DNA of 64,000 bases, taken from positions 1 through 64,000 of the forward strand of contig NZ_VDCQ01000022.1 of assembly GCF_006265175.1 (NCBI RefSeq). Direction: 5' to 3'. Positions 1 through 64,000 of the stretch are shown here, piece after piece. Origin of the DNA: Paenibacillus hemerocallicola. GTDB lineage: Bacteria > Bacillota > Bacilli > Paenibacillales > NBRC-103111. The position numbers and the translations under genes were made by a program. The number at the start of each line of letters is the position of its first letter. The first letter of the stretch is position 1. Under the pieces are notes generated by a model that saw only the letters and a program-made list of their open reading frames with translations, had not been told where the DNA came from and did not search any database.

Positions 1-100
1 AAAAGTAATCGGAATACGTCGCGAAGCTTCACGTCACTTTTGGGGGTGTTCTCGGGGGCTCCCCCCAGAAGTATCCGGACTAAGCTGCGGAGCTCCTGTT
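1..100. repeat. G5/C5 palindromic intergenic element, copy 1 (cut by window edge)
   Basis: The first 41 bases are identical to 333-373. They are followed by CACTTTTGGGGG, a CTCGGGGG/CCCCC inverted repeat (about 51-66) and a conserved tail GGACTAAGCTGCGGAGCTCC. The same layout recurs at 298-380, 26920-26991 and 47731-47811. Family name and function are unknown to me; it resembles a REP-type palindromic element. Confidence 0.7.
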
Positions 101-176
101 TGTCGAGAAAGCCAAAGAGAGCATTGAAATACAGAAGGGAGGCGGGGAAATGTGCGGAAAGCGGAGCGGCTGACTT

Positions 177-225
177 TAAAATCGAGTTGTACCCGCTTAA
201 ATTCGAAAAAGATAACTCGATTTTA
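177..225. repeat. 12-bp perfect inverted repeat between two palindromic elements
   Basis: TAAAATCGAGTT (177-188) and AACTCGATTTTA (214-225) are exact reverse complements separated by 25 bases. The stretch 100-297 holds no convincing gene. The open frame at 40-387 crosses both flanking repeats and has no ribosome binding site, so I treat it as chance. Confidence 0.5.
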
Positions 226-297
226 ACGGAACAGGAGCATATTCCCCGCTTCCCTGTCCTCGCCGCTTCCTCTCTTTGCAAGCTTTCTCAACTCTCC

Positions 298-380
298 CTT
301 CACTTTTGGGGGTTCTTCTCGGGGGGTCCCCGAAAAGTAATCGGAATACGTCGCGAAGCTTCACGTCACTTTTTGGGGAA
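298..380. repeat. G5/C5 palindromic intergenic element, copy 2
   Basis: CACTTTTGGGGG, then CTCGGGGGG/TCCCCG, then AAAAGTAATCGGAATACGTC and a GAAGCTTC dyad, ending in CACTTTTTGGGG. It ends just before the ECF sigma promoter at 388. The segment 333-373 repeats bases 1-41 exactly, so two near-identical copies bracket 50-297. Confidence 0.7.
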
Positions 381-387
381 AAGTTAG

Positions 388-413
388 GGAACCCTTTGCG
401 TCAAGGGCTCGTC
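388..413 (+). promoter_or_regulatory. ECF-type promoter, likely autoregulatory
   Basis: GGAACC at 388-393 and CGTC at 410-413 are separated by 16 bases. This is the usual architecture of ECF sigma promoters (GAAC-like -35, CGTC-like -10). It lies directly upstream of the sigma gene, giving a very short leader before the AGGTGA ribosome binding site at about 424-429. Confidence 0.6.
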
Positions 414-436
414 CAATACATCGAGGTGAACGAAAA

Positions 437-979
437 GTGGGTTTGGAATATTTGAGCACGCTGTCCGACAGCACGGACAAAAACGTCATTCTATCGGACT
501 TGATGGAGCGTTACGGCAACGATGTGTGGAATTACGCGTTTTTCCTGACGAGCCGTTTCGATCAGGCGGACGACATTTTCCAGGACGTCTTCATCAAGGT
601 ATATCGCAGCATGTTTTCTTTCCGCGGGGAATCGAGCGTCAAAACATGGCTGCTCGCGATTACGCGCAACGTCGCCAAGGACCACCGCAAGTCGGCATGG
701 GCCCGCCGGGTGCTCCTGATGGCGACGATCCGCCGGTCGGAAACGGCTTCCTCGACGGAAAAGGAAGTGCTCAGCCGAATGGTGAACGGCGACATCTGGA
801 AAGCCGTCATGGATTTGCCCGAGAAGCTTCGGGAAGCGCTGCTCCTATACGCCCACCATCAGTTGACCGTTCCCGAAATCGCCTCCATGCTGAACATTTC
901 GCAGGGTACCGTCAAATCGCGGCTCCACCGGGCGAGAGCGAAGGTGCCCGCCATTTTGAAGGAACAATTGATCGATTAG
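437..979 (+). CDS. ECF-family RNA polymerase sigma factor
   Basis: 180-aa sigma-70 family protein of extracytoplasmic-function type; it would direct core RNA polymerase to a small regulon. Region 2 spans about residues 17-85, with the conserved QADDIFQDVFIKVY core and a TWLLAITRNVAKDHRK segment. Region 4 spans about 118-172, with the helix-turn-helix VPEIASMLNISQGTVKSRLHRAR. The GTG start at 437 follows AGGTGA with about 8 bases spacing. An ECF-like promoter sits at 388-413, so the gene probably activates itself. Two bases separate its stop from an upstream ATG of the next frame, so it is almost certainly co-transcribed with the membrane-bound solute-binding-like protein that follows, the probable anti-sigma partner. 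The inducing signal is not known. Confidence 0.92.
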   Translation: MGLEYLSTLSDSTDKNVILSDLMERYGNDVWNYAFFLTSRFDQADDIFQDVFIKVYRSMFSFRGESSVKTWLLAITRNVAKDHRKSAWARRVLLMATIRRSETASSTEKEVLSRMVNGDIWKAVMDLPEKLREALLLYAHHQLTVPEIASMLNISQGTVKSRLHRARAKVPAILKEQLID

Positions 980-1008
980 CGATGTCTGACAGCGAGGAGG
1001 CGAACCGA

Positions 1009-2529
1009 TTGAAATCGAGACGAACGGATTGGGAAAAAGAACTCCGGCAGTTCCCTTTGAATCCGAAGGGCGTGCCGGCCAAACTAAAGCAAAGCGTGGA
1101 GGAACGAATCGCGATGGGTGCGACACCGAAACGATATACGGGCGGAGCTTGGGCCGCCGCCGTTGCCCTGCTGCTCGCCGCAGCCGTACTGGTTGCCGAG
1201 CGGGAACCGATACTCAGCCTGTTCAAGCAGGATAAGGACGAGCTTCCGTTCGATGTCACGACGGAACGGTCCGTCAAGGTGCATTGGATCGACGGCATGT
1301 CGTTCATGAGCCGCTACGGAGAAGCGTTCATTATCCAGCATCCGAATATGGACGTGGAGACGGTCAACTCGCCGCCCTATGATCCGCAGAAAGACCGGGT
1401 AGCCCAGTACGAGGAAATGATCGAGCGGGACAAGCCCGACGTCGTCTACTTGACGATGGACATTTACCGGGAGTTGGCCGATAAAGGCAAGCTGCTGCCG
1501 CTCCAAACTTTGATCGACAAGGACAAGTACAGCTTGGCGGGCTTCCGCGAAGGTGTATTGGAAACGCTCCGGAGCGTTGGCGGAGGCAAGCTGTACGGAC
1601 TGGCTCCCGAATTCCGCACCGAGGCGCTTTATTACAACAAATCGCTGTTCGATAAATACGGGATCCCGTATCCTGTCGACAAAATGAGCTGGGAAGACAT
1701 ATTCAGGCTGGCGCAGCGTTTTCCGGCCGACGGGGAAGGCGACGACCGCGTATACGGGTTGGTTACTAATTCGGCTTCGCCCTACGGAACGGCCGAGGCC
1801 GCCGGATGGACGATGGGACTCAGTATGATTAGCGCCGACGGCGGCAAAATGACCGCCGATACGGCGGCTTGGCGAAACATATGGCAATTCGTCGCCGACG
1901 GGGTCAAGAAAGGCTGGCTGTACGAGATGAAGCCGCGTACGGGCAGCATATCCGGCATCGACTATTACAAGCGGACCCCGTTTCTGACAGGCAACGCGGC
2001 CATGATGACAGCCAGCGCGAGTATCGCAACCGACTTGATCGAAGCGAAGAAACGATACAATTTGGCCGATTTCGCATGGGATATCGTCACGGAGCCGGTC
2101 GATCCGGCCAAGCCGGACATTTCGTCCTCCTATACGTTCGACGGCGTTTATGCCATTCCCGCGCAATCGGCCAATTCGCGGGACGCCTGGGAAATCGTCA
2201 AGCTGATTCATAACGAAGCGATGGCGAAAAAACTTTCTCTCCAATACGCAGGCGCCGTCGGCATAAGCACGCGCAAAAGCGTCTCGCTTCCGTCGAACGG
2301 CCGCCGGATGGAAGCTTTCAGCATACTGAAGCCCGATCCCGCGTTCTCGGGACGGACGGACAGATATACTCTGCTGCCCCGGGAGGCGTACAACGCGCTG
2401 TCGGCCGCCGTCACCGAAGAACTCAAAGCAACGGCCGCGGGAACGAAAAATCTCGACGCCGCCGTAAGCGCCATTCAACAACGCGGGCAGCAAGCGATCG
2501 AGAACGCGAAAGCGGCGGTGAAACCGTGA
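1009..2529 (+). CDS. membrane-anchored solute-binding-like protein, candidate anti-sigma sensor
   Basis: About 506 aa. Residues 1-45 are charged and predicted cytoplasmic, residues about 46-63 (GAWAAAVALLLAAAVLV) form one membrane segment, and the rest is an extracytoplasmic family-1 solute-binding fold. There is no lipobox. TTG at 1009 is preferred because GAGGAGG ends at 1000, eight bases upstream; the in-frame ATG at 982 has no comparable site. The fold is clearly paralogous to the next protein (shared ALYYNKxLFDxYGxPYP and KMSW). Position after an ECF sigma gene, with a short tail inside and a binding domain outside, suggests that ligand or binding-protein contact controls sigma release; this is inference. 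No classical zinc anti-sigma motif is visible in the tail. Confidence 0.75.
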   Translation: MKSRRTDWEKELRQFPLNPKGVPAKLKQSVEERIAMGATPKRYTGGAWAAAVALLLAAAVLVAEREPILSLFKQDKDELPFDVTTERSVKVHWIDGMSFMSRYGEAFIIQHPNMDVETVNSPPYDPQKDRVAQYEEMIERDKPDVVYLTMDIYRELADKGKLLPLQTLIDKDKYSLAGFREGVLETLRSVGGGKLYGLAPEFRTEALYYNKSLFDKYGIPYPVDKMSWEDIFRLAQRFPADGEGDDRVYGLVTNSASPYGTAEAAGWTMGLSMISADGGKMTADTAAWRNIWQFVADGVKKGWLYEMKPRTGSISGIDYYKRTPFLTGNAAMMTASASIATDLIEAKKRYNLADFAWDIVTEPVDPAKPDISSSYTFDGVYAIPAQSANSRDAWEIVKLIHNEAMAKKLSLQYAGAVGISTRKSVSLPSNGRRMEAFSILKPDPAFSGRTDRYTLLPREAYNALSAAVTEELKATAAGTKNLDAAVSAIQQRGQQAIENAKAAVKP

Positions 2530-2550
2530 CCGGATGGAGGATGAAATCAG

Positions 2551-3927
2551 ATGAAGCTGGATAGCATAGCGGACTCCCGGCTCGCCCGGACGGCGCTTAC
2601 CGTCTTGCTGACAATCCCGGTACTGCTTGCCGCTTGCAGCCAGAAGTCCGGAGACGATCAGGCCAAAGGAACGCTCCGCGTAGCGTATAGCAACGAGCAG
2701 TCTTTCCAATACCAATACGGCGATTACTTCGCCGTCAAGTTTCCCGATGTCGAGGTCCAAATTGTTCCGACCGAAGGGCTGTACGGCCCCGGGAAAAATT
2801 ATGCCGAAGAGTTCGAGAAGCTGATCCGCGAACAGAAGCCCGACCTGCTGATTACTTATTCCGGCGACTACGATAAATGGGCGGCGAAAGGGCTGCTGCT
2901 CGATTTGGAGCCGTTCGTGCGGAAATCCAAATTCGATCTGGACAGCTTCACCCCCGCCGCGATCGCCCAGCTGAAGGCGAACGGGGAAGGCAAGCTGTTC
3001 GGGCTCGCCCCGGAATTGACCAGCTACGCGCTGTACTACAACAAAGACTTGTTCGATCAATACGGCGTACCGTACCCGACCAACAAAATGTCGTGGAACG
3101 ATACGATGCAGCTCGCCCGCAGGTTTCCGGTCGACCCGGATCCCGCTAAGCGCATATACGGCATTCACGAGAAATATTCCACGCCGTTCGACTTCGTCAA
3201 CGATATCGCCGGCACCGAGAACGCCGCATACATGAGCCCCGACGGCAAGAAAATGACGCTGGACTCGGACGTGTGGAAGAAGGCGTTCCGCCAAGTGCTG
3301 GACGGCTTCCGGAGCGGGAACCTGTACTATTATTACAAGGACGGCAAGCGGGTCAATTACGGTCCGGAAGAGACGAAGCAGATGGACCTGTTCAGCTCGG
3401 GCAAAGCCGCGATGATGATCAGCGGCACGGAGCAAATGTTCCGCATGAAGCAATGGGGGGAGGGCAGCCTGAACTGGGACATCGTCACGGTCCCCGTCGA
3501 TCCGGCGAATCCGGACTTCACCCGCTACTTCAATGTGAATCCGATCTATGCCATATCGGCCAATGCGCAGCATGCGGAAACCGCCTGGAAGGTCGTGCAA
3601 TATTTCAACGGCGAGGAAGCCGCCAAGGTGAGTCAGAAGACGTCGGACGTATTGTCGACCCGTACGGCCTTCGCGAAAACGAAGGACGGCCGCAATCTGG
3701 AACCGTTCTACATGCTCAAGCGGCGCACGCCGGAGCCGGTGGATTACACCCCGCCCGCAACGTTCTACGCCAAGTTCCACACTCCGTTCGAAGCGCTCGT
3801 TATCCGGGCTATGGACGACGCGGTCAAAGGCCGCCTCACCGACGAAGAAGCCGTCAGGGTCATTCAGGCGGAAGGCCAGGCGCTGCTCGACCAGGCTTGG
3901 ACGGAAGAAGCCGCCCGGAGCAAATAA
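2551..3927 (+). CDS. extracellular solute-binding lipoprotein (family 1)
   Basis: 458 aa. An N-terminal signal peptide with lipobox LLAAC (Cys29) predicts a lipid-anchored protein outside the membrane. The body has the sugar ABC-transporter binding-protein layout (GKLFGLAPELTSYALYYNKD, NKMSW). A GGAGG site lies 9-10 bases before ATG 2551. No permease or ATPase gene adjoins it. It follows the sigma factor and its membrane-bound paralogue in the same operon, so it may serve the sensing circuit or feed permeases encoded elsewhere. The ligand is unknown; the family usually binds oligosaccharides. A hairpin terminator follows at 3967-3997. Confidence 0.85.
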   Translation: MKLDSIADSRLARTALTVLLTIPVLLAACSQKSGDDQAKGTLRVAYSNEQSFQYQYGDYFAVKFPDVEVQIVPTEGLYGPGKNYAEEFEKLIREQKPDLLITYSGDYDKWAAKGLLLDLEPFVRKSKFDLDSFTPAAIAQLKANGEGKLFGLAPELTSYALYYNKDLFDQYGVPYPTNKMSWNDTMQLARRFPVDPDPAKRIYGIHEKYSTPFDFVNDIAGTENAAYMSPDGKKMTLDSDVWKKAFRQVLDGFRSGNLYYYYKDGKRVNYGPEETKQMDLFSSGKAAMMISGTEQMFRMKQWGEGSLNWDIVTVPVDPANPDFTRYFNVNPIYAISANAQHAETAWKVVQYFNGEEAAKVSQKTSDVLSTRTAFAKTKDGRNLEPFYMLKRRTPEPVDYTPPATFYAKFHTPFEALVIRAMDDAVKGRLTDEEAVRVIQAEGQALLDQAWTEEAARSK

Positions 3928-3966
3928 CGGCGGCAAGCTCCGCCTGACTGCGCCTCACAATCTATT

Positions 3967-3997
3967 AGCCGCCTCCGCGATTTCGCAAGAGGCGGCT
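3967..3997 (+). terminator. rho-independent terminator of the sigma operon
   Basis: AGCCGCCTC (3967-3975) pairs with GAGGCGGCT (3989-3997), followed by TGCTTTGCTTTAT. The T tract is interrupted. Confidence 0.6.
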
Positions 3998-4036
3998 TGC
4001 TTTGCTTTATCGACACCGGAATAAATAAACGGAAAA

Positions 4037-4054
4037 GCCTTGGCGGTCCAAGGC
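4037..4054 (-). terminator. rho-independent terminator of the minus-strand carbohydrate locus
   Basis: On the minus strand GCCTTGG-ACCG-CCAAGGC forms a 7-bp stem followed by TTTT. It lies just after the stop codon of the beta-helix gene at 4072. Confidence 0.75.
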
Positions 4055-4071
4055 CCTTTTCCGCGTTCGCA

Positions 4072-6114
4072 TTACTCCTGAGCGCCGACTGCGATGCCGT
4101 CCAGCTCGCTGGCGGGCGCACCGTTCTTGATACGCAAGCGCCCCTCGCTGTCCACCCATAAACAATAAGCTCCCAGCTTCAGCATCCCGGCGTTCCACGC
4201 ACCGTCCACCTTGAAGCTGTCGCCGGCGGCCAGCTCCAGCAAATCCGTCCCGCCCCGCCTAAGCTCCACGTCGCTGACCGTGCCGTTGCCGAGTCGCAGC
4301 CGCGAGACGCCCGACGAGATTTGCAGCATAATGCGCGACGCCTGATCTCCCGTAAGCGATGCCTCGAACGGCCTCGCGTCCCCATAGCCGCTGTCGATTA
4401 CCGCCTCGAACGCTTTCGGCGCCGAAGCGGCCCCTTTCGGCATACTGACCCGCATCTCGGATTGCAGGTCGAAGCGGAAAAACCTCCCTTTATCGGCAAT
4501 CGGGGTCGTATTGGCGCCTGTCAAGTAAACGCCGGACAGCAGCTGGCTTTGCCCGCTCCCGCCGTTGCCCATCACGATTACGCCGCGCTGCCGCGCCGCA
4601 TCGCCGGATATAGGGCAGTTGACGAAACGGATCTTGCTCGGACCTTTGCCGCCTCCATTGCCGATCAGAATGCCGATGGCGTCCGGACTGTCCCACATTC
4701 TGATGTTCGAGCCATAGAAATTGATATTTTGGCATCGCCCGATTTCCACCATACGCACGTTGCTTTCCACTACAACGTTAGGATAAGTCGTGCCCGGCGT
4801 CGTTCCGCCCAAGTAGTGAATATGTCCTCCGTGCACGTTGACGTGCGTGGCGAAGGTCGAGCCGCGGTTGCAGTCGATGCGGATGTAGCATTTATTGCCG
4901 CAATCCCGCAGCACCGGGCCGAAAAAATTGAACTGGTTCGTCCGGTCGCCGGTCTGCTGGACGCTGTCGACGATTTCCAAGAGCGCTTCGTCCTGATAGA
5001 TCCGCTTCCAAAACCGGTTGCCGGCCGTGCCGTTGTTCGTATGATACGTCAACGGGTCCCGGTTCGTATGCGCGATCAGGCATTCGTAATCCTCGGCCGG
5101 TACTAGCGCCCAATGATCGGGGCTGGATACGGGATCGTTGCCCGAGTTGCCTGCGGCCATGCTCGCGTAGTTGCGGCCGTCGCCGGCCAGTACTTTGTCG
5201 CTTACGCTATACACGGTAGTCGGCGCATAGGGGGCCGGCTGCCGCCGAGCCCGATTGCCGACCGCATAAGCGGAAGCGCCCGACCAGTCTGCCGGAGTAG
5301 GAAACGCCTCCCGGCTTTGGCAGTTGATCGCTTTGAACCCCCACGAATTCGATTCGCGGATACGGTCGTAGCGGGCGGCATAACCGTAGCTGTTCTCCAC
5401 GCGCACGTTGCGGTGCTCGATATGATCCAGGTGGTAACAGTCGAGACCGCGGCACAAAAAGGCGCAATCGAGCCACAATCCGTCGATATGGCAAGGCCAG
5501 TGGTAGTAATCCGTACCGCCCTCCCGCTGGATGCCGACCAGGAAATCGCCCGTGAAAGGAGCTTTGGCGAGCAGCTTTCCTTGACCGCTTATCGTAACGA
5601 AGCCTTTGTTTACGACTACCGTCCTGCTTACCGCATAGACGCCCTCGGGAACGAGCAGTACATCCCCTTTGCCGAGCCGCGCTATGGCCGAATCGAACGC
5701 CGGCCAATCGTCGGTCGCACCGTCCCCGGCAGCCCCGAACCAGCTTACGGAAATCGCGCCGCCGAACTGTCGGACCCAGCAGCCTCCGCCTGACGCCGGA
5801 AACCGCAAGCCGCAAAGCGCGGCAGTGGCGTGATCCGGTACGGCTGCGGAGTCATGGACGAAAATGCCGCCGCGCTGCGGATCGGCCCATACGACGCAGT
5901 GCTCGCCGCTGCCGAGCGCCAGAAGCTCCTCCAGCGTTTGTACGCATACTGCGGCATCGCCGCCGCTCATGAGACTCGCGACGCTTCCCCCTCCAGGAGA
6001 AGCGACCGCGACGCTCGTCACCCCCAAAGCCGTCGCCGCACCCAGCGAAGCGAGCAGCTTTCTTCTGCTCATCGTTTTGCCCCGTTCCGCCTCTTCCTCT
6101 TTATGCACAGTCAT
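4072..6114 (-). CDS. Tat-exported right-handed beta-helix protein (pectate-lyase-3 / GH28-related)
   Basis: 680 aa. The N-terminus carries a twin-arginine signal (SRRKLLASLG at about residues 15-25, then a hydrophobic stretch to ASPGGG). Around residue 125 the motif WFGAAGDGATDDWPAFDSAI is the hallmark of pectate-lyase-3 beta-helix proteins (phage tailspike and GH28-related enzymes). Downstream sequence shows repetitive short strands with Asn/Gly-rich turns. AGGAGG lies about 8 bases before ATG 6114; an internal ATG at 6072 right before the Tat motif is a weaker alternative. It is the last gene of a minus-strand locus with a sugar-binding lipoprotein and an FAD oxidoreductase, which fits polysaccharide breakdown or binding. 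Catalytic residues cannot be assigned by eye, so the substrate is open. Confidence 0.8.
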   Translation of the reverse strand: MTVHKEEEAERGKTMSRRKLLASLGAATALGVTSVAVASPGGGSVASLMSGGDAAVCVQTLEELLALGSGEHCVVWADPQRGGIFVHDSAAVPDHATAALCGLRFPASGGGCWVRQFGGAISVSWFGAAGDGATDDWPAFDSAIARLGKGDVLLVPEGVYAVSRTVVVNKGFVTISGQGKLLAKAPFTGDFLVGIQREGGTDYYHWPCHIDGLWLDCAFLCRGLDCYHLDHIEHRNVRVENSYGYAARYDRIRESNSWGFKAINCQSREAFPTPADWSGASAYAVGNRARRQPAPYAPTTVYSVSDKVLAGDGRNYASMAAGNSGNDPVSSPDHWALVPAEDYECLIAHTNRDPLTYHTNNGTAGNRFWKRIYQDEALLEIVDSVQQTGDRTNQFNFFGPVLRDCGNKCYIRIDCNRGSTFATHVNVHGGHIHYLGGTTPGTTYPNVVVESNVRMVEIGRCQNINFYGSNIRMWDSPDAIGILIGNGGGKGPSKIRFVNCPISGDAARQRGVIVMGNGGSGQSQLLSGVYLTGANTTPIADKGRFFRFDLQSEMRVSMPKGAASAPKAFEAVIDSGYGDARPFEASLTGDQASRIMLQISSGVSRLRLGNGTVSDVELRRGGTDLLELAAGDSFKVDGAWNAGMLKLGAYCLWVDSEGRLRIKNGAPASELDGIAVGAQE

Positions 6115-6179
6115 CCGATTAGCCTCCTCTGCTTGGGGTATCGTCTATGGTTCCACCTGTTAGCCGCCGTCCTCTATCG

Positions 6180-7460
6180 TCATTTCGTCGTCTGCACGAG
6201 CTGATTGATCTTTTCTTCCGCTTCGCGAAGAGCCGTATTCAAATCTTTGCCCAGCACATACTCCTTGAAGCTCTGGTTCGCGATCGCCTGAGCTTGGGAA
6301 TGATGCTTCTCCCGCACCGGCGCGGCAATGGAACGGCTCTTGAAAATGCTGCCCAGCCGCTTGCCTTTCAGAAACCCGACATCCGCTCCGAACTGCTGCT
6401 GCAGGGCAGCGTCCTTAAGAGGCGATACCCGTGCCGTCTTCCTCACGCTGAGCAGCTGCACTTCGGGCGAGGTGAGCACGTCGGCGACTAGCAGCGAAGC
6501 GGCGCGGTTTTTGCCCGTTCCCGTGACGACGATCGTATGGGAATCCACGTCGTTGCCGACATTCGGTTTGCCCGGAATGGCCGGATATTGGGCGACATCC
6601 CAGTTAAGACCGTTGTTCCCGGCCTCCTGCAGCTTCCATAAGATGTTGACGGTCCCGTACATGGCCAGCGTCTTGTCCTTCGTAAAGGTCGCTTCCCCCT
6701 TGCTCGACGCCGGATCCTTCGGTTCGTTGCCCGGTATCGTGTACACCCTCTTGACGATATCGAACAAGGTTCTGAATTCGGCGCTGTTCACGGTCGCCTT
6801 CAATGTCTTGTAGTCGACGTAAGCAAGCGCAAATTGGCGGGCTACGCGGCTGACCGATTCCGGGTCGAGCCCGCGGTACTGGATGCCGCCGTCTCCGCGT
6901 GTCAGCTTCTTCCCGAGGTCGATTGCATCGTCCCAGGTCATGCCGTCCTGCGGATAGCCGATCCCGAATCGGTCGAACAAATCTTTGTTGTAGTACAGAG
7001 CGTTGAAGTTCCGCGCATACGGAAGCGCATACAATTCGCCTTTGCCGGATACCGCCCGGATTACGTCGAGATACACCGGGTCGAAGCGGCTCAGATCGAT
7101 GCCCTGCTCCTTGACCAGCGGATCGAGATTGGCGGTCAGGCCGAGATCTTTGTATTGCGACAATACGCTGTCCGGAGCCAGGATGAGGTCCGGCACGTTG
7201 CCCGCCGCGACCAGCTCTTCGACTTTGCCGGACATTCGTTCGAACGAAATGTGCGGATATTTTTTGGTGACGGGCTCGTTCAGCAGCAGCTGGAAGTCTT
7301 CGTCGCTAATCGGCTGAACCTGCAAAATTTTCAAGGTCACCGGTTGCGCCGGCTTGTTGGCTTCGGCCGAAGGTACAACGCTTTCCCTTCCAGTCGAGCA
7401 CCCGCCAAGCATAGCGGCGGCAGCGGATAAACATACGGCTTGACGCCATCTCTTTTTCAT
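6180..7460 (-). CDS. sugar-type extracellular solute-binding lipoprotein
   Basis: 426 aa. The signal peptide begins MKKRWRQAV and ends in lipobox LGGC (Cys21). ATG 7460 has GAGGGGG seven bases upstream; a longer frame to 7520 has no such site. The body is a family-1 binding protein related to the two proteins at 1009-3927 (NALYYNKDLFDRFGIGYP, GMTWDDAIDLGKKL). No permease genes are adjacent. It is followed 65 bases on by the Tat beta-helix gene, so both probably share one transcript. The upstream region 7567-7606 contains four GTTAAC-like half sites, also seen before the FAD gene and the LacI gene at 11933, indicating shared repression. The ligand is probably an oligosaccharide, by family only. 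Confidence 0.85.
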   Translation of the reverse strand: MKKRWRQAVCLSAAAAMLGGCSTGRESVVPSAEANKPAQPVTLKILQVQPISDEDFQLLLNEPVTKKYPHISFERMSGKVEELVAAGNVPDLILAPDSVLSQYKDLGLTANLDPLVKEQGIDLSRFDPVYLDVIRAVSGKGELYALPYARNFNALYYNKDLFDRFGIGYPQDGMTWDDAIDLGKKLTRGDGGIQYRGLDPESVSRVARQFALAYVDYKTLKATVNSAEFRTLFDIVKRVYTIPGNEPKDPASSKGEATFTKDKTLAMYGTVNILWKLQEAGNNGLNWDVAQYPAIPGKPNVGNDVDSHTIVVTGTGKNRAASLLVADVLTSPEVQLLSVRKTARVSPLKDAALQQQFGADVGFLKGKRLGSIFKSRSIAAPVREKHHSQAQAIANQSFKEYVLGKDLNTALREAEEKINQLVQTTK

Positions 7461-7566
7461 TCGATTTCCCCCTCTTCTTTTGGGCAACGGAAAGTCCGCG
7501 GCGGCCATCAGCGCTTTCATGCCGCATTTCGGTTGAACGCTGACCGTCTGCCTGCTTTCGCATATT

Positions 7567-7606
7567 GTTAACTAAGTTAACTGTTTAACGAAATTATATC
7601 GTTAAC
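7567..7606. promoter_or_regulatory. cluster of GTTAAC half sites (candidate LacI operators)
   Basis: GTTAAC at 7567-7572, 7576-7581 and 7601-7606 with GTTTAACG at 7583-7590. The last two give a TTAACG/CGTTAA dyad. They lie about 110-145 bases upstream of the lipoprotein start at 7460. The same hexamer clusters before the FAD gene (11349-11378) and the LacI gene (13033-13073). The rest of 7607-7778 shows nothing recognisable. Confidence 0.5.
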
Positions 7607-7778
7607 TCAAAGTTAAAGCAACCCTTATTTATTGCTTTTCGCTTGAACATGTATCCGGACGTTTACGCCGATGACGGCGAGGTGGCGGGTATCGCTGCAG
7701 CAATTCGGCGGGCGTTTCGCTTTTTTACGGCAAGCTTACGTTCCAATGGGAGAAGTTTCATTTTGCATGCGCGGTTTG

Positions 7779-8625
7779 TCAGTAGTTCCCGATCGTCCCG
7801 CCGCTAGCGGAAGAAAATTTCCCGTTGGAGCGAAAATTGCGGTATTGCAGCGCCGCTCCGCTTGACGAACGCAAATCGAACAGGCTGCCGACGGATACGC
7901 AGTCGTCGACCCACATCTTATTGTCGGTCGCGAGTTCGCGGTAATCGCCGGACGGATCCGCAAACTTCGTATCGAATACCCGTCCGACGAGGGTTCGAGC
8001 CGCGCGGTATGTACGGGCGCTCCCGGCCTCCAGCGTCCATTGCAGTTGGTCGAACGTGCCGAGCACCACCGTTTTTCCCGGCACGGCCAGCAGGCTGACG
8101 CTTCTCGGGATCGTCGTGCCATTGAAGGCATGGGTGCGCGGATAAACCCCCTCATCGATATGCACGATGTCCGCATCCGGCATGGCCAGCGCTTTCCAGA
8201 CCGATTTGAACGCCGTCGCCGGAGTCAGACCGTCATTGAGATTATTTCCCGCGCTCAAGCTGACGTAATACGTTCCGCCCGCTCCGGTGAACTTATAGTC
8301 GGCGACGTCAAAGCCCGTTCGGATCGCCCCTTGCGTATCGCGGAATACGGTTAAGGGGACATCCGTCCAGCGGAAGCCGTCCGGCGGTCCGATCGCTGCG
8401 GTGCAAGCGGGGTTTGCTCCGCAATCTGCTGCGGTGTCGCAGTCGTGGCCGCCGTACACGTCCCCCCGTGACTGCCCCCGCGAACAATGTTGTTGTCGCA
8501 TTCAGTCCCGCGGCCAGCGCAACAGCGCCCCCGGCAGCCGCTCCCAGAAAAGCACGTCTTGACCACGCGTTAGCGTACTCTCCTTCGCGCGGCGCCCTCT
8601 TTCCCTTCTCCGTTCTTACCTTCAT
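7779..8625 (-). pseudogene. decayed Tat-exported beta-helix protein
   Basis: ATG 8625 with a GAGGAG site starts a protein with a Tat signal, SRRAFLGAAAGGAVALAAG. The frame then breaks at a run of six G (about 8462-8467, minus strand) and again at AAACCCCG about 45 bases further. Only after both shifts does the reading continue into a beta-helix body (IGPPDGFRWTD, GGTYYVSLSAGNN, VHIDEGVYPRTHAF). The body stops at 7779 after about 200 residues, much shorter than the 680-aa neighbour, so the 3-prime part is missing too. Sequencing error at the G run could explain one shift but not both shifts plus the truncation. It was probably a second polysaccharide-acting enzyme of this locus. Confidence 0.75.
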
Positions 8626-8927
8626 GACACACCTCTCCTCCTCAACTCCCCTCAGGAAAGCGGTTGCATAATGAAACAGCCTTACAACTAATGATCGCCG
8701 TTCACATCGCTCGCTTCTCGCGGACACTCCGTGGCCGTCTGCTCCCATGTGCCGCCGCTTCCCTGATCGGTTTACCTCTCCGATGTGCCGCCCTTACTGG
8801 ACGGTAGACGCACCATCCGGCCGATTGGTGAACCGAAGCGTTACTACGGAAGATCACCTTAACGGACACCTCTGGTCCCTGTGTCGGCTGCATATGTTTC
8901 CGCAATAAAGAGGCGAACGGGCAAAAG

Positions 8928-9061
8928 AATGAACCAAATTTTACTATTGATGAACTTAGGTTCAGTAACAGCAACATTTGGTTCACTACTTTCGTTCCTC
9001 AGCTCAAAAAGACCAAATTGGCGACGAAATGAAGTTCACTGTTAACGTAATTTGGTTCATT
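8928..9061. repeat. array of AACCAAATT/AATTTGGTT motifs
   Basis: AATGAACCAAATT (8928-8940) is the exact reverse complement of AATTTGGTTCATT (9049-9061). Further half copies ATTTGGTTCA (8976-8985) and GACCAAATT (9011-9019) lie between. The intergenic stretch 8626-9175 otherwise holds no gene that I can support. The function is unknown. Confidence 0.5.
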
Positions 9062-9175
9062 CTTGCCGTTCGTATCCGCCCGCTCTTCCCTTATGATGGC
9101 ATGGTTCGTCTCGCACTGTTCGTCTCGCCCTGTTCGCGCCATTCGACGAATCGGGGAGCGGTCTGCTGTCGGCTG

Positions 9176-11146
9176 TCAGCGGGCCTCAGCAGCCCCGCGT
9201 CTTCTTTTCTTCAGCCGCTCGTACAAGCAAGCGAGGAAATTTCCCCGGGACACGTATTCCGCATCGTCCCGAATCCCCGTTTGCCCTGACACCTCCCAGG
9301 CACGCTCCGTCGCGGCTAGCCATACCCTCGCCAATGCGGGCGGCAGGAACGGATGAGCGGCCCAATAATCCGGCGGCATGACTTCGGATTTGGGCAGACG
9401 GGGCCCCATATCAATCCCGGCCTTGAGCAAAGTCGGCGAAGCGGGAAGGACGGGCAGTCCGGCTCCACCGTCCAAGCGGCGGATGAGAGCGATCCAAGCC
9501 GACGCTTCCTTGACGGTTACCGGTTCTTCCAGCGATGCCGCGTAGTCGTCAAACAGCCCTTTCGTCCCGAAGTATTCGGCCGCCACCTGCGCCATATCGC
9601 CGCCCTCGCGCCCGAAAGCCGATGCGTCCCGGAAATAGGTGATGCGCTGCCCGATTGCGAGCAGCTCGTCTTGCAGACGGTCCACCGACAGCTCCCGGAC
9701 TCCGCAGCCGAGCTCCAAACTAAGCGCCACGGCGGTTCCGGCGGCAAAACCGAGCTGCATCCATACGGGCTCCATCCGGATCGTACCGAGTCCCATGTGG
9801 GTAGCCGATACGGCAGTCGGCACGAGCAGTCTTTCGACCCGCTTCGGGACCATGCAGCCGTACGGAATTTGATAAATGGCCGTCAGCCACGGCAACGCGA
9901 GAAAGCCTTCCAGCGCGATATTTCTTCCTTCCGGCTCGCGTTTTCTTGTTGCATGCGAATCGATCGGGTAGTCGCCTATCGCTATGCTGTCCGCATGAAC
10001 GGGCGCTCTGCCCGAGCCCGGCGCGATGCGCGCATCGTTTTCCGTAAACATGTACTCCCCTTCGATCCTCCGGGCTTCCCGCACATAGAGCTGCGGCGGA
10101 AAATGGCCGGATTCGGCAAATTCGTCGGCGGCATGTCCCCATCGCCCAGCGTCGAGCCGGAAGCTCTCGGGCAGCTCCTCGTCGTTCTGCAAAAACCAGA
10201 GCAAGCCTTCGACGTAGCTGCGGTGTCTCTCGACGACTTTCTCCCGGGAACGCGGGTCCGCCTCGATATAGTCGAAATTTTCCTCCGGCAGGTCGCTGGA
10301 GCACATGCAGTAATGATGATTGTTGGAATCGGTCTTGCCGTTCGGAATCGGCAGCATGTTCAGCACGTCGCGTATACCGCCGATGCGTCCTTCGCGCACG
10401 TCCGCCGGCAGACTCGCATACCGTTCGCGATCATACGGATCGGGCTTGCGGAATTCGATCCGGTTGTCCGCGCGATCGGTCAGGCAAAGACGGTAATTGT
10501 AAGCCTGTATCCGGTCGTCCCCTTCTCCCGTGCTGCCGGGAAACACTTCCTTCGAAGGGTGGAAATCCATGTACAGCTTGCCCGCATACTCTTCACCCCA
10601 CTCGTCCCGCGATTCCCGTCCAAGCTTATAGGGCGCCCCTGCCATGGCGGCGAGATCGCCTTCGTAAGTCGCATCGATAAAAAGCTCCGCCGCGAACCGG
10701 CTCCCGCTTCGGCCGCCCGGACCGGCGACGTTTATCGCCCGCAGTTCGCTCCGCTCCGTCTCGACCTCCGTCAACTCGGTCCCCCTCATAAGCGTTATCC
10801 GTTCCTCGCGCCGAAGCAGTCCTTGGAGAACGTCCATCGCCACTCCGGGCTCGAACCACAGCCCTCCGTTGCACTCTTTCACTTGGACGGAATCCGCTCC
10901 ATAGGCGAGCGTATAGTGCTGCAGCACGCCTTCGGCGAATTCGCGGAAAATGCCTCCGGACGACTCGAGGGAACGGATGTCGGTTCGCCCGAGACCGCTC
11001 GTCATCATGCCGCCGACATGCGCGGAAGGCTCCAGCAGCAGCGTACGCTTGCCCCGGCGCGAAGAAGCGATCGCCGCCGCGATGCCCGCCGGCGTCGCTC
11101 CGTATACGATAAGATCGAATGATTGATTAGTGATGGCCATAGTCAT
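9176..11146 (-). CDS. FAD-dependent oxidoreductase (FAD_oxidored family)
   Basis: 656 aa, soluble. The N-terminus binds FAD: DLIVYGATPAGIAAAIASSRRG (about residues 10-31, Rossmann glycine motif) followed by LLLEPSAHVGGMMTSGLG, diagnostic of the PF12831-type family whose members often sit in polysaccharide-use loci and act on unknown substrates. The central and C-terminal parts carry further family features (IDATYEGDLAAMAGAPYKLGRESR, TAVSATHMGLGTIRMEPVWM). AAGGAGG lies 4 bases before ATG 11146 and 10 before ATG 11140, so either start is possible. GTTAAC dyads at 11349-11378 suggest control by the LacI gene just upstream. It is probably the first gene of the minus-strand carbohydrate locus. No signal peptide is seen, so it acts in the cytoplasm. 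Confidence 0.85.
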   Translation of the reverse strand: MTMAITNQSFDLIVYGATPAGIAAAIASSRRGKRTLLLEPSAHVGGMMTSGLGRTDIRSLESSGGIFREFAEGVLQHYTLAYGADSVQVKECNGGLWFEPGVAMDVLQGLLRREERITLMRGTELTEVETERSELRAINVAGPGGRSGSRFAAELFIDATYEGDLAAMAGAPYKLGRESRDEWGEEYAGKLYMDFHPSKEVFPGSTGEGDDRIQAYNYRLCLTDRADNRIEFRKPDPYDRERYASLPADVREGRIGGIRDVLNMLPIPNGKTDSNNHHYCMCSSDLPEENFDYIEADPRSREKVVERHRSYVEGLLWFLQNDEELPESFRLDAGRWGHAADEFAESGHFPPQLYVREARRIEGEYMFTENDARIAPGSGRAPVHADSIAIGDYPIDSHATRKREPEGRNIALEGFLALPWLTAIYQIPYGCMVPKRVERLLVPTAVSATHMGLGTIRMEPVWMQLGFAAGTAVALSLELGCGVRELSVDRLQDELLAIGQRITYFRDASAFGREGGDMAQVAAEYFGTKGLFDDYAASLEEPVTVKEASAWIALIRRLDGGAGLPVLPASPTLLKAGIDMGPRLPKSEVMPPDYWAAHPFLPPALARVWLAATERAWEVSGQTGIRDDAEYVSRGNFLACLYERLKKRRRGAAEAR

Positions 11147-11348
11147 GATGCCTCCTTGCGGCTTATGCCGCTATGAGTAAGATAGGGATTCTGCTCGACT
11201 TGCAGTAGTTGTTGCCGCATTCCGATTCATTAGCCGGAATGGAATGATTGTCTTCTTCTTCATTCGCGATGATTCACGTTCGACACTCGTTAACAGCCTC
11301 CCCCTATCGGCCCCCTCTTCCGGCTGGATGGAGTGGTCGCCTCTCATG

Positions 11349-11378
11349 GTTAACGTTTAGTTAACGAATCGCGTTAAC
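11349..11378. promoter_or_regulatory. GTTAAC operator cluster upstream of the FAD oxidoreductase
   Basis: GTTAAC at 11349-11354, 11360-11365 and 11373-11378. The last two form a perfect dyad GTTAACG-AATCG-CGTTAAC (11360-11378), about 215 bases before the start at 11146. This is likely a LacI-family operator. Confidence 0.6.
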
Positions 11379-11433
11379 TTGATTCTACCTCGGTAACTTT
11401 CGGATTTCAACCTTTTTTTCTATGACGGCAATA

Positions 11434-11721
11434 ATTCGACTACAGAAACGTGCATGCATCGCATGATCGTGAAGGCTTCCGCTTTTGCCGGCGCTCGCAA
11501 GACCGCGAATCCATAAAATAGCGGAACTGGCGTATGTTATGGACCCGAATTCCGGTGTCGACAGCAAAATAACGGAAAACCGTTCCTCTATAGCGATGCT
11601 GACTACCCAGTTTTACCCCTAAAGATCGAAATAAAGGAACTCTACGCCGCTAAATTCGGCAAAATATCGAAACTCGGGACAATAAAGGAATCCAGTGCCG
11701 CTAAATACAGGCAACGTGCTG
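11434..11721 (+). repeat. ATAACGGAA-type dispersed intergenic repeat, copy 1
   Basis: About 288 bases that align along their length with 41237-41511 and 50946-51236. Shared blocks in order are ATTCG..TACAGAAA, TTTGCCGGCGCT, CGCGAATCC, AGCGGAACTGG, AGCAAAATAACGGAAAACCG, TTCCTCTAT, AAAGATC and AATAAAGGAA. It occupies most of the otherwise gene-free 11147-11932. It has no ORF, no transposase and no terminal repeats that I can define. The copy is in plus orientation like the other two. Confidence 0.7.
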
Positions 11722-11879
11722 CCCACGCTCCCCATAAGAGGCCCCCGGCTTGCATGCGGATCAGATAGTCTCAGTTTTTCTCTGCAGCACACCTCACGGT
11801 CCCCGCGGATGGGATGAAAAGCACCTTCAGTTGCGGCTTGTCCCCGGCACTCCTCCCCGTTATCGGCAACGACGAAAAA

Positions 11880-11901
11880 GCCCGCCCCGGACGGGACGGA
11901 C
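11880..11901 (-). terminator. terminator of the LacI gene at 11933
   Basis: On the minus strand GTCCGTCCC-GTCC-GGGGCGGGC forms a 9-bp stem with two G-T pairs, followed by TTTTTCG. Confidence 0.65.
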
Positions 11902-11932
11902 TTCGTCTAAGATTGTGTATATCGTTCGTTGC

Positions 11933-12988
11933 CTATTTGGAGATGTCAACCTGTGCCGGAGGCGCGCAGGAGGCCCTCTCCGCCAGACTCGCGGAGATCA
12001 GCACCTGTCTAGCCGGCTGACCCGGATTGTCGATCAGATCGAGCAGCATTTTGGCCGACAGCGTGCCGAGCGATTCCATATCCTGCTTTACGACCGTTAC
12101 CGGCGGGTTTTCCAAAGGGAAAAACGCCGTATCGTCAAACACGATCAACGACAGCTCTTCCGGCACGCTTTTCCCGATATTGCGGGAGTGGCGCAGCGTC
12201 ATATGGCCGAGCAGCGAGTTGGTCGCGAAAACGGCCGTTGCGCCCATTTGTTCGAGCTGCTTCCAGCCGCTCTCCTCGGGATCGTACGAGTTCGTTACTC
12301 GTACGACGGCTTCTTCTCCCGCGGCAATGCCGGCGGCTCGGAGCGCCGAGAAAAAACCGTTCAGGCGATCCGTCTCCCACGTTAACGGCCGGCGGCCGAC
12401 GACGACGGCCAGCTTGCGGTGACCGAGGCCGAGCAAATGCTCGGTTGCCATCACACCGCCGTCATAATTGTCCGAGGAGACGGAATGGAGCGCGTGGTCC
12501 CGGTCCGCGAGCCGCCGGTTCCCGACGAATACCATCGGGAAGTCCCGTTCGACCAGTCTGTCGAACCCGTACAGCTTCGGCGTGCTGGAGATGACGATGA
12601 TGCCTTCCACGCCGGATTCCATCACTTTGCCGTACAAATCGTCCGTGTCCGTATCTTCGCCCGATGCGTGCATTCCGATCACAACCACATGCGCATGGTT
12701 GCGGGCCCCTTCGCCGCATATCCCCATCAGCGTGTCGCGAAAAAAACCTTGAGCGAACGATTGGTTCCCTCCGACGTACAGCACCCCGATCGAAATGCCC
12801 GCTTTTCTCCTCGGCTCCGCAACATCCGATTTGGCCGAGGAAGGCCGCTGCATATAGCCGAGTTGTTGAGCGATCGTCCTGATTTTGGCCTTCGTTTCTT
12901 CGGAAATGCGCGGATGGTCGGCAAGCGCCAGCGAAACCGTCGCTTTGGAGACACCTGCAAGTTTTGCGATGTCGTTCATCGATGTCAT
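11933..12988 (-). CDS. LacI-family transcriptional regulator
   Basis: 351 aa. The N-terminal helix-turn-helix is MNDIAKLAGVSKATVSLALADHP with a hinge (ISEETKAKIRTIAQQLGYM), followed by a periplasmic-binding-like effector domain (SIGVLYVGGN, GVEGIIVISS, ATEHLLGLGHRKLAVVVG, VFATNSLLGHMTL). ATG 12988 has AGGGG eight bases upstream; the longer frame from a TTG at 13009 lacks a site. It sits upstream of the FAD oxidoreductase, solute-binding and beta-helix genes on the same strand. GTTAAC-type dyads precede it and those genes, so it probably represses the locus and itself until a sugar ligand binds. The effector is unknown. Confidence 0.9.
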   Translation of the reverse strand: MTSMNDIAKLAGVSKATVSLALADHPRISEETKAKIRTIAQQLGYMQRPSSAKSDVAEPRRKAGISIGVLYVGGNQSFAQGFFRDTLMGICGEGARNHAHVVVIGMHASGEDTDTDDLYGKVMESGVEGIIVISSTPKLYGFDRLVERDFPMVFVGNRRLADRDHALHSVSSDNYDGGVMATEHLLGLGHRKLAVVVGRRPLTWETDRLNGFFSALRAAGIAAGEEAVVRVTNSYDPEESGWKQLEQMGATAVFATNSLLGHMTLRHSRNIGKSVPEELSLIVFDDTAFFPLENPPVTVVKQDMESLGTLSAKMLLDLIDNPGQPARQVLISASLAERASCAPPAQVDISK

Positions 12989-13032
12989 ATCGTTTTCCCC
13001 TGTCCGCAACGTTTCCCCTTATTGTAAACAAT

Positions 13033-13073
13033 GCAAGTTAATATTTCAATATTCATAGTTACCGTTAACTTGC
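13033..13073. promoter_or_regulatory. inverted repeat upstream of the LacI gene
   Basis: GCAAGTTAA (13033-13041) and TTAACTTGC (13065-13073) are exact reverse complements, 23 bases apart. The right arm contains GTTAAC. The position, 45-85 bases before ATG 12988, fits autorepression. Confidence 0.5.
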
Positions 13074-13107
13074 CGAGTTCTCCGCGTGCTGCCGTCGTCT
13101 TAACCAT

Positions 13108-14157
13108 TCATCGGGAAGACAGCCGCTCGACAAGCGTCAGCGGTATTTTCACTTCCCCGCCCGCAACCGGCGGCGAAAACGGCCGTTCGCCCTTGGCTTC
13201 GAGCTTCGCTTGTTCGCCCAGATGAGTCAGCATCCAGCGAAACGACATGTCGGCCTGATGCTCGTACGGAACGTTGAACGACGTAATGCCCGGGTACGAA
13301 TGCCCCGCCACAAATTCGTTGTTGATGCCGACAACCTTGAACCGCCCCGGAACGTCGTACCCGCCCTCGATGAGCCGATTTTGGCAAACGAACGCCTTCC
13401 AGTCGTCGAAGCACATAACCCCGGCGGGCGTTGCATCTTCGCTGCGCTCGGCAAGCCATTCCGCCAAATCGTCGGCGGCGATATCCTCGACGTCGATCAT
13501 ATCGGCCGGATGTTTGCCGCCCGTGAGCCGCAGACCTTCCCGAAAGCCATGAATACGCTGCTCGTTCGTTGCGAAAGCCCGCTTATTGCCATAGTAAAAA
13601 AAAGAACGGCAGCCCTGCTCATGCAGGTGAACGACCGCATCGACGCACGCCTGATAAACATTCAGGTTGACCGTCCCGATCGCCAGGTGCTTCAGCTCGT
13701 TCCAGCAGTTGAAAAAGAGGATCGGCGTCCCGTCATTCACGACTTTGCGGGCGGAATCGCCGGACATCGCCAAGCCGTGGCAAAAAAGTCCGTCCACGCG
13801 ACGTTCAAGCAACTTCTCGAGCAACCGCCGCTCGACCTTGGAATCCATGTCCGTAGAAAAAACGGACAAATGATAGCCGTACTTGTGAGCCGTCCGCTCC
13901 ATCTGCTGGGCGAACAAGCCGTAATAGCCGACGAATCCCGGCAGCAGCAGTCCGACCTCATACGTCTTGCGGCGGCTTAAGGACGCGGCCATGACGTTCC
14001 GGCGGTATCCCAGCTTCGCCGCGGCTTCCTCGACCTTGCGGATCGTCTTCTCGCTCAACGGCACGTCGCGGCGATTAAGCACATTCGATACGGTCGCCGT
14101 AGACACGCCCGCCTCTTTGGCCACATCGAACACGGTAGCCTGCCGATACTCCGCCAT
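13108..14157 (-). CDS. LacI-family transcriptional regulator
   Basis: 349 aa. Helix-turn-helix at residues about 7-30 (TVFDVAKEAGVSTATVSNVLNR), hinge with KLGYRRNVMAASLSRRKT, then the ligand-binding core (YEVGLLLPGFVGYYG, RVDGLFCHGLAMSG, VMCFDDWKAFVCQN, PGITSFNVPYEHQADMSFRWML). It differs clearly from the LacI protein encoded next to it, so the two probably respond to different ligands. A perfect palindrome lies 21 bases before the start at 14178-14191, the classic position for autorepression. Targets other than itself are not visible in the window: I found this palindrome only once. Confidence 0.9.
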   Translation of the reverse strand: MAEYRQATVFDVAKEAGVSTATVSNVLNRRDVPLSEKTIRKVEEAAAKLGYRRNVMAASLSRRKTYEVGLLLPGFVGYYGLFAQQMERTAHKYGYHLSVFSTDMDSKVERRLLEKLLERRVDGLFCHGLAMSGDSARKVVNDGTPILFFNCWNELKHLAIGTVNLNVYQACVDAVVHLHEQGCRSFFYYGNKRAFATNEQRIHGFREGLRLTGGKHPADMIDVEDIAADDLAEWLAERSEDATPAGVMCFDDWKAFVCQNRLIEGGYDVPGRFKVVGINNEFVAGHSYPGITSFNVPYEHQADMSFRWMLTHLGEQAKLEAKGERPFSPPVAGGEVKIPLTLVERLSSR

Positions 14158-14177
14158 CGATGCTTCCTCCCTATCCG

Positions 14178-14191
14178 TTTAAACGTTTAAA
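14178..14191. promoter_or_regulatory. LacI-type operator palindrome
   Basis: TTTAAACGTTTAAA is a perfect 14-bp palindrome centred on CG, as in many LacI/GalR operators. It lies 21 bases upstream of the regulator start at 14157. Confidence 0.65.
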
Positions 14192-14826
14192 TTGAGTATA
14201 ATGATCAAAGTGAAAGACTGTCAATCTGCGTGCCCGCTCCGTCGCACGTTCACTTGGCATCGGTTTACGCACTTGAAAAGCTTTTCTCGAAACGTAATCG
14301 ACGATGTACCATCGGAGCTTAAAAGGTTCTTTGATTTGTAACGAACATTTCACTTTATCGCTTTAGCGAAGATAGGCTTTCTGTAGCTTTAAGCCAAACG
14401 TCTATCGGCGTATTTGAAGGATGACCGACCGCGATTCAGCGGTTGTTTTCCTTGGTAAAGAAAGACTTGATTCGCTCTTACCTCTTTAGCGAAGCAAAAC
14501 TTTCTTATCGTTAAGAAGAGCTTCTGATCGAAGCCTTCTCGATGAAGGACATCCGAGTTATATAAGGCCGGGGAATCACTCCGACGAACTGTAAAACATG
14601 TAGTTATTCCGGTGAAGATTTGTCTCACTTCTGTAATTAACTGGAGAATATACAGTTATTCTTGATCGTTTACGCCCATTTTACGGTCTGGTAGCGATTT
14701 ACCTGCATATTTTCCAGTTCATTCAGTAAATATGGCAAATTAGCTACATATAACTGTATCATTTACAGTTAACATGTAGGGACTGGCTTCCGTTGACATC
14801 ATTCGGTCGCTCTCCCTCTAGCGGAT
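14192..14826. repeat. gene-free region with AACTG/CAGTTATTC motifs
   Basis: About 640 bases without a supportable gene. Two 24-base segments near 14587 and 14638 match the pattern AACTG-A-AA-AT--AGTTATTC, and TAACTGTA/TACAGTTA recurs around 14750-14770. A second motif, TTTAGCGAAG, occurs near 14362 and 14482. They look like short dispersed palindromic motifs similar in spirit to the ATAACGGAA family. No promoter or RNA could be assigned. Confidence 0.35.
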
Positions 14827-14830
14827 TTAA

Positions 14831-14858
14831 AAAGGAGAATGCCGCGGCATTCTCCTTT
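14831..14858 (-). terminator. rho-independent terminator of sdhCAB
   Basis: A 28-base perfect palindrome with arms AAAGGAGAATGCCG / CGGCATTCTCCTTT, followed on the minus strand by TTTTTAAAT. It sits 30 bases after the sdhB stop. Confidence 0.9.
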
Positions 14859-14887
14859 CCGATAATCCAGCTATGCTGAAACCCGGC

Positions 14888-15640
14888 TTACATGCCGAGC
14901 CATTTTTTGAACAAATGCTTCGTCGTCTCGGCGTTGATCGCCGCAATCGACGTCGTGAGCGGGATGCCTTTCGGGCAAGAGCGTACGCAGTTCTGCGAGT
15001 TGCCGCAGCCCTCGATTCCGCCATCCTCCATCAGCGCTTCCAGCCGCTCGTGCTTGTTCATTTCGCCCGTAGGGTGGGTGTTGAACAGGCGGGCTTGGGA
15101 AATCGGAGCGGGACCGATAAAGCTCGAACGGTCGTTGACGTTCGGGCAAGCTTCCAGGCAGACGCCGCACGTCATGCACTTGGACAGCTCGTACGCCCAC
15201 TGACGCTTCGATTCCGCCAACCGGGGTCCCGGGCCGAGGTCGTAAGTACCGTCGATCGGAATCCATGCTTTGACCCGCTTGAGCGAATCGAACATCCGCT
15301 CGCGGTTGATAACCAGGTCGCGCACGATCGGGAACGTGGACATCGGGGCGACGCGTACCGGCTGCTCCAGCTGGTCGACCAGCGCCGAGCAAGCTTGGCG
15401 CGGCTTGCCGTTGATAACCATCGAACACGCGCCGCACACTTCCTCCAGACAATTCGACTCCCAGCATACCGGCGTCGTTTTGTCGCCCTTGGACGTTTGC
15501 GGGTTGCGCTGGATTTCCATGAGCGCGCTGATGACGTTCATATTCGGGCGGTAAGGAATTTCGAATTCTTCCGTGTACGGCTGCGAATCCGGGCCGTCCT
15601 GACGGGTGACTACCAACTTGATTTTTTTCGTCTCAGCCAT
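14888..15640 (-). CDS. sdhB: succinate dehydrogenase iron-sulfur subunit
   Basis: 250 aa. It carries electrons from the flavoprotein to the membrane cytochrome b in succinate:menaquinone reductase. The [2Fe-2S] ligands are Cys59, Cys64, Cys69 and Cys72 (CWESNCLEEVCGAC). The C-terminal clusters use Cys155/158/161/165 (CMTCGVCLEACP) and Cys212/218/222 (CGNSQNCVRSCPKG). Length is that of the family. It starts two bases after the sdhA stop, so the genes are translationally coupled, and the operon ends at the 14831-14858 terminator. Confidence 0.97.
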   Translation of the reverse strand: MAETKKIKLVVTRQDGPDSQPYTEEFEIPYRPNMNVISALMEIQRNPQTSKGDKTTPVCWESNCLEEVCGACSMVINGKPRQACSALVDQLEQPVRVAPMSTFPIVRDLVINRERMFDSLKRVKAWIPIDGTYDLGPGPRLAESKRQWAYELSKCMTCGVCLEACPNVNDRSSFIGPAPISQARLFNTHPTGEMNKHERLEALMEDGGIEGCGNSQNCVRSCPKGIPLTTSIAAINAETTKHLFKKWLGM

Positions 15641-15642
15641 GA

Positions 15643-17403
15643 TCAGTGACCTCCCGTCTTCTTGTTCGCCGTGTAATCGCGCTTACGCGGCTCGATCAGC
15701 GAAACGTCGATATCTTCGTACGAAATTTGCGGACCGTCCGGCGTCCATTTGGCCAGCGTCGACTTCATATACTTATCGTCGTTGCGGTCCGGGGATTCCG
15801 GCTTGTAGTGCGCGCCGCGGCTCTCGTCACGCAATAGGGCGCCGACGGTCATCGCTTCGGCCAGCTCCAGCATGTTCCACAGCTGACGGGTGAAGGCGAC
15901 GCCTTGGTTGTTCCAGCGCGCGGTATCGGTCATGTTGATTTTTTGGTAACGGGACTTCAATTCTTTAATTTTGTTGATCGTTTCCTGCAGCTTGCTGTTG
16001 TAGCGTACGACCGTCATGTTGTTGGTCATCCACTCGCCAAGCTCCTTATGCAGCACATAAGCGTTCTCGGTGCCGTCGAGCTTCAGCAGTCTTTCGTAAT
16101 TGTCTGTATTTTTCTTCGTCTCGCGGTCGAATACGGAACTCGAAACGTCTTCGGAAGATTTGTTGAGACCTTTAATGTATTCAATCGCTTTCGGCCCGGC
16201 CACCATGCCGCCGTAGATAGCCGACAGGAGCGAGTTGGCGCCGAGACGGTTGGCGCCGTGGTATTGGTATTCGCATTCGCCCGCCGCGAACAAGCCGGGA
16301 ATATTCGTCATCTGGTTGTAGTCTACCCACATGCCGCCCATCGAATAGTGAACGGCCGGGAAAATTTTCATCGGAATTTTACGCGGGTCGTCGCCCATGA
16401 ATTTCTCGTAAATTTCGATGATGCCGCCAAGCTTGACATCCAATTCCTTCGGATCCTTGTGCGACAAGTCGAGATACACCATGTTCTCGCCGTTGATGCC
16501 GAGCTTCTCGTCTACGCACACGCTGAAAATTTCCCGCGTCGCGATATCGCGCGGCACGAGGTTGCCGTAGGCCGGATATTTTTCTTCAAGGAAGTACCAT
16601 GGCTTGCCGTCTTTGTAAGTCCAGATCCGTCCGCCTTCGCCCCGTGCCGATTCGGACATGAGACGCAGCTTGTCGTCGCCCGGGATTGCCGTCGGGTGGA
16701 TTTGGATGAATTCGCCGTTCGCATACGTAACGCCCTGTTGGTACACCGCGCTGGCAGCCGTACCCGTATTGATGACCGAGTTTGTCGTTTTGCCGAAGAT
16801 GATCCCGGGACCGCCGGTAGCGAGAATGACGGCATCCGCGCGGAACGTCTGGATTTCCATGCTTCGCAAGTTTTGCGAGCTCACGCCGCGGCAAACGCCG
16901 TCGTCATCGATGGCGACGGACATGAATTCCCAATGCTCGTACTTCGTGACAAGCCCTGCGGTTTCCCAACGCCGCACTTGCTCGTCGAGCGCATACAGCA
17001 GCTGCTGGCCGGTCGTTGCGCCCGCGAATGCGGTGCGGTGGTATTGCGTGCCGCCGAACCGGCGGAAATCGAGCAGTCCTTCCGGCGTACGACTGAACAT
17101 AACGCCCATCCGGTCCATCAAATGGATGATGCCCGGCGCCGCTTCGCACATCGCTTTGACGGGAGGCTGGTTGGCCAGGAAGTCTCCGCCGTAAACCGTA
17201 TCGTCGAAGTGCTCCCAAGGGGAGTCGCCTTCGCCTTTCGTATTGACCGCTCCGTTAATGCCGCCTTGGGCGCATACGGAGTGGGAACGTTTAACCGGTA
17301 CCAATGAGAAAAGGTCGACGTGAACCCCGGCTTCGGCCGCTTTCACGGTAGCCATAAGCCCGGCAAGTCCGCCGCCTACGACTATAATTTTGGATTTTGC
17401 CAT
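15643..17403 (-). CDS. sdhA: succinate dehydrogenase flavoprotein subunit
   Basis: 586 aa. It oxidises succinate to fumarate with covalent FAD on the inner face of the membrane. The dinucleotide fold is at residues 5-20 (IIVVGGGLAGLMATVK), the FAD-attachment His41 lies in KRSHSVCAQGGINGA, and the active-site region contains HYSMGGMWVDYNQMTNIPGL and GANRLGANSLLSAIYGG. The C-terminal domain (TARWNNQGVAFTRQLWNMLELAEAM) is of the B-type Bacillus enzyme. It lies 16 bases after sdhC and 2 bases before sdhB in a three-gene operon. Confidence 0.97.
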   Translation of the reverse strand: MAKSKIIVVGGGLAGLMATVKAAEAGVHVDLFSLVPVKRSHSVCAQGGINGAVNTKGEGDSPWEHFDDTVYGGDFLANQPPVKAMCEAAPGIIHLMDRMGVMFSRTPEGLLDFRRFGGTQYHRTAFAGATTGQQLLYALDEQVRRWETAGLVTKYEHWEFMSVAIDDDGVCRGVSSQNLRSMEIQTFRADAVILATGGPGIIFGKTTNSVINTGTAASAVYQQGVTYANGEFIQIHPTAIPGDDKLRLMSESARGEGGRIWTYKDGKPWYFLEEKYPAYGNLVPRDIATREIFSVCVDEKLGINGENMVYLDLSHKDPKELDVKLGGIIEIYEKFMGDDPRKIPMKIFPAVHYSMGGMWVDYNQMTNIPGLFAAGECEYQYHGANRLGANSLLSAIYGGMVAGPKAIEYIKGLNKSSEDVSSSVFDRETKKNTDNYERLLKLDGTENAYVLHKELGEWMTNNMTVVRYNSKLQETINKIKELKSRYQKINMTDTARWNNQGVAFTRQLWNMLELAEAMTVGALLRDESRGAHYKPESPDRNDDKYMKSTLAKWTPDGPQISYEDIDVSLIEPRKRDYTANKKTGGH

Positions 17404-17419
17404 TGCAGTTCACTCCCCC

Positions 17420-18085
17420 TTAATGTTTGCCCGCCATATCCAGTACGGAAGTATCCTGGAACGACGCGTCGGTGAAGGCTACCATCGTCAGGATGAACAT
17501 GATGGACATGATCACGAATACGCCCATCCAGACAAAGCTCGATACGCGCTGCGCGCGCGGTCCGATCGTGATGCCCCAGCTGACCAGGAACGACCACATG
17601 CCGTTCGTAAAGTGGAAAGTCGCGGCCAGAACGCCGATCAAGTACAGCGTGAAGTAGGTCGGTGTGGTGAAAATTTCGTGCATGACGACGCCCAGACCAT
17701 CGTGAGTCTCGTTGCCGATCGCCACCTGGAACCTGGTTTGGAAGAAGTGCCATGCGATGAAGATTAGCGTGACGACGCCCGTTACCCGCTGCAGCGTAAA
17801 CATCAGGTTGCGGAAATACCCGTAACGGTTCACGTTGTTGCGCGATTGGAAAGCGACGAACAAGCCGTAAATGCCGTGATACAAAATAGGCAGCCAGATA
17901 CCGAACACTTCCAGAAAAATAACGAGCGGCAAGCTGTTCAGCCATCGTACCGAATCGATGAACGCCTGATGTCCTCCGTTGAACGCTTCATAGTTCGTAA
18001 TCAAGTGTTCGACCAGAAAAAAGCCGACGGGTATTACACCGAGCAAGGAGTGAAGCTTTCGGTAGTAATAGGAATTACCGGTCAT
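17420..18085 (-). CDS. sdhC: succinate dehydrogenase cytochrome b558 subunit
   Basis: 221 aa. Membrane anchor with five hydrophobic segments that holds haem b and passes electrons to menaquinone, as in Bacillus SdhC (single anchor subunit, no SdhD; none is present here). Histidines in KLHSLLGVIPVGFFLVEHL, YHGIYG and AWHFFQTRF are the likely haem ligands. ATG 18085 is chosen because the protein begins with the conserved NSYYYRKLHSLLG. A weak GGGGG site lies 11 bases upstream; a longer frame to 18211 adds residues unlike the family. It is the first gene of sdhCAB. A perfect inverted repeat at 18188-18228 in the leader is a probable regulatory site. Confidence 0.93.
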   Translation of the reverse strand: MTGNSYYYRKLHSLLGVIPVGFFLVEHLITNYEAFNGGHQAFIDSVRWLNSLPLVIFLEVFGIWLPILYHGIYGLFVAFQSRNNVNRYGYFRNLMFTLQRVTGVVTLIFIAWHFFQTRFQVAIGNETHDGLGVVMHEIFTTPTYFTLYLIGVLAATFHFTNGMWSFLVSWGITIGPRAQRVSSFVWMGVFVIMSIMFILTMVAFTDASFQDTSVLDMAGKH

Positions 18086-18187
18086 GGAAACGAGTTCCCC
18101 CCTAGAGAAATATGACAACGTGTGCAAAACAAACCATCTCTCATTGTACTCCCGAGTTTGACAAGCGTCAACAAAATGTCGTATACA

Positions 18188-18228
18188 GTCGAAATATCGA
18201 CAGTATCGCACATCGTCGATATTTCGAC
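18188..18228. promoter_or_regulatory. perfect inverted repeat upstream of sdhC
   Basis: GTCGAAATATCGAC (18188-18201) and GTCGATATTTCGAC (18215-18228) are exact reverse complements with 13 bases between. Each arm is itself nearly palindromic. It lies about 100-145 bases before sdhC and may bind the divergent LysR protein or another regulator, or fold in the mRNA leader. Confidence 0.6.
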
Positions 18229-18357
18229 GTTATCGGCATCATGCGTATACTTGCCTATTTTGCCAAGGAAGGACATGTTTAAACCCAGGATTGTGAACAA
18301 TGTTTGACAGCTTTCATGTTACTCCCAAAGGTCTTATAATGGAAGTGCCGATTTATT

Positions 18358-18369
18358 ATAATCGGTTAT
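18358..18369. promoter_or_regulatory. CcpC-type box ATAA-N4-TTAT
   Basis: ATAATCGGTTAT matches the ATAA-N4-TTAT consensus known for the LysR regulator CcpC of Bacillus citrate-cycle genes. It lies between sdhC and the divergent LysR gene, about 170 bases before the LysR start, within an AT-rich stretch with CCGATT/AATCGG arms. The match is short, so chance is possible. Confidence 0.45.
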
Positions 18370-18540
18370 GCAATAAAGGTATAAGAGCACATTGGCGCCT
18401 ATAAGAGATCCTTATGGACGATCCCGGTTGTCAGCCGTATATTTGGATGGTACCACATCAAGCATCGCCCTATTAATTAACCAAATTCGTTATTGCTGAA
18501 CCTCATTGCGCTATCCTATTTAATGAAGGAGCTGAATCGC

Positions 18541-19446
18541 ATGCTGCCGAATTTGGAAGCATTCGCCTCCGTCGTCGAACACGGAAGCTTGAACCGGGCC
18601 GCCCAGACGCTCAATATTTCGCAGCCCGCGCTTTCGCGGAAAATCGCCCAGCTCGAGGAGCAGCTCGGCATTTTGCTGTTCGATCGCAAAGGGAAAAAGC
18701 TGGAGCTGACCAGACTCGGTCAAATCTGCTACGAGTATGCGATCGAGCTGTCCGAGATGGAGCGCAAGCTTCTGCTGCGCATCGCCGAATACCGCTCGTC
18801 CTACAAGAGCATTACGATCGGCGCGAGCCTGACCACGCTGCAATCGACGCTTCCCGACCTGATCGCCTTGTATACCCGCGATTTTCCGGAGACGGATATT
18901 AAGGCCATAACCGGGAAGACGCACGAAATCGTCAGCCTCGTCAAAGAAAAAAAAGTCGATCTCGGGCTTGTCGCCTCGAAAATCGACAGTCCCGAGCTCA
19001 CCTGCGTCCCGTTGTTCGACGATCATCTCTGTCTCGTGCTGCCCGCATACCATAAGTGGGCGGACAAGCCGGCGATCGAGATCACCGAGCTGCAAGAGCT
19101 GCCGATGATCTTGTTCTCGAAAGGAACGTGGTACCGCATCCTGATGGACGAGCTGTTCCACCGGTACACGGTGTATCCGGACGTGAAGATGGAAATCGAT
19201 TCGTTCGAGGCGATTCTCCGTCTCGTCTCTACCTGCAACGTAGCGACGCTGCTGCCGAAATCATACTTGCGCCAGATGATGCTGGACAACAACGGACTCG
19301 TGCTGCGCAACATTCCGGAGCTGCAAGAAACGACGAGAACGACGTCCCTTCTATTCGGTCACGAATCGACGCTCAACGCTTCGACGCGCCAATGGATTCG
19401 CAAAGCGAAGGAGCATTATGCGCGCGACGGCAACGCCCTCCTGTAA
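18541..19446 (+). CDS. LysR-family regulator, CcpC-like
   Basis: 301 aa. The N-terminal winged helix-turn-helix (LEAFASVVEHGSLNRAAQTL, NISQPALSRKIAQLEEQLGI) is followed by a LysR substrate-binding domain (SITIGASLTTLQSTLPDLIA, KKVDLGLVASKID, FDDHLCLVLPAYHK). ATG 18541 has AAGGAG nine bases upstream; in-frame starts at 18493 and 18523 lack a site. It is divergent from sdhCAB with an ATAA-N4-TTAT box between them. In Bacillus, CcpC represses aconitase and citrate synthase in response to citrate; control of sdh or citrate-cycle genes here is inferred from position. It ends 12 bases before the converging antiporter gene. Confidence 0.85.
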   Translation: MLPNLEAFASVVEHGSLNRAAQTLNISQPALSRKIAQLEEQLGILLFDRKGKKLELTRLGQICYEYAIELSEMERKLLLRIAEYRSSYKSITIGASLTTLQSTLPDLIALYTRDFPETDIKAITGKTHEIVSLVKEKKVDLGLVASKIDSPELTCVPLFDDHLCLVLPAYHKWADKPAIEITELQELPMILFSKGTWYRILMDELFHRYTVYPDVKMEIDSFEAILRLVSTCNVATLLPKSYLRQMMLDNNGLVLRNIPELQETTRTTSLLFGHESTLNASTRQWIRKAKEHYARDGNALL

Positions 19447-19458
19447 GCGATCCTCGCG

Positions 19459-20682
19459 CTACTCCTCCAAGCCCAGCCTCCTCGCCGCATAGGCGGTCGA
19501 GCTGGCCTGCACGACAATCGTAAGCAGGATGGCCATAAAGGTGACCGCGGCGATAACGTCGGCATGGGCGATACCCGCTCCCGCGATCATCCCGGACAGC
19601 GCGGCGGGGATGACTCCCGTTTCCCGCACCCAGCACATGAACAGCAGCTCATTCCGCTCCCACTTCGCTCTGCGGTCCGGCAGAGCGCACGCGTACACCG
19701 TTGCGGGACGCGCGATCGCCATGAATACGACGATGACGGCGAGCCCCGGCAGCAAATAATGTTTCACGACGCCGAAGTCGACTTGGCTTCCCAATAAGAT
19801 GAATATAAGCATCCGCATGATGACCGTAATGTTATCGGAGAAATGCGCCATTTCATGCAGCTTGTCCTCCATCCTCAAGCCGAATGCCCCGGAATTGCCC
19901 CATAACAGCCCTGCCGTAAACGTAGCCATAAAGCCGCTCACCCCAAGCTGCTCCCCGAGCAAATAAGCGCCCAATGCCGTAACGACCATCGCGATCGTCG
20001 TATAATCCCGCAGAAAACCGACCCGCAAATGGGCAACCAAATACGTCATCAGAAACCCGGCGACCAAGCCGAGCAAAATGCCCCCTGCGGCCGATTTGAC
20101 GAAATCGGCGACGGCTCCGGCAAGCGTCACCTTCTCCGTGCCGAGAATAACCGCCATGATCGAGAAGGTCAAGATGGATCCGGTGGCGTCGTTAAAAGCC
20201 GATTCGCTTTCCACCGTTTCCCGCACCTTCTCGCGAATGCGCACTTGACGGAACACCGGTATGATCGTCGCCGGGTCCGTGGAGCTTATCACCGCTCCGA
20301 GCAGCATGGCATGCAACCACGGCAAGCCGAGCACGTAGTGGGACGCCGCCGCCACTATGCAAGCGGTAATCAATACGCCCGGCACGCTCAGGAGCGTCAG
20401 CGTCACCCACACCTTCCTCAGCCCGGACAAGCGGATATTCCGGCCGCCGTCGAACAGGATGAGTGCGGAGCCTATGGTCAAAATGAACTGGTTCGTAAAC
20501 GAGCTGCTCGTTTCCGTGACCAGATGAAGTCCTTGTCCGACTACAATGCCGGCCACGAGGAAAAGCGCCACGTCGGGCACCTTGAGGACGGAGGCCAGCT
20601 TCCCCGACACCATGCCCACTGCGAATAGGAAGACTAGCAGAAAAATGACGTGATGGATGATCAGATCCGTTCCGTTGTCCAA
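19459..20682 (-). CDS. CPA1-type cation:proton antiporter
   Basis: 407 aa, about 12 membrane segments. CPA1 signatures are SSTDPATIIPVF (about residue 130) and ESAFNDATGSI (about 158), whose Asn-Asp pair is the ion-binding site of the family. It exchanges Na+ or K+ for H+ across the membrane; the ion cannot be read from sequence. The start is TTG 20682 with GGGAGG eight bases upstream. It is the third gene of a ktrB-ktrA-antiporter operon, 24 bases after ktrA, and would share the c-di-AMP riboswitch of that operon. A K+ or Na+ exit route fitting c-di-AMP potassium control is plausible. Confidence 0.88.
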   Translation of the reverse strand: MDNGTDLIIHHVIFLLVFLFAVGMVSGKLASVLKVPDVALFLVAGIVVGQGLHLVTETSSSFTNQFILTIGSALILFDGGRNIRLSGLRKVWVTLTLLSVPGVLITACIVAAASHYVLGLPWLHAMLLGAVISSTDPATIIPVFRQVRIREKVRETVESESAFNDATGSILTFSIMAVILGTEKVTLAGAVADFVKSAAGGILLGLVAGFLMTYLVAHLRVGFLRDYTTIAMVVTALGAYLLGEQLGVSGFMATFTAGLLWGNSGAFGLRMEDKLHEMAHFSDNITVIMRMLIFILLGSQVDFGVVKHYLLPGLAVIVVFMAIARPATVYACALPDRRAKWERNELLFMCWVRETGVIPAALSGMIAGAGIAHADVIAAVTFMAILLTIVVQASSTAYAARRLGLEE

Positions 20683-20706
20683 GCTCGCCGCCTCCCGTGC
20701 CTGCTA

Positions 20707-21372
20707 TTATGAGCCGACCAGCTCATCCTCGAACGATTCGATCTGCTTGTTCGTCCCGATGATGACCATGACGTCGCGTTCGTTGATCACGTCCGTAGCG
20801 GCAGGGGCGATAATAACGCCGCTTTTTTTATTGATTGCCACGACGCTGCAGCCGTATTTCGCCCTCGGGTCCAGCTCCTTGAGCGTTACCCCGTTCAACT
20901 TGCCCGGTACGGAAAGCTCTACGATCGTATACTCCTTGGACAGCTCGATATAATCCAGCAAATTCGGGTTTACGAGCTGATGAGCGACCCGTATCCCCAT
21001 ATCCCGTTCCGGATAAATGACCCTGTCCACGCCCAGACGTTCCAATACTTTGCCGTGCAGCTCTGTCAACGCTTTCGCCACTACCATTCTCACGCCGAGA
21101 TCTTTCAGCAAAATTGCCGTCATGATGCTGGCCTGTATGTCGTCCCCGATGGCCACGATGGCGCAATCGAAGTTGCGTATGCCGATGGAGCGGAGCGTTT
21201 CCTCCTCGGTCGAATCCGCGACGATCGCATGCGTCAGGACGTCGGCCATCTCGTCCACGGTTTCCTCGTCCCGATCGATCCCGAGCACCTCCAAGCCCTG
21301 GCTGACCAACTCCTTGGCCAGGCTGGAGCCGAACCTTCCCAAGCCGATTACGGCGAATTGCTTCATTTTCAT
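20707..21372 (-). CDS. ktrA: Ktr/Trk potassium uptake regulatory subunit (RCK domains)
   Basis: 221 aa cytoplasmic protein. The N-terminal RCK domain has a nucleotide-binding Rossmann motif (FAVIGLGRFGSSLAKELVSQ, then DRDEE). The C-terminal RCK_C domain is at about 135-221 (YTIVELSVPGKLNGVTLKEL). In Bacillus, KtrA rings gate the KtrB channel with ATP/ADP, and c-di-AMP binds the C-terminal domain. It lies 12 bases after ktrB on the same transcript, so c-di-AMP would act twice: on the riboswitch and on the protein. Confidence 0.9.
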   Translation of the reverse strand: MKMKQFAVIGLGRFGSSLAKELVSQGLEVLGIDRDEETVDEMADVLTHAIVADSTEEETLRSIGIRNFDCAIVAIGDDIQASIMTAILLKDLGVRMVVAKALTELHGKVLERLGVDRVIYPERDMGIRVAHQLVNPNLLDYIELSKEYTIVELSVPGKLNGVTLKELDPRAKYGCSVVAINKKSGVIIAPAATDVINERDVMVIIGTNKQIESFEDELVGS

Positions 21373-21384
21373 ATTGAACTTCTC

Positions 21385-22725
21385 CTATCCGATAATGATT
21401 TTGCCTTCCGGATGTCGGTACAGCTCTTTTTCCGGTTTCGGCTGCAAAGCGTAGGCCAGCGTGATCGGCCCGAGACGGCCCGCGAACATCGTCAGCATGA
21501 TCATGATTTTGCCGAAGACGGTCAAATCCGGGGTCAGTCCCATCGAGAGCCCCACCGTACCGAAAGCGGACGTCACTTCGAACAAAATCATCAAAAATTG
21601 ATGGTCCTCCGTCGTAGACAGCACCATCGCTACGACAATGACGAGAAAGATGGCGAACAACGTCAGCGTAATCGCTTTATAAATACGGTCTTTGGCCAGA
21701 CGGTGATGAAACAGCACGATGTCTTCCTTTCCTCGGATCATAGCTACCATCGCGCCGATAAGCGTAGTAAACGTCGTTGTTTTGATCCCGCCTCCCGTGG
21801 AGCCCGGAGACGCGCCGATGAACATTAAAATAATGATGAAAAATTGCGTCGCTTGGCGAAGACCCGCGATATCCACCGTGTTGGCGCCGGCCGTACGCGG
21901 CGTCACCGATTGAAAGAAAGCCGCGAGCACTTTCCCGGTTCCGTTCAGCGAGCCCAGCGTTCGAGGATTCGTATATTCGAATAGAAAGATGACGATCGCT
22001 CCCAGAACGATCAGAAACGAAGTCATGCTTAGAACGACCTTCGAATGCAGAGACAGCTTCCGCTTCGTTTTATAATCCATAACGTCGGACATGACGATAA
22101 ACCCGATCCCGCCCAATATAATAAGCGCCATCGCCACTACATTGATCAAAACATCGTCCGCATAGGGCATCAGGCTGCGGAATTCGCCGGATAAATCGAA
22201 GCCGGCATTGTTGAACATCGAGACGGCATGGAACAATCCTTTGTAGACCGCCACTCCGACGGGGTAGTCGAACGACCAGCGTATCGCGAACAGCAGCGCG
22301 GCGACCAGCTCGATCGTCAGCGAGTACACGAGCACTTTCCGAATAAGCCGGACGATCCCTTCCATCGAGCCCTGATTCAACGCCTCCTGCAAAATGAGCC
22401 GCTCCCGCAATGAAATCCGTTTGCGCAGGACGAGCGCGATCAGCGTGGACATCGTCATGAAACCGAGACCGCCTATTTGGATCAGCGCCATAATGACCAC
22501 TTGCCCGAAAACGGTAAAATAAGTTCCCGTATCGACGACGACCAAGCCGGTTACGCAGGTCGCGGAAGTCGCCGTAAATAGCGCGTCGATAATCGGAAGA
22601 CCTTCCCCGTTCGAGGTCGAGACGGGCATCGAGAGCAGAAGGCCGCCCAGCAAAATAATTGCGGCGAATCCGATTACGAGAATTTGCGGCGGCGTAAGCC
22701 GCTCGAGTACGGGTTTGCCTTTCAA
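21385..22725 (-). CDS. ktrB: Ktr/Trk-type potassium transporter membrane subunit
   Basis: 446 aa. K+ channel-like uptake subunit with repeated membrane-pore-membrane units; selectivity-filter-like segments are TSATCVTGLVVVDTGTYF, NNAGFDL, SVTPRTAGANT and TSAFGTVGLSMGL. The start is TTG 22725 preceded by GAGGTG about 6 bases upstream and opening LKGKPVLERLTPPQ. The frame extends further upstream to 22812, but that part overlaps the riboswitch terminator and expression platform, so it is rejected. First gene of ktrB-ktrA-antiporter. Confidence 0.92.
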   Translation of the reverse strand: MKGKPVLERLTPPQILVIGFAAIILLGGLLLSMPVSTSNGEGLPIIDALFTATSATCVTGLVVVDTGTYFTVFGQVVIMALIQIGGLGFMTMSTLIALVLRKRISLRERLILQEALNQGSMEGIVRLIRKVLVYSLTIELVAALLFAIRWSFDYPVGVAVYKGLFHAVSMFNNAGFDLSGEFRSLMPYADDVLINVVAMALIILGGIGFIVMSDVMDYKTKRKLSLHSKVVLSMTSFLIVLGAIVIFLFEYTNPRTLGSLNGTGKVLAAFFQSVTPRTAGANTVDIAGLRQATQFFIIILMFIGASPGSTGGGIKTTTFTTLIGAMVAMIRGKEDIVLFHHRLAKDRIYKAITLTLFAIFLVIVVAMVLSTTEDHQFLMILFEVTSAFGTVGLSMGLTPDLTVFGKIMIMLTMFAGRLGPITLAYALQPKPEKELYRHPEGKIIIG

Positions 22726-22780
22726 CGAAATCACCTCATTATGATGGAAACCCGGCCGCACCGTTGTCTTTTTTTGGCAA

Positions 22781-22806
22781 CAAAAAAAGACACTGGAATC
22801 CCAATG
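22781..22806 (-). terminator. riboswitch-controlled terminator
   Basis: On the minus strand CATTGG-GATT-CCAGTG (one G-T pair) is followed by TCTTTTTTTG. A competing pair, GGAAACCACACCGTT (minus strand of 22812-22826) with AACGGTGCGGCC-GGGTTTCC (minus strand of 22746-22765), could form the antiterminator. Confidence 0.7.
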
Positions 22807-22811
22807 CCGCA

Positions 22812-22945
22812 AACGGTGTGGTTTCCTGACTGGAGCCTACGAGGTTAGCTGACGGATTCGGGTTGTTAGGCACCCTATTCGCCTTTCCGCCGGAACGGAT
22901 TGACGAAATTCACCCCTGAAATACATGGTTCCCCCGTTTTCGTAA
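22812..22945 (-). ncRNA. c-di-AMP riboswitch (ydaO/yuaA class)
   Basis: On the minus strand the leader shows, in order, GGGGGAACC (22927-22935), CAGGGGTGAATTTCG (about 22905-22919), AGGGTGCC, CCCGAATCCGTCAGCTAACC and CTCGTAGGC (22835-22862). These are the conserved blocks of the ydaO/yuaA aptamer, which binds cyclic di-AMP and turns genes off. It is followed by a terminator and then ktrB. In Bacillus subtilis the same class controls ktrAB, so low c-di-AMP (low K+) should allow transcription of ktrB, ktrA and the antiporter. Confidence 0.92.
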
Positions 22946-22986
22946 AGAAATTCGGCTCGGTATGGTTGATATTGGCTAACGAAGTG

Positions 22987-23015
22987 ATTATAATCCTGCC
23001 GGGCGAAGATCACAA
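22987..23015 (-). promoter_or_regulatory. sigma-A type promoter of the riboswitch-ktr operon
   Basis: On the minus strand TTGTGA (23010-23015) is followed by 17 bases and TATAAT (22987-22992). Transcription would begin near 22980, about 35 bases before the aptamer. The rest of 23016-23214 shows no gene. Confidence 0.6.
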
Positions 23016-23214
23016 AGCCGCAATTTCATGAAAAACGAGTTGAAAACACGGCTTGAGGCTAATTAGACGGCTAGCCGAGCACTTTTCGTTGTCCTTACCT
23101 TCGTTGCTTCCGTTTAAGAGCTGTTACGCAAATAGCGCATGTAAATGCTGACGGCATCCGAAGTGGCATTTCGAAAAAAAGTGTGATACGGTTAGAAAAA
23201 AAGGGAGGGCTTGC

Positions 23215-24819
23215 ATGCCGCGTCCGCAAACATCATGGCTCGGGACTCTCGCTATTCTCGGAATTGTTCTATTTATCGTTACGAATTGGTGGCCAACCTT
23301 TACGGGAAAAGAAAATAAAAACGCGATGTTGGAGACGCGCCCGTCGATATCGAAGCAGGAGGCCGCAGACGCCGCGGCAACGTATGTGGAGCAATTGGGG
23401 GGCGGTGCGGCAACCAGCCGGTTCGTCGTCTACCAATCCAATAAGCTGCTTAGCGGATACGTGCAGAAGGAGCATATGACGGCGGACTACAAGTCCCGCT
23501 TCCTCGAGCGCGTTCCGATCGACTTCTATCGGGTCGAGCTGAAGACGGACCGAAACGCGGACTATATGGTGGATGTCCATATGACGAACGGCTCGGTTAT
23601 CGGCTGGCAAATGCGCAGCAAAGCCGAAGCGCCGTCCGCAAGAGACGGACGGCGAATGGCGGAAGCGTATTTGCGGCAAGCCGGCAAACCGCTGGACGAC
23701 TACCAGATGCTCCTCCCGAACTCCTCCTCGCCCTACCAATTCGCCTTCGAGCACCGTACCGCCAAGATCGGCGAAGCGAAGCTGCGGGAAATCGTCGAAA
23801 TTCGCGGAGGACAAATCAGCGCATTCCGCACGGAGCTGCGCGTGCCCGACAGCCATTACGCCTGGGTTGCCAAGCAGGACCGCGCCGCCTCGGAGATGAC
23901 GCAATGGAATATGATCCTGTCCGTTCTGATGGGCATAGCCGCCATCGTGCTGGCCATTGTCCACCGCAAGCAGATCGCATTCCTCCGCGGTATTTGGCTG
24001 ACGATTACGTTCCTGGTGCTGTATTGGATCAACAATGCGAATATGCTGCCGGCATTCAAGACGCTTGACGGAACGGGGACCGATCCGTTTCTGACGAGCG
24101 ACGGCGCGCTCGTCATGATTACGGTCATGAACGTCGTCGTGGCCTTCCTCGGCATTATCGGCTATTTTTCATTGGCTTCCGGACAACCGATGTGGCGCGA
24201 GCGCGGACTGCACTTATGGCCCAGATGGCGGGAGCCGGAGTTTGGCCGGGATACGCTGGATAGTATGAAACGGGGGTATTTGCTTGCCTTCCTCATACTC
24301 GGCCTCCAGTCGCTGTTGTTCTTTATCGCCGAGCAACGATTCGATATGTGGGCGGTCAACGACCCGTCCGGATCGATGTACAACCTGCTCAGGCCGGAGC
24401 TGTTTCCGTTGATGGCGTGGACCGCGGCCATATCCGAAGAAGCGATATACCGATTTTTCGGTATCGCCATTTTCAAAAAGCTGCTTCGCAGTACGTTTCT
24501 GGCCGTTCTCGTGCCGAGCATGATATGGGCGTTCAGCCATACCCAGTATCCGATCTATCCCGTATACACCCGATTCGTGGAAGTGACGCTTCTCGGCATC
24601 GTCTTCGGATACGCGTTCCTGAAATTCGGCTTCGCGACCGTCTTATTCGCTCACGCCACGATGGACACTCTGCTCATGAGCTTCTCGCTCATGAATCTGG
24701 GAGAGGCCCGATATGTCGGGCTCGGATTATTTTATATCGCGATGCCGGCACTCGTGGCATGGATCATTTGGCGTCTGCATCACGCCATCGTCGGACGGAG
24801 GAGCATCCGCGTCAACTGA
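23215..24819 (+). CDS. CPBP-family intramembrane metalloprotease
   Basis: 534 aa. One N-terminal membrane segment (residues about 9-25), then a long extracytoplasmic part (about 26-225) and about eight further membrane segments. The C-terminal CPBP (CAAX protease and bacteriocin-processing) domain has the glutamate motif ISEEAIYR and the histidine motifs AFSHTQYP and FAHATMD, which together form the metal site. Most homologues are only about 250-300 aa, so the N-terminal extracytoplasmic domain is an extra module. ATG 23215 follows GGGAGGG. Function is unknown; processing of membrane or secreted peptides is a family-level guess. Monocistronic, ending at the 24847-24884 terminator. Confidence 0.85.
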   Translation: MPRPQTSWLGTLAILGIVLFIVTNWWPTFTGKENKNAMLETRPSISKQEAADAAATYVEQLGGGAATSRFVVYQSNKLLSGYVQKEHMTADYKSRFLERVPIDFYRVELKTDRNADYMVDVHMTNGSVIGWQMRSKAEAPSARDGRRMAEAYLRQAGKPLDDYQMLLPNSSSPYQFAFEHRTAKIGEAKLREIVEIRGGQISAFRTELRVPDSHYAWVAKQDRAASEMTQWNMILSVLMGIAAIVLAIVHRKQIAFLRGIWLTITFLVLYWINNANMLPAFKTLDGTGTDPFLTSDGALVMITVMNVVVAFLGIIGYFSLASGQPMWRERGLHLWPRWREPEFGRDTLDSMKRGYLLAFLILGLQSLLFFIAEQRFDMWAVNDPSGSMYNLLRPELFPLMAWTAAISEEAIYRFFGIAIFKKLLRSTFLAVLVPSMIWAFSHTQYPIYPVYTRFVEVTLLGIVFGYAFLKFGFATVLFAHATMDTLLMSFSLMNLGEARYVGLGLFYIAMPALVAWIIWRLHHAIVGRRSIRVN

Positions 24820-24846
24820 TTGTTCGTGGCAATCGAATCCGATATG

Positions 24847-24884
24847 AAAAGCCCGAAGGCTCAATTGCGCCTTCGGGCTTTTTT
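24847..24884. terminator. bidirectional terminator between the CPBP gene and uvrC
   Basis: AAAAGCCCGAAGGC and GCCTTCGGGCTTTTTT form a strong stem with A/T tracts on both sides, serving the converging genes. Confidence 0.9.
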
Positions 24885-24896
24885 GCGCTATTTGCC

Positions 24897-26891
24897 TTAT
24901 TCGGCAGTATCGGACGAAGCGTCCGGACCGTGCAAAGCGGCCAATATATCGCGGGCCAGCTTGTCGCCGATGCCGAGCGGACGAAAATCGTCGACCGCCG
25001 CTTCCTTAATTTTTTTGAGCGAGCCGAAATGTTTGAGCAGCAGCTTTCGCCGCTTCTCCCCGATACCCGGGATCGAATCCAGCTGGGAAACGACCATCGA
25101 TTTCGCCCGCGTCTCCCTATGGAACGTGATGGCGAACCGGTGAACTTCCTCCTGGATGCGCTGAAGCAAGTAAAATTCCTGGCTGTCCCGGGGAAGCGGA
25201 ACGATTTCCGGCGGGTCGCCTATCAGGAGCTGCGCCGTTTTGTGCTTGGCGTCCTTCACCAGACCGCATACCGGAATATATAGCCCCAGCTCGTTCTCCA
25301 GCACGTCCACCGCCGCCGATATTTGTCCTTTGCCCCCGTCCACGACGACTAGATCCGGCATCGGCAGCTGCTCCTTCAGCACGCGCTCGTAGCGGCGACG
25401 GACGACCTCGCGCATCGTCTCGTAATCGTCCGGACCTTGAACGGTGCGGACTTTATACTTGCGATACTCTTTGCGGTCCGGCTTGCCGTCGACGAATACG
25501 ACCATCGCCGATACGGGATTGGTGCCTTGGATGTTGGAGTTGTCGAACGCTTCGATCCGGCGGATCGTTCCGGTGCCGATCCATTCTCCCAAGCTCTCCA
25601 CCGCTTTGACGGTACGCTCCTCGTCCCTCTCGATCAGACGGAACTTCTCCTCGAGTGCTACTTTGGCATTGTCGCAAGCCATTCCTACGAGCTGCTTCTT
25701 CCTGCCCCGCTGCGGTTGGTGCACCTTGATCCGCAACCACTTCTCCAACGACTCCGCCACCTCGGCGTCCGAGTGTCGTTCCTTGGCCAGCGGATCGCTG
25801 ACCGGGGCGGGCGTTTCACCTTGTTCCGCAGTCGAAGCCGCCGCCTCGGAAATAGCCGTAAGCTCGGTCGATTCGGCCGAATCCGTCAGCTTCGCTTGCT
25901 TCGCTCCAGCCGTTCCGCGTTCTTCCGAGGACGGCAAAAACATCTCCTTGGGCAGAGCCGGGTTGTCGCTGTAATATTGCGTCACGAACGTAATGAAGTC
26001 CTCGTATTCGTCGCCGTAATACGGAAACAGCGACACGTGGCGCTCGATCATTTTGCCTTGCCGCATGTACAAAATTTGAACGCACATCCAGCCTTTGTCG
26101 ACGGCATAGCCGAATACGTCGCGGTCTACCGCATCCGTCATCGTGATCGTCTGCTTCTCCATGACGGCGTCGATGCTGACGATTTGGTCGCGAAGCTCCT
26201 TCGCCCGCTCGAAATTCAATTCTTCGGAGGCGGCCAGCATTTTGCGGGACAGCTCGTCCTTGATCGCCTCGTGACCGCCGTTCAAAAACCGCGAAATCTC
26301 CTGCACCATCCGTTCGTATTCGCCGATCGGTATTTCGAATTCGCACGGAGCCACGCATTGCCCAAGGTGGTAATACAAGCAGACGCGATCCGGCAGCGTT
26401 TTGCACTTCCGCAGCGGGTACAGCCTGTCGAGCAGCTTTTTCGTCTGCTGGGCCGCGAACGCGTTCGGATAAGGACCGAAATATTTCGCTTTATCTTTCA
26501 GCACTTTGCGCGTTACCTCGAGACGCGGGTGCGTTTCATGCGTAATCTTGATATACGGAAACGATTTGTCGTCCTTCAGCAGGACGTTGTAGCGCGGGTA
26601 GTACTGCTTGATCAGGTTGCACTCGAGAATGAGCGCTTCCATGTTGCTTGCGGTAACGATGTATTCGAAATCGCATATTTCCGTAACGAGCCGCTGCGTC
26701 TTCCCGTCGTGGCTGCCCGAAAAATAGGAACGGACCCGGTTTTTCAACACTTTCGCTTTGCCGACGTAAATGATCGTTCCATCCCGATTTTTCATCAAAT
26801 AACAGCCCGGCTTGTCCGGAAGCAGAGCAAGCTTCCGTCGGATCGATTCCGACGTTTTGTCGCGTCCTCCCCCTATACCCTCTTCGGACAT
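24897..26891 (-). CDS. uvrC: excinuclease ABC subunit C
   Basis: 664 aa. Nuclease of nucleotide excision repair that cuts both sides of a lesion after UvrAB loading. GIY-YIG domain at about 25-105 ([23 protein letters not shown]), cysteine region [17 protein letters not shown] motif near 205-235, RNase-H-like endonuclease ([47 protein letters not shown]) and a C-terminal helix-hairpin-helix ([19 protein letters not shown]). It is longer than Bacillus UvrC (about 600 aa) because of a low-complexity Ala/Glu/Ser linker at about 325-370 between the UVR and endonuclease parts. AAGGGAGAGG precedes ATG 26891. Confidence 0.97.
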
Positions 26892-26919
26892 GGTTCCCTC
26901 TCCCTTCTACACCCCAAGC

Positions 26920-26991
26920 TTCCCGGTTCTCGGGGGCTCCCCCGAAAGTACTTGGACTAGGCTTCGTAGAGCCCGCTGCACTTTTGGGGGA
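26920..26991. repeat. G5/C5 palindromic intergenic element, copy 3
   Basis: TTCTCGGGGGCTCCCCCGAA palindrome, AAGTACTTGGACTAGGCTTCG, then GCACTTTTGGGGG, located between trxA and uvrC. Directly after it GGGACC-A7-GGTCCC (26988-27006) makes another small hairpin. Confidence 0.75.
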
Positions 26992-27110
26992 CCAAAAAAA
27001 GGTCCCGTTCCCGCAAGGCGCGAAAACAGAACCTTCGTCGTCCCTATTGTTATCATACGACGAGCGGGACTGTTCGCACAATCCCGCCCGCGAATGTAAC
27101 GTTTGTCAGC

Positions 27111-27428
27111 TTACAGATGACGGCCGACTACGCTTTTCAATGCATCCTTAGGCTGGAAGCCGACAATTTTGTCGACCGGCTGGCCGTCCTTGAACACGAT
27201 CAGCGTCGGAATGCTCATGACGCCGAAGCGGGAAGCGGACTCCGGATTGTCGTCCACGTTCAATTTGGCGATTTTGAGCTGCTCGCCTACTTCTTTATCC
27301 AAATCTTCCAAAACCGGTGCAATCATTTTGCAAGGTCCGCACCATGGAGCCCAAAAATCGACAAGAACCGTACCGCTCCCCTCGACTTCGCTTTTAAACG
27401 ATTGATCGGATACGTTAACGATAGCCAC
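27111..27428 (-). CDS. trxA: thioredoxin
   Basis: 105 aa, a complete thioredoxin fold with the active site WCGPC at residues 29-33 and the cis-proline segment [13 protein letters not shown]. It reduces protein disulfides in the cytoplasm. GTG start 27428, with AAGGAGG seven bases upstream. It stands alone, upstream of uvrC on the same strand with a palindromic element between them. Confidence 0.97.
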
Positions 27429-27694
27429 AGGATTTCCTCCTTATACTTACAAAAAGTGTGTACCTGACTATTTTAATGATTATTGTCCAACATGTAAAGT
27501 ATACCACAATCCGGGCTACTTTCATAACTGAAAACATATTCCGCTGCACATCCGCGCATACTATGGACAACGACGAATTTGCAAATGTCGCAGTATTGTC
27601 ACACTTATTTTGCTTTACAATGGAATCCGCGATTCGGTATACTAATCATAGCCAATTTTGCTAATAGGACGATTAGCACGGGAGGAATACGCGC

Positions 27695-27826
27695 ATGACA
27701 GATCCTAGACTGCACACGAACGAAGAGCCTAGAAACGATTTTATGGACGTTGCCATGGGCTTCGCCGTCACTTTCGGTATTTTCTTTTTGATGGCTCTCG
27801 TAGCGACGATCATTACTTTGTTCTGA
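27695..27826 (+). CDS. small single-span membrane protein, YqzM-like
   Basis: 43 aa. The N-terminus is hydrophilic (MTDPRLHTNEEPRNDFMDVA) and the C-terminus is one membrane helix (about residues 21-42, GFAVTFGIFFLMALVATII). GGGAGG lies nine bases before ATG 27695 and a terminator follows at 27861. The RND..D...GF...FG.FF pattern and length resemble Bacillus YqzM, a conserved protein of unknown function in endospore formers. The assignment is from memory of the family, so moderate. Confidence 0.65.
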   Translation: MTDPRLHTNEEPRNDFMDVAMGFAVTFGIFFLMALVATIITLF

Positions 27827-27860
27827 TCCGCCTTGGACCCGGACTAGCGGCACACGAAGA

Positions 27861-27895
27861 AAAAGCCCCTCCGCTTAAGGAGAGGGCTTTTTTTG
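27861..27895. terminator. bidirectional terminator between the small membrane protein and dnaI
   Basis: AAAAGCCCCTCC - loop - GGAGAGGGCTTTTTTT, with A and T tracts on the two sides. Confidence 0.85.
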
Positions 27896-27953
27896 CCGTT
27901 CAGGCAGTTTGTTCCGTAAGGGACCTGCACGCCCCCAAACAAAAACGGGAGCT

Positions 27954-28925
27954 TTATGCTCCCGCCTTGCCGCGTTTATTCGTGCCGTTCACGACGACGA
28001 CTTCGACAAACGGCCGGATCCGGTCCATAATACGCTGTCCCTTGTATTCCTCGTCCCCGTCCTTGCTCGTAAAGCTGAAATGCTTCTCCAGCTCCTCCGG
28101 CTCATGGTTGGACGTAAAAAAGGTCGGCTTCCGGTTCATCCTGTAATTGAGTATCGCCCCCATGACGTGATCTCGCACCCACGGGCTCAAGTTCTCCGCG
28201 CCGATATCGTCGAATACGAGCAGGTCGGTTTCCTTCAGCAGATCGATCGTTTCCTTCATCCGCTGCGGCTCGGAGAACATCGATTTCAGGTCTTCCACGA
28301 AGTCCGGCATATAGACGATTGCGCCGGACTGTCCGCTCTTCGCCAACTGGTACAGCATATAGCACATCAGGAACGTTTTGCCGGTGCCGAACGGCCCGAC
28401 GAGATACAACCCTTCCTTTTGCAGCCCTTCCGCTTGCGTGCGGCGAATATATTTGAGAATGGCTCCGACCGCTTCCACCCGTTCGGGATCGATATCGACG
28501 ATCTCGTCGGTCGAATAGCCGTGCGTCAGCGCCGTATTGTCGATATAGAAGCTGCGGATCCGATTGCGGATCGCATCCTGGGACTGTTTGGCGATCAGCT
28601 TTTTGCAGGATACTTTACGGTCGTGCAAATAGGTCGTATCGCCCACCGTCTCCACCGACAGCATCGTGTAGTGGCCTTCGAAATCGTTCGGACAGCGCTC
28701 CAGACCCGGGCAATTCGAGCAATTGCGATGCTCGGTCACGTATTGATACAGCCGGTTCATATTGATTTTGATCGTCCGGTCATCCAATTCCGGGTAGCTC
28801 GCGCGCAGCCTCTGAACGAGCGGATCGTCAAGCAGCTGCTTCGTCTTGTTCTCGGCCCGCTGGGCAAAAGAAAGCTTCCGCCAATTTCCAAGCGCGTCGG
28901 ATAACGATTCCATATGAATAAGCAC
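27954..28925 (-). CDS. dnaI: primosomal helicase-loader protein
   Basis: 323 aa. It loads the replicative helicase at the origin and at restart sites together with DnaB/DnaD. The N-terminal zinc-binding region has Cys69, Cys72, His86 and Cys108 (NCSNCPGLERCPNDFEGHY). The AAA+ ATPase has Walker A GPFGTGKT at 177-184 and Walker B LLVFDDIGAE, plus a sensor-like FTSNHEPEEL. It starts at GTG 28925 (GAGGG seven bases upstream) or ATG 28913; I keep the longer form. It lies 39 bases after dnaB in the Bacillus order dnaB-dnaI. Confidence 0.93.
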   Translation of the reverse strand: MLIHMESLSDALGNWRKLSFAQRAENKTKQLLDDPLVQRLRASYPELDDRTIKINMNRLYQYVTEHRNCSNCPGLERCPNDFEGHYTMLSVETVGDTTYLHDRKVSCKKLIAKQSQDAIRNRIRSFYIDNTALTHGYSTDEIVDIDPERVEAVGAILKYIRRTQAEGLQKEGLYLVGPFGTGKTFLMCYMLYQLAKSGQSGAIVYMPDFVEDLKSMFSEPQRMKETIDLLKETDLLVFDDIGAENLSPWVRDHVMGAILNYRMNRKPTFFTSNHEPEELEKHFSFTSKDGDEEYKGQRIMDRIRPFVEVVVVNGTNKRGKAGA

Positions 28926-28964
28926 GCTCCCTTCCCTCTTCGTCAGAGTGTCCGATTCGACACA

Positions 28965-30464
28965 TCAAGTCCCTTTGCCGTCTATTTCCCTGGCCAGCTT
29001 GCGGATTTCCGCCAGCTTCTCCTCGCTGACCGGCCTTTGCGTCGGGATATCGGTAATAATCGCGATTTTCGGCTTTTGCGTACGTGCGCTTCCCCGTCCT
29101 TTGCCGGGAACCGGCGTAAGCTTGCCGTCCGCTTTGGCGAACGCATTCGTCCGCTTCATCGTTTGATCGCGTATGTAGGCGACTGCTTGCTCGTAGCTGC
29201 CGACCCCTTTGGCCATCATGTTGGAGGCGACGGAGTCGATATAGTTTTTCGTCCAGGACGATTCCTTGTACACATGCAGATGATGGATCATGACGTTGAT
29301 CACTTCGTCCGGCATCCGGTAATTGACGTCGATTTTCTCGAAAATATCGGAAACCGGCTTCGGTACGGAGCCTCTCGGGAAAAACCGTTCGAGCACCTTC
29401 GTATAAGGCTCGTTGCGCATGATCAAATTGTATTGATGCTGGTTGCACTGGCTGATGAACATCGCCGGCACCTCGAGGTAATACTGCATCTCGACCGGCT
29501 TTTCTTCGAGCGCGTCGGACGGGTCCGTTTTCGCTATCCCGGCGATTTTGTGGAATAGCCTCTCCCTTTCTTGCTCCCGATCCTTGTCCTGTCGGAAATA
29601 CAAGTTCGCTTTATACTGCATCATATCGCTCTCCAGCTCGCCGTCCTCGGAGAACATCCCGTCCTCGTCCAGCAGCCTGCACGTTTCCCGGAGCGATAAA
29701 TTGTATTTGCGGGCGATTTTGTTAATCTCGAACATTTGTTCGGGATTGTGCCGCAAGTTTTCGACGAACGGCCGGTTGCGGGAAGTACCGCGCGGGAAGC
29801 GCTGAATAATTTCGCTGTAATGGAACGCCTTGCTCGTAATGTCGATCGTCCGTTCGGTCTCCCGGGCCGGGGCCGTTTCCTGCAGCGCCTGCTCCAGCTC
29901 ATAGTCGATCACGTTCGCGTTCAAGCGGAACAATTCGTAGAACGGCATCGATAAATCTTCCGAATGAAGCCCGGGATCCTGCATCTCCTCGGGCTCCGGC
30001 GAGTAGAACTGCTCCCTTAGCGAGAGTACGGCGTATTTGCCGACCTTATCGTGCAGCAGCATGACCAAATGCTGGTTTTTGAAAAATTCCTGCGGCGTCA
30101 AAGGCTGGGAGAGCACATATTCGTACATGTAGTCATCGGCGGCCGGGGAATATTTGCGGTTCGTTTGCAAAAGCCCGATCGCTTCGAGCCTCGATGTCTG
30201 CTCGGCCAGCAGCCTGCGCCCCCGTTCCCCCTGCTCCAGCTCAAGCGCCATGAACAGCCTCCGCTGCTGCTCGAGCTCCGAGAAGCCTGTGCGGTCGCCG
30301 GATACTTGCTGGTACAACGTATGGTAGACGCTGATGGCGAAGCCGCCGATCATCGGCTGATAGATGGCGGAGAACATCCGGTAATCAAGCCCGCTTAACG
30401 CAAAATCCCGGTAAACGCAAAACCGGTGGTTTTCCGTAAAGTGAAGTATGTTCGTAATACGCAT
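28965..30464 (-). CDS. dnaB: replication initiation and membrane attachment protein DnaB (Firmicutes type)
   Basis: About 499 aa. Co-loader that helps DnaI place the helicase at oriC; it is not the DnaB helicase. The N-terminal part (FCVYRDFALSGLDYRMFSAIYQPMIG) is a winged-helix region and the C-terminal part (about 330-440, with MPDEVINVMIHHLHVYKESS) is the DnaD-type domain. ATG 30464 has GGGGAA at suitable spacing; ATG 30479 and 30497 are in frame without good sites. It forms an operon with dnaI. Confidence 0.9.
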   Translation of the reverse strand: MRITNILHFTENHRFCVYRDFALSGLDYRMFSAIYQPMIGGFAISVYHTLYQQVSGDRTGFSELEQQRRLFMALELEQGERGRRLLAEQTSRLEAIGLLQTNRKYSPAADDYMYEYVLSQPLTPQEFFKNQHLVMLLHDKVGKYAVLSLREQFYSPEPEEMQDPGLHSEDLSMPFYELFRLNANVIDYELEQALQETAPARETERTIDITSKAFHYSEIIQRFPRGTSRNRPFVENLRHNPEQMFEINKIARKYNLSLRETCRLLDEDGMFSEDGELESDMMQYKANLYFRQDKDREQERERLFHKIAGIAKTDPSDALEEKPVEMQYYLEVPAMFISQCNQHQYNLIMRNEPYTKVLERFFPRGSVPKPVSDIFEKIDVNYRMPDEVINVMIHHLHVYKESSWTKNYIDSVASNMMAKGVGSYEQAVAYIRDQTMKRTNAFAKADGKLTPVPGKGRGSARTQKPKIAIITDIPTQRPVSEEKLAEIRKLAREIDGKGT

Positions 30465-30611
30465 AAAAAGTTTCCCCATTCCTGTTTCAACGGCCATGCG
30501 AACGGCTTATCGAATCCGTTCCTCTATTCTATCACAAAATAGTTCCGAAAGTGTCGAAAACCTTGTTCCTCTCAACCTAGTAAAATACGTCCAAACTTCA
30601 ACAAAAAAAGA

Positions 30612-30635
30612 CCCGGCCCAATCGTTCAGGCCAGG
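30612..30635 (-). terminator. terminator of the hydrolase gene
   Basis: On the minus strand CCTGGCC - 10-base loop - GGCCGGG (one G-T pair) is followed by TCTTTTTTT. Confidence 0.75.
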
Positions 30636-30654
30636 AGCTCTTACCGGATCCCGC

Positions 30655-31539
30655 TTACAATTCCGCCTGCTCCTCCGCCCGCGAAGCGGTGCCGGGGGCC
30701 GGAACCTGTGCCGCATACTCCGGTTCGCCGGTTGCTTGCGCCGTTGCTCGATCGGGCGTTGCCAAGCGCTTGCGGGCGCGAATCCAGCGGCGAATGATCT
30801 CGTTCATCTCCGCCGCGGCTTTTGTCGGAATTTGGTGCTTCTCGCCGTCCAGCACGTGCACCTCGCACTCGGGCAGCTCCTTCTCCAGCTTCTCGCGATA
30901 CCGTTTGAAGCCCCCGTCCTTCTCCCCATACACTAGCAGTACCGGAGCCCGCAATTCGGACAGCCGCCCCGTACAATTGTAGCGCAGGCTATATTTGTAG
31001 AACTGGTGAATGTTGGCTGCATTGCCCCGCTTCGCATCCTGCAGCAAATTGCGGTACGTCAAGCCGCTGTCCGCATTCCCCCAGGTGATGCCGCGCATCA
31101 GCACCTTGGTCATTGTCTTCATTCCGGACAATCCGGCGGCGATGCGGATCCGGCTCTTCAAGACGATATCGCTGACCTCGGACATGGCACTGACGAGTAT
31201 GCCCCCGTCAAACCGTTCGGGATGCGTCAGCAGTGCCTCCAGCGCGATCGAGCCGCCGGTCGAATAGCCGCATATGTACGCTTTGCGGATGCCCAGATGA
31301 TCCAACAGCTGCTTGATGTCTTCGACGATCAGGGCATATGTGAGCGGGGCTTTCGACGCGTTGCTTTTGCCGTGTCCCCGTATGTCGAACGTGATGACCG
31401 AAAACTCTCCCGCCAGCTGCACCTGCTGGTAGCGGAAATTGGCGCTCGTCAGCAGCGGCGGATGAATGAACACGATCGGCGTCCCTTTGCCGTGAACCTG
31501 ATAATGGATAACCGTTCCGTTAATGGCCGCACTCGGCAT
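30655..31539 (-). CDS. alpha/beta-fold hydrolase
   Basis: 294 aa. Oxyanion-hole region VFIHPPLL, FDIRGHGKS, nucleophile serine in CGYSTGG, acid residue in VYGEKDGGF and catalytic histidine in DGEKHQIP form a full catalytic set. ATG 31539 (MPSAAINGTVIHY) has GGGAGG ten bases upstream; the longer frame to 31677 lacks a site. Its C-terminus carries about 30 extra Ala/Glu/Pro-rich residues. The substrate is unknown: this fold includes esterases, lipases and C-C hydrolases. Monocistronic, with its own terminator. Confidence 0.85.
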   Translation of the reverse strand: MPSAAINGTVIHYQVHGKGTPIVFIHPPLLTSANFRYQQVQLAGEFSVITFDIRGHGKSNASKAPLTYALIVEDIKQLLDHLGIRKAYICGYSTGGSIALEALLTHPERFDGGILVSAMSEVSDIVLKSRIRIAAGLSGMKTMTKVLMRGITWGNADSGLTYRNLLQDAKRGNAANIHQFYKYSLRYNCTGRLSELRAPVLLVYGEKDGGFKRYREKLEKELPECEVHVLDGEKHQIPTKAAAEMNEIIRRWIRARKRLATPDRATAQATGEPEYAAQVPAPGTASRAEEQAEL

Positions 31540-31735
31540 GGATTCGTTCCCTCCCGGAGAATAAGTTGACATTTCTAACCTATACGTTTCCCCGGAAAGC
31601 GGTCTTTTATCGAGCAAGCGATCATGACAGGACAAAAAAGCTTTGACCGAACCTCGAGACGTTGTGGAAGTGTACAAAAAAGTGGAAGCTGTGGAAGCAA
31701 GGGGTTCTATTCTCTTTTTGACTTTCCCAACAACC

Positions 31736-31958
31736 TAAAAAACCTCACGTCTCCGCAAATAACGGAACGTTTTTCCGTTACTCCTTCAATTTCCGCAATA
31801 TTTCCAAAAATAGCGGAACTTCGTTCCGTTATATCCCGCTTGCCGCTAAACAACGGTCCGAAACCGCGGATTAGCGGAATTCTTTTCCTTTATCGTGCTG
31901 TCGATAGCGGTATTCGAATGTATAGCGTACGTATGTTCCGCTATTTCTTAAACCAGTA
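31736..31958. repeat. short array of AACGGAA/TTCCGTT motifs
   Basis: AATAACGGAACG, TTTTTCCGTTAC, ATAGCGGAACTTCGTTCCGTTA, AACAACGG, TTAGCGGAATTC and TTCCGCTATT occur in about 220 bases. The motifs are those of the long repeats at 11434, 41237 and 50946, but without their flanking blocks. The gap 31540-32035 has no gene. Confidence 0.55.
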
Positions 31959-32041
31959 AGCTCCGAAAAGCAATCGGGACCGGAGTTGCGCCGGCAGCCT
32001 TTTTGCCGCTTGTCGTATGCGTATTACGCTGCAGACAAAAA

Positions 32042-32066
32042 AAGCTTCTCCGGAAAGGAGAAGCTT
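32042..32066 (-). terminator. terminator of the YuiB-like gene
   Basis: AAGCTTCTCC / GGAGAAGCTT, a perfect 10-bp stem, followed on the minus strand by TTTTTTTG. Confidence 0.9.
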
Positions 32067-32070
32067 GCCC

Positions 32071-32364
32071 TCAAAACATTTTGTAACCGCGCACTCTCAA
32101 CAAATGGATCGTCTTGCCGCTAAGCACCGCACCCGCCAGTCCGCAGACGAACAAGAAATATTCGCCGAACTTCAGCTCGGCCAAATGCGCAAGCAGGGAG
32201 CCCGAGTTCCAAGCCCAATAACAGAGCATGCCGATGACGGCAACGATGTACAAATAAATTGGAAAATGGGTCGTTTTCAGCAGCATGTTGAAAATGAAGC
32301 CGATTCCGAACATGAGCACGAACACGAGCACCATCAATATGAACAACTGGATAAAGTCTATCAT
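32071..32364 (-). CDS. small integral membrane protein, YuiB-like
   Basis: 97 aa with three hydrophobic segments (residues about 4-27, 32-52 and 66-84). The segment VLMFGIGFIFNMLLKTT resembles the GIGF.LNMLL core of Bacillus YuiB, a protein of unknown function. ATG 32364 has GGGAGG eight bases upstream. The gene is alone, with a strong terminator at 32042-32066. Confidence 0.65.
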   Translation of the reverse strand: MIDFIQLFILMVLVFVLMFGIGFIFNMLLKTTHFPIYLYIVAVIGMLCYWAWNSGSLLAHLAELKFGEYFLFVCGLAGAVLSGKTIHLLRVRGYKMF

Positions 32365-32550
32365 GACTAGTACCTCCCGCAAGCTTTCCCGCATTTCACG
32401 TCCATTGTAGAGGAAACGGCCCGCGAAGTAAAGGCCTCATCGGCGAAAGTCAGTAATCCGTCACTTCTCCGCCGCAAAAAAAGGGAACGCCGCGGGCTAC
32501 AGCGGAATACGATTGAAATATAGGCTCTAACCGAAAGGAAGGAATGCCCC

Positions 32551-33177
32551 ATGCTGAACAAACCGTATACGCTGCCCGTGCAAATTCAAACGATTCACCG
32601 GATCGGACCGAAGCTCGATCTGTACGTCCCCCGGGTCGTGAACGCCCCGAATGCGGCGGCGCAAACGAATATCAACAACGCGATTGCCAAAGAAGTGCAG
32701 TCCATGCTGAAGCAATTGGGCTACGTCCCGAATTCGAAAACGACGGAAATCAACGGCTTCTACGAGGTGAAGACGAACGAACGGGGCCTGCTCAGCATCG
32801 CTCTGAACATCTACGGCTACACGGAGCACGCCGCTCACGGCTTGACGCTGCTCAAGTCGCTGACCTTCGATATAACGACGGGAAACGTATATTCGTTAGG
32901 CGACCTGTTCGCTCCGGGAAGCGATTACGTTAAACGGATTTCCGACATTGTCAAGGCGCAAATCGCCGAACGCGGCATCGAAACGCTGCAGCCCTTCACC
33001 TCGATTCGTCCCGATCAGGACTATTACGTCGCGGACAAAGCGATCGTCGTCTATTTTCAGTTATACGAAATTACGCCGTACGTGTTCGGCTTTCCGATGT
33101 TCCCGATATCCGTCTACTCGCTGCAGGACATCATTCCGGACAGCAGTCCGATCCAGCCGATGACGATCAACGATTAG
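32551..33177 (+). CDS. DUF3298-domain protein
   Basis: 208 aa. The order of an N-terminal strand-rich part (LDLYVPRVV), a central NAAAQTNINNAI segment and HAAHGLTLLKSLTFDITTGNVYSLGDLF matches the DUF4163/DUF3298 pair found in RsiV and in the N-terminal half of peptidoglycan deacetylase PdaC. Unlike those proteins it has no membrane segment, signal peptide or enzyme domain, so it seems to be a free-standing cytoplasmic copy. In RsiV the fold binds lysozyme; that role is not implied here. AAGGAAGG precedes ATG 32551 and a terminator follows at once. Confidence 0.75.
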   Translation: MLNKPYTLPVQIQTIHRIGPKLDLYVPRVVNAPNAAAQTNINNAIAKEVQSMLKQLGYVPNSKTTEINGFYEVKTNERGLLSIALNIYGYTEHAAHGLTLLKSLTFDITTGNVYSLGDLFAPGSDYVKRISDIVKAQIAERGIETLQPFTSIRPDQDYYVADKAIVVYFQLYEITPYVFGFPMFPISVYSLQDIIPDSSPIQPMTIND

Positions 33178-33183
33178 CCCGCT

Positions 33184-33208
33184 CCCCTTGCCGAAGGCAG
33201 GGGGTTTT
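33184..33208 (+). terminator. terminator of the DUF3298 gene
   Basis: CCCCTTGCC - GAA - GGCAGGGGG followed by TTTT. It overlaps the 3-prime end of the tiny minus-strand ORF. Confidence 0.8.
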
Positions 33209-33281
33209 ACGTGCGGTTTAATGCTCGATTACGTTCGATCCGATCCAGCTTGTCCAAAATCGATTGCATAGGCTCGAACAT
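33207..33281 (-). CDS. possible 24-aa peptide, function unknown
   Basis: ATG 33281 is preceded by AGAGGAGAG about nine bases upstream and encodes a charged, probably helical peptide (MFEPMQSILDKLDRIERNRA...) that stops at 33207. It is divergent from hemQ. Good spacing of the site is the only support; there are no homologues that I recall. It could instead be chance in the hemQ upstream region. Confidence 0.35.
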   Translation of the reverse strand: MFEPMQSILDKLDRIERNRALNRT

Positions 33282-33397
33282 GGAGAAACTCTCCTCTCAA
33301 CTAATAAATGTGTTGAATTTGCCCTTTTCTGATTGTTTCGTTACAATATTTTTGGAAACCGACTAATAGAACGGACTATCCGAGAGGAGTGGCATCT

Positions 33398-34144
33398 ATG
33401 AGCGAGGCAGTAAATACGCTGGAGGGCTGGTACGCCCTGCACGATTTCCGCGCGATCGATTGGAACGCCTGGAAGCGTCTATCCGCCGAGGAGCGGGCCA
33501 AAGCGGAGGACGAGCTGTATACGCTGCTGCAGGAGTACAGTGCGATCGAGCAGCGCAAGGAAGGCAGCACCGCTTTTTATACCGTCGTCGGACAGAAAGC
33601 GGATTTCGTCTTTATGCATTTGAGAGAAACGCTGGACGAGCTGAACGCGTTGGAGAACGCCTTTAACAAAACGACATTCGCCCAATATACGATACCCGTC
33701 TATTCGTACGTATCGATCGTCGAATTGAGCAGCTATATGGCGAAGCCGGGCACGGATCCGATGCAGGACCCGGAAATTATGGCGCGCCTGAAGCCGATTT
33801 TGCCAAAGTCCAAGCATATTTGCTTCTACCCGATGAACAAGCGCCGTTCCGGCGACGACAACTGGTACATGCTGAGCATGGAGGAGCGCCGCGGCTTTAT
33901 GCGCAGCCACGGGATGATCGGGCGCAGCTATGCCGGCCGCGTCAAGCAGATCATTACCGGCTCCGTCGGTCTCGACGACTGGGAGTGGGGCGTTACGCTG
34001 TTCTCGGACGATCCGCTTACGTTCAAGAAGCTCGTGTACGAAATGCGCTTCGATGAAGCGAGCGCCCGTTTCGGCGAATTCGGCGCCTTTTACGTAGGCA
34101 ACCTTCTTGATGCCGAAAAATGTGGCAGCTTGCTCAAAGTGTGA
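33398..34144 (+). CDS. hemQ: coproheme decarboxylase, chlorite-dismutase-like
   Basis: 248 aa. Last enzyme of the coproporphyrin-dependent haem pathway of Gram-positives: it removes two carboxyls from coproheme III to give haem b. Typical segments are [17 protein letters not shown], a central [23 protein letters not shown] with the catalytic tyrosine region, and [22 protein letters not shown], whose histidine is the proximal haem ligand. ATG 33398 follows GAGGAG by eight bases; an in-frame GTG at 33389 is less suitable. Length matches Bacillus HemQ (about 250 aa). Monocistronic with a strong terminator. Confidence 0.95.
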
Positions 34145-34171
34145 ATTTTCGCAAGTCGTTCCGATATACGG

Positions 34172-34205
34172 AAAGCCCGGTCCGCGAAGGACCGGGCTTT
34201 TTATG
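34172..34205 (+). terminator. terminator of hemQ
   Basis: AAAGCCCGGTCC - GCGAA - GGACCGGGCTTTTT, a 12-bp perfect stem. It can also serve sda, which converges. Confidence 0.95.
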
Positions 34206-34230
34206 AGGACGATACGGCTCCAAGCCAAGA

Positions 34231-34371
34231 TCAGAAAGGATAACAGACCGGAATGTCCAACTTGCGCTTCTCCATTTCTTTGCGCAAAATCAAAATAAAA
34301 TCCTCATCGAGCTTCCACTGAACGGATCGGATGTAGCATTCGACCAAATGCTCGTCTTTGAGCCGTCTCAT
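34231..34371 (-). CDS. sda: sporulation checkpoint protein, histidine kinase inhibitor
   Basis: 46 aa, the same length as Bacillus subtilis Sda. The sequence starts MRRLKDEHLVECYIRSV and continues with LDEDFILILRKEMEKR, matching the helical-hairpin pattern of Sda (MRKLSDELLIESY). Sda binds the dimerisation domain of sporulation kinases such as KinA and blocks phosphorelay entry when replication is perturbed. ATG 34371 overlaps the TGA of the upstream 78-aa gene (ATGA), and its GGGAGG site lies inside that gene, so translation is coupled. I did not see clear DnaA boxes upstream of the pair. Confidence 0.88.
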   Translation of the reverse strand: MRRLKDEHLVECYIRSVQWKLDEDFILILRKEMEKRKLDIPVCYPF

Positions 34372-34604
34372 CGTACGCCCTCCCGGACAACCGCTCTCGG
34401 CCCGATCTCCATTTCACGTACGGCCGTATCCGTTATCGTCTTGAAAGTTCTCGCCTTTTGCAATATTTCTCGGGACATGTCCCGCAAAAAGAGTTCGGAT
34501 TCTCCGCTATCGGTCAGCAAATAGAGGCGGTGCTTGTTGTTGTGCAACACGGTTTGAATCGCCAATTCAAAGAAACGTTCGTCTCCTTGACTTACCTTCA
34601 TCAT
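34368..34604 (-). CDS. hypothetical 78-aa protein coupled to sda
   Basis: Begins MMKVSQGDERFFELAIQTVL with GGGAGGGG seven bases before ATG 34604 (a GTG at 34607 is too close). No membrane segment or known motif; charged, with LYLLTDSGESELFLRDM in the middle and a basic C-terminus. It overlaps sda by four bases, so any signal that limits its translation would limit Sda. I do not recognise the family. Confidence 0.65.
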   Translation of the reverse strand: MMKVSQGDERFFELAIQTVLHNNKHRLYLLTDSGESELFLRDMSREILQKARTFKTITDTAVREMEIGPRAVVREGVR

Positions 34605-34712
34605 CACTCGTCCCCTCCCAGGCTGTCATCGTGCAGCATTAAACGGTTACACGACTTCCATATTTATACACCTATGTTAACGAAGTTTGAGTCCCGCGTC
34701 AGCGCAAACTTG

Positions 34713-34751
34713 TTGCATTTGAATGCAAATCGGTTTGCATCCGAATGCAAA
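34713..34751. promoter_or_regulatory. tandem palindromes 21 bp apart (candidate operator)
   Basis: TTGCAT-TTGA-ATGCAA (34713-34728) and TTTGCAT-CCGA-ATGCAAA (34734-34751) share the same arms. Their spacing is two helical turns, so two dimers would sit on one face. They lie about 110 bases upstream of the 78-aa/sda unit and 210 bases upstream of the WYL regulator. The remainder of 34622-34961 is AT-rich with no gene. Confidence 0.5.
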
Positions 34752-34961
34752 TCCAAGCGGAGCCTGCAAAAGCACCTTATTTTGCACTCCATCGATATAT
34801 TTCGCACGGTCATCGAATTTTCAGGAAGTTATGAATGACAGCTTCCCCAAATTTTTGCAGGAAATATGTCCGACAGAAGTCGAAATAACCGTCCTTTCAG
34901 CCGAAAAAACGATATAATGGTTTTATAGATTTGATTTGACGACAAAGGATCGGGATCATAT

Positions 34962-35936
34962 ATGGCAAAAGCGGATCAACTGCTGGCCGTGCTGTGGCTT
35001 CTGAGATCGAGAAGCCGCATGACCGCGGAACAGCTGGCCGAACAATTGGAAACGAGCGTGCGCACGATTTACCGTTATATTGACGCCCTATGCATGAGCG
35101 GTGTTCCGGTGGAGGCCGAGTCGGGACACGGCGGCGGCTACCGGCTGCCTCCGACATTCCGGGATGCGCCGTTATTTTTCAGCATCGACGAGTTGAAGGC
35201 GATGGTGCACGCGGGGCAATTTGCGGAGCAGGCCGGTTATCCGTATACCGAACCGCTTCGTCAGGCTACGGGGAAAATGCAGAGCAGGCTTAGCGATGAA
35301 CAGGCGGAGCAGTTGCAGCGGCACACGACAGGCTTCGAGGTGATGCAACCGTCGGCCCATCGGGTATCGGAAAGCATTCTTCAAGAGATCGAGCGCGCTG
35401 TCGCGAGCGGCAGCACGCTGTCCATTCTATACGAGAAATGGAAAGGTTCCGACCCGGAGGAACGGAGAGTAGACCCTTACGGGCTGGTGAACCGGCTGTA
35501 CAAATGGTATTTGATCGGCCACTGCCATCTGCGAGACGAAATGCGCGTCTTCCGTGCGGATCGCATAGCCGGCGCTTCGCTGACCGAGCTAACCTTCGTT
35601 CGGCCGGCGTCGTTTTCTCTGCGGGAATTTATGGAGAACCGCTTCGATTTGTGGCACGACCCGGCTGCCGATAAGCCGGATCAAACTGTCAAGCTGCAGG
35701 GGGAGCCTCACTCGATTGCGAGCATTTGCGATAATTGGTACATGCGCGACCGGGTCGTATCCCACTCGCAGACGGACGTGACGCTCCTGTTGACCAAGCC
35801 GACCTTCGAAGGCTTCTTTCCGCGCTACCTCCTGTCGTTCGGCAAAACGATCCGGATCGTCGAGCCCGTCGAATTGCGGCGGCAAGTGGCGGAACTGGCA
35901 CGGGAGCTGGCGGATTATTATGGGGACGGGGCGTAG
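34962..35936 (+). CDS. HTH/WYL-domain transcriptional regulator
   Basis: 324 aa. Residues about 1-55 form a DeoR-type winged helix (LLAVLWLLRSRSRMTAEQLAEQL, SVRTIYRYIDALCMSGVPV). The WYL domain follows at about 140-225 (ILYEKWKGSDPEERRVDPYGLVNRLYKWYLIGH, EMRVFRADRI). A C-terminal WCX-like extension spans about 240-320. WYL domains bind ligands or nucleic acids and usually control the local gene set, but no obvious target adjoins this gene except the sda unit and the comX candidate. ATG 34962 follows AAAGGATCGGG, a weak site. Confidence 0.85.
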   Translation: MAKADQLLAVLWLLRSRSRMTAEQLAEQLETSVRTIYRYIDALCMSGVPVEAESGHGGGYRLPPTFRDAPLFFSIDELKAMVHAGQFAEQAGYPYTEPLRQATGKMQSRLSDEQAEQLQRHTTGFEVMQPSAHRVSESILQEIERAVASGSTLSILYEKWKGSDPEERRVDPYGLVNRLYKWYLIGHCHLRDEMRVFRADRIAGASLTELTFVRPASFSLREFMENRFDLWHDPAADKPDQTVKLQGEPHSIASICDNWYMRDRVVSHSQTDVTLLLTKPTFEGFFPRYLLSFGKTIRIVEPVELRRQVAELARELADYYGDGA

Positions 35937-35948
35937 AACGTAAAAAAA

Positions 35949-35973
35949 GCCGGTCCCTATTGAGGTGACCGGC
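35949..35973 (-). terminator. terminator of the 60-aa comX-candidate gene
   Basis: On the minus strand GCCGGTC - 11-base loop - GACCGGC is followed by TTTTTTTA. It sits 14 bases past the stop of the small ORF, which supports that ORF being transcribed. Confidence 0.85.
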
Positions 35974-35986
35974 AGAAATTGCGCTG

Positions 35987-36169
35987 TCAAAACCAGACTG
36001 TCGCAACGCCAACTTTTTGAACAGATGGTTTTGAAAGAACCCTTTCTAGCATTCTTCTCTCGGAATCAACGATTCCATAATTGATGTTAGCGTTATCAAA
36101 CGACTTTCCTTTTTTCACTGCTGCTCGAACTGCCTCTTGAAGGTTAGGTGACCATTGTACCATTACCAT
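35987..36169 (-). CDS. candidate ComX-type pheromone precursor
   Basis: 60 aa. GGAGG lies nine bases before ATG 36169 and a strong terminator follows, so this is a real short gene. The body, with LQEAVRAAVKKGKSFDNANI and SERRMLERVL, resembles the leader of ComX precursors (helical, Lys-Gly near the middle, acidic-hydrophobic C-terminal part). The C-terminus ends VATVWF: a tryptophan in the last few residues is the side chain that ComQ prenylates in known ComX peptides. The gene is divergent from comP, with comA and comQ behind it. The DNA is AT-rich like the comP sensor half. Sequence identity to known ComX is low by eye, as is usual for this fast-evolving family; the call rests on size, the terminal Trp and context. 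Confidence 0.6.
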   Translation of the reverse strand: MVMVQWSPNLQEAVRAAVKKGKSFDNANINYGIVDSERRMLERVLSKPSVQKVGVATVWF

Positions 36170-36192
36170 AATATCAAACCTCCATACCTATT

Positions 36193-36220
36193 TATTGTAT
36201 TTGGTGCTAATTATACAATA
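36193..36220. promoter_or_regulatory. dyad in the comX-candidate/comP intergenic region
   Basis: TATTGTAT (36193-36200) and ATACAATA (36213-36220) are exact reverse complements separated by 12 bases, in the 74-base divergent promoter region. A TATAAT on the minus strand (36210-36215) overlaps it. It may be the binding site of the cognate response regulator. Confidence 0.4.
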
Positions 36221-36243
36221 TTTTATGCGAAGGTGTGAATACC

Positions 36244-38571
36244 TTGAGAAAAAAACTGACGTTTTTCATCATATTATTATTAATTTCTATTCAAATTTGG
36301 TTTTTCTATTCAATCTATCGTTATCCATATCTGGGCATCAATCTAAGTTTATCCAGTAATGAACAATGGGTGATCCAGTCCATTGACAGGAAAGAAACCC
36401 CGATACTACTTGATGTGAGAATCGGGGATGTTATCAGTAGTGTTGATGGCAGACCCCCTGACGAGCATATCACAGTCAGGAAATGGAGAGCGCTTGAACA
36501 AGCCGACTCCATACAGGTAACTCGTGGTAACGAAGAGAATATACTAGTAGAAACTAGTGTGCTGCAAAGTTCATTCAGTTACGACATTTTACCGATAGTA
36601 GCGGAATTTATATGCTTCCTAGCCTCTTTTCTGCTTTATACTAAAGTGGGCGGCTCAAAATCGGCTATATTTTTGGCTGCAGTTTTTTTAAATATCGGTA
36701 TAACTTTTATGGGACTGGGCGCCTCTGTAAGAGGAGATAACATTGGCAAGTTACTGATAGTGAACTCCATGACACCTATTCCGATTGTTTTCCTGCACTT
36801 CATTATTGTTTTTTTTAAGGAAAAGGGTAGTTTGGTCCTCCGTTCCAACTATTTAAAATACCTTTATATTTTAGCAGCTTGTAAAGCTATATTCAGCTTC
36901 ATTATCTTTCTCCCTGAGTATGTGAACTACAGCATTTACCGTCTCACAAGCCTATTGACTATGTTCATGTTCCTTATTGGTGTGCTTTGGGTTATCGGTA
37001 TTTTGATCTATATATTTATTCGCTATAAGAAAACTCAATCTTACCTCACAACTATTATTAGATTTGTCATTTTTTCATTAATTTTGTCTTTCTGTCCCAT
37101 TATTTTCTTGTCCTTCATTCCAAGTCTGATTTACGGTGCGGCCCCAGTGTCCTCCCATTACTCAAGCTGGTTTGTGCTCATTTTTCCACTAGCATTTGCA
37201 TACTTGATTATTACAAAACAACTGTATGATATTGATGTTGTACTACGACGAATATTGTTCACTGTTATTATGGCTTTGGCGCCGACATTACTTGTTACTT
37301 TACTTGATATCATCTTCTTTTATAATGACTATTCTTTCAAAAAAATTTTAATGTTGTTCTTCACAATTTTAATCGCACTGACGTTCTTCCTCTACTCCAT
37401 AGAACACATGTACACCCGCCTGGAACGGTTCATGTTCCCGCGGAAGCACGTGCTTCAAGCCGCTCTGAAGCGCATATCAAAAGACCTCACCTCCACGTCC
37501 AGCTTCCGCGATCTGAAGGACCTGATCCTTCTTGACATCGTCAACACGCTGCAGGTGTACGGAGGCGCGATCGTCTTCAAATACCGCGACAGCATGGAGA
37601 CCATCCGGGAAGGCGAAATCGACCAAGCCGCGATCGAGCAATTGGTCAGCAACGATACCCCCGAGGAGCACCCGGAGCTGATGTGCTTCGAAATCAACCG
37701 GCACGAGGAATATACAAGCTACTTGATCATGACGCGCAAAAAGTCGAACACGCGGCTCGGACTGGAGGAGGTGCAGTGGCTGAACCTGATTATTTCCTAT
37801 TTGGCCGTTAGCCTCGAGAACGTGTATTTGATCCGCAAGCTGACGGACAAGCTGAACCGTCTCGCCTCCCAATTGCCCGACGAGCAGGAGGCTCAGGATT
37901 TCAACTGGTTCCGCAAGCTCACCTTCGAGCTTCAGGAGCGCGAACGGGTCCGGATCGCGACCGATCTTCACGACACGACGATGCAGGATTTATTTTTCCT
38001 GAAACGCAAGCTGGCGGCAATCGGCGAGAAATATCCTCTCCCTGCCGATGCGAAGGAAAGCATCGGCAGCCTGATCGAATATGTGGAAATTATCAATGTG
38101 AATTTGCGGCAAAGCTGCTTCGACCTGCACCCGTATTTGCTGCAGGAGATCGGGCTCGTGAGAACGATCGAGAAAATTATCGAGCGCGAATCGTACTCTT
38201 GCCCATTCCAAATCCGATTTGATGCGGTTGGCGCAAACGCGATAGAAAGGAAAGATTTGGAGACAAAACGACATTTATTCCGAATCGTGCAGGAATTGTT
38301 AAACAATGCGAAGAAACATTCTGAAGCGACTCTCGTTAGCATTCGGCTGACGTCAAGCAACGGGAAGTTTTGGCTGCATTATCGGGACGACGGCGTAGGC
38401 TTCGATCCGGATCGTCTTACCGCACCGGATGTAGGTACTTCCGGAGTCGGAATGGAGCAGCTGCGCAGCCGCATCCTGCATTTGCAAGGCCATCTGGAGC
38501 TGGATGCCGGTCGCGGTACAGGCGTCGATCTCCGCATCTCGTTTCCTATGAAAGAAGGGATGACCGCATGA
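36244..38571 (+). CDS. comP: ComP-like membrane histidine kinase (peptide pheromone receptor)
   Basis: About 775 aa, as in Bacillus ComP. The N-terminal half (to about residue 385) is a membrane sensor: one helix (residues about 5-20), a PDZ-like extracytoplasmic domain (about 50-100, IGDVISSVDGRPPDEH) and then seven or more membrane helices. The cytoplasmic half has a HisKA_3 box with the phospho-acceptor His near 576 (RVRIATDLHDTTMQDLFFLKRK) and an ATPase with NNAKKHSEATL, DDGVGFD and GVGMEQL. TTG 36244 is chosen because AAGGTG ends eight bases upstream; a GTG at 36235 overlaps that site. The sensor half is AT-rich (30% GC in 36301-36360) and the kinase half GC-rich (63% in 37921-37980), changing near 37400. 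It overlaps comA by four bases. Confidence 0.85.
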   Translation: MRKKLTFFIILLLISIQIWFFYSIYRYPYLGINLSLSSNEQWVIQSIDRKETPILLDVRIGDVISSVDGRPPDEHITVRKWRALEQADSIQVTRGNEENILVETSVLQSSFSYDILPIVAEFICFLASFLLYTKVGGSKSAIFLAAVFLNIGITFMGLGASVRGDNIGKLLIVNSMTPIPIVFLHFIIVFFKEKGSLVLRSNYLKYLYILAACKAIFSFIIFLPEYVNYSIYRLTSLLTMFMFLIGVLWVIGILIYIFIRYKKTQSYLTTIIRFVIFSLILSFCPIIFLSFIPSLIYGAAPVSSHYSSWFVLIFPLAFAYLIITKQLYDIDVVLRRILFTVIMALAPTLLVTLLDIIFFYNDYSFKKILMLFFTILIALTFFLYSIEHMYTRLERFMFPRKHVLQAALKRISKDLTSTSSFRDLKDLILLDIVNTLQVYGGAIVFKYRDSMETIREGEIDQAAIEQLVSNDTPEEHPELMCFEINRHEEYTSYLIMTRKKSNTRLGLEEVQWLNLIISYLAVSLENVYLIRKLTDKLNRLASQLPDEQEAQDFNWFRKLTFELQERERVRIATDLHDTTMQDLFFLKRKLAAIGEKYPLPADAKESIGSLIEYVEIINVNLRQSCFDLHPYLLQEIGLVRTIEKIIERESYSCPFQIRFDAVGANAIERKDLETKRHLFRIVQELLNNAKKHSEATLVSIRLTSSNGKFWLHYRDDGVGFDPDRLTAPDVGTSGVGMEQLRSRILHLQGHLELDAGRGTGVDLRISFPMKEGMTA

Positions 38572-39227
38572 AACGCAATATCCGAACGATCGTCGTAGAC
38601 GACCACCCCGTAGTGGCCAGAGCTACAAAACATATTTTGGAGCAAGTCGAAGGCGTCGACGTCGTCGGCATCGCCGCGAATGGACAAGCCGGAATCGAGC
38701 TCGTCGAGGAGCACCAGCCCGACCTGCTGTTTCTCGATTACCATTTACCGGACCAATACGGCAGCCAAGTCGCCGAGAAGGCGAAACGGCGCAGCCCGAA
38801 TACGCATATCGTCATCTTTACCGGCATCGACTTGGCCGATATGTACAACCATCTGATCGAGATCGGCGTCAGCGGCATCATTTCCAAAGAGTCGGGCGAA
38901 ACGACAATTCAAAATTTGGTCCGCTGTATTTTGGACAACCATACGATGATTCCGATTCCGATCTACAGGCAAATGAGGATCACGAGCCGGCAAAAATCGG
39001 CCGATACGGAGTTTATCGACTTGTCCCCCGACGAAATTCAAATTATGACCCTGCTCGTCAAAGGAGTTACCCACGAGCAAATCGCCGATCAAATCCATGT
39101 GAGCAAACGGTCGGTCGACAATTATTTGAAAAAAATATATGACAAGCTCGACGTGACGAGCCGCATTCAAGCGATCGAGAAGTTCGTCAGAAGCCCGATG
39201 TACGTCGATTTGCAGGAGGAAATTTGA
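38568..39227 (+). CDS. comA: ComA-like response regulator (NarL family)
   Basis: 219 aa. Receiver domain with acidic pocket VVDDHP, phospho-acceptor Asp in LLFLDYHLPDQYG, and the Thr/Lys positions in VIFTG and ISKESG. The C-terminal LuxR-type helix-turn-helix is LSPDEIQIMTLLVKGVTHEQ followed by IADQIHVSKRSVDNYLKKIYDKLDV. ATG 38568 overlaps the comP stop (ATGA) and is preceded by AAGGG. By analogy to ComA it is phosphorylated by ComP on pheromone binding and activates competence, surfactin-like or exoenzyme genes. Its targets here are unknown, and I saw no TTGCGG-N4-CCGCAA box in the intergenic region. Confidence 0.85.
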   Translation: MKRNIRTIVVDDHPVVARATKHILEQVEGVDVVGIAANGQAGIELVEEHQPDLLFLDYHLPDQYGSQVAEKAKRRSPNTHIVIFTGIDLADMYNHLIEIGVSGIISKESGETTIQNLVRCILDNHTMIPIPIYRQMRITSRQKSADTEFIDLSPDEIQIMTLLVKGVTHEQIADQIHVSKRSVDNYLKKIYDKLDVTSRIQAIEKFVRSPMYVDLQEEI

Positions 39228-40192
39228 TGATGGAGCCCGCCCTATTGCAAGAAATCGAGCAGACGATCGACCGGCTCGTGCCGGTGCCCGCCTTCAACTC
39301 GCTGCTCCGCACATTCGTCAAAGACAAGGCCGGGGAAGCGTCGCGTTGGGGCGAAACGACTCGGCACGCGCATTATATGTTCGGAGGCAATTCCCCGCAC
39401 ATAAACCGCATCGCGGCATTGACCGAGCTGATCGTGCTGGCGCTCGATATCGCCGATGATTTGCAGGATCAGGATAATGCCGAGAAAAGCTGGATGCAGT
39501 GCCCGCCGGAGCTGTCGTTGAACGCGGTAATGGGGCTGCTGATGGGAACGATCGGCGAATTGGGCCGGCTGCAAGCGGAGCATCCGGAAGAAACGTTTCC
39601 CGACCCGGGAGAAGCCGCGCTTATCGTGATGAACGCCGTAAACGGTCAATACCGCGATCTGACCAACGATATCGTCACCGAACAGGACTATATCGCCGTC
39701 GTCCAGCAGAAATCGTGCATGCTGCTTAAGCTCGCTTACTTCATGGGCTACGCTTCCGTGCAGCCGGTCCCTCCGGTTGCCGAGCAGATGGAGCTGCTGG
39801 CCGGTTACTTGGGCGTCGTCTCCCAACTCTCCAACGATCTGCGGGACGTGCTGCGATACGATATCAAGAACGATCTGCTGCATAAGAAACGTACGCTCCC
39901 CATCCTATTCCTGCTGGCCGACGAAGAAGAAGCGTTTCCGGTAATCCGTCAATACTATGACGGCGAAATCGACCGCAACGAATTTCTAAAGCACAAGCTG
40001 GCGAGCGTCGACTACATCCGCGAATCCGGTTGCGTGGAATACACGGAAGTAATCAAGACGCTGTTCCTGCAAAAAGCGGAAGAAACGATGGATGCCATTC
40101 CCGCCGCCGATCCCGCTTGGAAGGAACGTTTCCGCGAACTAGTCATAGGCCCGAAGCAGCCTGACGCCGAGACGTCCGACGCTACTTCCTGA
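39227..40192 (+). CDS. comQ: ComQ-like isoprenyl transferase (polyprenyl synthase family)
   Basis: 321 aa. A trans-prenyl transferase fold with both aspartate-rich metal motifs: DIADDLQDQD (first, about residues 72-82) and SNDLRDVLRYD (second, about 205-215). Pairing with ComP and ComA homologues points to ComQ, which attaches a farnesyl or geranyl group to the ComX tryptophan and is needed for its maturation, rather than to a quinone or carotenoid synthase. AGGAGG lies seven bases before ATG 39227, which shares a base with the comA stop (TGATG). In B. subtilis comQ comes first in the cluster; here it is last. A quinone side-chain enzyme is the alternative, but such genes do not normally overlap comA. 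Confidence 0.8.
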   Translation: MMEPALLQEIEQTIDRLVPVPAFNSLLRTFVKDKAGEASRWGETTRHAHYMFGGNSPHINRIAALTELIVLALDIADDLQDQDNAEKSWMQCPPELSLNAVMGLLMGTIGELGRLQAEHPEETFPDPGEAALIVMNAVNGQYRDLTNDIVTEQDYIAVVQQKSCMLLKLAYFMGYASVQPVPPVAEQMELLAGYLGVVSQLSNDLRDVLRYDIKNDLLHKKRTLPILFLLADEEEAFPVIRQYYDGEIDRNEFLKHKLASVDYIRESGCVEYTEVIKTLFLQKAEETMDAIPAADPAWKERFRELVIGPKQPDAETSDATS

Positions 40193-40215
40193 TCTGTACA
40201 GAGGAGTGAATCGAT

Positions 40216-40665
40216 ATAGAACGGACACCGACACTAAAAGTCACGGCTTACATTACGGCGATGCGGGATGGAGAGCGTAAGCTGCTCGTGTTCGAAGAAG
40301 AAGGTTACGAGCACCTCGGGATGCAGGTTCCGGGCGGAACGGTCATGGAGCACGAATCGTTGGAGCAGGCGCTGCTCCGGGAAATCCGCGAGGAAGCCGG
40401 TATCGGCGAAGCCACCGTGAAAGCCTATTTGGGCGAATACTCTTACTTGTCCGAGAAACTGGGGCACGATCTGATCCGCCACTATTACTGGCTCGAGGCC
40501 GAACTTACGGACGATCGATTTACGCATGTGGTGGAAAGCGAGGATGAGGACAACGGCTGGATTTATCATTATCGTTGGACTTCGTTTGCCGGCACTCCGA
40601 TTGTGCTGTATAGCCACCTGGGGCGGTATTTGGATAAGCTGCGGGAGCTTCATGACACCGCTTGA
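40216..40665 (+). CDS. Nudix hydrolase, apparent AUA start
   Basis: About 149 aa. The complete Nudix box GTVMEHESLEQALLREIREE-AGI (about residues 40-62) has all the GX5EX7REUXEEXGU residues, so it should hydrolyse a nucleoside diphosphate derivative. The first ATG in frame (40261) would delete the first beta strand (KVTAYITAM). A GAGGAG site at 40201-40206 is nine bases before ATA 40216, with a stop codon at 40207 in the same frame, so translation probably begins at ATA or the gene lost its ATG. It follows comQ by 23 bases and may share its transcript. The substrate is unknown. Confidence 0.75.
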   Translation: MERTPTLKVTAYITAMRDGERKLLVFEEEGYEHLGMQVPGGTVMEHESLEQALLREIREEAGIGEATVKAYLGEYSYLSEKLGHDLIRHYYWLEAELTDDRFTHVVESEDEDNGWIYHYRWTSFAGTPIVLYSHLGRYLDKLRELHDTA

Positions 40666-40702
40666 CCGGTTTGTTGACAAAATACCCGAGCTTGCTAGCA
40701 AC

Positions 40703-40738
40703 AAAGACCGTACTCGACTTGAGAGCACGGTCTTTTCC
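40703..40738 (+). terminator. terminator of the comP-comA-comQ-nudix unit
   Basis: AAAGACCGT (40703-40711) and ACGGTCTTTT (40727-40736) form the stem, with a short T tract. It overlaps the end of the converging repeat-protein gene. Confidence 0.65.
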
Positions 40739-40746
40739 TATTCAGA

Positions 40747-41085
40747 CTAATCCTTTTTCTTGAGAGCTTCTACTTGCTCCGACGTTAATCCCGTAGCCTC
40801 TATAATAGTCGGAATATCCATACCGAGTCCCAACATTCGACGAGCCACTTTCTCGATGCCTTGCTCAATTCCTTTCTCAATTCCTTGCTCAATTCCTTTC
40901 TCAATTCCTTGCTCAATCCCCTTCTCAATTCCTTGCTCAATTCCTTGCTCAATGCCTTGCTCAATCCCCTTCTCAATTCCTTGCTCGACGCCCTGCTCAA
41001 AGCCTTTCTGGATTCCGATCTTCATGTATTTGCGTTCCATATCGTATTCCAGATTCTCGAACATCTTCTCCAAATTCGAAATCAT
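40747..41085 (-). CDS. tandem-repeat protein, probable remnant of an Rpn/PD-(D/E)XK family nuclease
   Basis: 112 aa. A short N-terminus (MISNLEKMFENLEYDMERKY) is followed by about eleven copies of a four-residue KGIE/QGIE unit. The C-terminus GLGMDIPTIIEATGLTSEQVEAL is typical of the tail of Rpn-type recombination-promoting nuclease/putative transposase proteins. The catalytic domain that normally precedes the repeats is absent. GGGAGG lies eight bases before ATG 41085, so the short form may still be translated. It converges with the nudix gene. It is either a truncated relic or a stand-alone tail protein. Confidence 0.6.
   Translation of the reverse strand: MISNLEKMFENLEYDMERKYMKIGIQKGFEQGVEQGIEKGIEQGIEQGIEQGIEKGIEQGIEKGIEQGIEKGIEQGIEKVARRMLGLGMDIPTIIEATGLTSEQVEALKKKD
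40858..40988 (-). repeat. 12-bp in-frame tandem repeat
   Basis: About eleven units of the type CAATTCCTTGCT / CAATTCCTTTCT / CAATCCCCTTCT (plus strand) inside the coding region. Units vary at few positions, and copy number is likely to vary between strains without breaking the frame. Confidence 0.9.
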
Positions 41086-41236
41086 CACTCTCGCCTCCCT
41101 CGGCTCGGTGGGGGGCTTTCCCGTCGCTCCTCGTTCAAATCGTTGGCATCCCTTTCAGCGACTTGCTTTTCCTTTATAATAACCGATTTTCCGATTTCAA
41201 GGAACGTGCGTTCCCGTTTTTTTCTGCGATAGCATC

Positions 41237-41511
41237 ATTCGCGTACAGAAATGCATGGGAAGGCGACAGCCTTTGCCAGCGTCTTGCGAGAACCTTGAAT
41301 CCAACAAATAACGGAACTGAAGTACGCTATTGACCTGAGTACTCGTGTTGGTAGCAAAATAACGGAAAACCGTTCCTCTATTCCGCTGTCATCCATCATT
41401 TTCACCCAGAAAGATCAAGATAACGGTTGTCTGTTCCGTTATTTACAAGAGTATAACGGAATTCGGTACCATAACGGAATATAGTTCCTCTACTGACTTC
41501 AACACATGGCA
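41237..41511 (+). repeat. ATAACGGAA-type dispersed intergenic repeat, copy 2
   Basis: About 275 bases matching 11434-11721 and 50946-51236 in the same block order, with AGCAAAATAACGGAAAACCG, TTCCTCTATTCCGCTGTC and AAAGATCAAGATAACGG. It fills the gap between the repeat protein and the AraC gene; the rest of 41086-41576 has no gene. Confidence 0.7.
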
Positions 41512-41576
41512 CCCGCTTCATCAAGATACCTCCAGGTGAACGCGGATCATGCTGTCGTGGTTTTTTTCCTGGAAAT

Positions 41577-42446
41577 TCAATATATCCGCATCACGGAAGC
41601 CGCCGGCTCGTGCTTGCTCTCCCTGTACTCGGTCGGCGTGCCGCCCACGACCCGCTTGAACACTTTGGCGAAGTAGCCGGGGGTATCAAAACCGGTTAGT
41701 CGGGCAATATCGGCGACGGGCAAAGATGTCGTGGACAAAAGCGAGACCGCCTCCTCCATGCGCAGCTTGTTTAAATAAGCGATCGGGGACATTCCCAGCT
41801 TCAAATGAAATTGTTTGCAAAAATGGTATTTCGACAGCTGCTCGCTGTCCGCAATGTCTTGAAGCGTAATCGGCCGGTGAAGGTGCTCCTTCATAAATAA
41901 CACGGCATTCGGAAAAATTTCGGCATCGGCCGACGTATCGGGCTTGCTCGGTCTCACGACGTGGTCCCAAGCGTTCACCAGCCATTCGTAGATGCGGACC
42001 GATTGCTCGACCGAGCCGCTCAGCCTCGCTCCCTTCACATCGCCGTACAACTGGAGCAGTAGCCGGATCGCCGCCGATTCCTTCTCGAACGGAAGGATAT
42101 GTCCGAGCCCGCACATTTGGTTCCAATACGTCACCGCCAGCCGACCGTCGAACCGAATCCATAGCACCTCCCACGGCTTCGTGCCGGAAGTGTCGTAATA
42201 GTAGCGATGCTCCCCCGGTATTTCGACCAGAAACGCATGTCCTTTCGGAACGGCATGCACGCCGCCTTCGATCTCCAAATAGCCTGTACCGGCAAGGGAA
42301 TATTGAAAAAGCATGCCCCGGTTGTTGGCCCGCTTCTGTCCGTGAAAATCGTACCCGGCTTCCGTTATCCGCTGATAGCCGATCGTATATATGCGCAGCA
42401 GCTCATCGGCCGGCTCGGTATATCTAAATCCGTAAGAGGATAGCAC
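41577..42446 (-). CDS. AraC-family transcriptional regulator
   Basis: 289 aa. The N-terminal cupin-like ligand domain (about 20-110; LFQYSLAGTGYLEIEGGVHA, IPGEHRYYYDT) is followed by two C-terminal helix-turn-helix motifs (TLQDIADSEQLSKYHFCKQFH and PVADIARLTGFDTPGYFAKVFKR). GTG 42446 has GAGGGG nine bases upstream. It is divergent from the alpha-galactosidase gene with 117 bases between, so it is probably its activator responding to a galactoside. CAATATTTTA occurs near both ends of that intergenic region. Confidence 0.88.
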   Translation of the reverse strand: MLSSYGFRYTEPADELLRIYTIGYQRITEAGYDFHGQKRANNRGMLFQYSLAGTGYLEIEGGVHAVPKGHAFLVEIPGEHRYYYDTSGTKPWEVLWIRFDGRLAVTYWNQMCGLGHILPFEKESAAIRLLLQLYGDVKGARLSGSVEQSVRIYEWLVNAWDHVVRPSKPDTSADAEIFPNAVLFMKEHLHRPITLQDIADSEQLSKYHFCKQFHLKLGMSPIAYLNKLRMEEAVSLLSTTSLPVADIARLTGFDTPGYFAKVFKRVVGGTPTEYRESKHEPAASVMRIY

Positions 42447-42563
42447 AATATTTTACCCCTCATTCGACGAAATATCGTTCTCTTGTATAAATATGGCGCA
42501 TTTCATACACTTGCAGTATTCAGAACTATAACAATATTTTATCATGAATGGTGGGATTTCGAT

Positions 42564-44657
42564 ATGAAGCCTGAAGCCGCCACGGCTTGTTATGCGGATG
42601 TCCGCGATGGAATATTGACGATCGGAAACTCGCGTATCGAGCGCAAATGGACCCTCGATTCCGCAGGGGTAGTTCCCTTATCCGTATTGGATCGTCAACG
42701 GAATACCGAATGGCTTGAACAGAAAGCCGCAAGCACAGCCCCTGCTTTCCGGCATCCGGCGATAACGAAATTTGCGGATTACGAGGTTCGACAGCAGCCC
42801 GATAACGATAATGGCCGCGCTCCCGATCATTTGCTCGTACATGTAACGGCCGTGTCCGGAAGCTTCGACATGTGCTGGAGCCTCCGCATCTATCCCGACG
42901 TCCCTTTGATCCGACAAACCGTGTTCATCAGAAAGTCCGACCAATCGAGCGTTACGGACAGCGGCGGGGAACCATTGTCGATAGAGTATTTGAACAAGGA
43001 TCTGTACAACAACGGAGCTACGGAGCGCAATGCCCCTAAACCGGTCTCGCCAACCGACTATATGGACTTCCTTGCGATCGCTCCCTTGCATTGCCGTTGG
43101 GAAGCCATCCAGCTGCACGACGTGACCGATACGAACAACAATCTCGTGACCGTAAAGGAAGGACTGCTCTACACGGACAAAGCCCTTCACCCGCTGTCGG
43201 GCAATTATTTATCGCTCCGCAACAATGTGACGAAAGACGGACTGCTGCTCGTCAAAGAAAGCCCGACTTCCTTCGGACAGCTGCTGGCCGCATCCGACGA
43301 TTTCTGCGTGTCGGGGAGACGGTTATGGGTGACAGGCTCCGGCGTATCCGAACAAGACCTGCAGAGCGGCGAATGGGTGGAATGCTACGGCTCCGCCGTC
43401 GGCATCTATCACGGTGACGAGCTGGAACGGCTCCGCCTGATCCGGCATTATCATGCATGTTTGCAATCGTACAGTACGGACGGCGATTGTTACATCATGA
43501 GCAACACCTGGGGAGACCGATCCCGCGACGGCCGCATCACGGAATCGTTTATTTTGCGGGAACTGGAGCAAGCCTCCCGGCTCGGCATCACTCATGTCCA
43601 GATCGACGACGGCTGGCAGAAGGGAGCAACCTCGAATTCGATCATTGCCGGAGGTACGTGGGCAGACTACTACTCGAAGCATGCGGATTTCTGGGACGTC
43701 CATCCCGAACGGTTTCCGAACGGGCTGGCTCCCGTCGTGCAGCGCGCCGAGCAGTTGAATATCCGGCTCGGTCTATGGTTTTCGCCGGATTCCAATGACG
43801 ACTTCGCGCATTGGGAGAAAGACGTCGAGGTTTTATATCGATTGTGGAACGATTACGGGGTGCGGTATTTCAAGCTGGACGGCATCTCCATCCGGAACAA
43901 GCTTGGGGAGTCCCGGTTTTTGCGTATTTTGAGCGAGACGGCCAATCGGACTTCCGGCAACATTTATTTCAATCTCGATACGACGAACGGCAAACGGCTT
44001 GGGTACTTGTACCATACGTCGGGCGGCAATCTGTTTCTGGAAAACCGCTACACCGATTTCAACAGCTACTACCCGCATTGGACGCTGCGCAATATTTGGA
44101 TGCTGTCCCCCTATGTACCCGCGGGTAAGCTGCAGATGGAATTTCTGAATACGGAACGGAATACGGCGATTTATAAGGACGACCCGCTATCGCCTTCCAT
44201 GTGCGGGATCGGGTATTCGTTCGCCGTCACGATGTTCGCGAGTCCGCTGGCATGGATGGAGCTGTCCGGTTTGTCCGATCAGCAGGTAGAGACGCTTAAG
44301 CCGCTTATCGCACTATTCAATCGCATCAAATCGGAAACGGGTCATGGGCATGTGCTGCCCATCGGCGAGCAGCCGAGCGGTACGGGCTGGACCGGCCTGC
44401 AATGCATGACGGGCGACAAGGAAGGCTACTTGCTCGCATTCCGGGAGTATACCCGCGAAGATACGGGCACGTTCCGATTGTGGGGAAGCCGTTCTGCCTC
44501 CACCCGGCTGGAGTGTCTGGTGCGCTCGGAAGGGCGACAGCAGATGGCGTTCCCGGGTACAATCGAACGGACGGCTCCATCTTCGACCGGGGAAATCCGG
44601 ATCACGCTTACCCAGCCTCTAAGCTTTGCTTTGTACCGCTATAGCGGGAATGAATGA
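42564..44657 (+). CDS. alpha-galactosidase-like glycoside hydrolase, GH36/melibiase family
   Basis: 697 aa, cytoplasmic (no signal peptide). The N-terminal half is a beta-sandwich and the central part a TIM barrel: ITHVQIDDGWQKG, RLGLWFSPDS, then VRYFKLDGIS, whose Asp is the probable nucleophile of GH36-type enzymes. Length is that of clan GH-D alpha-galactosidases. ATG 42564 is preceded only by a weak GGTGGG; a frame from 42483 has no site. It pairs with the divergent AraC gene. The exact substrate (raffinose family, melibiose or alpha-galactosyl polymers) cannot be read from sequence. A long GC-rich hairpin (about 44682-44743) follows but lacks a T run. Confidence 0.82.
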   Translation: MKPEAATACYADVRDGILTIGNSRIERKWTLDSAGVVPLSVLDRQRNTEWLEQKAASTAPAFRHPAITKFADYEVRQQPDNDNGRAPDHLLVHVTAVSGSFDMCWSLRIYPDVPLIRQTVFIRKSDQSSVTDSGGEPLSIEYLNKDLYNNGATERNAPKPVSPTDYMDFLAIAPLHCRWEAIQLHDVTDTNNNLVTVKEGLLYTDKALHPLSGNYLSLRNNVTKDGLLLVKESPTSFGQLLAASDDFCVSGRRLWVTGSGVSEQDLQSGEWVECYGSAVGIYHGDELERLRLIRHYHACLQSYSTDGDCYIMSNTWGDRSRDGRITESFILRELEQASRLGITHVQIDDGWQKGATSNSIIAGGTWADYYSKHADFWDVHPERFPNGLAPVVQRAEQLNIRLGLWFSPDSNDDFAHWEKDVEVLYRLWNDYGVRYFKLDGISIRNKLGESRFLRILSETANRTSGNIYFNLDTTNGKRLGYLYHTSGGNLFLENRYTDFNSYYPHWTLRNIWMLSPYVPAGKLQMEFLNTERNTAIYKDDPLSPSMCGIGYSFAVTMFASPLAWMELSGLSDQQVETLKPLIALFNRIKSETGHGHVLPIGEQPSGTGWTGLQCMTGDKEGYLLAFREYTREDTGTFRLWGSRSASTRLECLVRSEGRQQMAFPGTIERTAPSSTGEIRITLTQPLSFALYRYSGNE

Positions 44658-44749
44658 TCGAGAATGACGAAAAGTGAGGCAAACCGGGGAAGCGTATCCG
44701 TCCGCATCGCGGCGGTCAGCCGCATAAGCGAACTGCTTCCCCGGAAGCT

Positions 44750-44880
44750 TCATGCTTTGTCATCCATCTCCATGGAACATGGCAACCATCCATACATCGA
44801 CCAGCACTTTCGCCGAAACGTACTGGAATCGATGCGAATGCCGGGATACGCCTTGTGAAACTCCGCGACCAGCGTCTTCT
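44750..44880 (-). pseudogene. possible fragment of a solute-binding protein
   Basis: In one minus-strand frame 44750-44880 reads TLVAEFHKAYPGIRIDSST, like the segment after the lipobox in family-1 binding proteins. The rest does not match and there is no start or site. Only about 20 residues support this, so it may be chance. Confidence 0.25.
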
Positions 44881-44898
44881 AAGGAATTCAGTTCCGGA

Positions 44899-45405
44899 TT
44901 AAACGATTGAACCGCGTTTACCCCACGGCTTGTAGACGGATAGCGCAAACATCCCGGCGAGGGAAACGAGCTGGCATACGATACCGGTAACCAAATAGAG
45001 CCGATTCGCCAAAAATTCCGGGTTGTGCAGCGCATCCCATCCGGCCTCGCCCGCCAAGTCCGCCGCCTTGAGCGACCACACGTAAATGCCGATCATTCCG
45101 ATCCCGATCGCAACGACCGTCAGAAGCTCTTTGGCAATGATCCAGTAATATTTCAGCAGCCCCCAATGCGTAAGGACGGACAACAGCACTCCGGTCACGA
45201 CGGTGCCGATTGTCGAGGCGCGCACCGATGACCCGGCGAGGACGAGCATGACCGCATAACATGCTTGGAAAACTTCGGGATCGTCGGTCGTTGCCGCCGC
45301 TATGCTCAGAACGAGGAAGGTCACCATCACGCCGAGCATAATTGACGCGAACAAAATGTGGGCGGTGAGCAGCGCCTTTTTTTGATTTATTGTGATTTTT
45401 TTCAC
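44899..45405 (-). CDS. four-helix integral membrane protein, unknown function
   Basis: 168 aa. Hydrophobic segments are at about residues 10-35, 55-80, 85-110 and 135-158. It starts at GTG 45405 with AAAGGAGG seven bases upstream; an ATG in the same stretch is out of frame. It reads VKKITINQKKALLTAHILFA and lacks motifs that I recognise; the overall shape is like DUF2269-type small membrane proteins. It is downstream of the response regulator on the same strand (about 80 bases), so it may be part of that unit. Confidence 0.7.
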   Translation of the reverse strand: MKKITINQKKALLTAHILFASIMLGVMVTFLVLSIAAATTDDPEVFQACYAVMLVLAGSSVRASTIGTVVTGVLLSVLTHWGLLKYYWIIAKELLTVVAIGIGMIGIYVWSLKAADLAGEAGWDALHNPEFLANRLYLVTGIVCQLVSLAGMFALSVYKPWGKRGSIV

Positions 45406-45487
45406 ATAATACCCTCCTTTCAGGCTGCATCCGGATAGACCTGGATCGCCCACCGGATGCGGTGGCGCCGAACGGACCGAAGCGCGC

Positions 45488-46177
45488 TCAAACGTTAAAC
45501 CGGTAGCCCACTCCCCAGATCGTCTCGATATATTGCGGTCTTGACGGATCGGCTTCGATCTTCTCGCGCAGCTTGCTGATATGCACGGTTACGGTGGCGA
45601 TGTCTCCCAGCGAATCGAAGCCCCATATTTTCTGGAACAAATCGTCCTTGCTGAACACCCGGTTCGGATTCGCAACGAGGAAAAGAAGCAGGTCGTATTC
45701 CTTCGACGTAAAAGGCACTTCGGCTTCGTTCACGTACACCCGTCGGGACAGCTTGTCGATGCGGATGCCGCGGATCCGGATCTCGTCGGGCTTGCGCTCT
45801 CCGCTGCCCACCAGCCGTTCATAGCGGGCAAGATGCGCCTTGACCCGCGCCACCAGCTCCCCCAGACTGAACGGCTTCATAATATAATCGTCCGCACCGA
45901 GCCCGAGACCGCGGATTTTATCGACCTCCTCTTTTTTGGCCGATACGATCAGGATCGGGATGTTGGTCGCTTGACGGACTTGCCTGCATATTTCGAAGCC
46001 GTCGGTTTTGGGCAGCATGAGATCGAGAATAATCAGATCGTAGCCGCCGTTCAGCGCCAGCTCCAGACCGATGTCCCCGCTCACGGCCACCTCGGTCCGG
46101 AAGCCTCCCGCCTCCAAATAATCCCGCTGCACTTCGGATATGACCGGATCGTCCTCGATAATCAGTACGCGTTTCAT
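45488..46177 (-). CDS. OmpR-family response regulator
   Basis: 229 aa. Receiver domain with DD pocket (LIIEDDPVIS), phospho-acceptor Asp in LIILDLMLPKTDG, and Thr/Lys-region IVSAKK with DYIMKPFSLGEL. The C-terminal winged helix (FTSKEYDLLLFLVANPNRVF, TVTVHISKLREKIE, IETIWGVGYRF) binds DNA. ATG 46177 overlaps the kinase stop by four bases, with GGGAGGGG upstream. The partner kinase comes first in the transcript, reverse of the common order. The likely target is the ABC exporter encoded upstream. Confidence 0.93.
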   Translation of the reverse strand: MKRVLIIEDDPVISEVQRDYLEAGGFRTEVAVSGDIGLELALNGGYDLIILDLMLPKTDGFEICRQVRQATNIPILIVSAKKEEVDKIRGLGLGADDYIMKPFSLGELVARVKAHLARYERLVGSGERKPDEIRIRGIRIDKLSRRVYVNEAEVPFTSKEYDLLLFLVANPNRVFSKDDLFQKIWGFDSLGDIATVTVHISKLREKIEADPSRPQYIETIWGVGYRFNV

Positions 46178-47694
46178 TCCCGTTCCCCTCCCGCCCCTGC
46201 GGATGCCGATTTCGGCAGCGTATATAAGATGCTCGTTCCTTCTCCCACGGCGCTCTCCGCCCAGACGCGGCCGCCATGTTCCTCTACGATCTGCTTCACG
46301 ATAGCGAGACCGAGACCGCTGCCGCCTCCACTGCCGCTTCTCGACTGGTCCGCACGGTAAAACCGGTCGAATACGTGCGGCAATGCTTCGGGCGCTATTC
46401 CCGCTCCGTTGTCCCGAATGCGCACGACCGCTTCGTCCGGCGTCTCGGACAGCACGATATCGAGCCGCTTCGGCTCCTTGTCCATATATTTGATGCTGTT
46501 ATCGACGATGTTTTGGATGACGCGGTGGAGCTTCTCCCGGTCCGCCTGCACATAAACGTTCCGCATGCTTTGCCGCTCGTAAGAGATCGTTATATCCGCG
46601 TTCTTCGGCTGCAGACGCAGCTCCTCCTCGTGATCGCCCAAATACGAGGCCAGCTCCAGCCTCTCGAAATGAAAGGGCACCCGCTTCAAGTCGAGCTTCG
46701 AGAACAGGAACAGCTCGTCGATCTCGCGATCCATATCCTCGGCTTTCCTGCCGATCATGCGAAGATAGCTTTCCCGCTTCGCCGGCGTATCCGCGATGCC
46801 GTCCAGAAGGCCTTCCACACAGCCTTTGATCGCCGTAATCGGCGTCTTCAGATCGTGGGAGATGTTGGACAGCAGCTCCTTGCGGTTTTCCTCGTATTGC
46901 AGCTGCAGCCCGATCGATTGCTTCAGACGGACGCGCATCTCCTCGAAAGCCGCCCCGACCTCGCCGAACTCGTCCTTGCGCCCGAGCGCCAGCCCCTGAT
47001 CGAGATTGCCTTCCTTGATTTGCTCGGCCGCTCCTTTAAGCGCATACAGCGGCTTGATGAAGCTCCGCGAGACGAGTATCGTCAGCGCGCCGTTCGTCAG
47101 ACACAGGATGAGCAGCAGCACCCCAGCCACCAGGGGCATCACCTTCGGAAAGAAACGGGCGATCGGGCTCATGTCCGTCACGAAATAGGCGCCGCCGCCG
47201 CTCCCGTCCGGATAAGCGAAATCCAGCCGTTCTATCGAATATCGGCGTTCTCCGCTCTGCAGGTGGGGGGCATCCCCGTGGCGCGACTCCGATTTCCCGC
47301 GCTCCCTCTCGAACGATTCCAGCTTCCCGATATCCAAGTCCCTTACGTAAGCGGAGATGAAGGACGGCTCCCCGTTCTTGGTCATGAAAATACCCGCCTT
47401 CGTATCGGTCAGCCTTGTGCCCACCTCATTCAAGAAGGCTTCGTCGGTCAGCCTTTCCGAATCGTACTTGACCATAAACCGGATGCCGGCGAACAGCTCG
47501 CTGCGCCGCTCGAATATGTCCCGGACCGCGACGATCTGTTTCCGGCTTGCCCCGTCTCCCCCGTAATACCCCGTGATGGACGAAATATCCCGTTTAAACA
47601 GGCCGTACAGCAGCATGCTGCAAATGAAAAACAAGACGAGCGGGATCAGCACCATGCCGAAATTGGACAACAGCAGTTTTTTGCGGATCGACAT
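46174..47694 (-). CDS. sensor histidine kinase
   Basis: 506 aa. Two membrane helices (about 9-32 and 185-208) flank an extracytoplasmic sensor domain of about 150 residues. A HAMP linker follows (about 210-262), then HisKA with the phospho-His in LLSNISHDLKTPITAIKG, and HATPase motifs NIVDNSIKYM, IRDNGAGIA and GSGLGLAIVKQIVEEHGG. ATG 47694 (MSIRKKLLLSN) is chosen because GGGAG is eight bases upstream; ATG 47700 would sit directly on the site. It overlaps the response regulator gene by ATGA. Located between an ABC exporter and its regulator, it probably senses a membrane-active compound or envelope stress; the signal is unknown. Confidence 0.92.
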   Translation of the reverse strand: MSIRKKLLLSNFGMVLIPLVLFFICSMLLYGLFKRDISSITGYYGGDGASRKQIVAVRDIFERRSELFAGIRFMVKYDSERLTDEAFLNEVGTRLTDTKAGIFMTKNGEPSFISAYVRDLDIGKLESFERERGKSESRHGDAPHLQSGERRYSIERLDFAYPDGSGGGAYFVTDMSPIARFFPKVMPLVAGVLLLILCLTNGALTILVSRSFIKPLYALKGAAEQIKEGNLDQGLALGRKDEFGEVGAAFEEMRVRLKQSIGLQLQYEENRKELLSNISHDLKTPITAIKGCVEGLLDGIADTPAKRESYLRMIGRKAEDMDREIDELFLFSKLDLKRVPFHFERLELASYLGDHEEELRLQPKNADITISYERQSMRNVYVQADREKLHRVIQNIVDNSIKYMDKEPKRLDIVLSETPDEAVVRIRDNGAGIAPEALPHVFDRFYRADQSRSGSGGGSGLGLAIVKQIVEEHGGRVWAESAVGEGTSILYTLPKSASAGAGGERE

Positions 47695-47730
47695 AAGCAT
47701 TTCTCCCGTTCGTCATTTTCTGGACCACTT

Positions 47731-47811
47731 CACTTTTGGAGTTATTCCGGGGGCAGGCTCCCCCAAAAGTATTCAGACTACACTTCGAAGGCATACTTCA
47801 CTTTTGGGGGA
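47731..47811. repeat. G5/C5 palindromic intergenic element, copy 4
   Basis: CACTTTTGGAGTTATTCCGG then GGGCAGGCTCCCCCAAAAGT, ATTCAGACTACACTTCGAAG, ending CACTTTTGGGGG. It lies in the 117-base gap between the ABC permease and kinase genes of one strand, so it either separates two transcription units or is carried inside an operon. Confidence 0.75.
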
Positions 47812-48564
47812 TTAAAACGATTTCTTCTCGAACAAATACCAGCCTGCCGTATAGCTTATCATACAACTTGCCAGCAGGAAAACGAATACCTGGAGCAGCT
47901 TGCCTGCCCCCGCCGCATCTCCGACCCACAGCGTATGCCAGTCCGCGTATGCCAGGAAAGACCAGACCCCCGCTTCCGGGAAAAAGAACGGCAGCAGCTT
48001 AGCCGCCACATATAGGAACACGCACAGAGCGAGCGTGCCTACGCCGCTGCGCAGCCATTGCGCGACAAACGAGGCTGCGATGCCGATCGACGACATGGCC
48101 ACGAATGCCGCCGCATAAGCTATTGCGGAGTCCGCGAGCCCGGACAGCGTCGTGCCGGAATCCAGAATGAGACCGGCTGCAATCGAGACAAGCCATACGA
48201 CGGCGAGCAGGACCGCCAAATAGCCGAGCAGCGCCAGCACCTTGGAAGCGAACGCTTTGGCTCGCGACACGGGCCGCAGCAACACCAGCTTGATCGTCCT
48301 GGCGGCATATTCGCCGGAAAACGATTCCGCCGCGGCCATGAACAGAAACAGCGGCAGCCATACGACCGTGAAAAGACCGAGCATGAGCTGCGGAAAATCG
48401 CGGCCCAGCGCGATGCCGATGCCCGACTCCAGATTGCCGAGCATTACGGCGGCAAGCACCGGCACGAGCACAGTCAGTACGAGCGTCAGCTTCGTCTTCG
48501 TTTGGTAAAACAGCTTGGCCGTCTCATTCAATGTGTTGGCATACAGCGTGTACCGGTTAGACAT
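47812..48564 (-). CDS. ABC-2 type transporter permease
   Basis: 250 aa with six hydrophobic segments. The opening (LYANTLNETAKLFYQTKTKLTLVLTVLVPV) and the motif GEYAARTIKLVLLRPVSRAKAF are typical of ABC-2 permeases paired with a single ATPase, as in lantibiotic-immunity or stress exporters. ATG 48564 overlaps the ATPase gene by eight bases. The exported compound is unknown. Its 3-prime end touches a G5/C5 palindromic element. Confidence 0.87.
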   Translation of the reverse strand: MSNRYTLYANTLNETAKLFYQTKTKLTLVLTVLVPVLAAVMLGNLESGIGIALGRDFPQLMLGLFTVVWLPLFLFMAAAESFSGEYAARTIKLVLLRPVSRAKAFASKVLALLGYLAVLLAVVWLVSIAAGLILDSGTTLSGLADSAIAYAAAFVAMSSIGIAASFVAQWLRSGVGTLALCVFLYVAAKLLPFFFPEAGVWSFLAYADWHTLWVGDAAGAGKLLQVFVFLLASCMISYTAGWYLFEKKSF

Positions 48565-49294
48565 CGGCTCCTCCCTCCCCTCTGGCTTTGCGAATTTCCG
48601 ACAAATACGTCCGCTCCAAGCTTTCTTCCCCCGTCAACTCGCCGATTCCACCTTCCCGGATGAAGGCGCCGCCGTACATGAAGCCTATCCGGCTGCAAAC
48701 CCTTTCCATCTCGTCAAGCTGATGGCTGGATATGAGAAACGCCGTGCCGTTCTGGGCGGAAAGGCGCAAAATAAGCTCCCTCAGCTCGACCGCGCCTTCG
48801 ATATCGAGCCCGTTCGAAGGCTCGTCGAGAATGACCAGCTCCGGCTCGTTCAGAAGAGCGGCGGCGAGCGCCAGCCGCTGCTTCATGCCGAGCGAATACC
48901 CTCCCGCCTTTTCCCGTTTGTACGGAGTTAACCGGACCCATTCGAGCACCTCGTCTATGCGGGTCTTCGGCAGTTCGGGGTAAAGTCTTGCGGCCAGCTT
49001 CAAATTGTCGTAACCGCTCATGTAGTCGTAGGCATCGGCCGTTTCCACGATACAGCCCACCCGGCTCATCGCAGGCTCGAATTGTTCGGCCGCATCATGG
49101 CCGAACAAGGAGACGCTTCCGCTGTCCGCCTTGCATAGCCCCGAGATCATTTTCAGCACGGTCGTCTTGCCGGAGCCGTTGGGGCCGAACAAACCGTATA
49201 CGTCGCCGCGGCGAACCTCGAAGCTGATATTCCGCACGCCTCGACCATTGCGGTACCGTTTGGACAATTGGCGGACTTGCAGAATGGGTTCCAT
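48557..49294 (-). CDS. ABC transporter ATP-binding protein
   Basis: 245 aa. Walker A GPNGSGKT (about residue 37), signature SLGMKQRLALA, Walker B LVILDEPSNGLD and the H-loop SSHQLDEM are all intact. The subfamily is that of BcrA/CcmA-like exporter ATPases. AAAGGAG precedes ATG 49294. It is co-transcribed with the permease (8-base overlap) and probably with the anchored protein upstream (37 bases). Confidence 0.93.
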   Translation of the reverse strand: MEPILQVRQLSKRYRNGRGVRNISFEVRRGDVYGLFGPNGSGKTTVLKMISGLCKADSGSVSLFGHDAAEQFEPAMSRVGCIVETADAYDYMSGYDNLKLAARLYPELPKTRIDEVLEWVRLTPYKREKAGGYSLGMKQRLALAAALLNEPELVILDEPSNGLDIEGAVELRELILRLSAQNGTAFLISSHQLDEMERVCSRIGFMYGGAFIREGGIGELTGEESLERTYLSEIRKARGEGGADV

Positions 49295-49331
49295 CTCCGG
49301 TCACTCCTTTCGTATCGGGTATCGCGCTTGC

Positions 49332-50300
49332 TTATCGACGGCCGCGCTCCTGCCCGTGCCCGAAACCGGCTTCGCGCTCGATCGCTTCCACCTTCTTGCC
49401 GGTCAAATCGATCGAGTCCGCTTTGGTTGCGTTAATGCCGGTCAAGTCGACCTCCGCACGGACGACGACGCTGTGCGGCGCTCCGGCCTCATCTTTGCCG
49501 GTGACGCGTATTTCCGCCGTTTTATTCTCGAAATAGTTGTTCGCGTCGATCGTCGCGTCGAGCTTGATCTCTTCGATCCGGACATCCTGCGTCAGCTTGG
49601 GCAAATCGGGCTTCATCTCCGACGTGAACAGCGCGTTTGCGTCGGCGGTCTTCCCTGCAGCCGCTTGCTCCCGATTTCCCCGGCCCGCTTTCCCGTCGTG
49701 TTCCCAATGTCCTCCGTCGGATACGCCGCCGATGACGAAGGAACCGATCGCATTGACCGCCACCGGAACTTGGTTGCCGCTCAGATGGAGCGATACGTGC
49801 TTGCTGCCGTCCGCATTCGTGTCGAGCTCTACTCTGTCCTTCAGATTCCCCACCAGCGCATCGAACACCCGCTCGACCCGCTCGGCAAAAGCGGGATCCA
49901 TCTTATGGTCGGCATTCCGCTTCCAGTCGGGTCCGTTGCCCTCGCCATGCTCCGCTACCCGGTAAACGTCGCTATCGCTCGCCTTCAGAACGGCTTTGCC
50001 GTCCTGCAAATACACGTCCATGCCCCGCGATGCGCCGCCGGTGCTCAGCAGCACATTGGCGCTTGCCGCGCTATCCGCTTTTTTGAACGACGCTTCGACG
50101 CCCGCCAGCTTCGTTCCGTTGTCGGTCATGGCTACGTTCACGCTTCCGGCAATGCTGGCCACCGATTTCGTCTGCTTCAAAGCCGATTTCCATGCGTCGT
50201 ATCCGGATGCCCCGGCCATCGCCGTCAAGCCGCTCACCGTCAGCAGAACGGCGCCTACACCCAGTCCCGCGCCCATTGCAATCCATTTATTGTTTTTCAT
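49332..50300 (-). CDS. membrane-anchored extracytoplasmic protein of unknown function
   Basis: 322 aa. One N-terminal hydrophobic segment (about 8-30, with GAGLGVGAVLLTVSGLTAM) and a long outside part. The segment SGYDAWKSALKQTKSVASIAG followed by strand-rich sequence resembles the opening of extracytoplasmic proteins with a lipoprotein-carrier-like fold, but I cannot name the family. The C-terminus is rich in Glu/Arg/Gly. It is the first gene of a minus-strand group with an ABC exporter and a two-component system, and may be an accessory or sensor of that exporter. An AGGGAGG site precedes ATG 50300. Confidence 0.7.
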   Translation of the reverse strand: MKNNKWIAMGAGLGVGAVLLTVSGLTAMAGASGYDAWKSALKQTKSVASIAGSVNVAMTDNGTKLAGVEASFKKADSAASANVLLSTGGASRGMDVYLQDGKAVLKASDSDVYRVAEHGEGNGPDWKRNADHKMDPAFAERVERVFDALVGNLKDRVELDTNADGSKHVSLHLSGNQVPVAVNAIGSFVIGGVSDGGHWEHDGKAGRGNREQAAAGKTADANALFTSEMKPDLPKLTQDVRIEEIKLDATIDANNYFENKTAEIRVTGKDEAGAPHSVVVRAEVDLTGINATKADSIDLTGKKVEAIEREAGFGHGQERGRR

Positions 50301-50639
50301 ATTGTTTCCCTCCCGACACTTTCTCTTGCATCTTTATATTAGCCGGGAGGTCTAAAGCCCTCGTAAAGGAAGTCTAAAAAAAGTATAAAATCGGTTTGAT
50401 AGGGAGCGCTGCCTTCGGGTCCGGGAAAATCCCTTCATGCTCCACTCGTATCGCGCGGAAACGGTAGGCTAATAGGGATGGCAGCTGTAGGAGTTTTACT
50501 CCCCATAATTCGCACCGCGCGCAACCCCCAGCGCACGGTGTTTCGCTGCATGACGGCGATTGGTCGACGACATAATAGACCGATGCAGAGTCGAGAGGCT
50601 GAGAGGGCCTAGCGTTTTGCCGCCATAGGCTGCGAAATC

Positions 50640-50830
50640 GGGCTTACGGAACAAAAAGTTCCTCTATGCTCGTAAACGGACGGCTCAGACGGCCTTAGAG
50701 GAACGATTTTTTCCTTTATTGCATCCTGAAAGGCGATATTCGTCATGCTTTTGCCGAATAACGGAACTTATCGTTCCGTTTGACCTCCCGGGCACGCTTC
50801 CTTTGCAGCATAGAGGAACTTTTTGTTCCG
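50640..50830. repeat. short array of GGAACnnnnnGTTCC motifs
   Basis: CGGAACAAAAAGTTCCTCTA, TAGAGGAACGATTTTTTCCT, AATAACGGAACTTATCGTTCC and TAGAGGAACTTTTTGTTCCG are four imperfect palindromes in about 190 bases. It precedes long repeat copy 3. Together they fill 50301-51231, where no gene was found. Confidence 0.6.
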
Positions 50831-50945
50831 CATCATCCCGAATTACGGACTGAAAGCTCAACTCCCGCTTGCAATCGTCGGATAAGCTTCTACCGATTCG
50901 GCAGGCTTATTCGATTCGCGCTCATACAAAAACTACTTCAGCATG

Positions 50946-51236
50946 ATTCGCGTACCAAAGTGCATATTCCGAATGATCGGTGAAGACTAGCGGCCTTTGC
51001 CGGCGCTTGCGGGACCGCGAATCCGTCAACTAGCGGAACTGGCGTACGTTATTGTGTCCGAGTACCCATGTCGATCGCAAAATAACGGAAAACCGTGCCG
51101 CTATTCCGCTGTATACTCTCCATTTTCATCCGAAAGATCTAGATAACGGAAGCTTGTTCCTTTATCTTCAGGGGTGCAACGGAATACGGGACGATAGCGG
51201 AAGCCAGTTCCTCTATTTACGGCTACGTGTTGCAAC
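50946..51236 (+). repeat. ATAACGGAA-type dispersed intergenic repeat, copy 3
   Basis: About 291 bases matching copies at 11434 and 41237 through the same ordered blocks (TTTGCCGGCGCTTGCG, CGCGAATCCGTC, TAGCGGAACTGGCGTACG, GCAAAATAACGGAAAACCG, ATTCCGCTGT, AAAGATCTAGATAACGGAA). Its right end runs into the Gfo/Idh/MocA pseudogene at 51232. Confidence 0.7.
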
Positions 51237-51572
51237 CGAAGCGGGCAAGCATGCGCTTGTCGAGAAGCCGATCGACGTGACGCTGGAGAAGGCCGATCGG
51301 ATGATCACAGCATTCCGCAAAGCGGGGAAAAAGCTGTCGGTCATTTCGCAGCACCGATTCGATCCGTCCGTCGTCTGGTAAAGCGGCAAATCGAGGCAGG
51401 CCGGTTCGGACGGCTTTTCCTCGGGACGGCGGCGGTCAACTGGTATTCGCGGGAAAGATTATTACGACAGCGCGAAGTGGCGGGGGACTTGGGCGCTGGA
51501 TGGCGGCGGCGCGCTGATGAACCAGTCGATCCACACGATGATCTGCTGCAGTATTTGTTCGGACCGGTGTAA
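51232..51572 (+). pseudogene. remnant of a Gfo/Idh/MocA oxidoreductase
   Basis: Three frames together give the central part of an NAD-dependent sugar dehydrogenase. First ATEAGKHALVEKPIDVTLEK to SVISQHRFDPSVV (the EKP motif holds the conserved lysine). After a shift near 51378 it continues VKRQIEAGRFGRLFLGTAAV, after another near 51470 YYDSAKWRGTWALDGGGALM-NQSIH, and after a last shift DDLLQYLFGPV. The Rossmann N-terminus and the C-terminal half are missing. The left break coincides with the end of dispersed repeat copy 3. Confidence 0.85.
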
Positions 51573-51574
51573 AA

Positions 51575-51610
51575 AACCGCACGAGACTTTTCGTCATCAT
51601 GCGGTTCTTT
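51575..51610 (+). terminator. hairpin after the oxidoreductase remnant
   Basis: AACCGCA (51575-51581) and TGCGGTT (51600-51606) followed by CTTTT. An 18-base loop makes it weak. Confidence 0.45.
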
Positions 51611-51667
51611 TGCAGCTGTCGTTTGCCGAATCCAGTTCCGGCACGCAATGGCTTATGCTTTTCGTTC

Positions 51668-51900
51668 GGCCTATCTCCGTATTCGGCTTTTCTCCGTATT
51701 CGGTTTATCTCCGTATTCGGCTTTTCTCCGTATTCGGTTTATCTCCGTATTCGGTTTATCTCCGTATTCGGTTTATCTCCGCATCCGGTTTATCTCCGTG
51801 TTCGGTTTATCTCCGTGTTCGGTTTATCTCCGTGTTCGGCTTAATCGGCTTTTCTCCGTATTCGGCTTTTCTCCGTATTCGGCTTATCTCGCTGTCCGGT
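51668..51900. repeat. 17-bp minisatellite
   Basis: TCTCCG recurs at 51674, 51691, 51708, 51725, 51742, 51759, 51776, 51793, 51810 and 51827, exactly every 17 bases. After a 10-base insertion it recurs at 51854 and 51871, then as a decayed unit. The unit is TTTATCTCCGTATTCGG with C/T and A/G variants. It ends just before the stop of the MATE gene. The array is open in plus-strand frames without being a credible protein. Confidence 0.92.
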
Positions 51901-51913
51901 TTCCCCGCACGCC

Positions 51914-53326
51914 TCATAACGTGGCTGCCGGTGCCGCCCCGGCCGGAGGCTGCTCCTGCCCGCTTCTCTCGACCAGGCCGTGCTTCTCCCAAGCCCGGCT
52001 GCGCCAGCGGAAATACATGATGACCGCGCGGATCCATTCGTCCGCCGCAATCGCCAGCCATATGCCGACGAGCCCGAAGCCCCATTGAAATACGAGCAAA
52101 TAGCCGAGCGGCAAGCTGATGCCGACCATCGAGACGATGCCTATATAAACCGGGAATTTGGCATCTCCGGCCGCCCGCAGCGAATTGATGATGATGATGT
52201 TGCATGTGCGTCCCGTCTCCAGCAAAATGCTGTACAAGATGACTTGCGACCCGAGCCGGACAATATCCGCATTATCCGTAAACAAGCCGAGCAGCGGCTC
52301 GCGGAACGTGATAACGGCCACATCGATCAGAACCGTAATCGCGAGCGCCCATCTCACGCTCGACCATACCCGGCGGTAGGCGTCGTTCTGGCGGTTCGCG
52401 CCCACTAGTCGCCCCGTCATGATCGCGGTGCCCATCCCGACAGCGGCGCTGAACAAGTAAATGTACATGGAGATGTTCGACGCGTACTGCTTCGACGCCA
52501 GCGCGGTCGCTCCGAGAAACGTCGTGTAGAACACGAATACGAGCTGGCACGAGTGATACATGATTTGCTCGACGGCGGAAGGGATGCCGATTTTCAATAT
52601 TTTGCGGACGTACGCCTTCGGAAGCCGGAAATATTGGCCGAACGAGACCCGCACTTCCATCAGACGGTACATCAGCCACACGAATACGATCAGGCATACG
52701 AACCGGCTGGCGACGGTGGAGATCGCCGCTCCTTCCACGCCGAGCTCGGGAAAGCCCCAATGGCCGAATATGAGCGCATAGTTGGCGATGACATGGATCA
52801 CGTTCATGCCGAGCGATACGAACATCGTTTCTTTCGTAAATCCATAGGTTCGGATAATGGCCGCCACAATATTGATCAGTGCCTGTAAAATAATGCCTCC
52901 GCCCACGATATACAAATACGTATCGGCGTATTCCAAAATGTCGCCCTGCAAGTTCATCGCCGCCAGCATGCTTTTGCCGAACAACAGAAAAACGGCGCTG
53001 AGCGCCAAGCCGATGATCGCATTCATCGTGATGGCGACGGCGCATATTTTCGACGCTTCGTAATACTGCCGTGAACCGATATATTGCGCTACGACGATCG
53101 CCGCTCCGTTTCCTATCACTTCGAGCACGAGTATCGCGATCATTATGATATTATTGGCGGCCCCGACCGCCGAGACGGCGTTGTCGGACACGCGGCTGAG
53201 CATGAACGTGTCGACGCTGCCCATAAGCAAAAACAGCAGCAGCTCGAGAAAAATCGGCCACGTCAGCCGAAACAAACGAATGTCGCGGGTCGCCGCCGGT
53301 GCGGGATGTTCCGATGTGCTTGTCAT
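51914..53326 (-). CDS. MATE-family efflux transporter
   Basis: 470 aa with 12 predicted membrane helices in two homologous halves (first LFRLTWPIFLELLLFLLMGS VDTFMLSRV; second KILKIGIPSAVEQIMYHSCQ). It exports drugs or metabolites using Na+ or H+ gradients. ATG 53326 follows AAGGTGACATC; the longer frame to 53410 has no site. The C-terminus after the last helix (EKHGLVERSGQEQPPAGAAP) is followed at once by the minisatellite, so slippage there could alter the tail. The neighbouring genes give no hint of substrate. Confidence 0.9.
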   Translation of the reverse strand: MTSTSEHPAPAATRDIRLFRLTWPIFLELLLFLLMGSVDTFMLSRVSDNAVSAVGAANNIIMIAILVLEVIGNGAAIVVAQYIGSRQYYEASKICAVAITMNAIIGLALSAVFLLFGKSMLAAMNLQGDILEYADTYLYIVGGGIILQALINIVAAIIRTYGFTKETMFVSLGMNVIHVIANYALIFGHWGFPELGVEGAAISTVASRFVCLIVFVWLMYRLMEVRVSFGQYFRLPKAYVRKILKIGIPSAVEQIMYHSCQLVFVFYTTFLGATALASKQYASNISMYIYLFSAAVGMGTAIMTGRLVGANRQNDAYRRVWSSVRWALAITVLIDVAVITFREPLLGLFTDNADIVRLGSQVILYSILLETGRTCNIIIINSLRAAGDAKFPVYIGIVSMVGISLPLGYLLVFQWGFGLVGIWLAIAADEWIRAVIMYFRWRSRAWEKHGLVERSGQEQPPAGAAPAATL

Positions 53327-53467
53327 GATGTCACCTTTCCTTACGCAAAGAAAATTACAATCCATATATGTAAGCAAACGTATCATAGCATACTTTGGAT
53401 CGATCCGCATGAGGAAATGATTAGAACCGCTCCCCGCATAAGACGAATATCCATATTTTCAATTATT

Positions 53468-53581
53468 ATGTTCAATCGGTTCATCCAAGGCAAGAATGAC
53501 GTCAACACGGCTCTTCGCAGCGCGGAGGAGACGATCAACAAGGCGATCAACGAGGAAATCGCAAGAAAACGGAAGCCGTAA
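53468..53581 (+). pseudogene. C-terminal scrap of a sugar-binding lipoprotein
   Basis: The reading MFNRFIQGKNDVNTALRSAE-ETINKAINEEI ending in a stop at 53581 matches the last 35 or so residues of family-1 solute-binding proteins (FIxGKxDVNTALRxAEE). No ribosome binding site or upstream coding sequence of the same protein is visible, and a terminator follows directly. It is therefore the 3-prime end of a deleted gene. Confidence 0.7.
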
Positions 53582-53585
53582 CGAC

Positions 53586-53638
53586 AAAGGGAACGGAACG
53601 CAGACCGTCCGGTCGCATCCGTTCCCTTTCCTTTTTTT
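53586..53638 (+). terminator. terminator between the lipoprotein scrap and the Opp operon
   Basis: AAAGGGAACGGA (53586-53597) pairs with TCCGTTCCCTTT, followed by CCTTTTTTTAT. A weaker A tract on the left could let it also serve the converging ABC operon. Confidence 0.75.
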
Positions 53639-53654
53639 ATACCATACGCCGCTC

Positions 53655-54620
53655 TTACACCAAATGACAGGCAACGGCATGTCCGTCCTCCGCCGTTCGA
53701 AGCTCCGGCATCTCGTTTTTGCACCGCTCGACGGCATACGGACAGCGCGTATGAAAACGGCAGCCGGACGGCGGATTGATCGGACTCGGAATTTCCCCCG
53801 TCAGCTTGATCGGCTTCGCCTCATGCTCCGGATCGATTTCCGGAATGGCCGAGATGAGCGCTTGCGTATAAGGGTGCCGCGGACGAGTAAAGATTTCTTC
53901 GCTGTTCCCCATCTCGACGAGCTTGCCCAAATACATGACGGCGATGCGGTTGCTGATATGGCGAACGGCGTCAAGCCCGTGCGCGATAAACAAGTACGAC
54001 AGCCCGAACTGCTCCTGCAAATCCTGCAGCAAATTCAAAATTTGCGCCTGTACCGATACGTCGAGCGCCGATACCGGTTCGTCGCAGATGACCAGCTTCG
54101 GATTGAGCGCCAGCGCGCGCGCTATGCCGATACGCTGCCGTTGTCCGCCGCTGAATTGGTGCGGATAGCGCTCGGCGTGGTTTCGCGTCAGTCCGACCGT
54201 CTCCAGCAGCTCGTACACCCGGTTTTCCCGTTCCTTGCGCGTTCCGATCCGGTAAATGTCGAGCGGCTCGGAAATAAGCTCCATCACTTTTTTGCGCGGG
54301 TTCAGCGAGGAGAACGGGTCCTGGAATACGAACTGCATTTGTCTGCGGACGTCGCGCATCTGCCTTTTGTCGAGCCCCGTAATTTCCCGTCCTTCGAAAT
54401 GAATCTTGCCTTCCGTCGGCTCGATCAGCCTCAGCAGCACTTTCGCCAAAGTCGATTTGCCGCAGCCGCTTTCCCCGACGACGCCGACGATTTCGCGTTT
54501 GTAGAGGGTCAGGTCGACCTTGTCCAGCGCGTGCACCTTCTGCTTCGATTTGGCGAAGAAGCCGCCGTTCACCGGATAATGCTTCGTTAATCCTTCCGTC
54601 TTCAGCAAAATGTCCGCCAT
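53655..54620 (-). CDS. oligopeptide/dipeptide-type ABC transporter ATPase (OppF/DppF)
   Basis: 321 aa. Walker [11 protein letters not shown]-loop QFVFQDPFSSLNPR, signature FSGGQRQRIGIARAL, Walker B LVICDEPVSALD, H-loop region FIAHGLD. The C-terminal oligo_HPY domain has the cysteine motif CRFHTRCPYAVERCKNEMP, which binds an iron-sulfur cluster in DppF-type proteins. The H-loop region reads AHGLDAVRH, where AHDL is usual: a Gly replaces the Asp after the histidine. ATG 54620 has GGGAG eight bases upstream. Last gene of the operon. Confidence 0.9.
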   Translation of the reverse strand: MADILLKTEGLTKHYPVNGGFFAKSKQKVHALDKVDLTLYKREIVGVVGESGCGKSTLAKVLLRLIEPTEGKIHFEGREITGLDKRQMRDVRRQMQFVFQDPFSSLNPRKKVMELISEPLDIYRIGTRKERENRVYELLETVGLTRNHAERYPHQFSGGQRQRIGIARALALNPKLVICDEPVSALDVSVQAQILNLLQDLQEQFGLSYLFIAHGLDAVRHISNRIAVMYLGKLVEMGNSEEIFTRPRHPYTQALISAIPEIDPEHEAKPIKLTGEIPSPINPPSGCRFHTRCPYAVERCKNEMPELRTAEDGHAVACHLV

Positions 54621-54634
54621 CGGTCCCTCTCCCT

Positions 54635-55603
54635 TCATTTATCGTACAAGAAGCAGGCGATCTCCCGTCCCTCTTCCGTCTTGAGCAGCGGAGGCTCGGC
54701 TTCGCGGCAGCGCGGCTCGGCGAACTGGCAGCGCGAGGCGAAGCGGCAGCCCCGGATGTCGTCCCGCGGATCGGGCACGGTGCCGGGAATGTTGTACAGG
54801 CGTCTCTGCCCTTTGGCGCTGCCTGGTATCGCTTTCCATAAGCCTTGCGTATAAGGGTGCAGCGGATTGTCGTACAGCTGCTTCATCGGTGCCGATTCGA
54901 TCACCCGTCCGCCGTACATGACCATGACCCGGTCCGCCATTTTGGACAGGACGCCGAGATCGTGGGTAATGAAGATGAGGGACATGTCGTTTTTCCGCTG
55001 AACGTCCAGCAGCAGCTCGAGAATTTGCGCCTGAATCGTCACGTCCAGCGCCGTCGTCGGCTCGTCGGCGATCAGCAGCAAAGGGTCGCACGCGAGAGCC
55101 ATGGCGATCATAACCCGTTGGCGCATCCCCCCCGACAGCTGGTGGGGGTATTCGTGGACGCGCTGCTCGGGCGACGGAATGCCTACCATCTTGAGCAAAT
55201 GAACGGTGCGGGCGAGCGCCTCTTTGTTCCCGAGTCCCAAATGGGTAATCATCGACTCGGAGATTTGGTCGCCGACCGTAAATACCGGATTGAGCGACGT
55301 CATCGGCTCCTGGAAGATCATCGAAATTTCTTTGCCGCGAATCCGGTTGAGCTCCTTCTTCCCGAGGCGGGTCAAGTCCGTTCCGTTAAAATCGATCGTT
55401 CCCGTCTGGACCCGCAAAGGCTCGCCGAGCAGCCCCATAATCGACAGCGAGGTCAAGCTTTTGCCGCAGCCGCTCTCCCCGACGATGCCGACGATTTCCC
55501 CTTTGGCCACGGAAAACGTCACATGCTGCAAAATGCTGATGCGTTCGTTTTTGTTCTCGTAGCCTACCGACAATTGGTTCACGTTCAACAGCGGCTTGTT
55601 CAT
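54635..55603 (-). CDS. oligopeptide/dipeptide-type ABC transporter ATPase (OppD/DppD)
   Basis: 322 aa. Walker [12 protein letters not shown]-loop [14 protein letters not shown], signature [15 protein letters not shown], Walker [15 protein letters not shown]-loop [10 protein letters not shown]. The C-terminal oligo_HPY domain has [14 protein letters not shown]. It works with the OppF-type ATPase to energise import through the two permeases. It ends 14 bases before the next ATPase start and follows the OppC gene by 15 bases. Confidence 0.93.
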
Positions 55604-55618
55604 GATCGGTCACCTCCC

Positions 55619-56443
55619 TTATGCGCGTTTCTTCGCTTCCCGCGGGTCGAGCAGGTCGCGAAGGCTGTCTCCGAGAACGTTCAGGCATAGCACGGTCAAA
55701 AATACGGCGGCTCCCGAAATGATCGAATAGAGCGGAGCCTGGGACAAAAAGCTGCGGCCCGCGTTCAGCATCGAGCCCCAGGAAGGCGTCGGGGGCTGCA
55801 CGCCCAAGCCGAGGAAGCTCAGCGCCGCTTCCGTAAGGACCGCGGAAGCGAACGTCAGGCTGATCTGCACGAGCAGCGGAGAGAGGCAGTTCGGCAAAAT
55901 GACCCCGAACATGATCCGTCCGTCGCCCGCCCCCATCGAACGCGACGCCTCCACGAATTCCCTTCCCTTCAGCGTCAGCACGCTGCTGCGGGTAATTCTG
56001 GCGAAAATCGGGATCGAGACGATGCCGATCGCCAGCATCGCATTGTAAATGTCCGGTCCGAGCACGGCCATGACGGCCAGCGCCAATATGATCGAAGGGA
56101 AAGCGAGCAAGCCGTCCAGAAAACGGCTGATAAGCGTATCGATTTTGCCTCCGTAATAACCGCTGATCAACCCCAGCACGACTCCCCCGACCATCGCGAT
56201 CAAGGTGGAGCAAATGCCTACGATGAGCGACACGCGGCCGGCGTATACGATCCGGGTGAAAATATCGCGGCCGATCTCATCGGTTCCGAGCAAATGCGCT
56301 ACGGAAGCCCCGAGTAACGGCGCGTCGACGATTTCATCGTATTTGAACGGCGTAATGACCGGAGCAAGCAAAGCAAGTGCGGCGATACAGCCAAAAATGA
56401 TCAAACTTGCCAGGGCGGTTGTGTCTTTCCATAGTTTTTTCAT
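55619..56443 (-). CDS. Opp/Dpp-type ABC transporter permease (OppC/DppC)
   Basis: 274 aa with about six membrane helices. The N-terminal DppC-like region (PVITPFKYDEIVDAPLLGAS, HLLGTDEIGRDIFTRIVYAGRVSL) and the permease EAA loop (EASRSMGAGDGRIMFGVILPNCL) are clear. Second permease of the heterodimer. It follows the OppB gene by 36 bases. Confidence 0.93.
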   Translation of the reverse strand: MKKLWKDTTALASLIIFGCIAALALLAPVITPFKYDEIVDAPLLGASVAHLLGTDEIGRDIFTRIVYAGRVSLIVGICSTLIAMVGGVVLGLISGYYGGKIDTLISRFLDGLLAFPSIILALAVMAVLGPDIYNAMLAIGIVSIPIFARITRSSVLTLKGREFVEASRSMGAGDGRIMFGVILPNCLSPLLVQISLTFASAVLTEAALSFLGLGVQPPTPSWGSMLNAGRSFLSQAPLYSIISGAAVFLTVLCLNVLGDSLRDLLDPREAKKRA

Positions 56444-56479
56444 CGGATCCCCCTGCCCGTTTCGGAATGACTTCCTGCT

Positions 56480-57424
56480 TTAGTTGTATTTGATTCGCGG
56501 ATCGAGCCAAGCGTTGATCAGATCGGCTATCAAATTGATAATGACGATAAATACGGCGGAGATCAGTACGGCGGCCTGCACGACGTCATAGTCGCGCGAC
56601 AGGATCGATTGGATCATCAGCCAGCCCAGTCCCGGCCAAGCGAAAATTTGCTCGGTGATGACCATCCCGCTCAGCAGCAGACTGAAGTTCAAGGCGACGA
56701 TCGTGATCAGGCTCGGCATCGCGTTGCGCGCCACATGCTTGCCGATGACGACCCATTCCGATACGCCTTTCGCTCGCGCGGTACGTATGAAATCCTGGCT
56801 GATCACCTCGAGCATGCCCGAGCGCAGAAACCGGAATATTTGCGCGGAATTGATTATGCCTACGGTAACTACCGGCAAGACGAGCGCCTTCATATGGCCG
56901 GAGGGCGATTCCGTAAACGAGACGTAGCCTCCCGCCGGCAGCCAGTGCATCTGATAGGCGAACAGCAGCATCAGCAGCACGGCCAGCCAATACGCCGGAA
57001 TACTGAAGCCGAACAGCGAGAAGACGCGGGCCAGCTTGTCGATCCAGCTGTTCTTGTTCAATGTGGCCAGCACCCCGAACGGAACCGCGATCATGATCGA
57101 CAGCAGCGCACCCAGAACGGCCAGCTCGAACGTTTTCGGAATTTTGTCCGCCAGCAGCTCCGTTACCGGCTTGCCGTCGAACATCGATTTGCCCAGGTCG
57201 CCGCGAACGACGTCGGCGATCCAATTGCCGTACTGCACGATCAACGGCTTGTCCAAGCCCATCTCGATCGTAAGCGCCGCCACCGCCTCGGGGGCCGGAT
57301 CCATGCCGAGCCTCATCTGCGCGGGATCGCCGGGAAGCAGCCGGAACGTGAAAAACACGATGAGCGTCACGAAAAAAAGCACCAGGAACAGTTCGGTCAA
57401 TTTTTTCGTCAAAAGTCTAAGCAT
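56480..57424 (-). CDS. Opp/Dpp-type ABC transporter permease (OppB/DppB)
   Basis: 314 aa with six membrane helices. Opening MLRLLTKKLTELFLVLFFVT, then FRLLPGDPAQMRLG typical of DppB, and EAA loop RTARAKGVSEWVVIGKHVAR. ATG 57424 has GGAGG close upstream; a longer frame to 57499 runs through the ribosome binding site. It follows the substrate-binding gene by about 87 bases. Confidence 0.93.
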   Translation of the reverse strand: MLRLLTKKLTELFLVLFFVTLIVFFTFRLLPGDPAQMRLGMDPAPEAVAALTIEMGLDKPLIVQYGNWIADVVRGDLGKSMFDGKPVTELLADKIPKTFELAVLGALLSIMIAVPFGVLATLNKNSWIDKLARVFSLFGFSIPAYWLAVLLMLLFAYQMHWLPAGGYVSFTESPSGHMKALVLPVVTVGIINSAQIFRFLRSGMLEVISQDFIRTARAKGVSEWVVIGKHVARNAMPSLITIVALNFSLLLSGMVITEQIFAWPGLGWLMIQSILSRDYDVVQAAVLISAVFIVIINLIADLINAWLDPRIKYN

Positions 57425-57511
57425 GCTGCTCCTCCCTTCTTGCCGAACAAGTGCGGCTGCAGCCGCAGCGATCGCCTCTCGCCGCTCGTGCAGCCGCACT
57501 TGCCGGTCGTA

Positions 57512-59068
57512 CTATTCCTTCCAGACCGATTCGAAATACATTTTCTGCTGCGGACTTGGAATGAAGCCGTGCACCTTCTTCGACAGCCCTTGCGCCTGCA
57601 CGAGTCCGCCTACGATAATGCCGGGAGATTGGTCCAGCACCTCGGCTTGCAGCTCCTTGAGCACTTTGGAGCCTTCCTCCGGCGACAGCTGGCTGACGCC
57701 GAGCAGCTTGTCGCCCCATGCCTTGTTGCTCCATTGGATGGCGGAGCCGTTCTGCTTGCCGTACATATGGTTCAGCATATCGACCGTATTCGGCTTTGGC
57801 GTGCTGCCCGTAAGAGCCATGTCGAACTGCTTCTGGTTGAATACGCTCTCTACCCATTGGGCGATTTCGACGCCCTTAAGCTCGACGTTAAGGCCCAGCT
57901 CCTTCAGCGATTGCTCGGTAATTTGCGCGATCGTATCGTACATCAGGTCGATTTTGTGGTAGACCAGCGTCATTTTCTCGTTGTTATATCCGCTTTCCTT
58001 CAGCAATTGCTTCGCTTTCTCGATGTCCTTGTCGTATTTCGGAACGCTCGAATTATAATTAGGGTCTCCGCTCGGTACCGGCGAGCTGCGCACGACGAAA
58101 TTGCCGAACAGCGATGCCTTCATTTTGTTGCGGTCGAGCGCGTAGTTGACGGCTTGACGGAACTTCACGTTGTTGAATGGCGCCTTCGAATTGTTCATCA
58201 GCAGGAAATGGTTCGCCACTGTAACTTCATCGTCGATTTTAGCCAGGATCAGGTTCGGGTTTTTGGACACTTCCGCCACCTTGCTCGTCGGGACGATGTC
58301 GATCACGTCGACTTGTCCGTTCATGAGCTGCAGGTTTTTGACTTCCGCATCGGGAACGGTCAATATTTCGATGCTGTCCAAATAAGGCAGTCCTTGCTTC
58401 CAATAGTTCGCATTTTTCTTCAGCACGATCTTCTCGTTGCGGCTCCATTTCTCGAATACGAACGGGCCGGTTCCGACCGGATTTTTCGTATGGTCGATCG
58501 ACGGATCGTTCGGAGTAACGAATACTTCGACGAACGAATCGAGCAGCAGCGAGTCTTTATTGGACAGCGTAACCGTCAAGTGCGTTTCATCCACGACCTT
58601 GATGTCCTTGATCGATTTGAGCAGCGCGTTCGTCCGGGTCGCTTCTTTCGCATTCGCCTTCTCCAGCGAATATTTGATGTCGTCCGCGGTCAATTTTTTT
58701 CCGTTGTGGAACGTGACGCCGCTTTGTACGGTCAGCTCGTAGACGAGCCCGTCGCCGCTGATTTTGGCTTCTTTGATCAGCCCCGGCACCGGCTTCAACG
58801 TTTTCGGATCGTACTCCATCAAGCTGTTGAAGATCGGCAGGAACGAGTTGCGGTCGTTGAACGTCGAGTAAATGTACGGGTTCAACGTAGTAGGCTCGGC
58901 GTTTTGGGCAAATCGGAGCGTTCCGCCCGATTTCGGCGCAGCATTGTTATTCCCCGCTTCGGCGTTCGGCTTCTGTTCCCCGCTCTCGCCCGACTCCTTC
59001 GCGGCGCCGCAAGCGGCCACGGAAATCGACAGCAGGACGATAAACAACAGGTTGAGCATTCTTCTCAT
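57512..59068 (-). CDS. peptide/nickel-type ABC substrate-binding lipoprotein (family 5)
   Basis: 518 aa. Signal peptide with lipobox VAAC (Cys20), then an SBP_bac_5 fold: GGTLRFAQNAEPTTLNPYIY, YELTVQSGVTFHNGKKLTADD, DPSIDHTKNPVGTGPFVFEK and FRQAVNYALDRNKM. It captures peptides or other ligands outside the cell for the OppBCDF-like importer encoded next. ATG 59068 follows AAGGGGG by eight bases. The ligand (peptide, nickel chelate or oligosaccharide) is not determined. It is divergent from an IclR regulator, which probably controls the operon. Confidence 0.93.
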   Translation of the reverse strand: MRRMLNLLFIVLLSISVAACGAAKESGESGEQKPNAEAGNNNAAPKSGGTLRFAQNAEPTTLNPYIYSTFNDRNSFLPIFNSLMEYDPKTLKPVPGLIKEAKISGDGLVYELTVQSGVTFHNGKKLTADDIKYSLEKANAKEATRTNALLKSIKDIKVVDETHLTVTLSNKDSLLLDSFVEVFVTPNDPSIDHTKNPVGTGPFVFEKWSRNEKIVLKKNANYWKQGLPYLDSIEILTVPDAEVKNLQLMNGQVDVIDIVPTSKVAEVSKNPNLILAKIDDEVTVANHFLLMNNSKAPFNNVKFRQAVNYALDRNKMKASLFGNFVVRSSPVPSGDPNYNSSVPKYDKDIEKAKQLLKESGYNNEKMTLVYHKIDLMYDTIAQITEQSLKELGLNVELKGVEIAQWVESVFNQKQFDMALTGSTPKPNTVDMLNHMYGKQNGSAIQWSNKAWGDKLLGVSQLSPEEGSKVLKELQAEVLDQSPGIIVGGLVQAQGLSKKVHGFIPSPQQKMYFESVWKE

Positions 59069-59344
59069 CGAGACTTCCCCCTTAAAGTTGGTTTCCCTTT
59101 GCTTGGCAAGACTTGGCGGCAAAAGCGCTTACAGAGCGTTGCGCGGTTGCGCGGAATATTTCGCTGCCGGCTCTCTTTCCTAATTCGGATCGCGACGGCC
59201 GGGCGGCAAATTCCGGAGAGCTCTCGGCACTTGTAAGCGCCCTCACGGAATCGAAAACGGACTGAGCGTTCGCACTCGCTAATGAATGCGCATACAATCG
59301 TGACGCACGTTTAATTCATAAACAATGTTTAAGAAATTTATAAA

Positions 59345-59377
59345 ACAACTATAATATCTATTCTAAACAATTGTCAA
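59345..59377 (-). promoter_or_regulatory. probable promoter of the ABC operon
   Basis: On the minus strand TTGACA (59372-59377) is followed by TATTAT at 15 bases or TATAGT at 18 bases spacing. The transcript would have a leader of about 280 bases. AAACAATGTTTAAG, AAACAATTGTC and AAACAATGATTTGAC between 59300 and 59525 are possible regulator sites. The rest of 59069-59788 has no gene. Confidence 0.45.
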
Positions 59378-59788
59378 TATACAAAACAAATTTCATCCAC
59401 TTTCGCTTTCCCACCTTTTCTTTCCGTATATTCGCGTACATAATCCATTACTTTCGTATATTTTCATATTGACGACTTTATATTCGGAACAAAATCAGAT
59501 GGAAATTATAAACAATGATTTGACAACAAACTTTTTGATTCGCCATTCGCCTTTTCCTTTATAGAACACGTGCTACGCTTCCAGCCAATTGTGGTTAACG
59601 ATATGATTTGAACGTCCTCCCATCAGCACGAATACGACCGCTTAGGCGGGGATCGTTTCAACCGCTGCAGCATATGATTTACATGTTAACTATTGTTTTA
59701 AAAAATACTTGATTCTCAAACCGGACATCGGTATACTGAGTTAAACTGATTTGCAATCGTTTTCAAATTTTCAAACGAGGTGTCTTTC

Positions 59789-60562
59789 ATGGAATTGTCC
59801 AAAAAATATAACGTTCCCGCCTTGGAAAAAGCGATCGCGATCATCGAAACGCTGTCCGAACACGAAGAGGCGATCGGAGTCAGCGAGCTGTGCAAGCTGG
59901 TGGACATCCCGAAGACAAGCGTCTTTTTCATATTGAACACGCTGGACCAGCATAAATACATTACGAAGACGAGCGACGGCAAATATAAGCTCAGCAACAC
60001 GTTCCTTCGCATCGGTCTCAGCATCCTCAACAAGCTGGACATTCGTGAAGTGGCCCGTCCCTTCATGGACAAGCTGCTGCAGGAAACGAAATTTTCCGTA
60101 CATTTGGCCGTACTCGACGAAGGCGAAGCGATATACGTGGAGAAGGTGGAGAACCAAGGGTTCGTCAAATTCAACACCTACATCGGCCAGCGCCAGCCGT
60201 TGCATGCTTCCGCCGTCGGCAAGGCGCTCGCCGCCTATATCCCGCCCGAGCAGCTGGACCAGATCATCCGGGAGAAGGGACTCGCGGAGCGGACGGAGAA
60301 CACGATTACCAGCCCCGGCGAGTTCAGGAGTGCATTGGAGGTCATCCGCAAACAGGGGTACGCCGTCGAGGACGAGGAAGGCGAGCCGGGGATCCGCTGC
60401 GTAGGCTCCGCCATCTGGGACCACCGGCGGGAGCTGAAAGCGTCGATCAGCATTACCGCGCTGCGCACCGATCTGCAAATCCACGAAATCGCCGTTATCG
60501 GGGAAAAAGTAAAACAAGCCGCCCTGGATATTTCCATCCAGCTCGGCTATCGTTCGCCTTAA
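59789..60562 (+). CDS. IclR-family transcriptional regulator
   Basis: 257 aa. N-terminal winged helix (PALEKAIAIIETLSEHEEAI, VSELCKLVDIPKTSVFFILNTL) and C-terminal IclR effector domain (FSVHLAVLDEGEAIYVEKVE, LHASAVGKALAAYIPPEQL, GEPGIRCVGSAIWDHRREL). ATG 59789 has GAGGTG eight bases upstream; a GTG at 59780 lies on the site itself. It is divergent from the Opp/Dpp-like operon and most likely regulates it. Its 3-prime end converges onto the decayed gerC gene. Confidence 0.9.
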   Translation: MELSKKYNVPALEKAIAIIETLSEHEEAIGVSELCKLVDIPKTSVFFILNTLDQHKYITKTSDGKYKLSNTFLRIGLSILNKLDIREVARPFMDKLLQETKFSVHLAVLDEGEAIYVEKVENQGFVKFNTYIGQRQPLHASAVGKALAAYIPPEQLDQIIREKGLAERTENTITSPGEFRSALEVIRKQGYAVEDEEGEPGIRCVGSAIWDHRRELKASISITALRTDLQIHEIAVIGEKVKQAALDISIQLGYRSP

Positions 60563-61083
60563 TCTTTGAATGGACATCGACCTGCACGCGAATGTCCGCT
60601 TTCGTGAACGCTTCACTCCAATCGAGCCGGCTCCATTCCGCATACGGAATCGTATTTCTCGCATGTTGACCGATTCCGATCGAATCGGTCTTGCTCTGCT
60701 GCATAATGCGGATCAGCCATTTCCGCTTCCAGCTCCGACTGATCGGCAACGTCGGCAACGTCGCTAACGCTCCGATCCCCGATATATTCGAGCAGCGACC
60801 CTTTGATCGAGATCGCCACGGTCGCTTTCCACGGACTTCCTTCCCGATTGGCGCCGGGCGGCTCGACACGTACGTTTCTGCGGCTGGAAATATACGATAA
60901 AGTCGTTTGGTCGCCACTCCCTTTCCTCTCGGACAAATCCATATACAACTCGCCGGTTTGTACATGATCGCGAAGAAGTCCGAGCACCACCTTGTCCTCG
61001 GGCTTGATCCGGACTACCATCCGGTCCCCCTTGAACAGGGCAATCCCTTGAATAATTATGCTCTTCTCGGTTTCTTGGATCAC
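60563..61083 (-). pseudogene. remnant of a Ger(x)C-family spore germination lipoprotein
   Basis: From 61083 the minus strand reads IQETEKSIIIQGIALFKGDR-MVVRI and SIKGSLLEYIGD, the C-terminal domain of GerC-type germinant-receptor lipoproteins. Near 60720 the frame shifts and continues LIRIMQQSKTDSIGIGQHAR-NTIPYAEWSRLDW to VQVDVHSKIK, the end of the same domain. Upstream of 61083 a WGIEPIATV segment is in frame but breaks after a few codons. The signal peptide and N-terminal two thirds are missing, as are gerA and gerB partners. Its 3-prime end runs into the IclR gene. Confidence 0.75.
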
Positions 61084-61149
61084 GGTAGCAATAGGCTCGA
61101 TGCCCCAAGGATGCGCTGTCCGGTTTTCTCGGCCATCAGTTTCAATCCA

Positions 61150-61169
61150 CGCACTCCGTACGGAGTGCG
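61150..61169. repeat. 20-bp perfect palindrome
   Basis: Arms CGCACTCCGT / ACGGAGTGCG with no spacer. It lies upstream of the gerC remnant in a gene-free stretch (61084-61495). It may be an operator or part of a dispersed element; I see no second copy. Confidence 0.4.
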
Positions 61170-61495
61170 ATGACGTAGCCAGCCGCTGACCAAATTAGGG
61201 AATCCCTAAACGTTCAGGCGAGAATGACAGCGCAAACAATTCATTTTGGTTCATTTGCTTCTCCAACTCCTCTTTTCATAATGTTTCGTAGGTATTGTGT
61301 CGCTGCGGGGTCGGATCTCGTCAAGTTAAGCAAATCGTAAACAATCGCCCCTTTCTTTTCAATCAATCCATTTCCAATCAGGCATTATAATTCCACAAGT
61401 ATGACGTTTTTTTCCTTCCGGACCGGTTTTATTTTTACCATTGGCAAGCATATTTTCTACAAGTGGCTTTGGCAGAGTGCAGGCTTATGATGAAA

Positions 61496-61524
61496 AGCCC
61501 TGATCTCATAACGAGACCAGGGCT
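61496..61524 (-). terminator. terminator of the large beta-helix gene
   Basis: On the minus strand AGCCCTGGTCTC - GTTAT - GAGATCAGGGCT forms a 12-bp stem with one mismatch, followed by TTTTCATCA. Confidence 0.75.
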
Positions 61525-61559
61525 GCAACTCGACTTTTGAAGTACTAGAATTTTTTTAA

Positions 61560-64000
61560 TCAATTAACGGTGACATTCGTCGTCCGTTGACTCGAGTTTC
61601 CTGCTTGATCCGTCACCGCAACTTGAACGACATGGGCTCCTAACTGACCTGCCCAATTCAATGCTGTTCCCGGCACGTAAGGCTGGCCATCGACAGTAAC
61701 CACCTGTGAGGCAACACCGGATAAGCTATCTCCGCTTACAATAGTCAGCGTAACGGGCTGGCTGTCATCAAACACCGCGCCCTCCATCAGCGGATTTCCG
61801 TTCGCCGATACCGTAAACGTCGGTGCAATCTTATCGGACTTCACTGTTATGGATTTGGCGGTTTCTGCATTGCCCGCCTTATCTATCGAGCGATACTGCA
61901 CATCATAGATGCCGTCACCAAGCACAAGCGGTGAAGCGTATGCTATAAAGCCAATCGTCGGTGGCGTGCCGTAAACGCTCTGTACGACGGTTAACGCATA
62001 TTGGGTCGCATGGATACCGGCAATGTCATATGAGGCTGAGAGCGAAACCGTGACGTCCGATTTATACCATCCTCCCGATCCGGCCGTTCCGGACACAGCT
62101 GCAGAGCTTACGGGCGGAGTGGTGTCCGGCTGCCACTTGGCGTATAGAACGGTATCCGCTTCGACTGGTTTGCTGAAATCAAACTTGTTCGCATACGTGG
62201 CGTCGAACCAGCCTAAGAAGGCATAAAATTCTTTTGTCCGCGTCGGAGGGGTAACATTTGCGCCGAGCGACATTCCGTTTGCATTGACTGTCACCGTTTG
62301 TTCGAATGCCCCATCTTTAAAGGTAACATTATGGCTCGCGTTATAGCTGCCTTCCGTCACATATACGGAAATCGGCAAGGAAAGACCATCTTCCAATTTA
62401 ACAAAGAAGGCTCCTTTCCCTTTTGCCGGTTGACCCGTTAATACATTAAACTTCGAATTAGCAAGGTCAACCAGACCTTTTGTTATCGTTGTTCCGAATT
62501 GTCCACCCATGAAATTTTTACCGATTTTCTTGGGATAGCCGGTTACAGTGAGCACCAGGTCGACACCCTCTGTAATCGTGCCGCTGGTACCCCCTGCAGC
62601 ATTTGTAACGGTAAACCAAACATTATCGTTGTTCTTCCGTAGATCATATTTGGTTCCGGTCGGAATACCGTTCGTTTTGATCGTGACGGTTTGAGTTGTA
62701 TTCCCTGTAATGTTGACCTGATATTTGTTGCCATCTGACCTTAAAGCGGTTGGTCTGGTAGGAATGATCACATCTTTGCCGCTTTCGATAGCTCCAATAT
62801 CAGGTGCGGAGCCTGAGTACGAAGCACTGGTTACAAAGTTAGGAATCGTGGTGCCCGCATCAAAACCGAGACTCCCGCTCGTTTGGCTATAATCCCCTTC
62901 CGTTCTGTTGGAGAACGTCGCCTTTTTGCTCGAATCGGGTGCTATAGCTGTTCCGGTCTTTACCCCGGTGATCCCGTGAGGCTCAACGATCGGCGCAGGT
63001 CCGCCGGTACTGGTATTATTCGTGGATGTCGAAGCTCCGTTAAGCAAGTCGTAATCGTAGCTAACGCCGGGATAATTGTACATATGTTTAAGCGTAATTA
63101 CGTTCTGGCCGCCAACAGGACTATCTTGGGATTCAATGATATTATTCCGATAATACGGTCTGTATAATTGAGCGTCTTTCCGGGTTATGTGCCCCATTGG
63201 ACTAATGATCGTATTGTTAAACAGATAGTTAACGCCCAATCCCATTCTCCAATCAGCAGGATCTGTTCCGTGCTTGGTTACTCCTGTAACCAGTCCCCAT
63301 TCGTCACCCAAGTTCGTGATCAGATTTCTAAACACATACACGGGACCTATATAAACCGAATCCATCCCTAATCCGCCAGACATGCCCTCTATTTTGTTGT
63401 TGTAAAACCTTACGTTCATATTCGAGCCTTCTAATTCCATGCTATCGGCTTGACCAAACGCCAAATAGTTTCCGTATACGTCGGAATCGACCCCGATACC
63501 GCCGTCTGTATCGTGATTTCCGTAAGTTTCAATGAGAGCGTTAAAACGGTGATCGTCGCTTCCGACAATATCGTTGTATCGAATCACGACGCCTACTCCT
63601 CCTCTTGCATACATGCCGCTTACACCTTGCGGATGTTTTTCATTCCATTCGAAGAACCCCGGCACATTTTCGTACCATCCTCTACCTCCACCGGCATTCC
63701 AAGCATTGGATTTTGTTCTTGCATTATGAATAAAGTTTTTTTCAATGACAAGATAACTTGCGTCGCTTACATGGATACCCGAGTCATTGTTGACAGGCGT
63801 GGCGTTGGCCGAATAAACTTGCCCTGTGCGCAGGTCAACAGCCAGATTAGGATTTGAATTGTTGACTATCGTTTGCTTTCCCAAGTAGAGAGTTGCTTCT
63901 CTTCCGAAACCGGAAATATCACAATTGATAATTCGGATGTGGTGACTGGAACTGAGGACCGAGATCCCGCTCCTTTTGCCTCCCCGGATGATTACGTTTT
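61560..64000 (-). CDS. large secreted right-handed beta-helix protein, partial
   Basis: At least 812 residues; the frame is open to the right edge of the window, so the start is missing. The first roughly 380 visible residues are a parallel beta-helix (HHIRIINCDISGFG, YLVIEKNFIHNA, GVVIRYNDIVG, VRFYNNKIEGM) as in pectate-lyase-type enzymes. A long Thr/Asn-rich middle follows, then an InlB B-repeat-like unit (PPTRTKEFYAFLGWFDATYA, TVLYAKW) and C-terminal Ig-like modules of OmpL47 type (GWYKSDVTVSLSASYDIAGI, YRSIDKAGNAETA, VAVTDQAGNSSQRT). No S-layer or sortase anchor follows, so it is presumably released. Its role in polysaccharide degradation or adhesion is inferred from the modules. A terminator lies at 61496-61524. 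Confidence 0.8.
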   Translation of the reverse strand, partial: NVIIRGGKRSGISVLSSSHHIRIINCDISGFGREATLYLGKQTIVNNSNPNLAVDLRTGQVYSANATPVNNDSGIHVSDASYLVIEKNFIHNARTKSNAWNAGGGRGWYENVPGFFEWNEKHPQGVSGMYARGGVGVVIRYNDIVGSDDHRFNALIETYGNHDTDGGIGVDSDVYGNYLAFGQADSMELEGSNMNVRFYNNKIEGMSGGLGMDSVYIGPVYVFRNLITNLGDEWGLVTGVTKHGTDPADWRMGLGVNYLFNNTIISPMGHITRKDAQLYRPYYRNNIIESQDSPVGGQNVITLKHMYNYPGVSYDYDLLNGASTSTNNTSTGGPAPIVEPHGITGVKTGTAIAPDSSKKATFSNRTEGDYSQTSGSLGFDAGTTIPNFVTSASYSGSAPDIGAIESGKDVIIPTRPTALRSDGNKYQVNITGNTTQTVTIKTNGIPTGTKYDLRKNNDNVWFTVTNAAGGTSGTITEGVDLVLTVTGYPKKIGKNFMGGQFGTTITKGLVDLANSKFNVLTGQPAKGKGAFFVKLEDGLSLPISVYVTEGSYNASHNVTFKDGAFEQTVTVNANGMSLGANVTPPTRTKEFYAFLGWFDATYANKFDFSKPVEADTVLYAKWQPDTTPPVSSAAVSGTAGSGGWYKSDVTVSLSASYDIAGIHATQYALTVVQSVYGTPPTIGFIAYASPLVLGDGIYDVQYRSIDKAGNAETAKSITVKSDKIAPTFTVSANGNPLMEGAVFDDSQPVTLTIVSGDSLSGVASQVVTVDGQPYVPGTALNWAGQLGAHVVQVAVTDQAGNSSQRTTNVTVN

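Follow-up and report, generated by a model that had tools for sequence, protein, structure and literature searches.

The window analysed here is a 64,000-nucleotide stretch of DNA from Paenibacillus hemerocallicola. At 35987-40192 it carries four genes that a sequence-only reading had taken for a rearranged ComQXPA-like locus: a small divergent precursor gene (X), a receptor kinase gene (P), a response regulator gene (A) and a prenyltransferase gene (Q). Table 1 lists these genes and the features found in and around them.

Table 1. Genes, predicted signals and protein motifs of the X-P-A-Q locus (window positions).
Feature	Position	Strand	Remarks
X, ComX-like precursor	35987-36169	minus	60 aa; Trp59, second from the end
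Intrinsic terminator 3' of X	35942-35973	minus	convergent with WYL gene 34962-35936
Predicted X promoter	36210-36239	minus	TTCACA, 18, TATAAT (11/12)
P, ComP-like receptor kinase	36235-38571	plus	GTG start
P domains			PDZ-like residues 32-91 (weak), HisKA_3 570-633, HATPase_c 678-772
A, ComA-like response regulator	38568-39227	plus	receiver and LuxR-type DNA-binding domain
Q, ComQ-like peptide prenyltransferase, putative	39227-40192	plus	321 aa
Q first aspartate-rich motif DDLQDQD	39455-39475	plus	residues 76-82 from ATG at 39230
Q altered second aspartate-rich motif NDLRD	39833-39847	plus	residues 202-206

The gene content, the coordinates and the overlaps of P with A (ATGA) and of A with Q (TGATG) are as the sequence-only reading had described them, and its observation of the locus is confirmed as real. 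Pfam matches above the cut-off were HisKA_3 and HATPase_c for P, Response_reg and GerE for A, and polyprenyl_synt for Q; A is called ComA-like by its domain content, LuxR-type regulators being a large family. P has an alternative start, TTG at 36244, near where its closest relatives begin to match. The assignment of P as a ComP-like kinase held for HisKA_3, but the PDZ-like domain claimed with it reached an E of only 0.0087, below the Pfam cut-off. HisKA_3 and HATPase_c are both present in 22 out of 22 P proteins, in which PDZ_6 (four), PDZ (three) and PDZ_2 (two) appear as weak matches at E up to 0.01. The structure model of P has long N-terminal helices, the membrane domain being read from the model, and places strands at residues 35-106 between helices 2-29 and 114-137; a fold search returned no PDZ protein among the matches listed (50 chains). 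ComP of B. amyloliquefaciens has been modelled with a PDZ-like domain outside the cell, flanked by its first and second membrane helices (PMC9620489). The window also holds, at 40747-41088, a minus-strand ORF bearing a long EQGIEQGIEKGIEQG-type repeat.

All five genomes searched in the genus contain a match to Q, as do, at E 1e-20, 80 of the 104 in the family; the other 24 have none at this threshold. Our set 1 comprises 81 loci in 80 fetched stretches besides the window, 13 of 95 listed places having been left out. By tblastn the P-A-Q order is present in 65 of these 81 ComQ-chosen loci, the synteny in relatives for which the earlier reading had called; seven are P-Q with no A between, two have Q and then P, two are A-Q without P, and in the last five Q stands alone, with A downstream of it in L105. 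The X(divergent)-P-A-Q layout is common and is the usual layout of one ComQ clade; the order as first described stood, but the word "unusual" attached to it did not, as this is no oddity of one genome. The seven P-Q loci (L035, L038, L043, L052, L053, L058, and L082) all carry X, and A is thus not a fixed part. X was detected by a small-ORF profile in 63 of the 81 loci (66 matches). The 18 loci without it include four with an intact P (L065, L081, L094, and L103), two of which have a short Trp-ended ORF at that place. The others are L104 and L106 with the canonical Q-X-P-A order, L105, five loci with Q and no P upstream of it (L037, L061, L064, L086, and L101), four that run into contig ends (L036, L066, L067, and L080) and two with a broken or partial P (L085 and L088). 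L037, L061, L064, and L086 are ComQ homologues without P or A in the fetched stretch. Tandem X-P units occur within one locus in L032 and L079, the latter with a third X-like frame lacking the usual start codon, and in L201-L204, from another family, three receptor genes surround one X (P-P-X-P-A-Q).

In a collection of named sequences, 162 loci encode a relative. The best 80 of 162 carry the titles Paenibacillus, Cohnella, or metagenome bins named Bacilli or Paenibacillaceae, and the nearest among them are P. mesophilus (88%), P. flagellatus (76%), P. ginsengarvi (75%), and P. oceani (71%). Weak relatives were found in six plasmid records, and a search of phages found no relatives. One plasmid (L367, CP031730.1) encodes a Q homologue, a "competence protein ComX", a histidine kinase and a response regulator in a row; it is filed under Stenotrophomonas rhizophila, perhaps under a mistaken organism name, since the genes upstream are matched in a plasmid of Lysinibacillus fusiformis (L368).

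The 60-aa divergent ORF has the signals that the sequence-only reading had ascribed to it: GGAGG lies upstream of the ATG, the C-terminus is VATVWF, and the frame has its own terminator, a 10-pair hairpin with one bulge followed by seven U (-17.5 kcal/mol, z -4.33). A pattern scan whose rule allows loops of 3-8 only did not report this hairpin. Near-consensus promoter sites like that of X number three in 501 bases versus 1.5 expected. An extended -10 box for X is found in 35 of 65 X-P spacers versus a mean of 0.6 in shuffles, at a median of 40 bp from the X start; the window's own TATAAT is without the TG of this box. All 65 complete X of set 1 have their last Trp within three residues of the end, at position -1 in 17, -2 in 46 and -3 in two. 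One further X is cut at the locus end, and one of the 65, in L079, is without the usual start codon. The 51 seed peptides of the X profile had been picked for Trp, and two controls on the terminal Trp were therefore carried out; the bias is removed partly by an N-terminal X profile and fully by a Trp-blind rule applied to Q-chosen loci. The first control also drew on a second set of loci, found with a profile that included the Trp column (40 stretches at further X places, without the six listed places G075:C383, G085:C6, G090:C7, G013:C172, G025:C263, and G506:C46), and on 20 further stretches with intermediate Q scores, 19 from another family of the order and one from a third. In the first control, the X profile minus its last 14 residues matched 106 ORFs, to which set 1 contributed 66, the second set 40 and the 20 further loci none. 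A Trp within three residues of the end was found in 105 of the 106 (including one repeat, L210 and L035) over a background of 4.0-4.4%, the remaining ORF being the one cut at the locus end. In the second control, the longest divergent ORF with a ribosome-binding-like site and a start 40-112 bp upstream of P was taken, Trp ignored, in 80 public named loci chosen by Q alone, many of the same species as set 1. This gave 69 P starts in 68 loci, two of them at contig edges, with no P start under the rule in 12 of the 80. Sixty-seven out of 67 ORFs end in Trp within three residues, compared with 16 of 165 at random places. The small divergent Trp-ended ORF beside P is not due to chance. The earlier reading had made its case hang on conservation of the ORF and of its Trp beside comP, and both are conserved, in 67 of 67 and in 105 of 105 complete ORFs (one repeat). 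The shortness of the frame and the absence of a family-library match might suggest that X is spurious, with P responding to a different signal; since its length, leader and Trp are conserved, as are the ribosome binding site, the promoter box and the terminator, we consider this scarcely credible.

The window X belongs to no family in Pfam, NCBIfam, or PHROGs, where it gave weak chance matches only. The Pfam ComX model (PF05952) matched 3 of 45 X family members weakly (best E 0.0025) and the window X not at all; a search with it of six near genomes found nothing, but its controls had no match either, and across the class it was positive in 26 of 398. The X precursor family thus escapes Pfam and NCBIfam. 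Comparison of the X and ComX profiles gave a probability of 91.7 and a score of 30.4, while 200 permutations of the ComX columns with Trp kept scored 14.0 at most, and the similarity covers the later half of the leader and the Trp. The family search proposed in the earlier reading therefore had a mixed outcome, no Pfam ComX match and a remote kinship by profile comparison, from which the X family appears to be a distant relative of ComX. In 20 loci of the class with Pfam-ComX peptides, our profiles found P in all 20 (5e-100 to 7e-184), A in 15 and Q in 13.

Q is similar to the trans-isoprenyl diphosphate synthases (HepT and IspA) in fold and in the first Asp-rich motif, and differs from them in the loss of isopentenyl-diphosphate motifs and in its separate clade. 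DDxxD is kept in the first Asp motif, the second reads NDxxD instead of DDxxD, and neither the GGKRxRP before the first motif nor the RRG after it is present; the lost motifs are ones that bind isopentenyl diphosphate. The AlphaFold model of Q (pLDDT 92) matched polyprenyl synthases and the prenyltransferase Ord1. One could suppose that Q is a quinone or other isoprenyl-chain synthase lying by chance beside a two-component system, with X unrelated, since it has the fold of polyprenyl synthases and falls in their Pfam family. In a quick-method tree of 80 Q, however, the chain-length synthases split off at 99* and Q clusters with ComQ, without the GGKRxRP and RRG of the former, and two ordinary synthases, HepT-like and IspA-like (named from motifs), are already present elsewhere in the genome; we regard a chain synthase here as very improbable. 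The grouping with quinone synthases that the earlier reading had set against its own proposal was not found. In the same tree, from which PalQ was left out, 38 of the 39 rows labelled as new-layout and L344 form one clade (94, not starred). This label is the default for set-1 Q and the real layouts of the 39 vary: 29 are P-A-Q (28 from set 1 and L363), three are P-Q without A and seven have no P upstream of Q. L105, one of those seven, groups with the canonical L104; L363, which comes from a third family and shows the divergent layout, is placed within the new-layout clade. A Gln before the second Asp motif, a peptide-prenyltransferase marker in the accessible portion of PMC13290415, was dropped because ordinary synthases share it.

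The known ComQXPA systems, of B. subtilis and of a "non-B. subtilis-like" clade as far as given in the accessible text of a census (PMC4008528), have the same four functions as the present locus, and likewise a small precursor with Trp near its C-terminus that shows the remote kinship with X. They differ in their order, Q-X-P-A on one strand as opposed to X(divergent)-P-A-Q; here, X lies below Pfam ComX detection and extra X-P pairs without Q occur. The census gives P. curdlanolyticus the canonical serial order; for L. fusiformis and three strains of B. cereus it reports a "hypothetical comX", encoded on the other strand and placed between comQ and comP (PMC4008528). In the part of the literature that was searched, neither the X(divergent)-P-A-Q layout nor solo X-P pairs were found described. 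A ComX-type peptide is encoded in 17 of the 20 stretches with intermediate Q scores, in most cases from a position between Q and P; two P are present in each of L346 and L347, and L351 is without a profile match. L344 (G657) has the order Q-X-P-A with a precursor that starts MWSKQL like the new leader and ends YWS. This combination of canonical order with a Trp-ended, new-leader-like precursor may represent a transitional form.

X and the sensor part of P diverge faster than their surroundings. Compared with the nearest sister (L031), the kinase half of P, A, and Q are 93, 90, and 89% identical, whereas the PDZ-like part of P is 49%, its membrane part 57% and X 23-30% identical. In 61 pairs, the X distance correlates with that of the P sensor once the kinase half is controlled for (partial r 0.50; 0 of 1000 permutations), and little with that of the kinase half once the sensor is (0.13). 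The GC content is 0.41 in X and 0.37 in the P sensor half versus 0.51-0.59 in their neighbours. In the window, X and the P sensor half lie in an AT-rich island at 35987-37434 (GC 0.28-0.41), with a sharp step near 37400. The GC difference, kinase half minus sensor half, is 0.17 in the window, and 0.06 both in canonical loci and in the mean of the 61 pairs; the dip in GC across X and the P sensor is specific only in part. The pattern of divergence and GC would fit the exchange of peptide and sensor as one cassette. The new pherotype proposed in the sequence-only reading may exist, the fast divergence of X and the P sensor being what pherotype change would look like.

X-P pairs are also found beyond the locus. 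An order-wide search with the X alignment detected X in 85 out of 392 genomes. In the second set, a divergent ComP homologue lies beside X in 40 of 40 stretches (in L198 only a fragment). L210 repeats L035, leaving 39 distinct loci, among which 22 are X-P pairs whose fetched stretch contains neither A nor Q (that of L198 breaks off within P, and those of L181 and L184 end less than 2 kb after P), 11 are X-P-A and six X-P-A-Q. By hand count, 27 of the 78 family genomes with X have more X (E 1e-3) than Q (E 1e-20), two of the 27 (G080 and G011) being incomplete genomes without Q; in the complete genome G012, two X accompany one Q. Searching the window's own genome gave one place for ComQ and two for P. 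The second receptor, P2 (L366, G000:C125:51000-63000; gene at G000:C125:55643-57970), is 61% identical to P, and beside it is a divergent 59-aa ORF, X2, that ends in AWWWE and has AAGGAGGG before it. X2 was found through P2, having been missed by the order-wide X search, and its X-profile score is modest (E 1.3e-5 in the 12 kb). No A or Q was found in the 12 kb around this pair on contig C125. The genes that follow P2 are similar to those behind L172, a satellite pair in the nearest sister, and the two X differ widely. The single ComQ found in the window's genome probably also serves the second X-P pair on C125. With X-P pairs that lack ComQ or ComA, one ComQ may serve several peptide-receptor channels. 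We lean slightly towards a modular multi-channel network, in which one ComQ would prenylate the peptides of several scattered divergent X-P cassettes forming private channels to one shared regulator, and the cassettes would be duplicated and swapped, so that X and the P sensor turn over and Q, A, and the kinase half stay.

The locus could instead be a RiPP cluster of the PalQ/PalX type, producing a secreted lipopeptide with another task (e.g. antimicrobial) and using P-A for autoregulation. In the accessible parts of the P. alvei report (PMC10853753), PalQ, a prenyltransferase of the same superfamily, modifies a Trp at the end of its precursor, and the cluster includes a kinase gene and is described as conserved across various Paenibacillus; a signalling role would also not exclude others. 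However, the same text gives PalX an NHLP-type leader and the core DNVRRFFW with Trp last, and describes loss of PalQ activity with extra residues (PMC10853753), whereas the Trp of the window X, as of most X (46/65), is second from the end. The first SARM position, Asp in PalQ (D200; PMC10853753), is Asn in Q and its clade, and the distance from D89 to Q197 in PalQ is 108 residues (PMC10853753) versus 123 in Q (D76 to Q199). The NCBIfam matches of 45 X at E up to 1 included no NHLP-named family, though NCBIfam may hold no NHLP model, and the PalX core pattern was found in 0 of 392 genomes of the order. A frame in L104 ending NNIRFFW was considered as PalX-like and rejected, the precursor between Q and P of L104 being ComX-like. 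The solo X-P pairs, and the way in which X and the P sensor have diverged together, fit signalling, and we consider a RiPP cluster of this type unlikely.

Taken together, the conserved Trp-ended X beside P, the grouping of Q with ComQ and the kinship of X with ComX argue for a re-ordered ComQXPA-type locus, and we conclude that it is very likely a quorum-sensing system of this type with the layout X(divergent)-P-A-Q. The interpretation in the sequence-only reading is thus supported; that the system is functional, with prenylation, processing, export, receptor binding and targets, we infer from the genes. X would be translated as a 60-aa precursor, Q would attach an isoprenyl chain to Trp59, and the precursor would be cut and exported. 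The short C-terminal prenylated peptide would then bind the fast-evolving extracellular/membrane half of P, P would phosphorylate A, and A would change transcription.

Two papers on P. polymyxa report, in their accessible parts, no comQXPA genes in the strains studied (PMC4209062, PMC6052121), and the wider group could thus easily be thought to lack the system. If the present reading is true, Trp-prenyl peptide signalling would extend from the Bacillus pattern to a large Paenibacillus/Cohnella clade. It would also provide many new natural substrate-enzyme pairs with Trp last, second or third from the end. Several peptide-receptor channels would depend on one modifying enzyme, which would make cross-talk and pherotype evolution testable.
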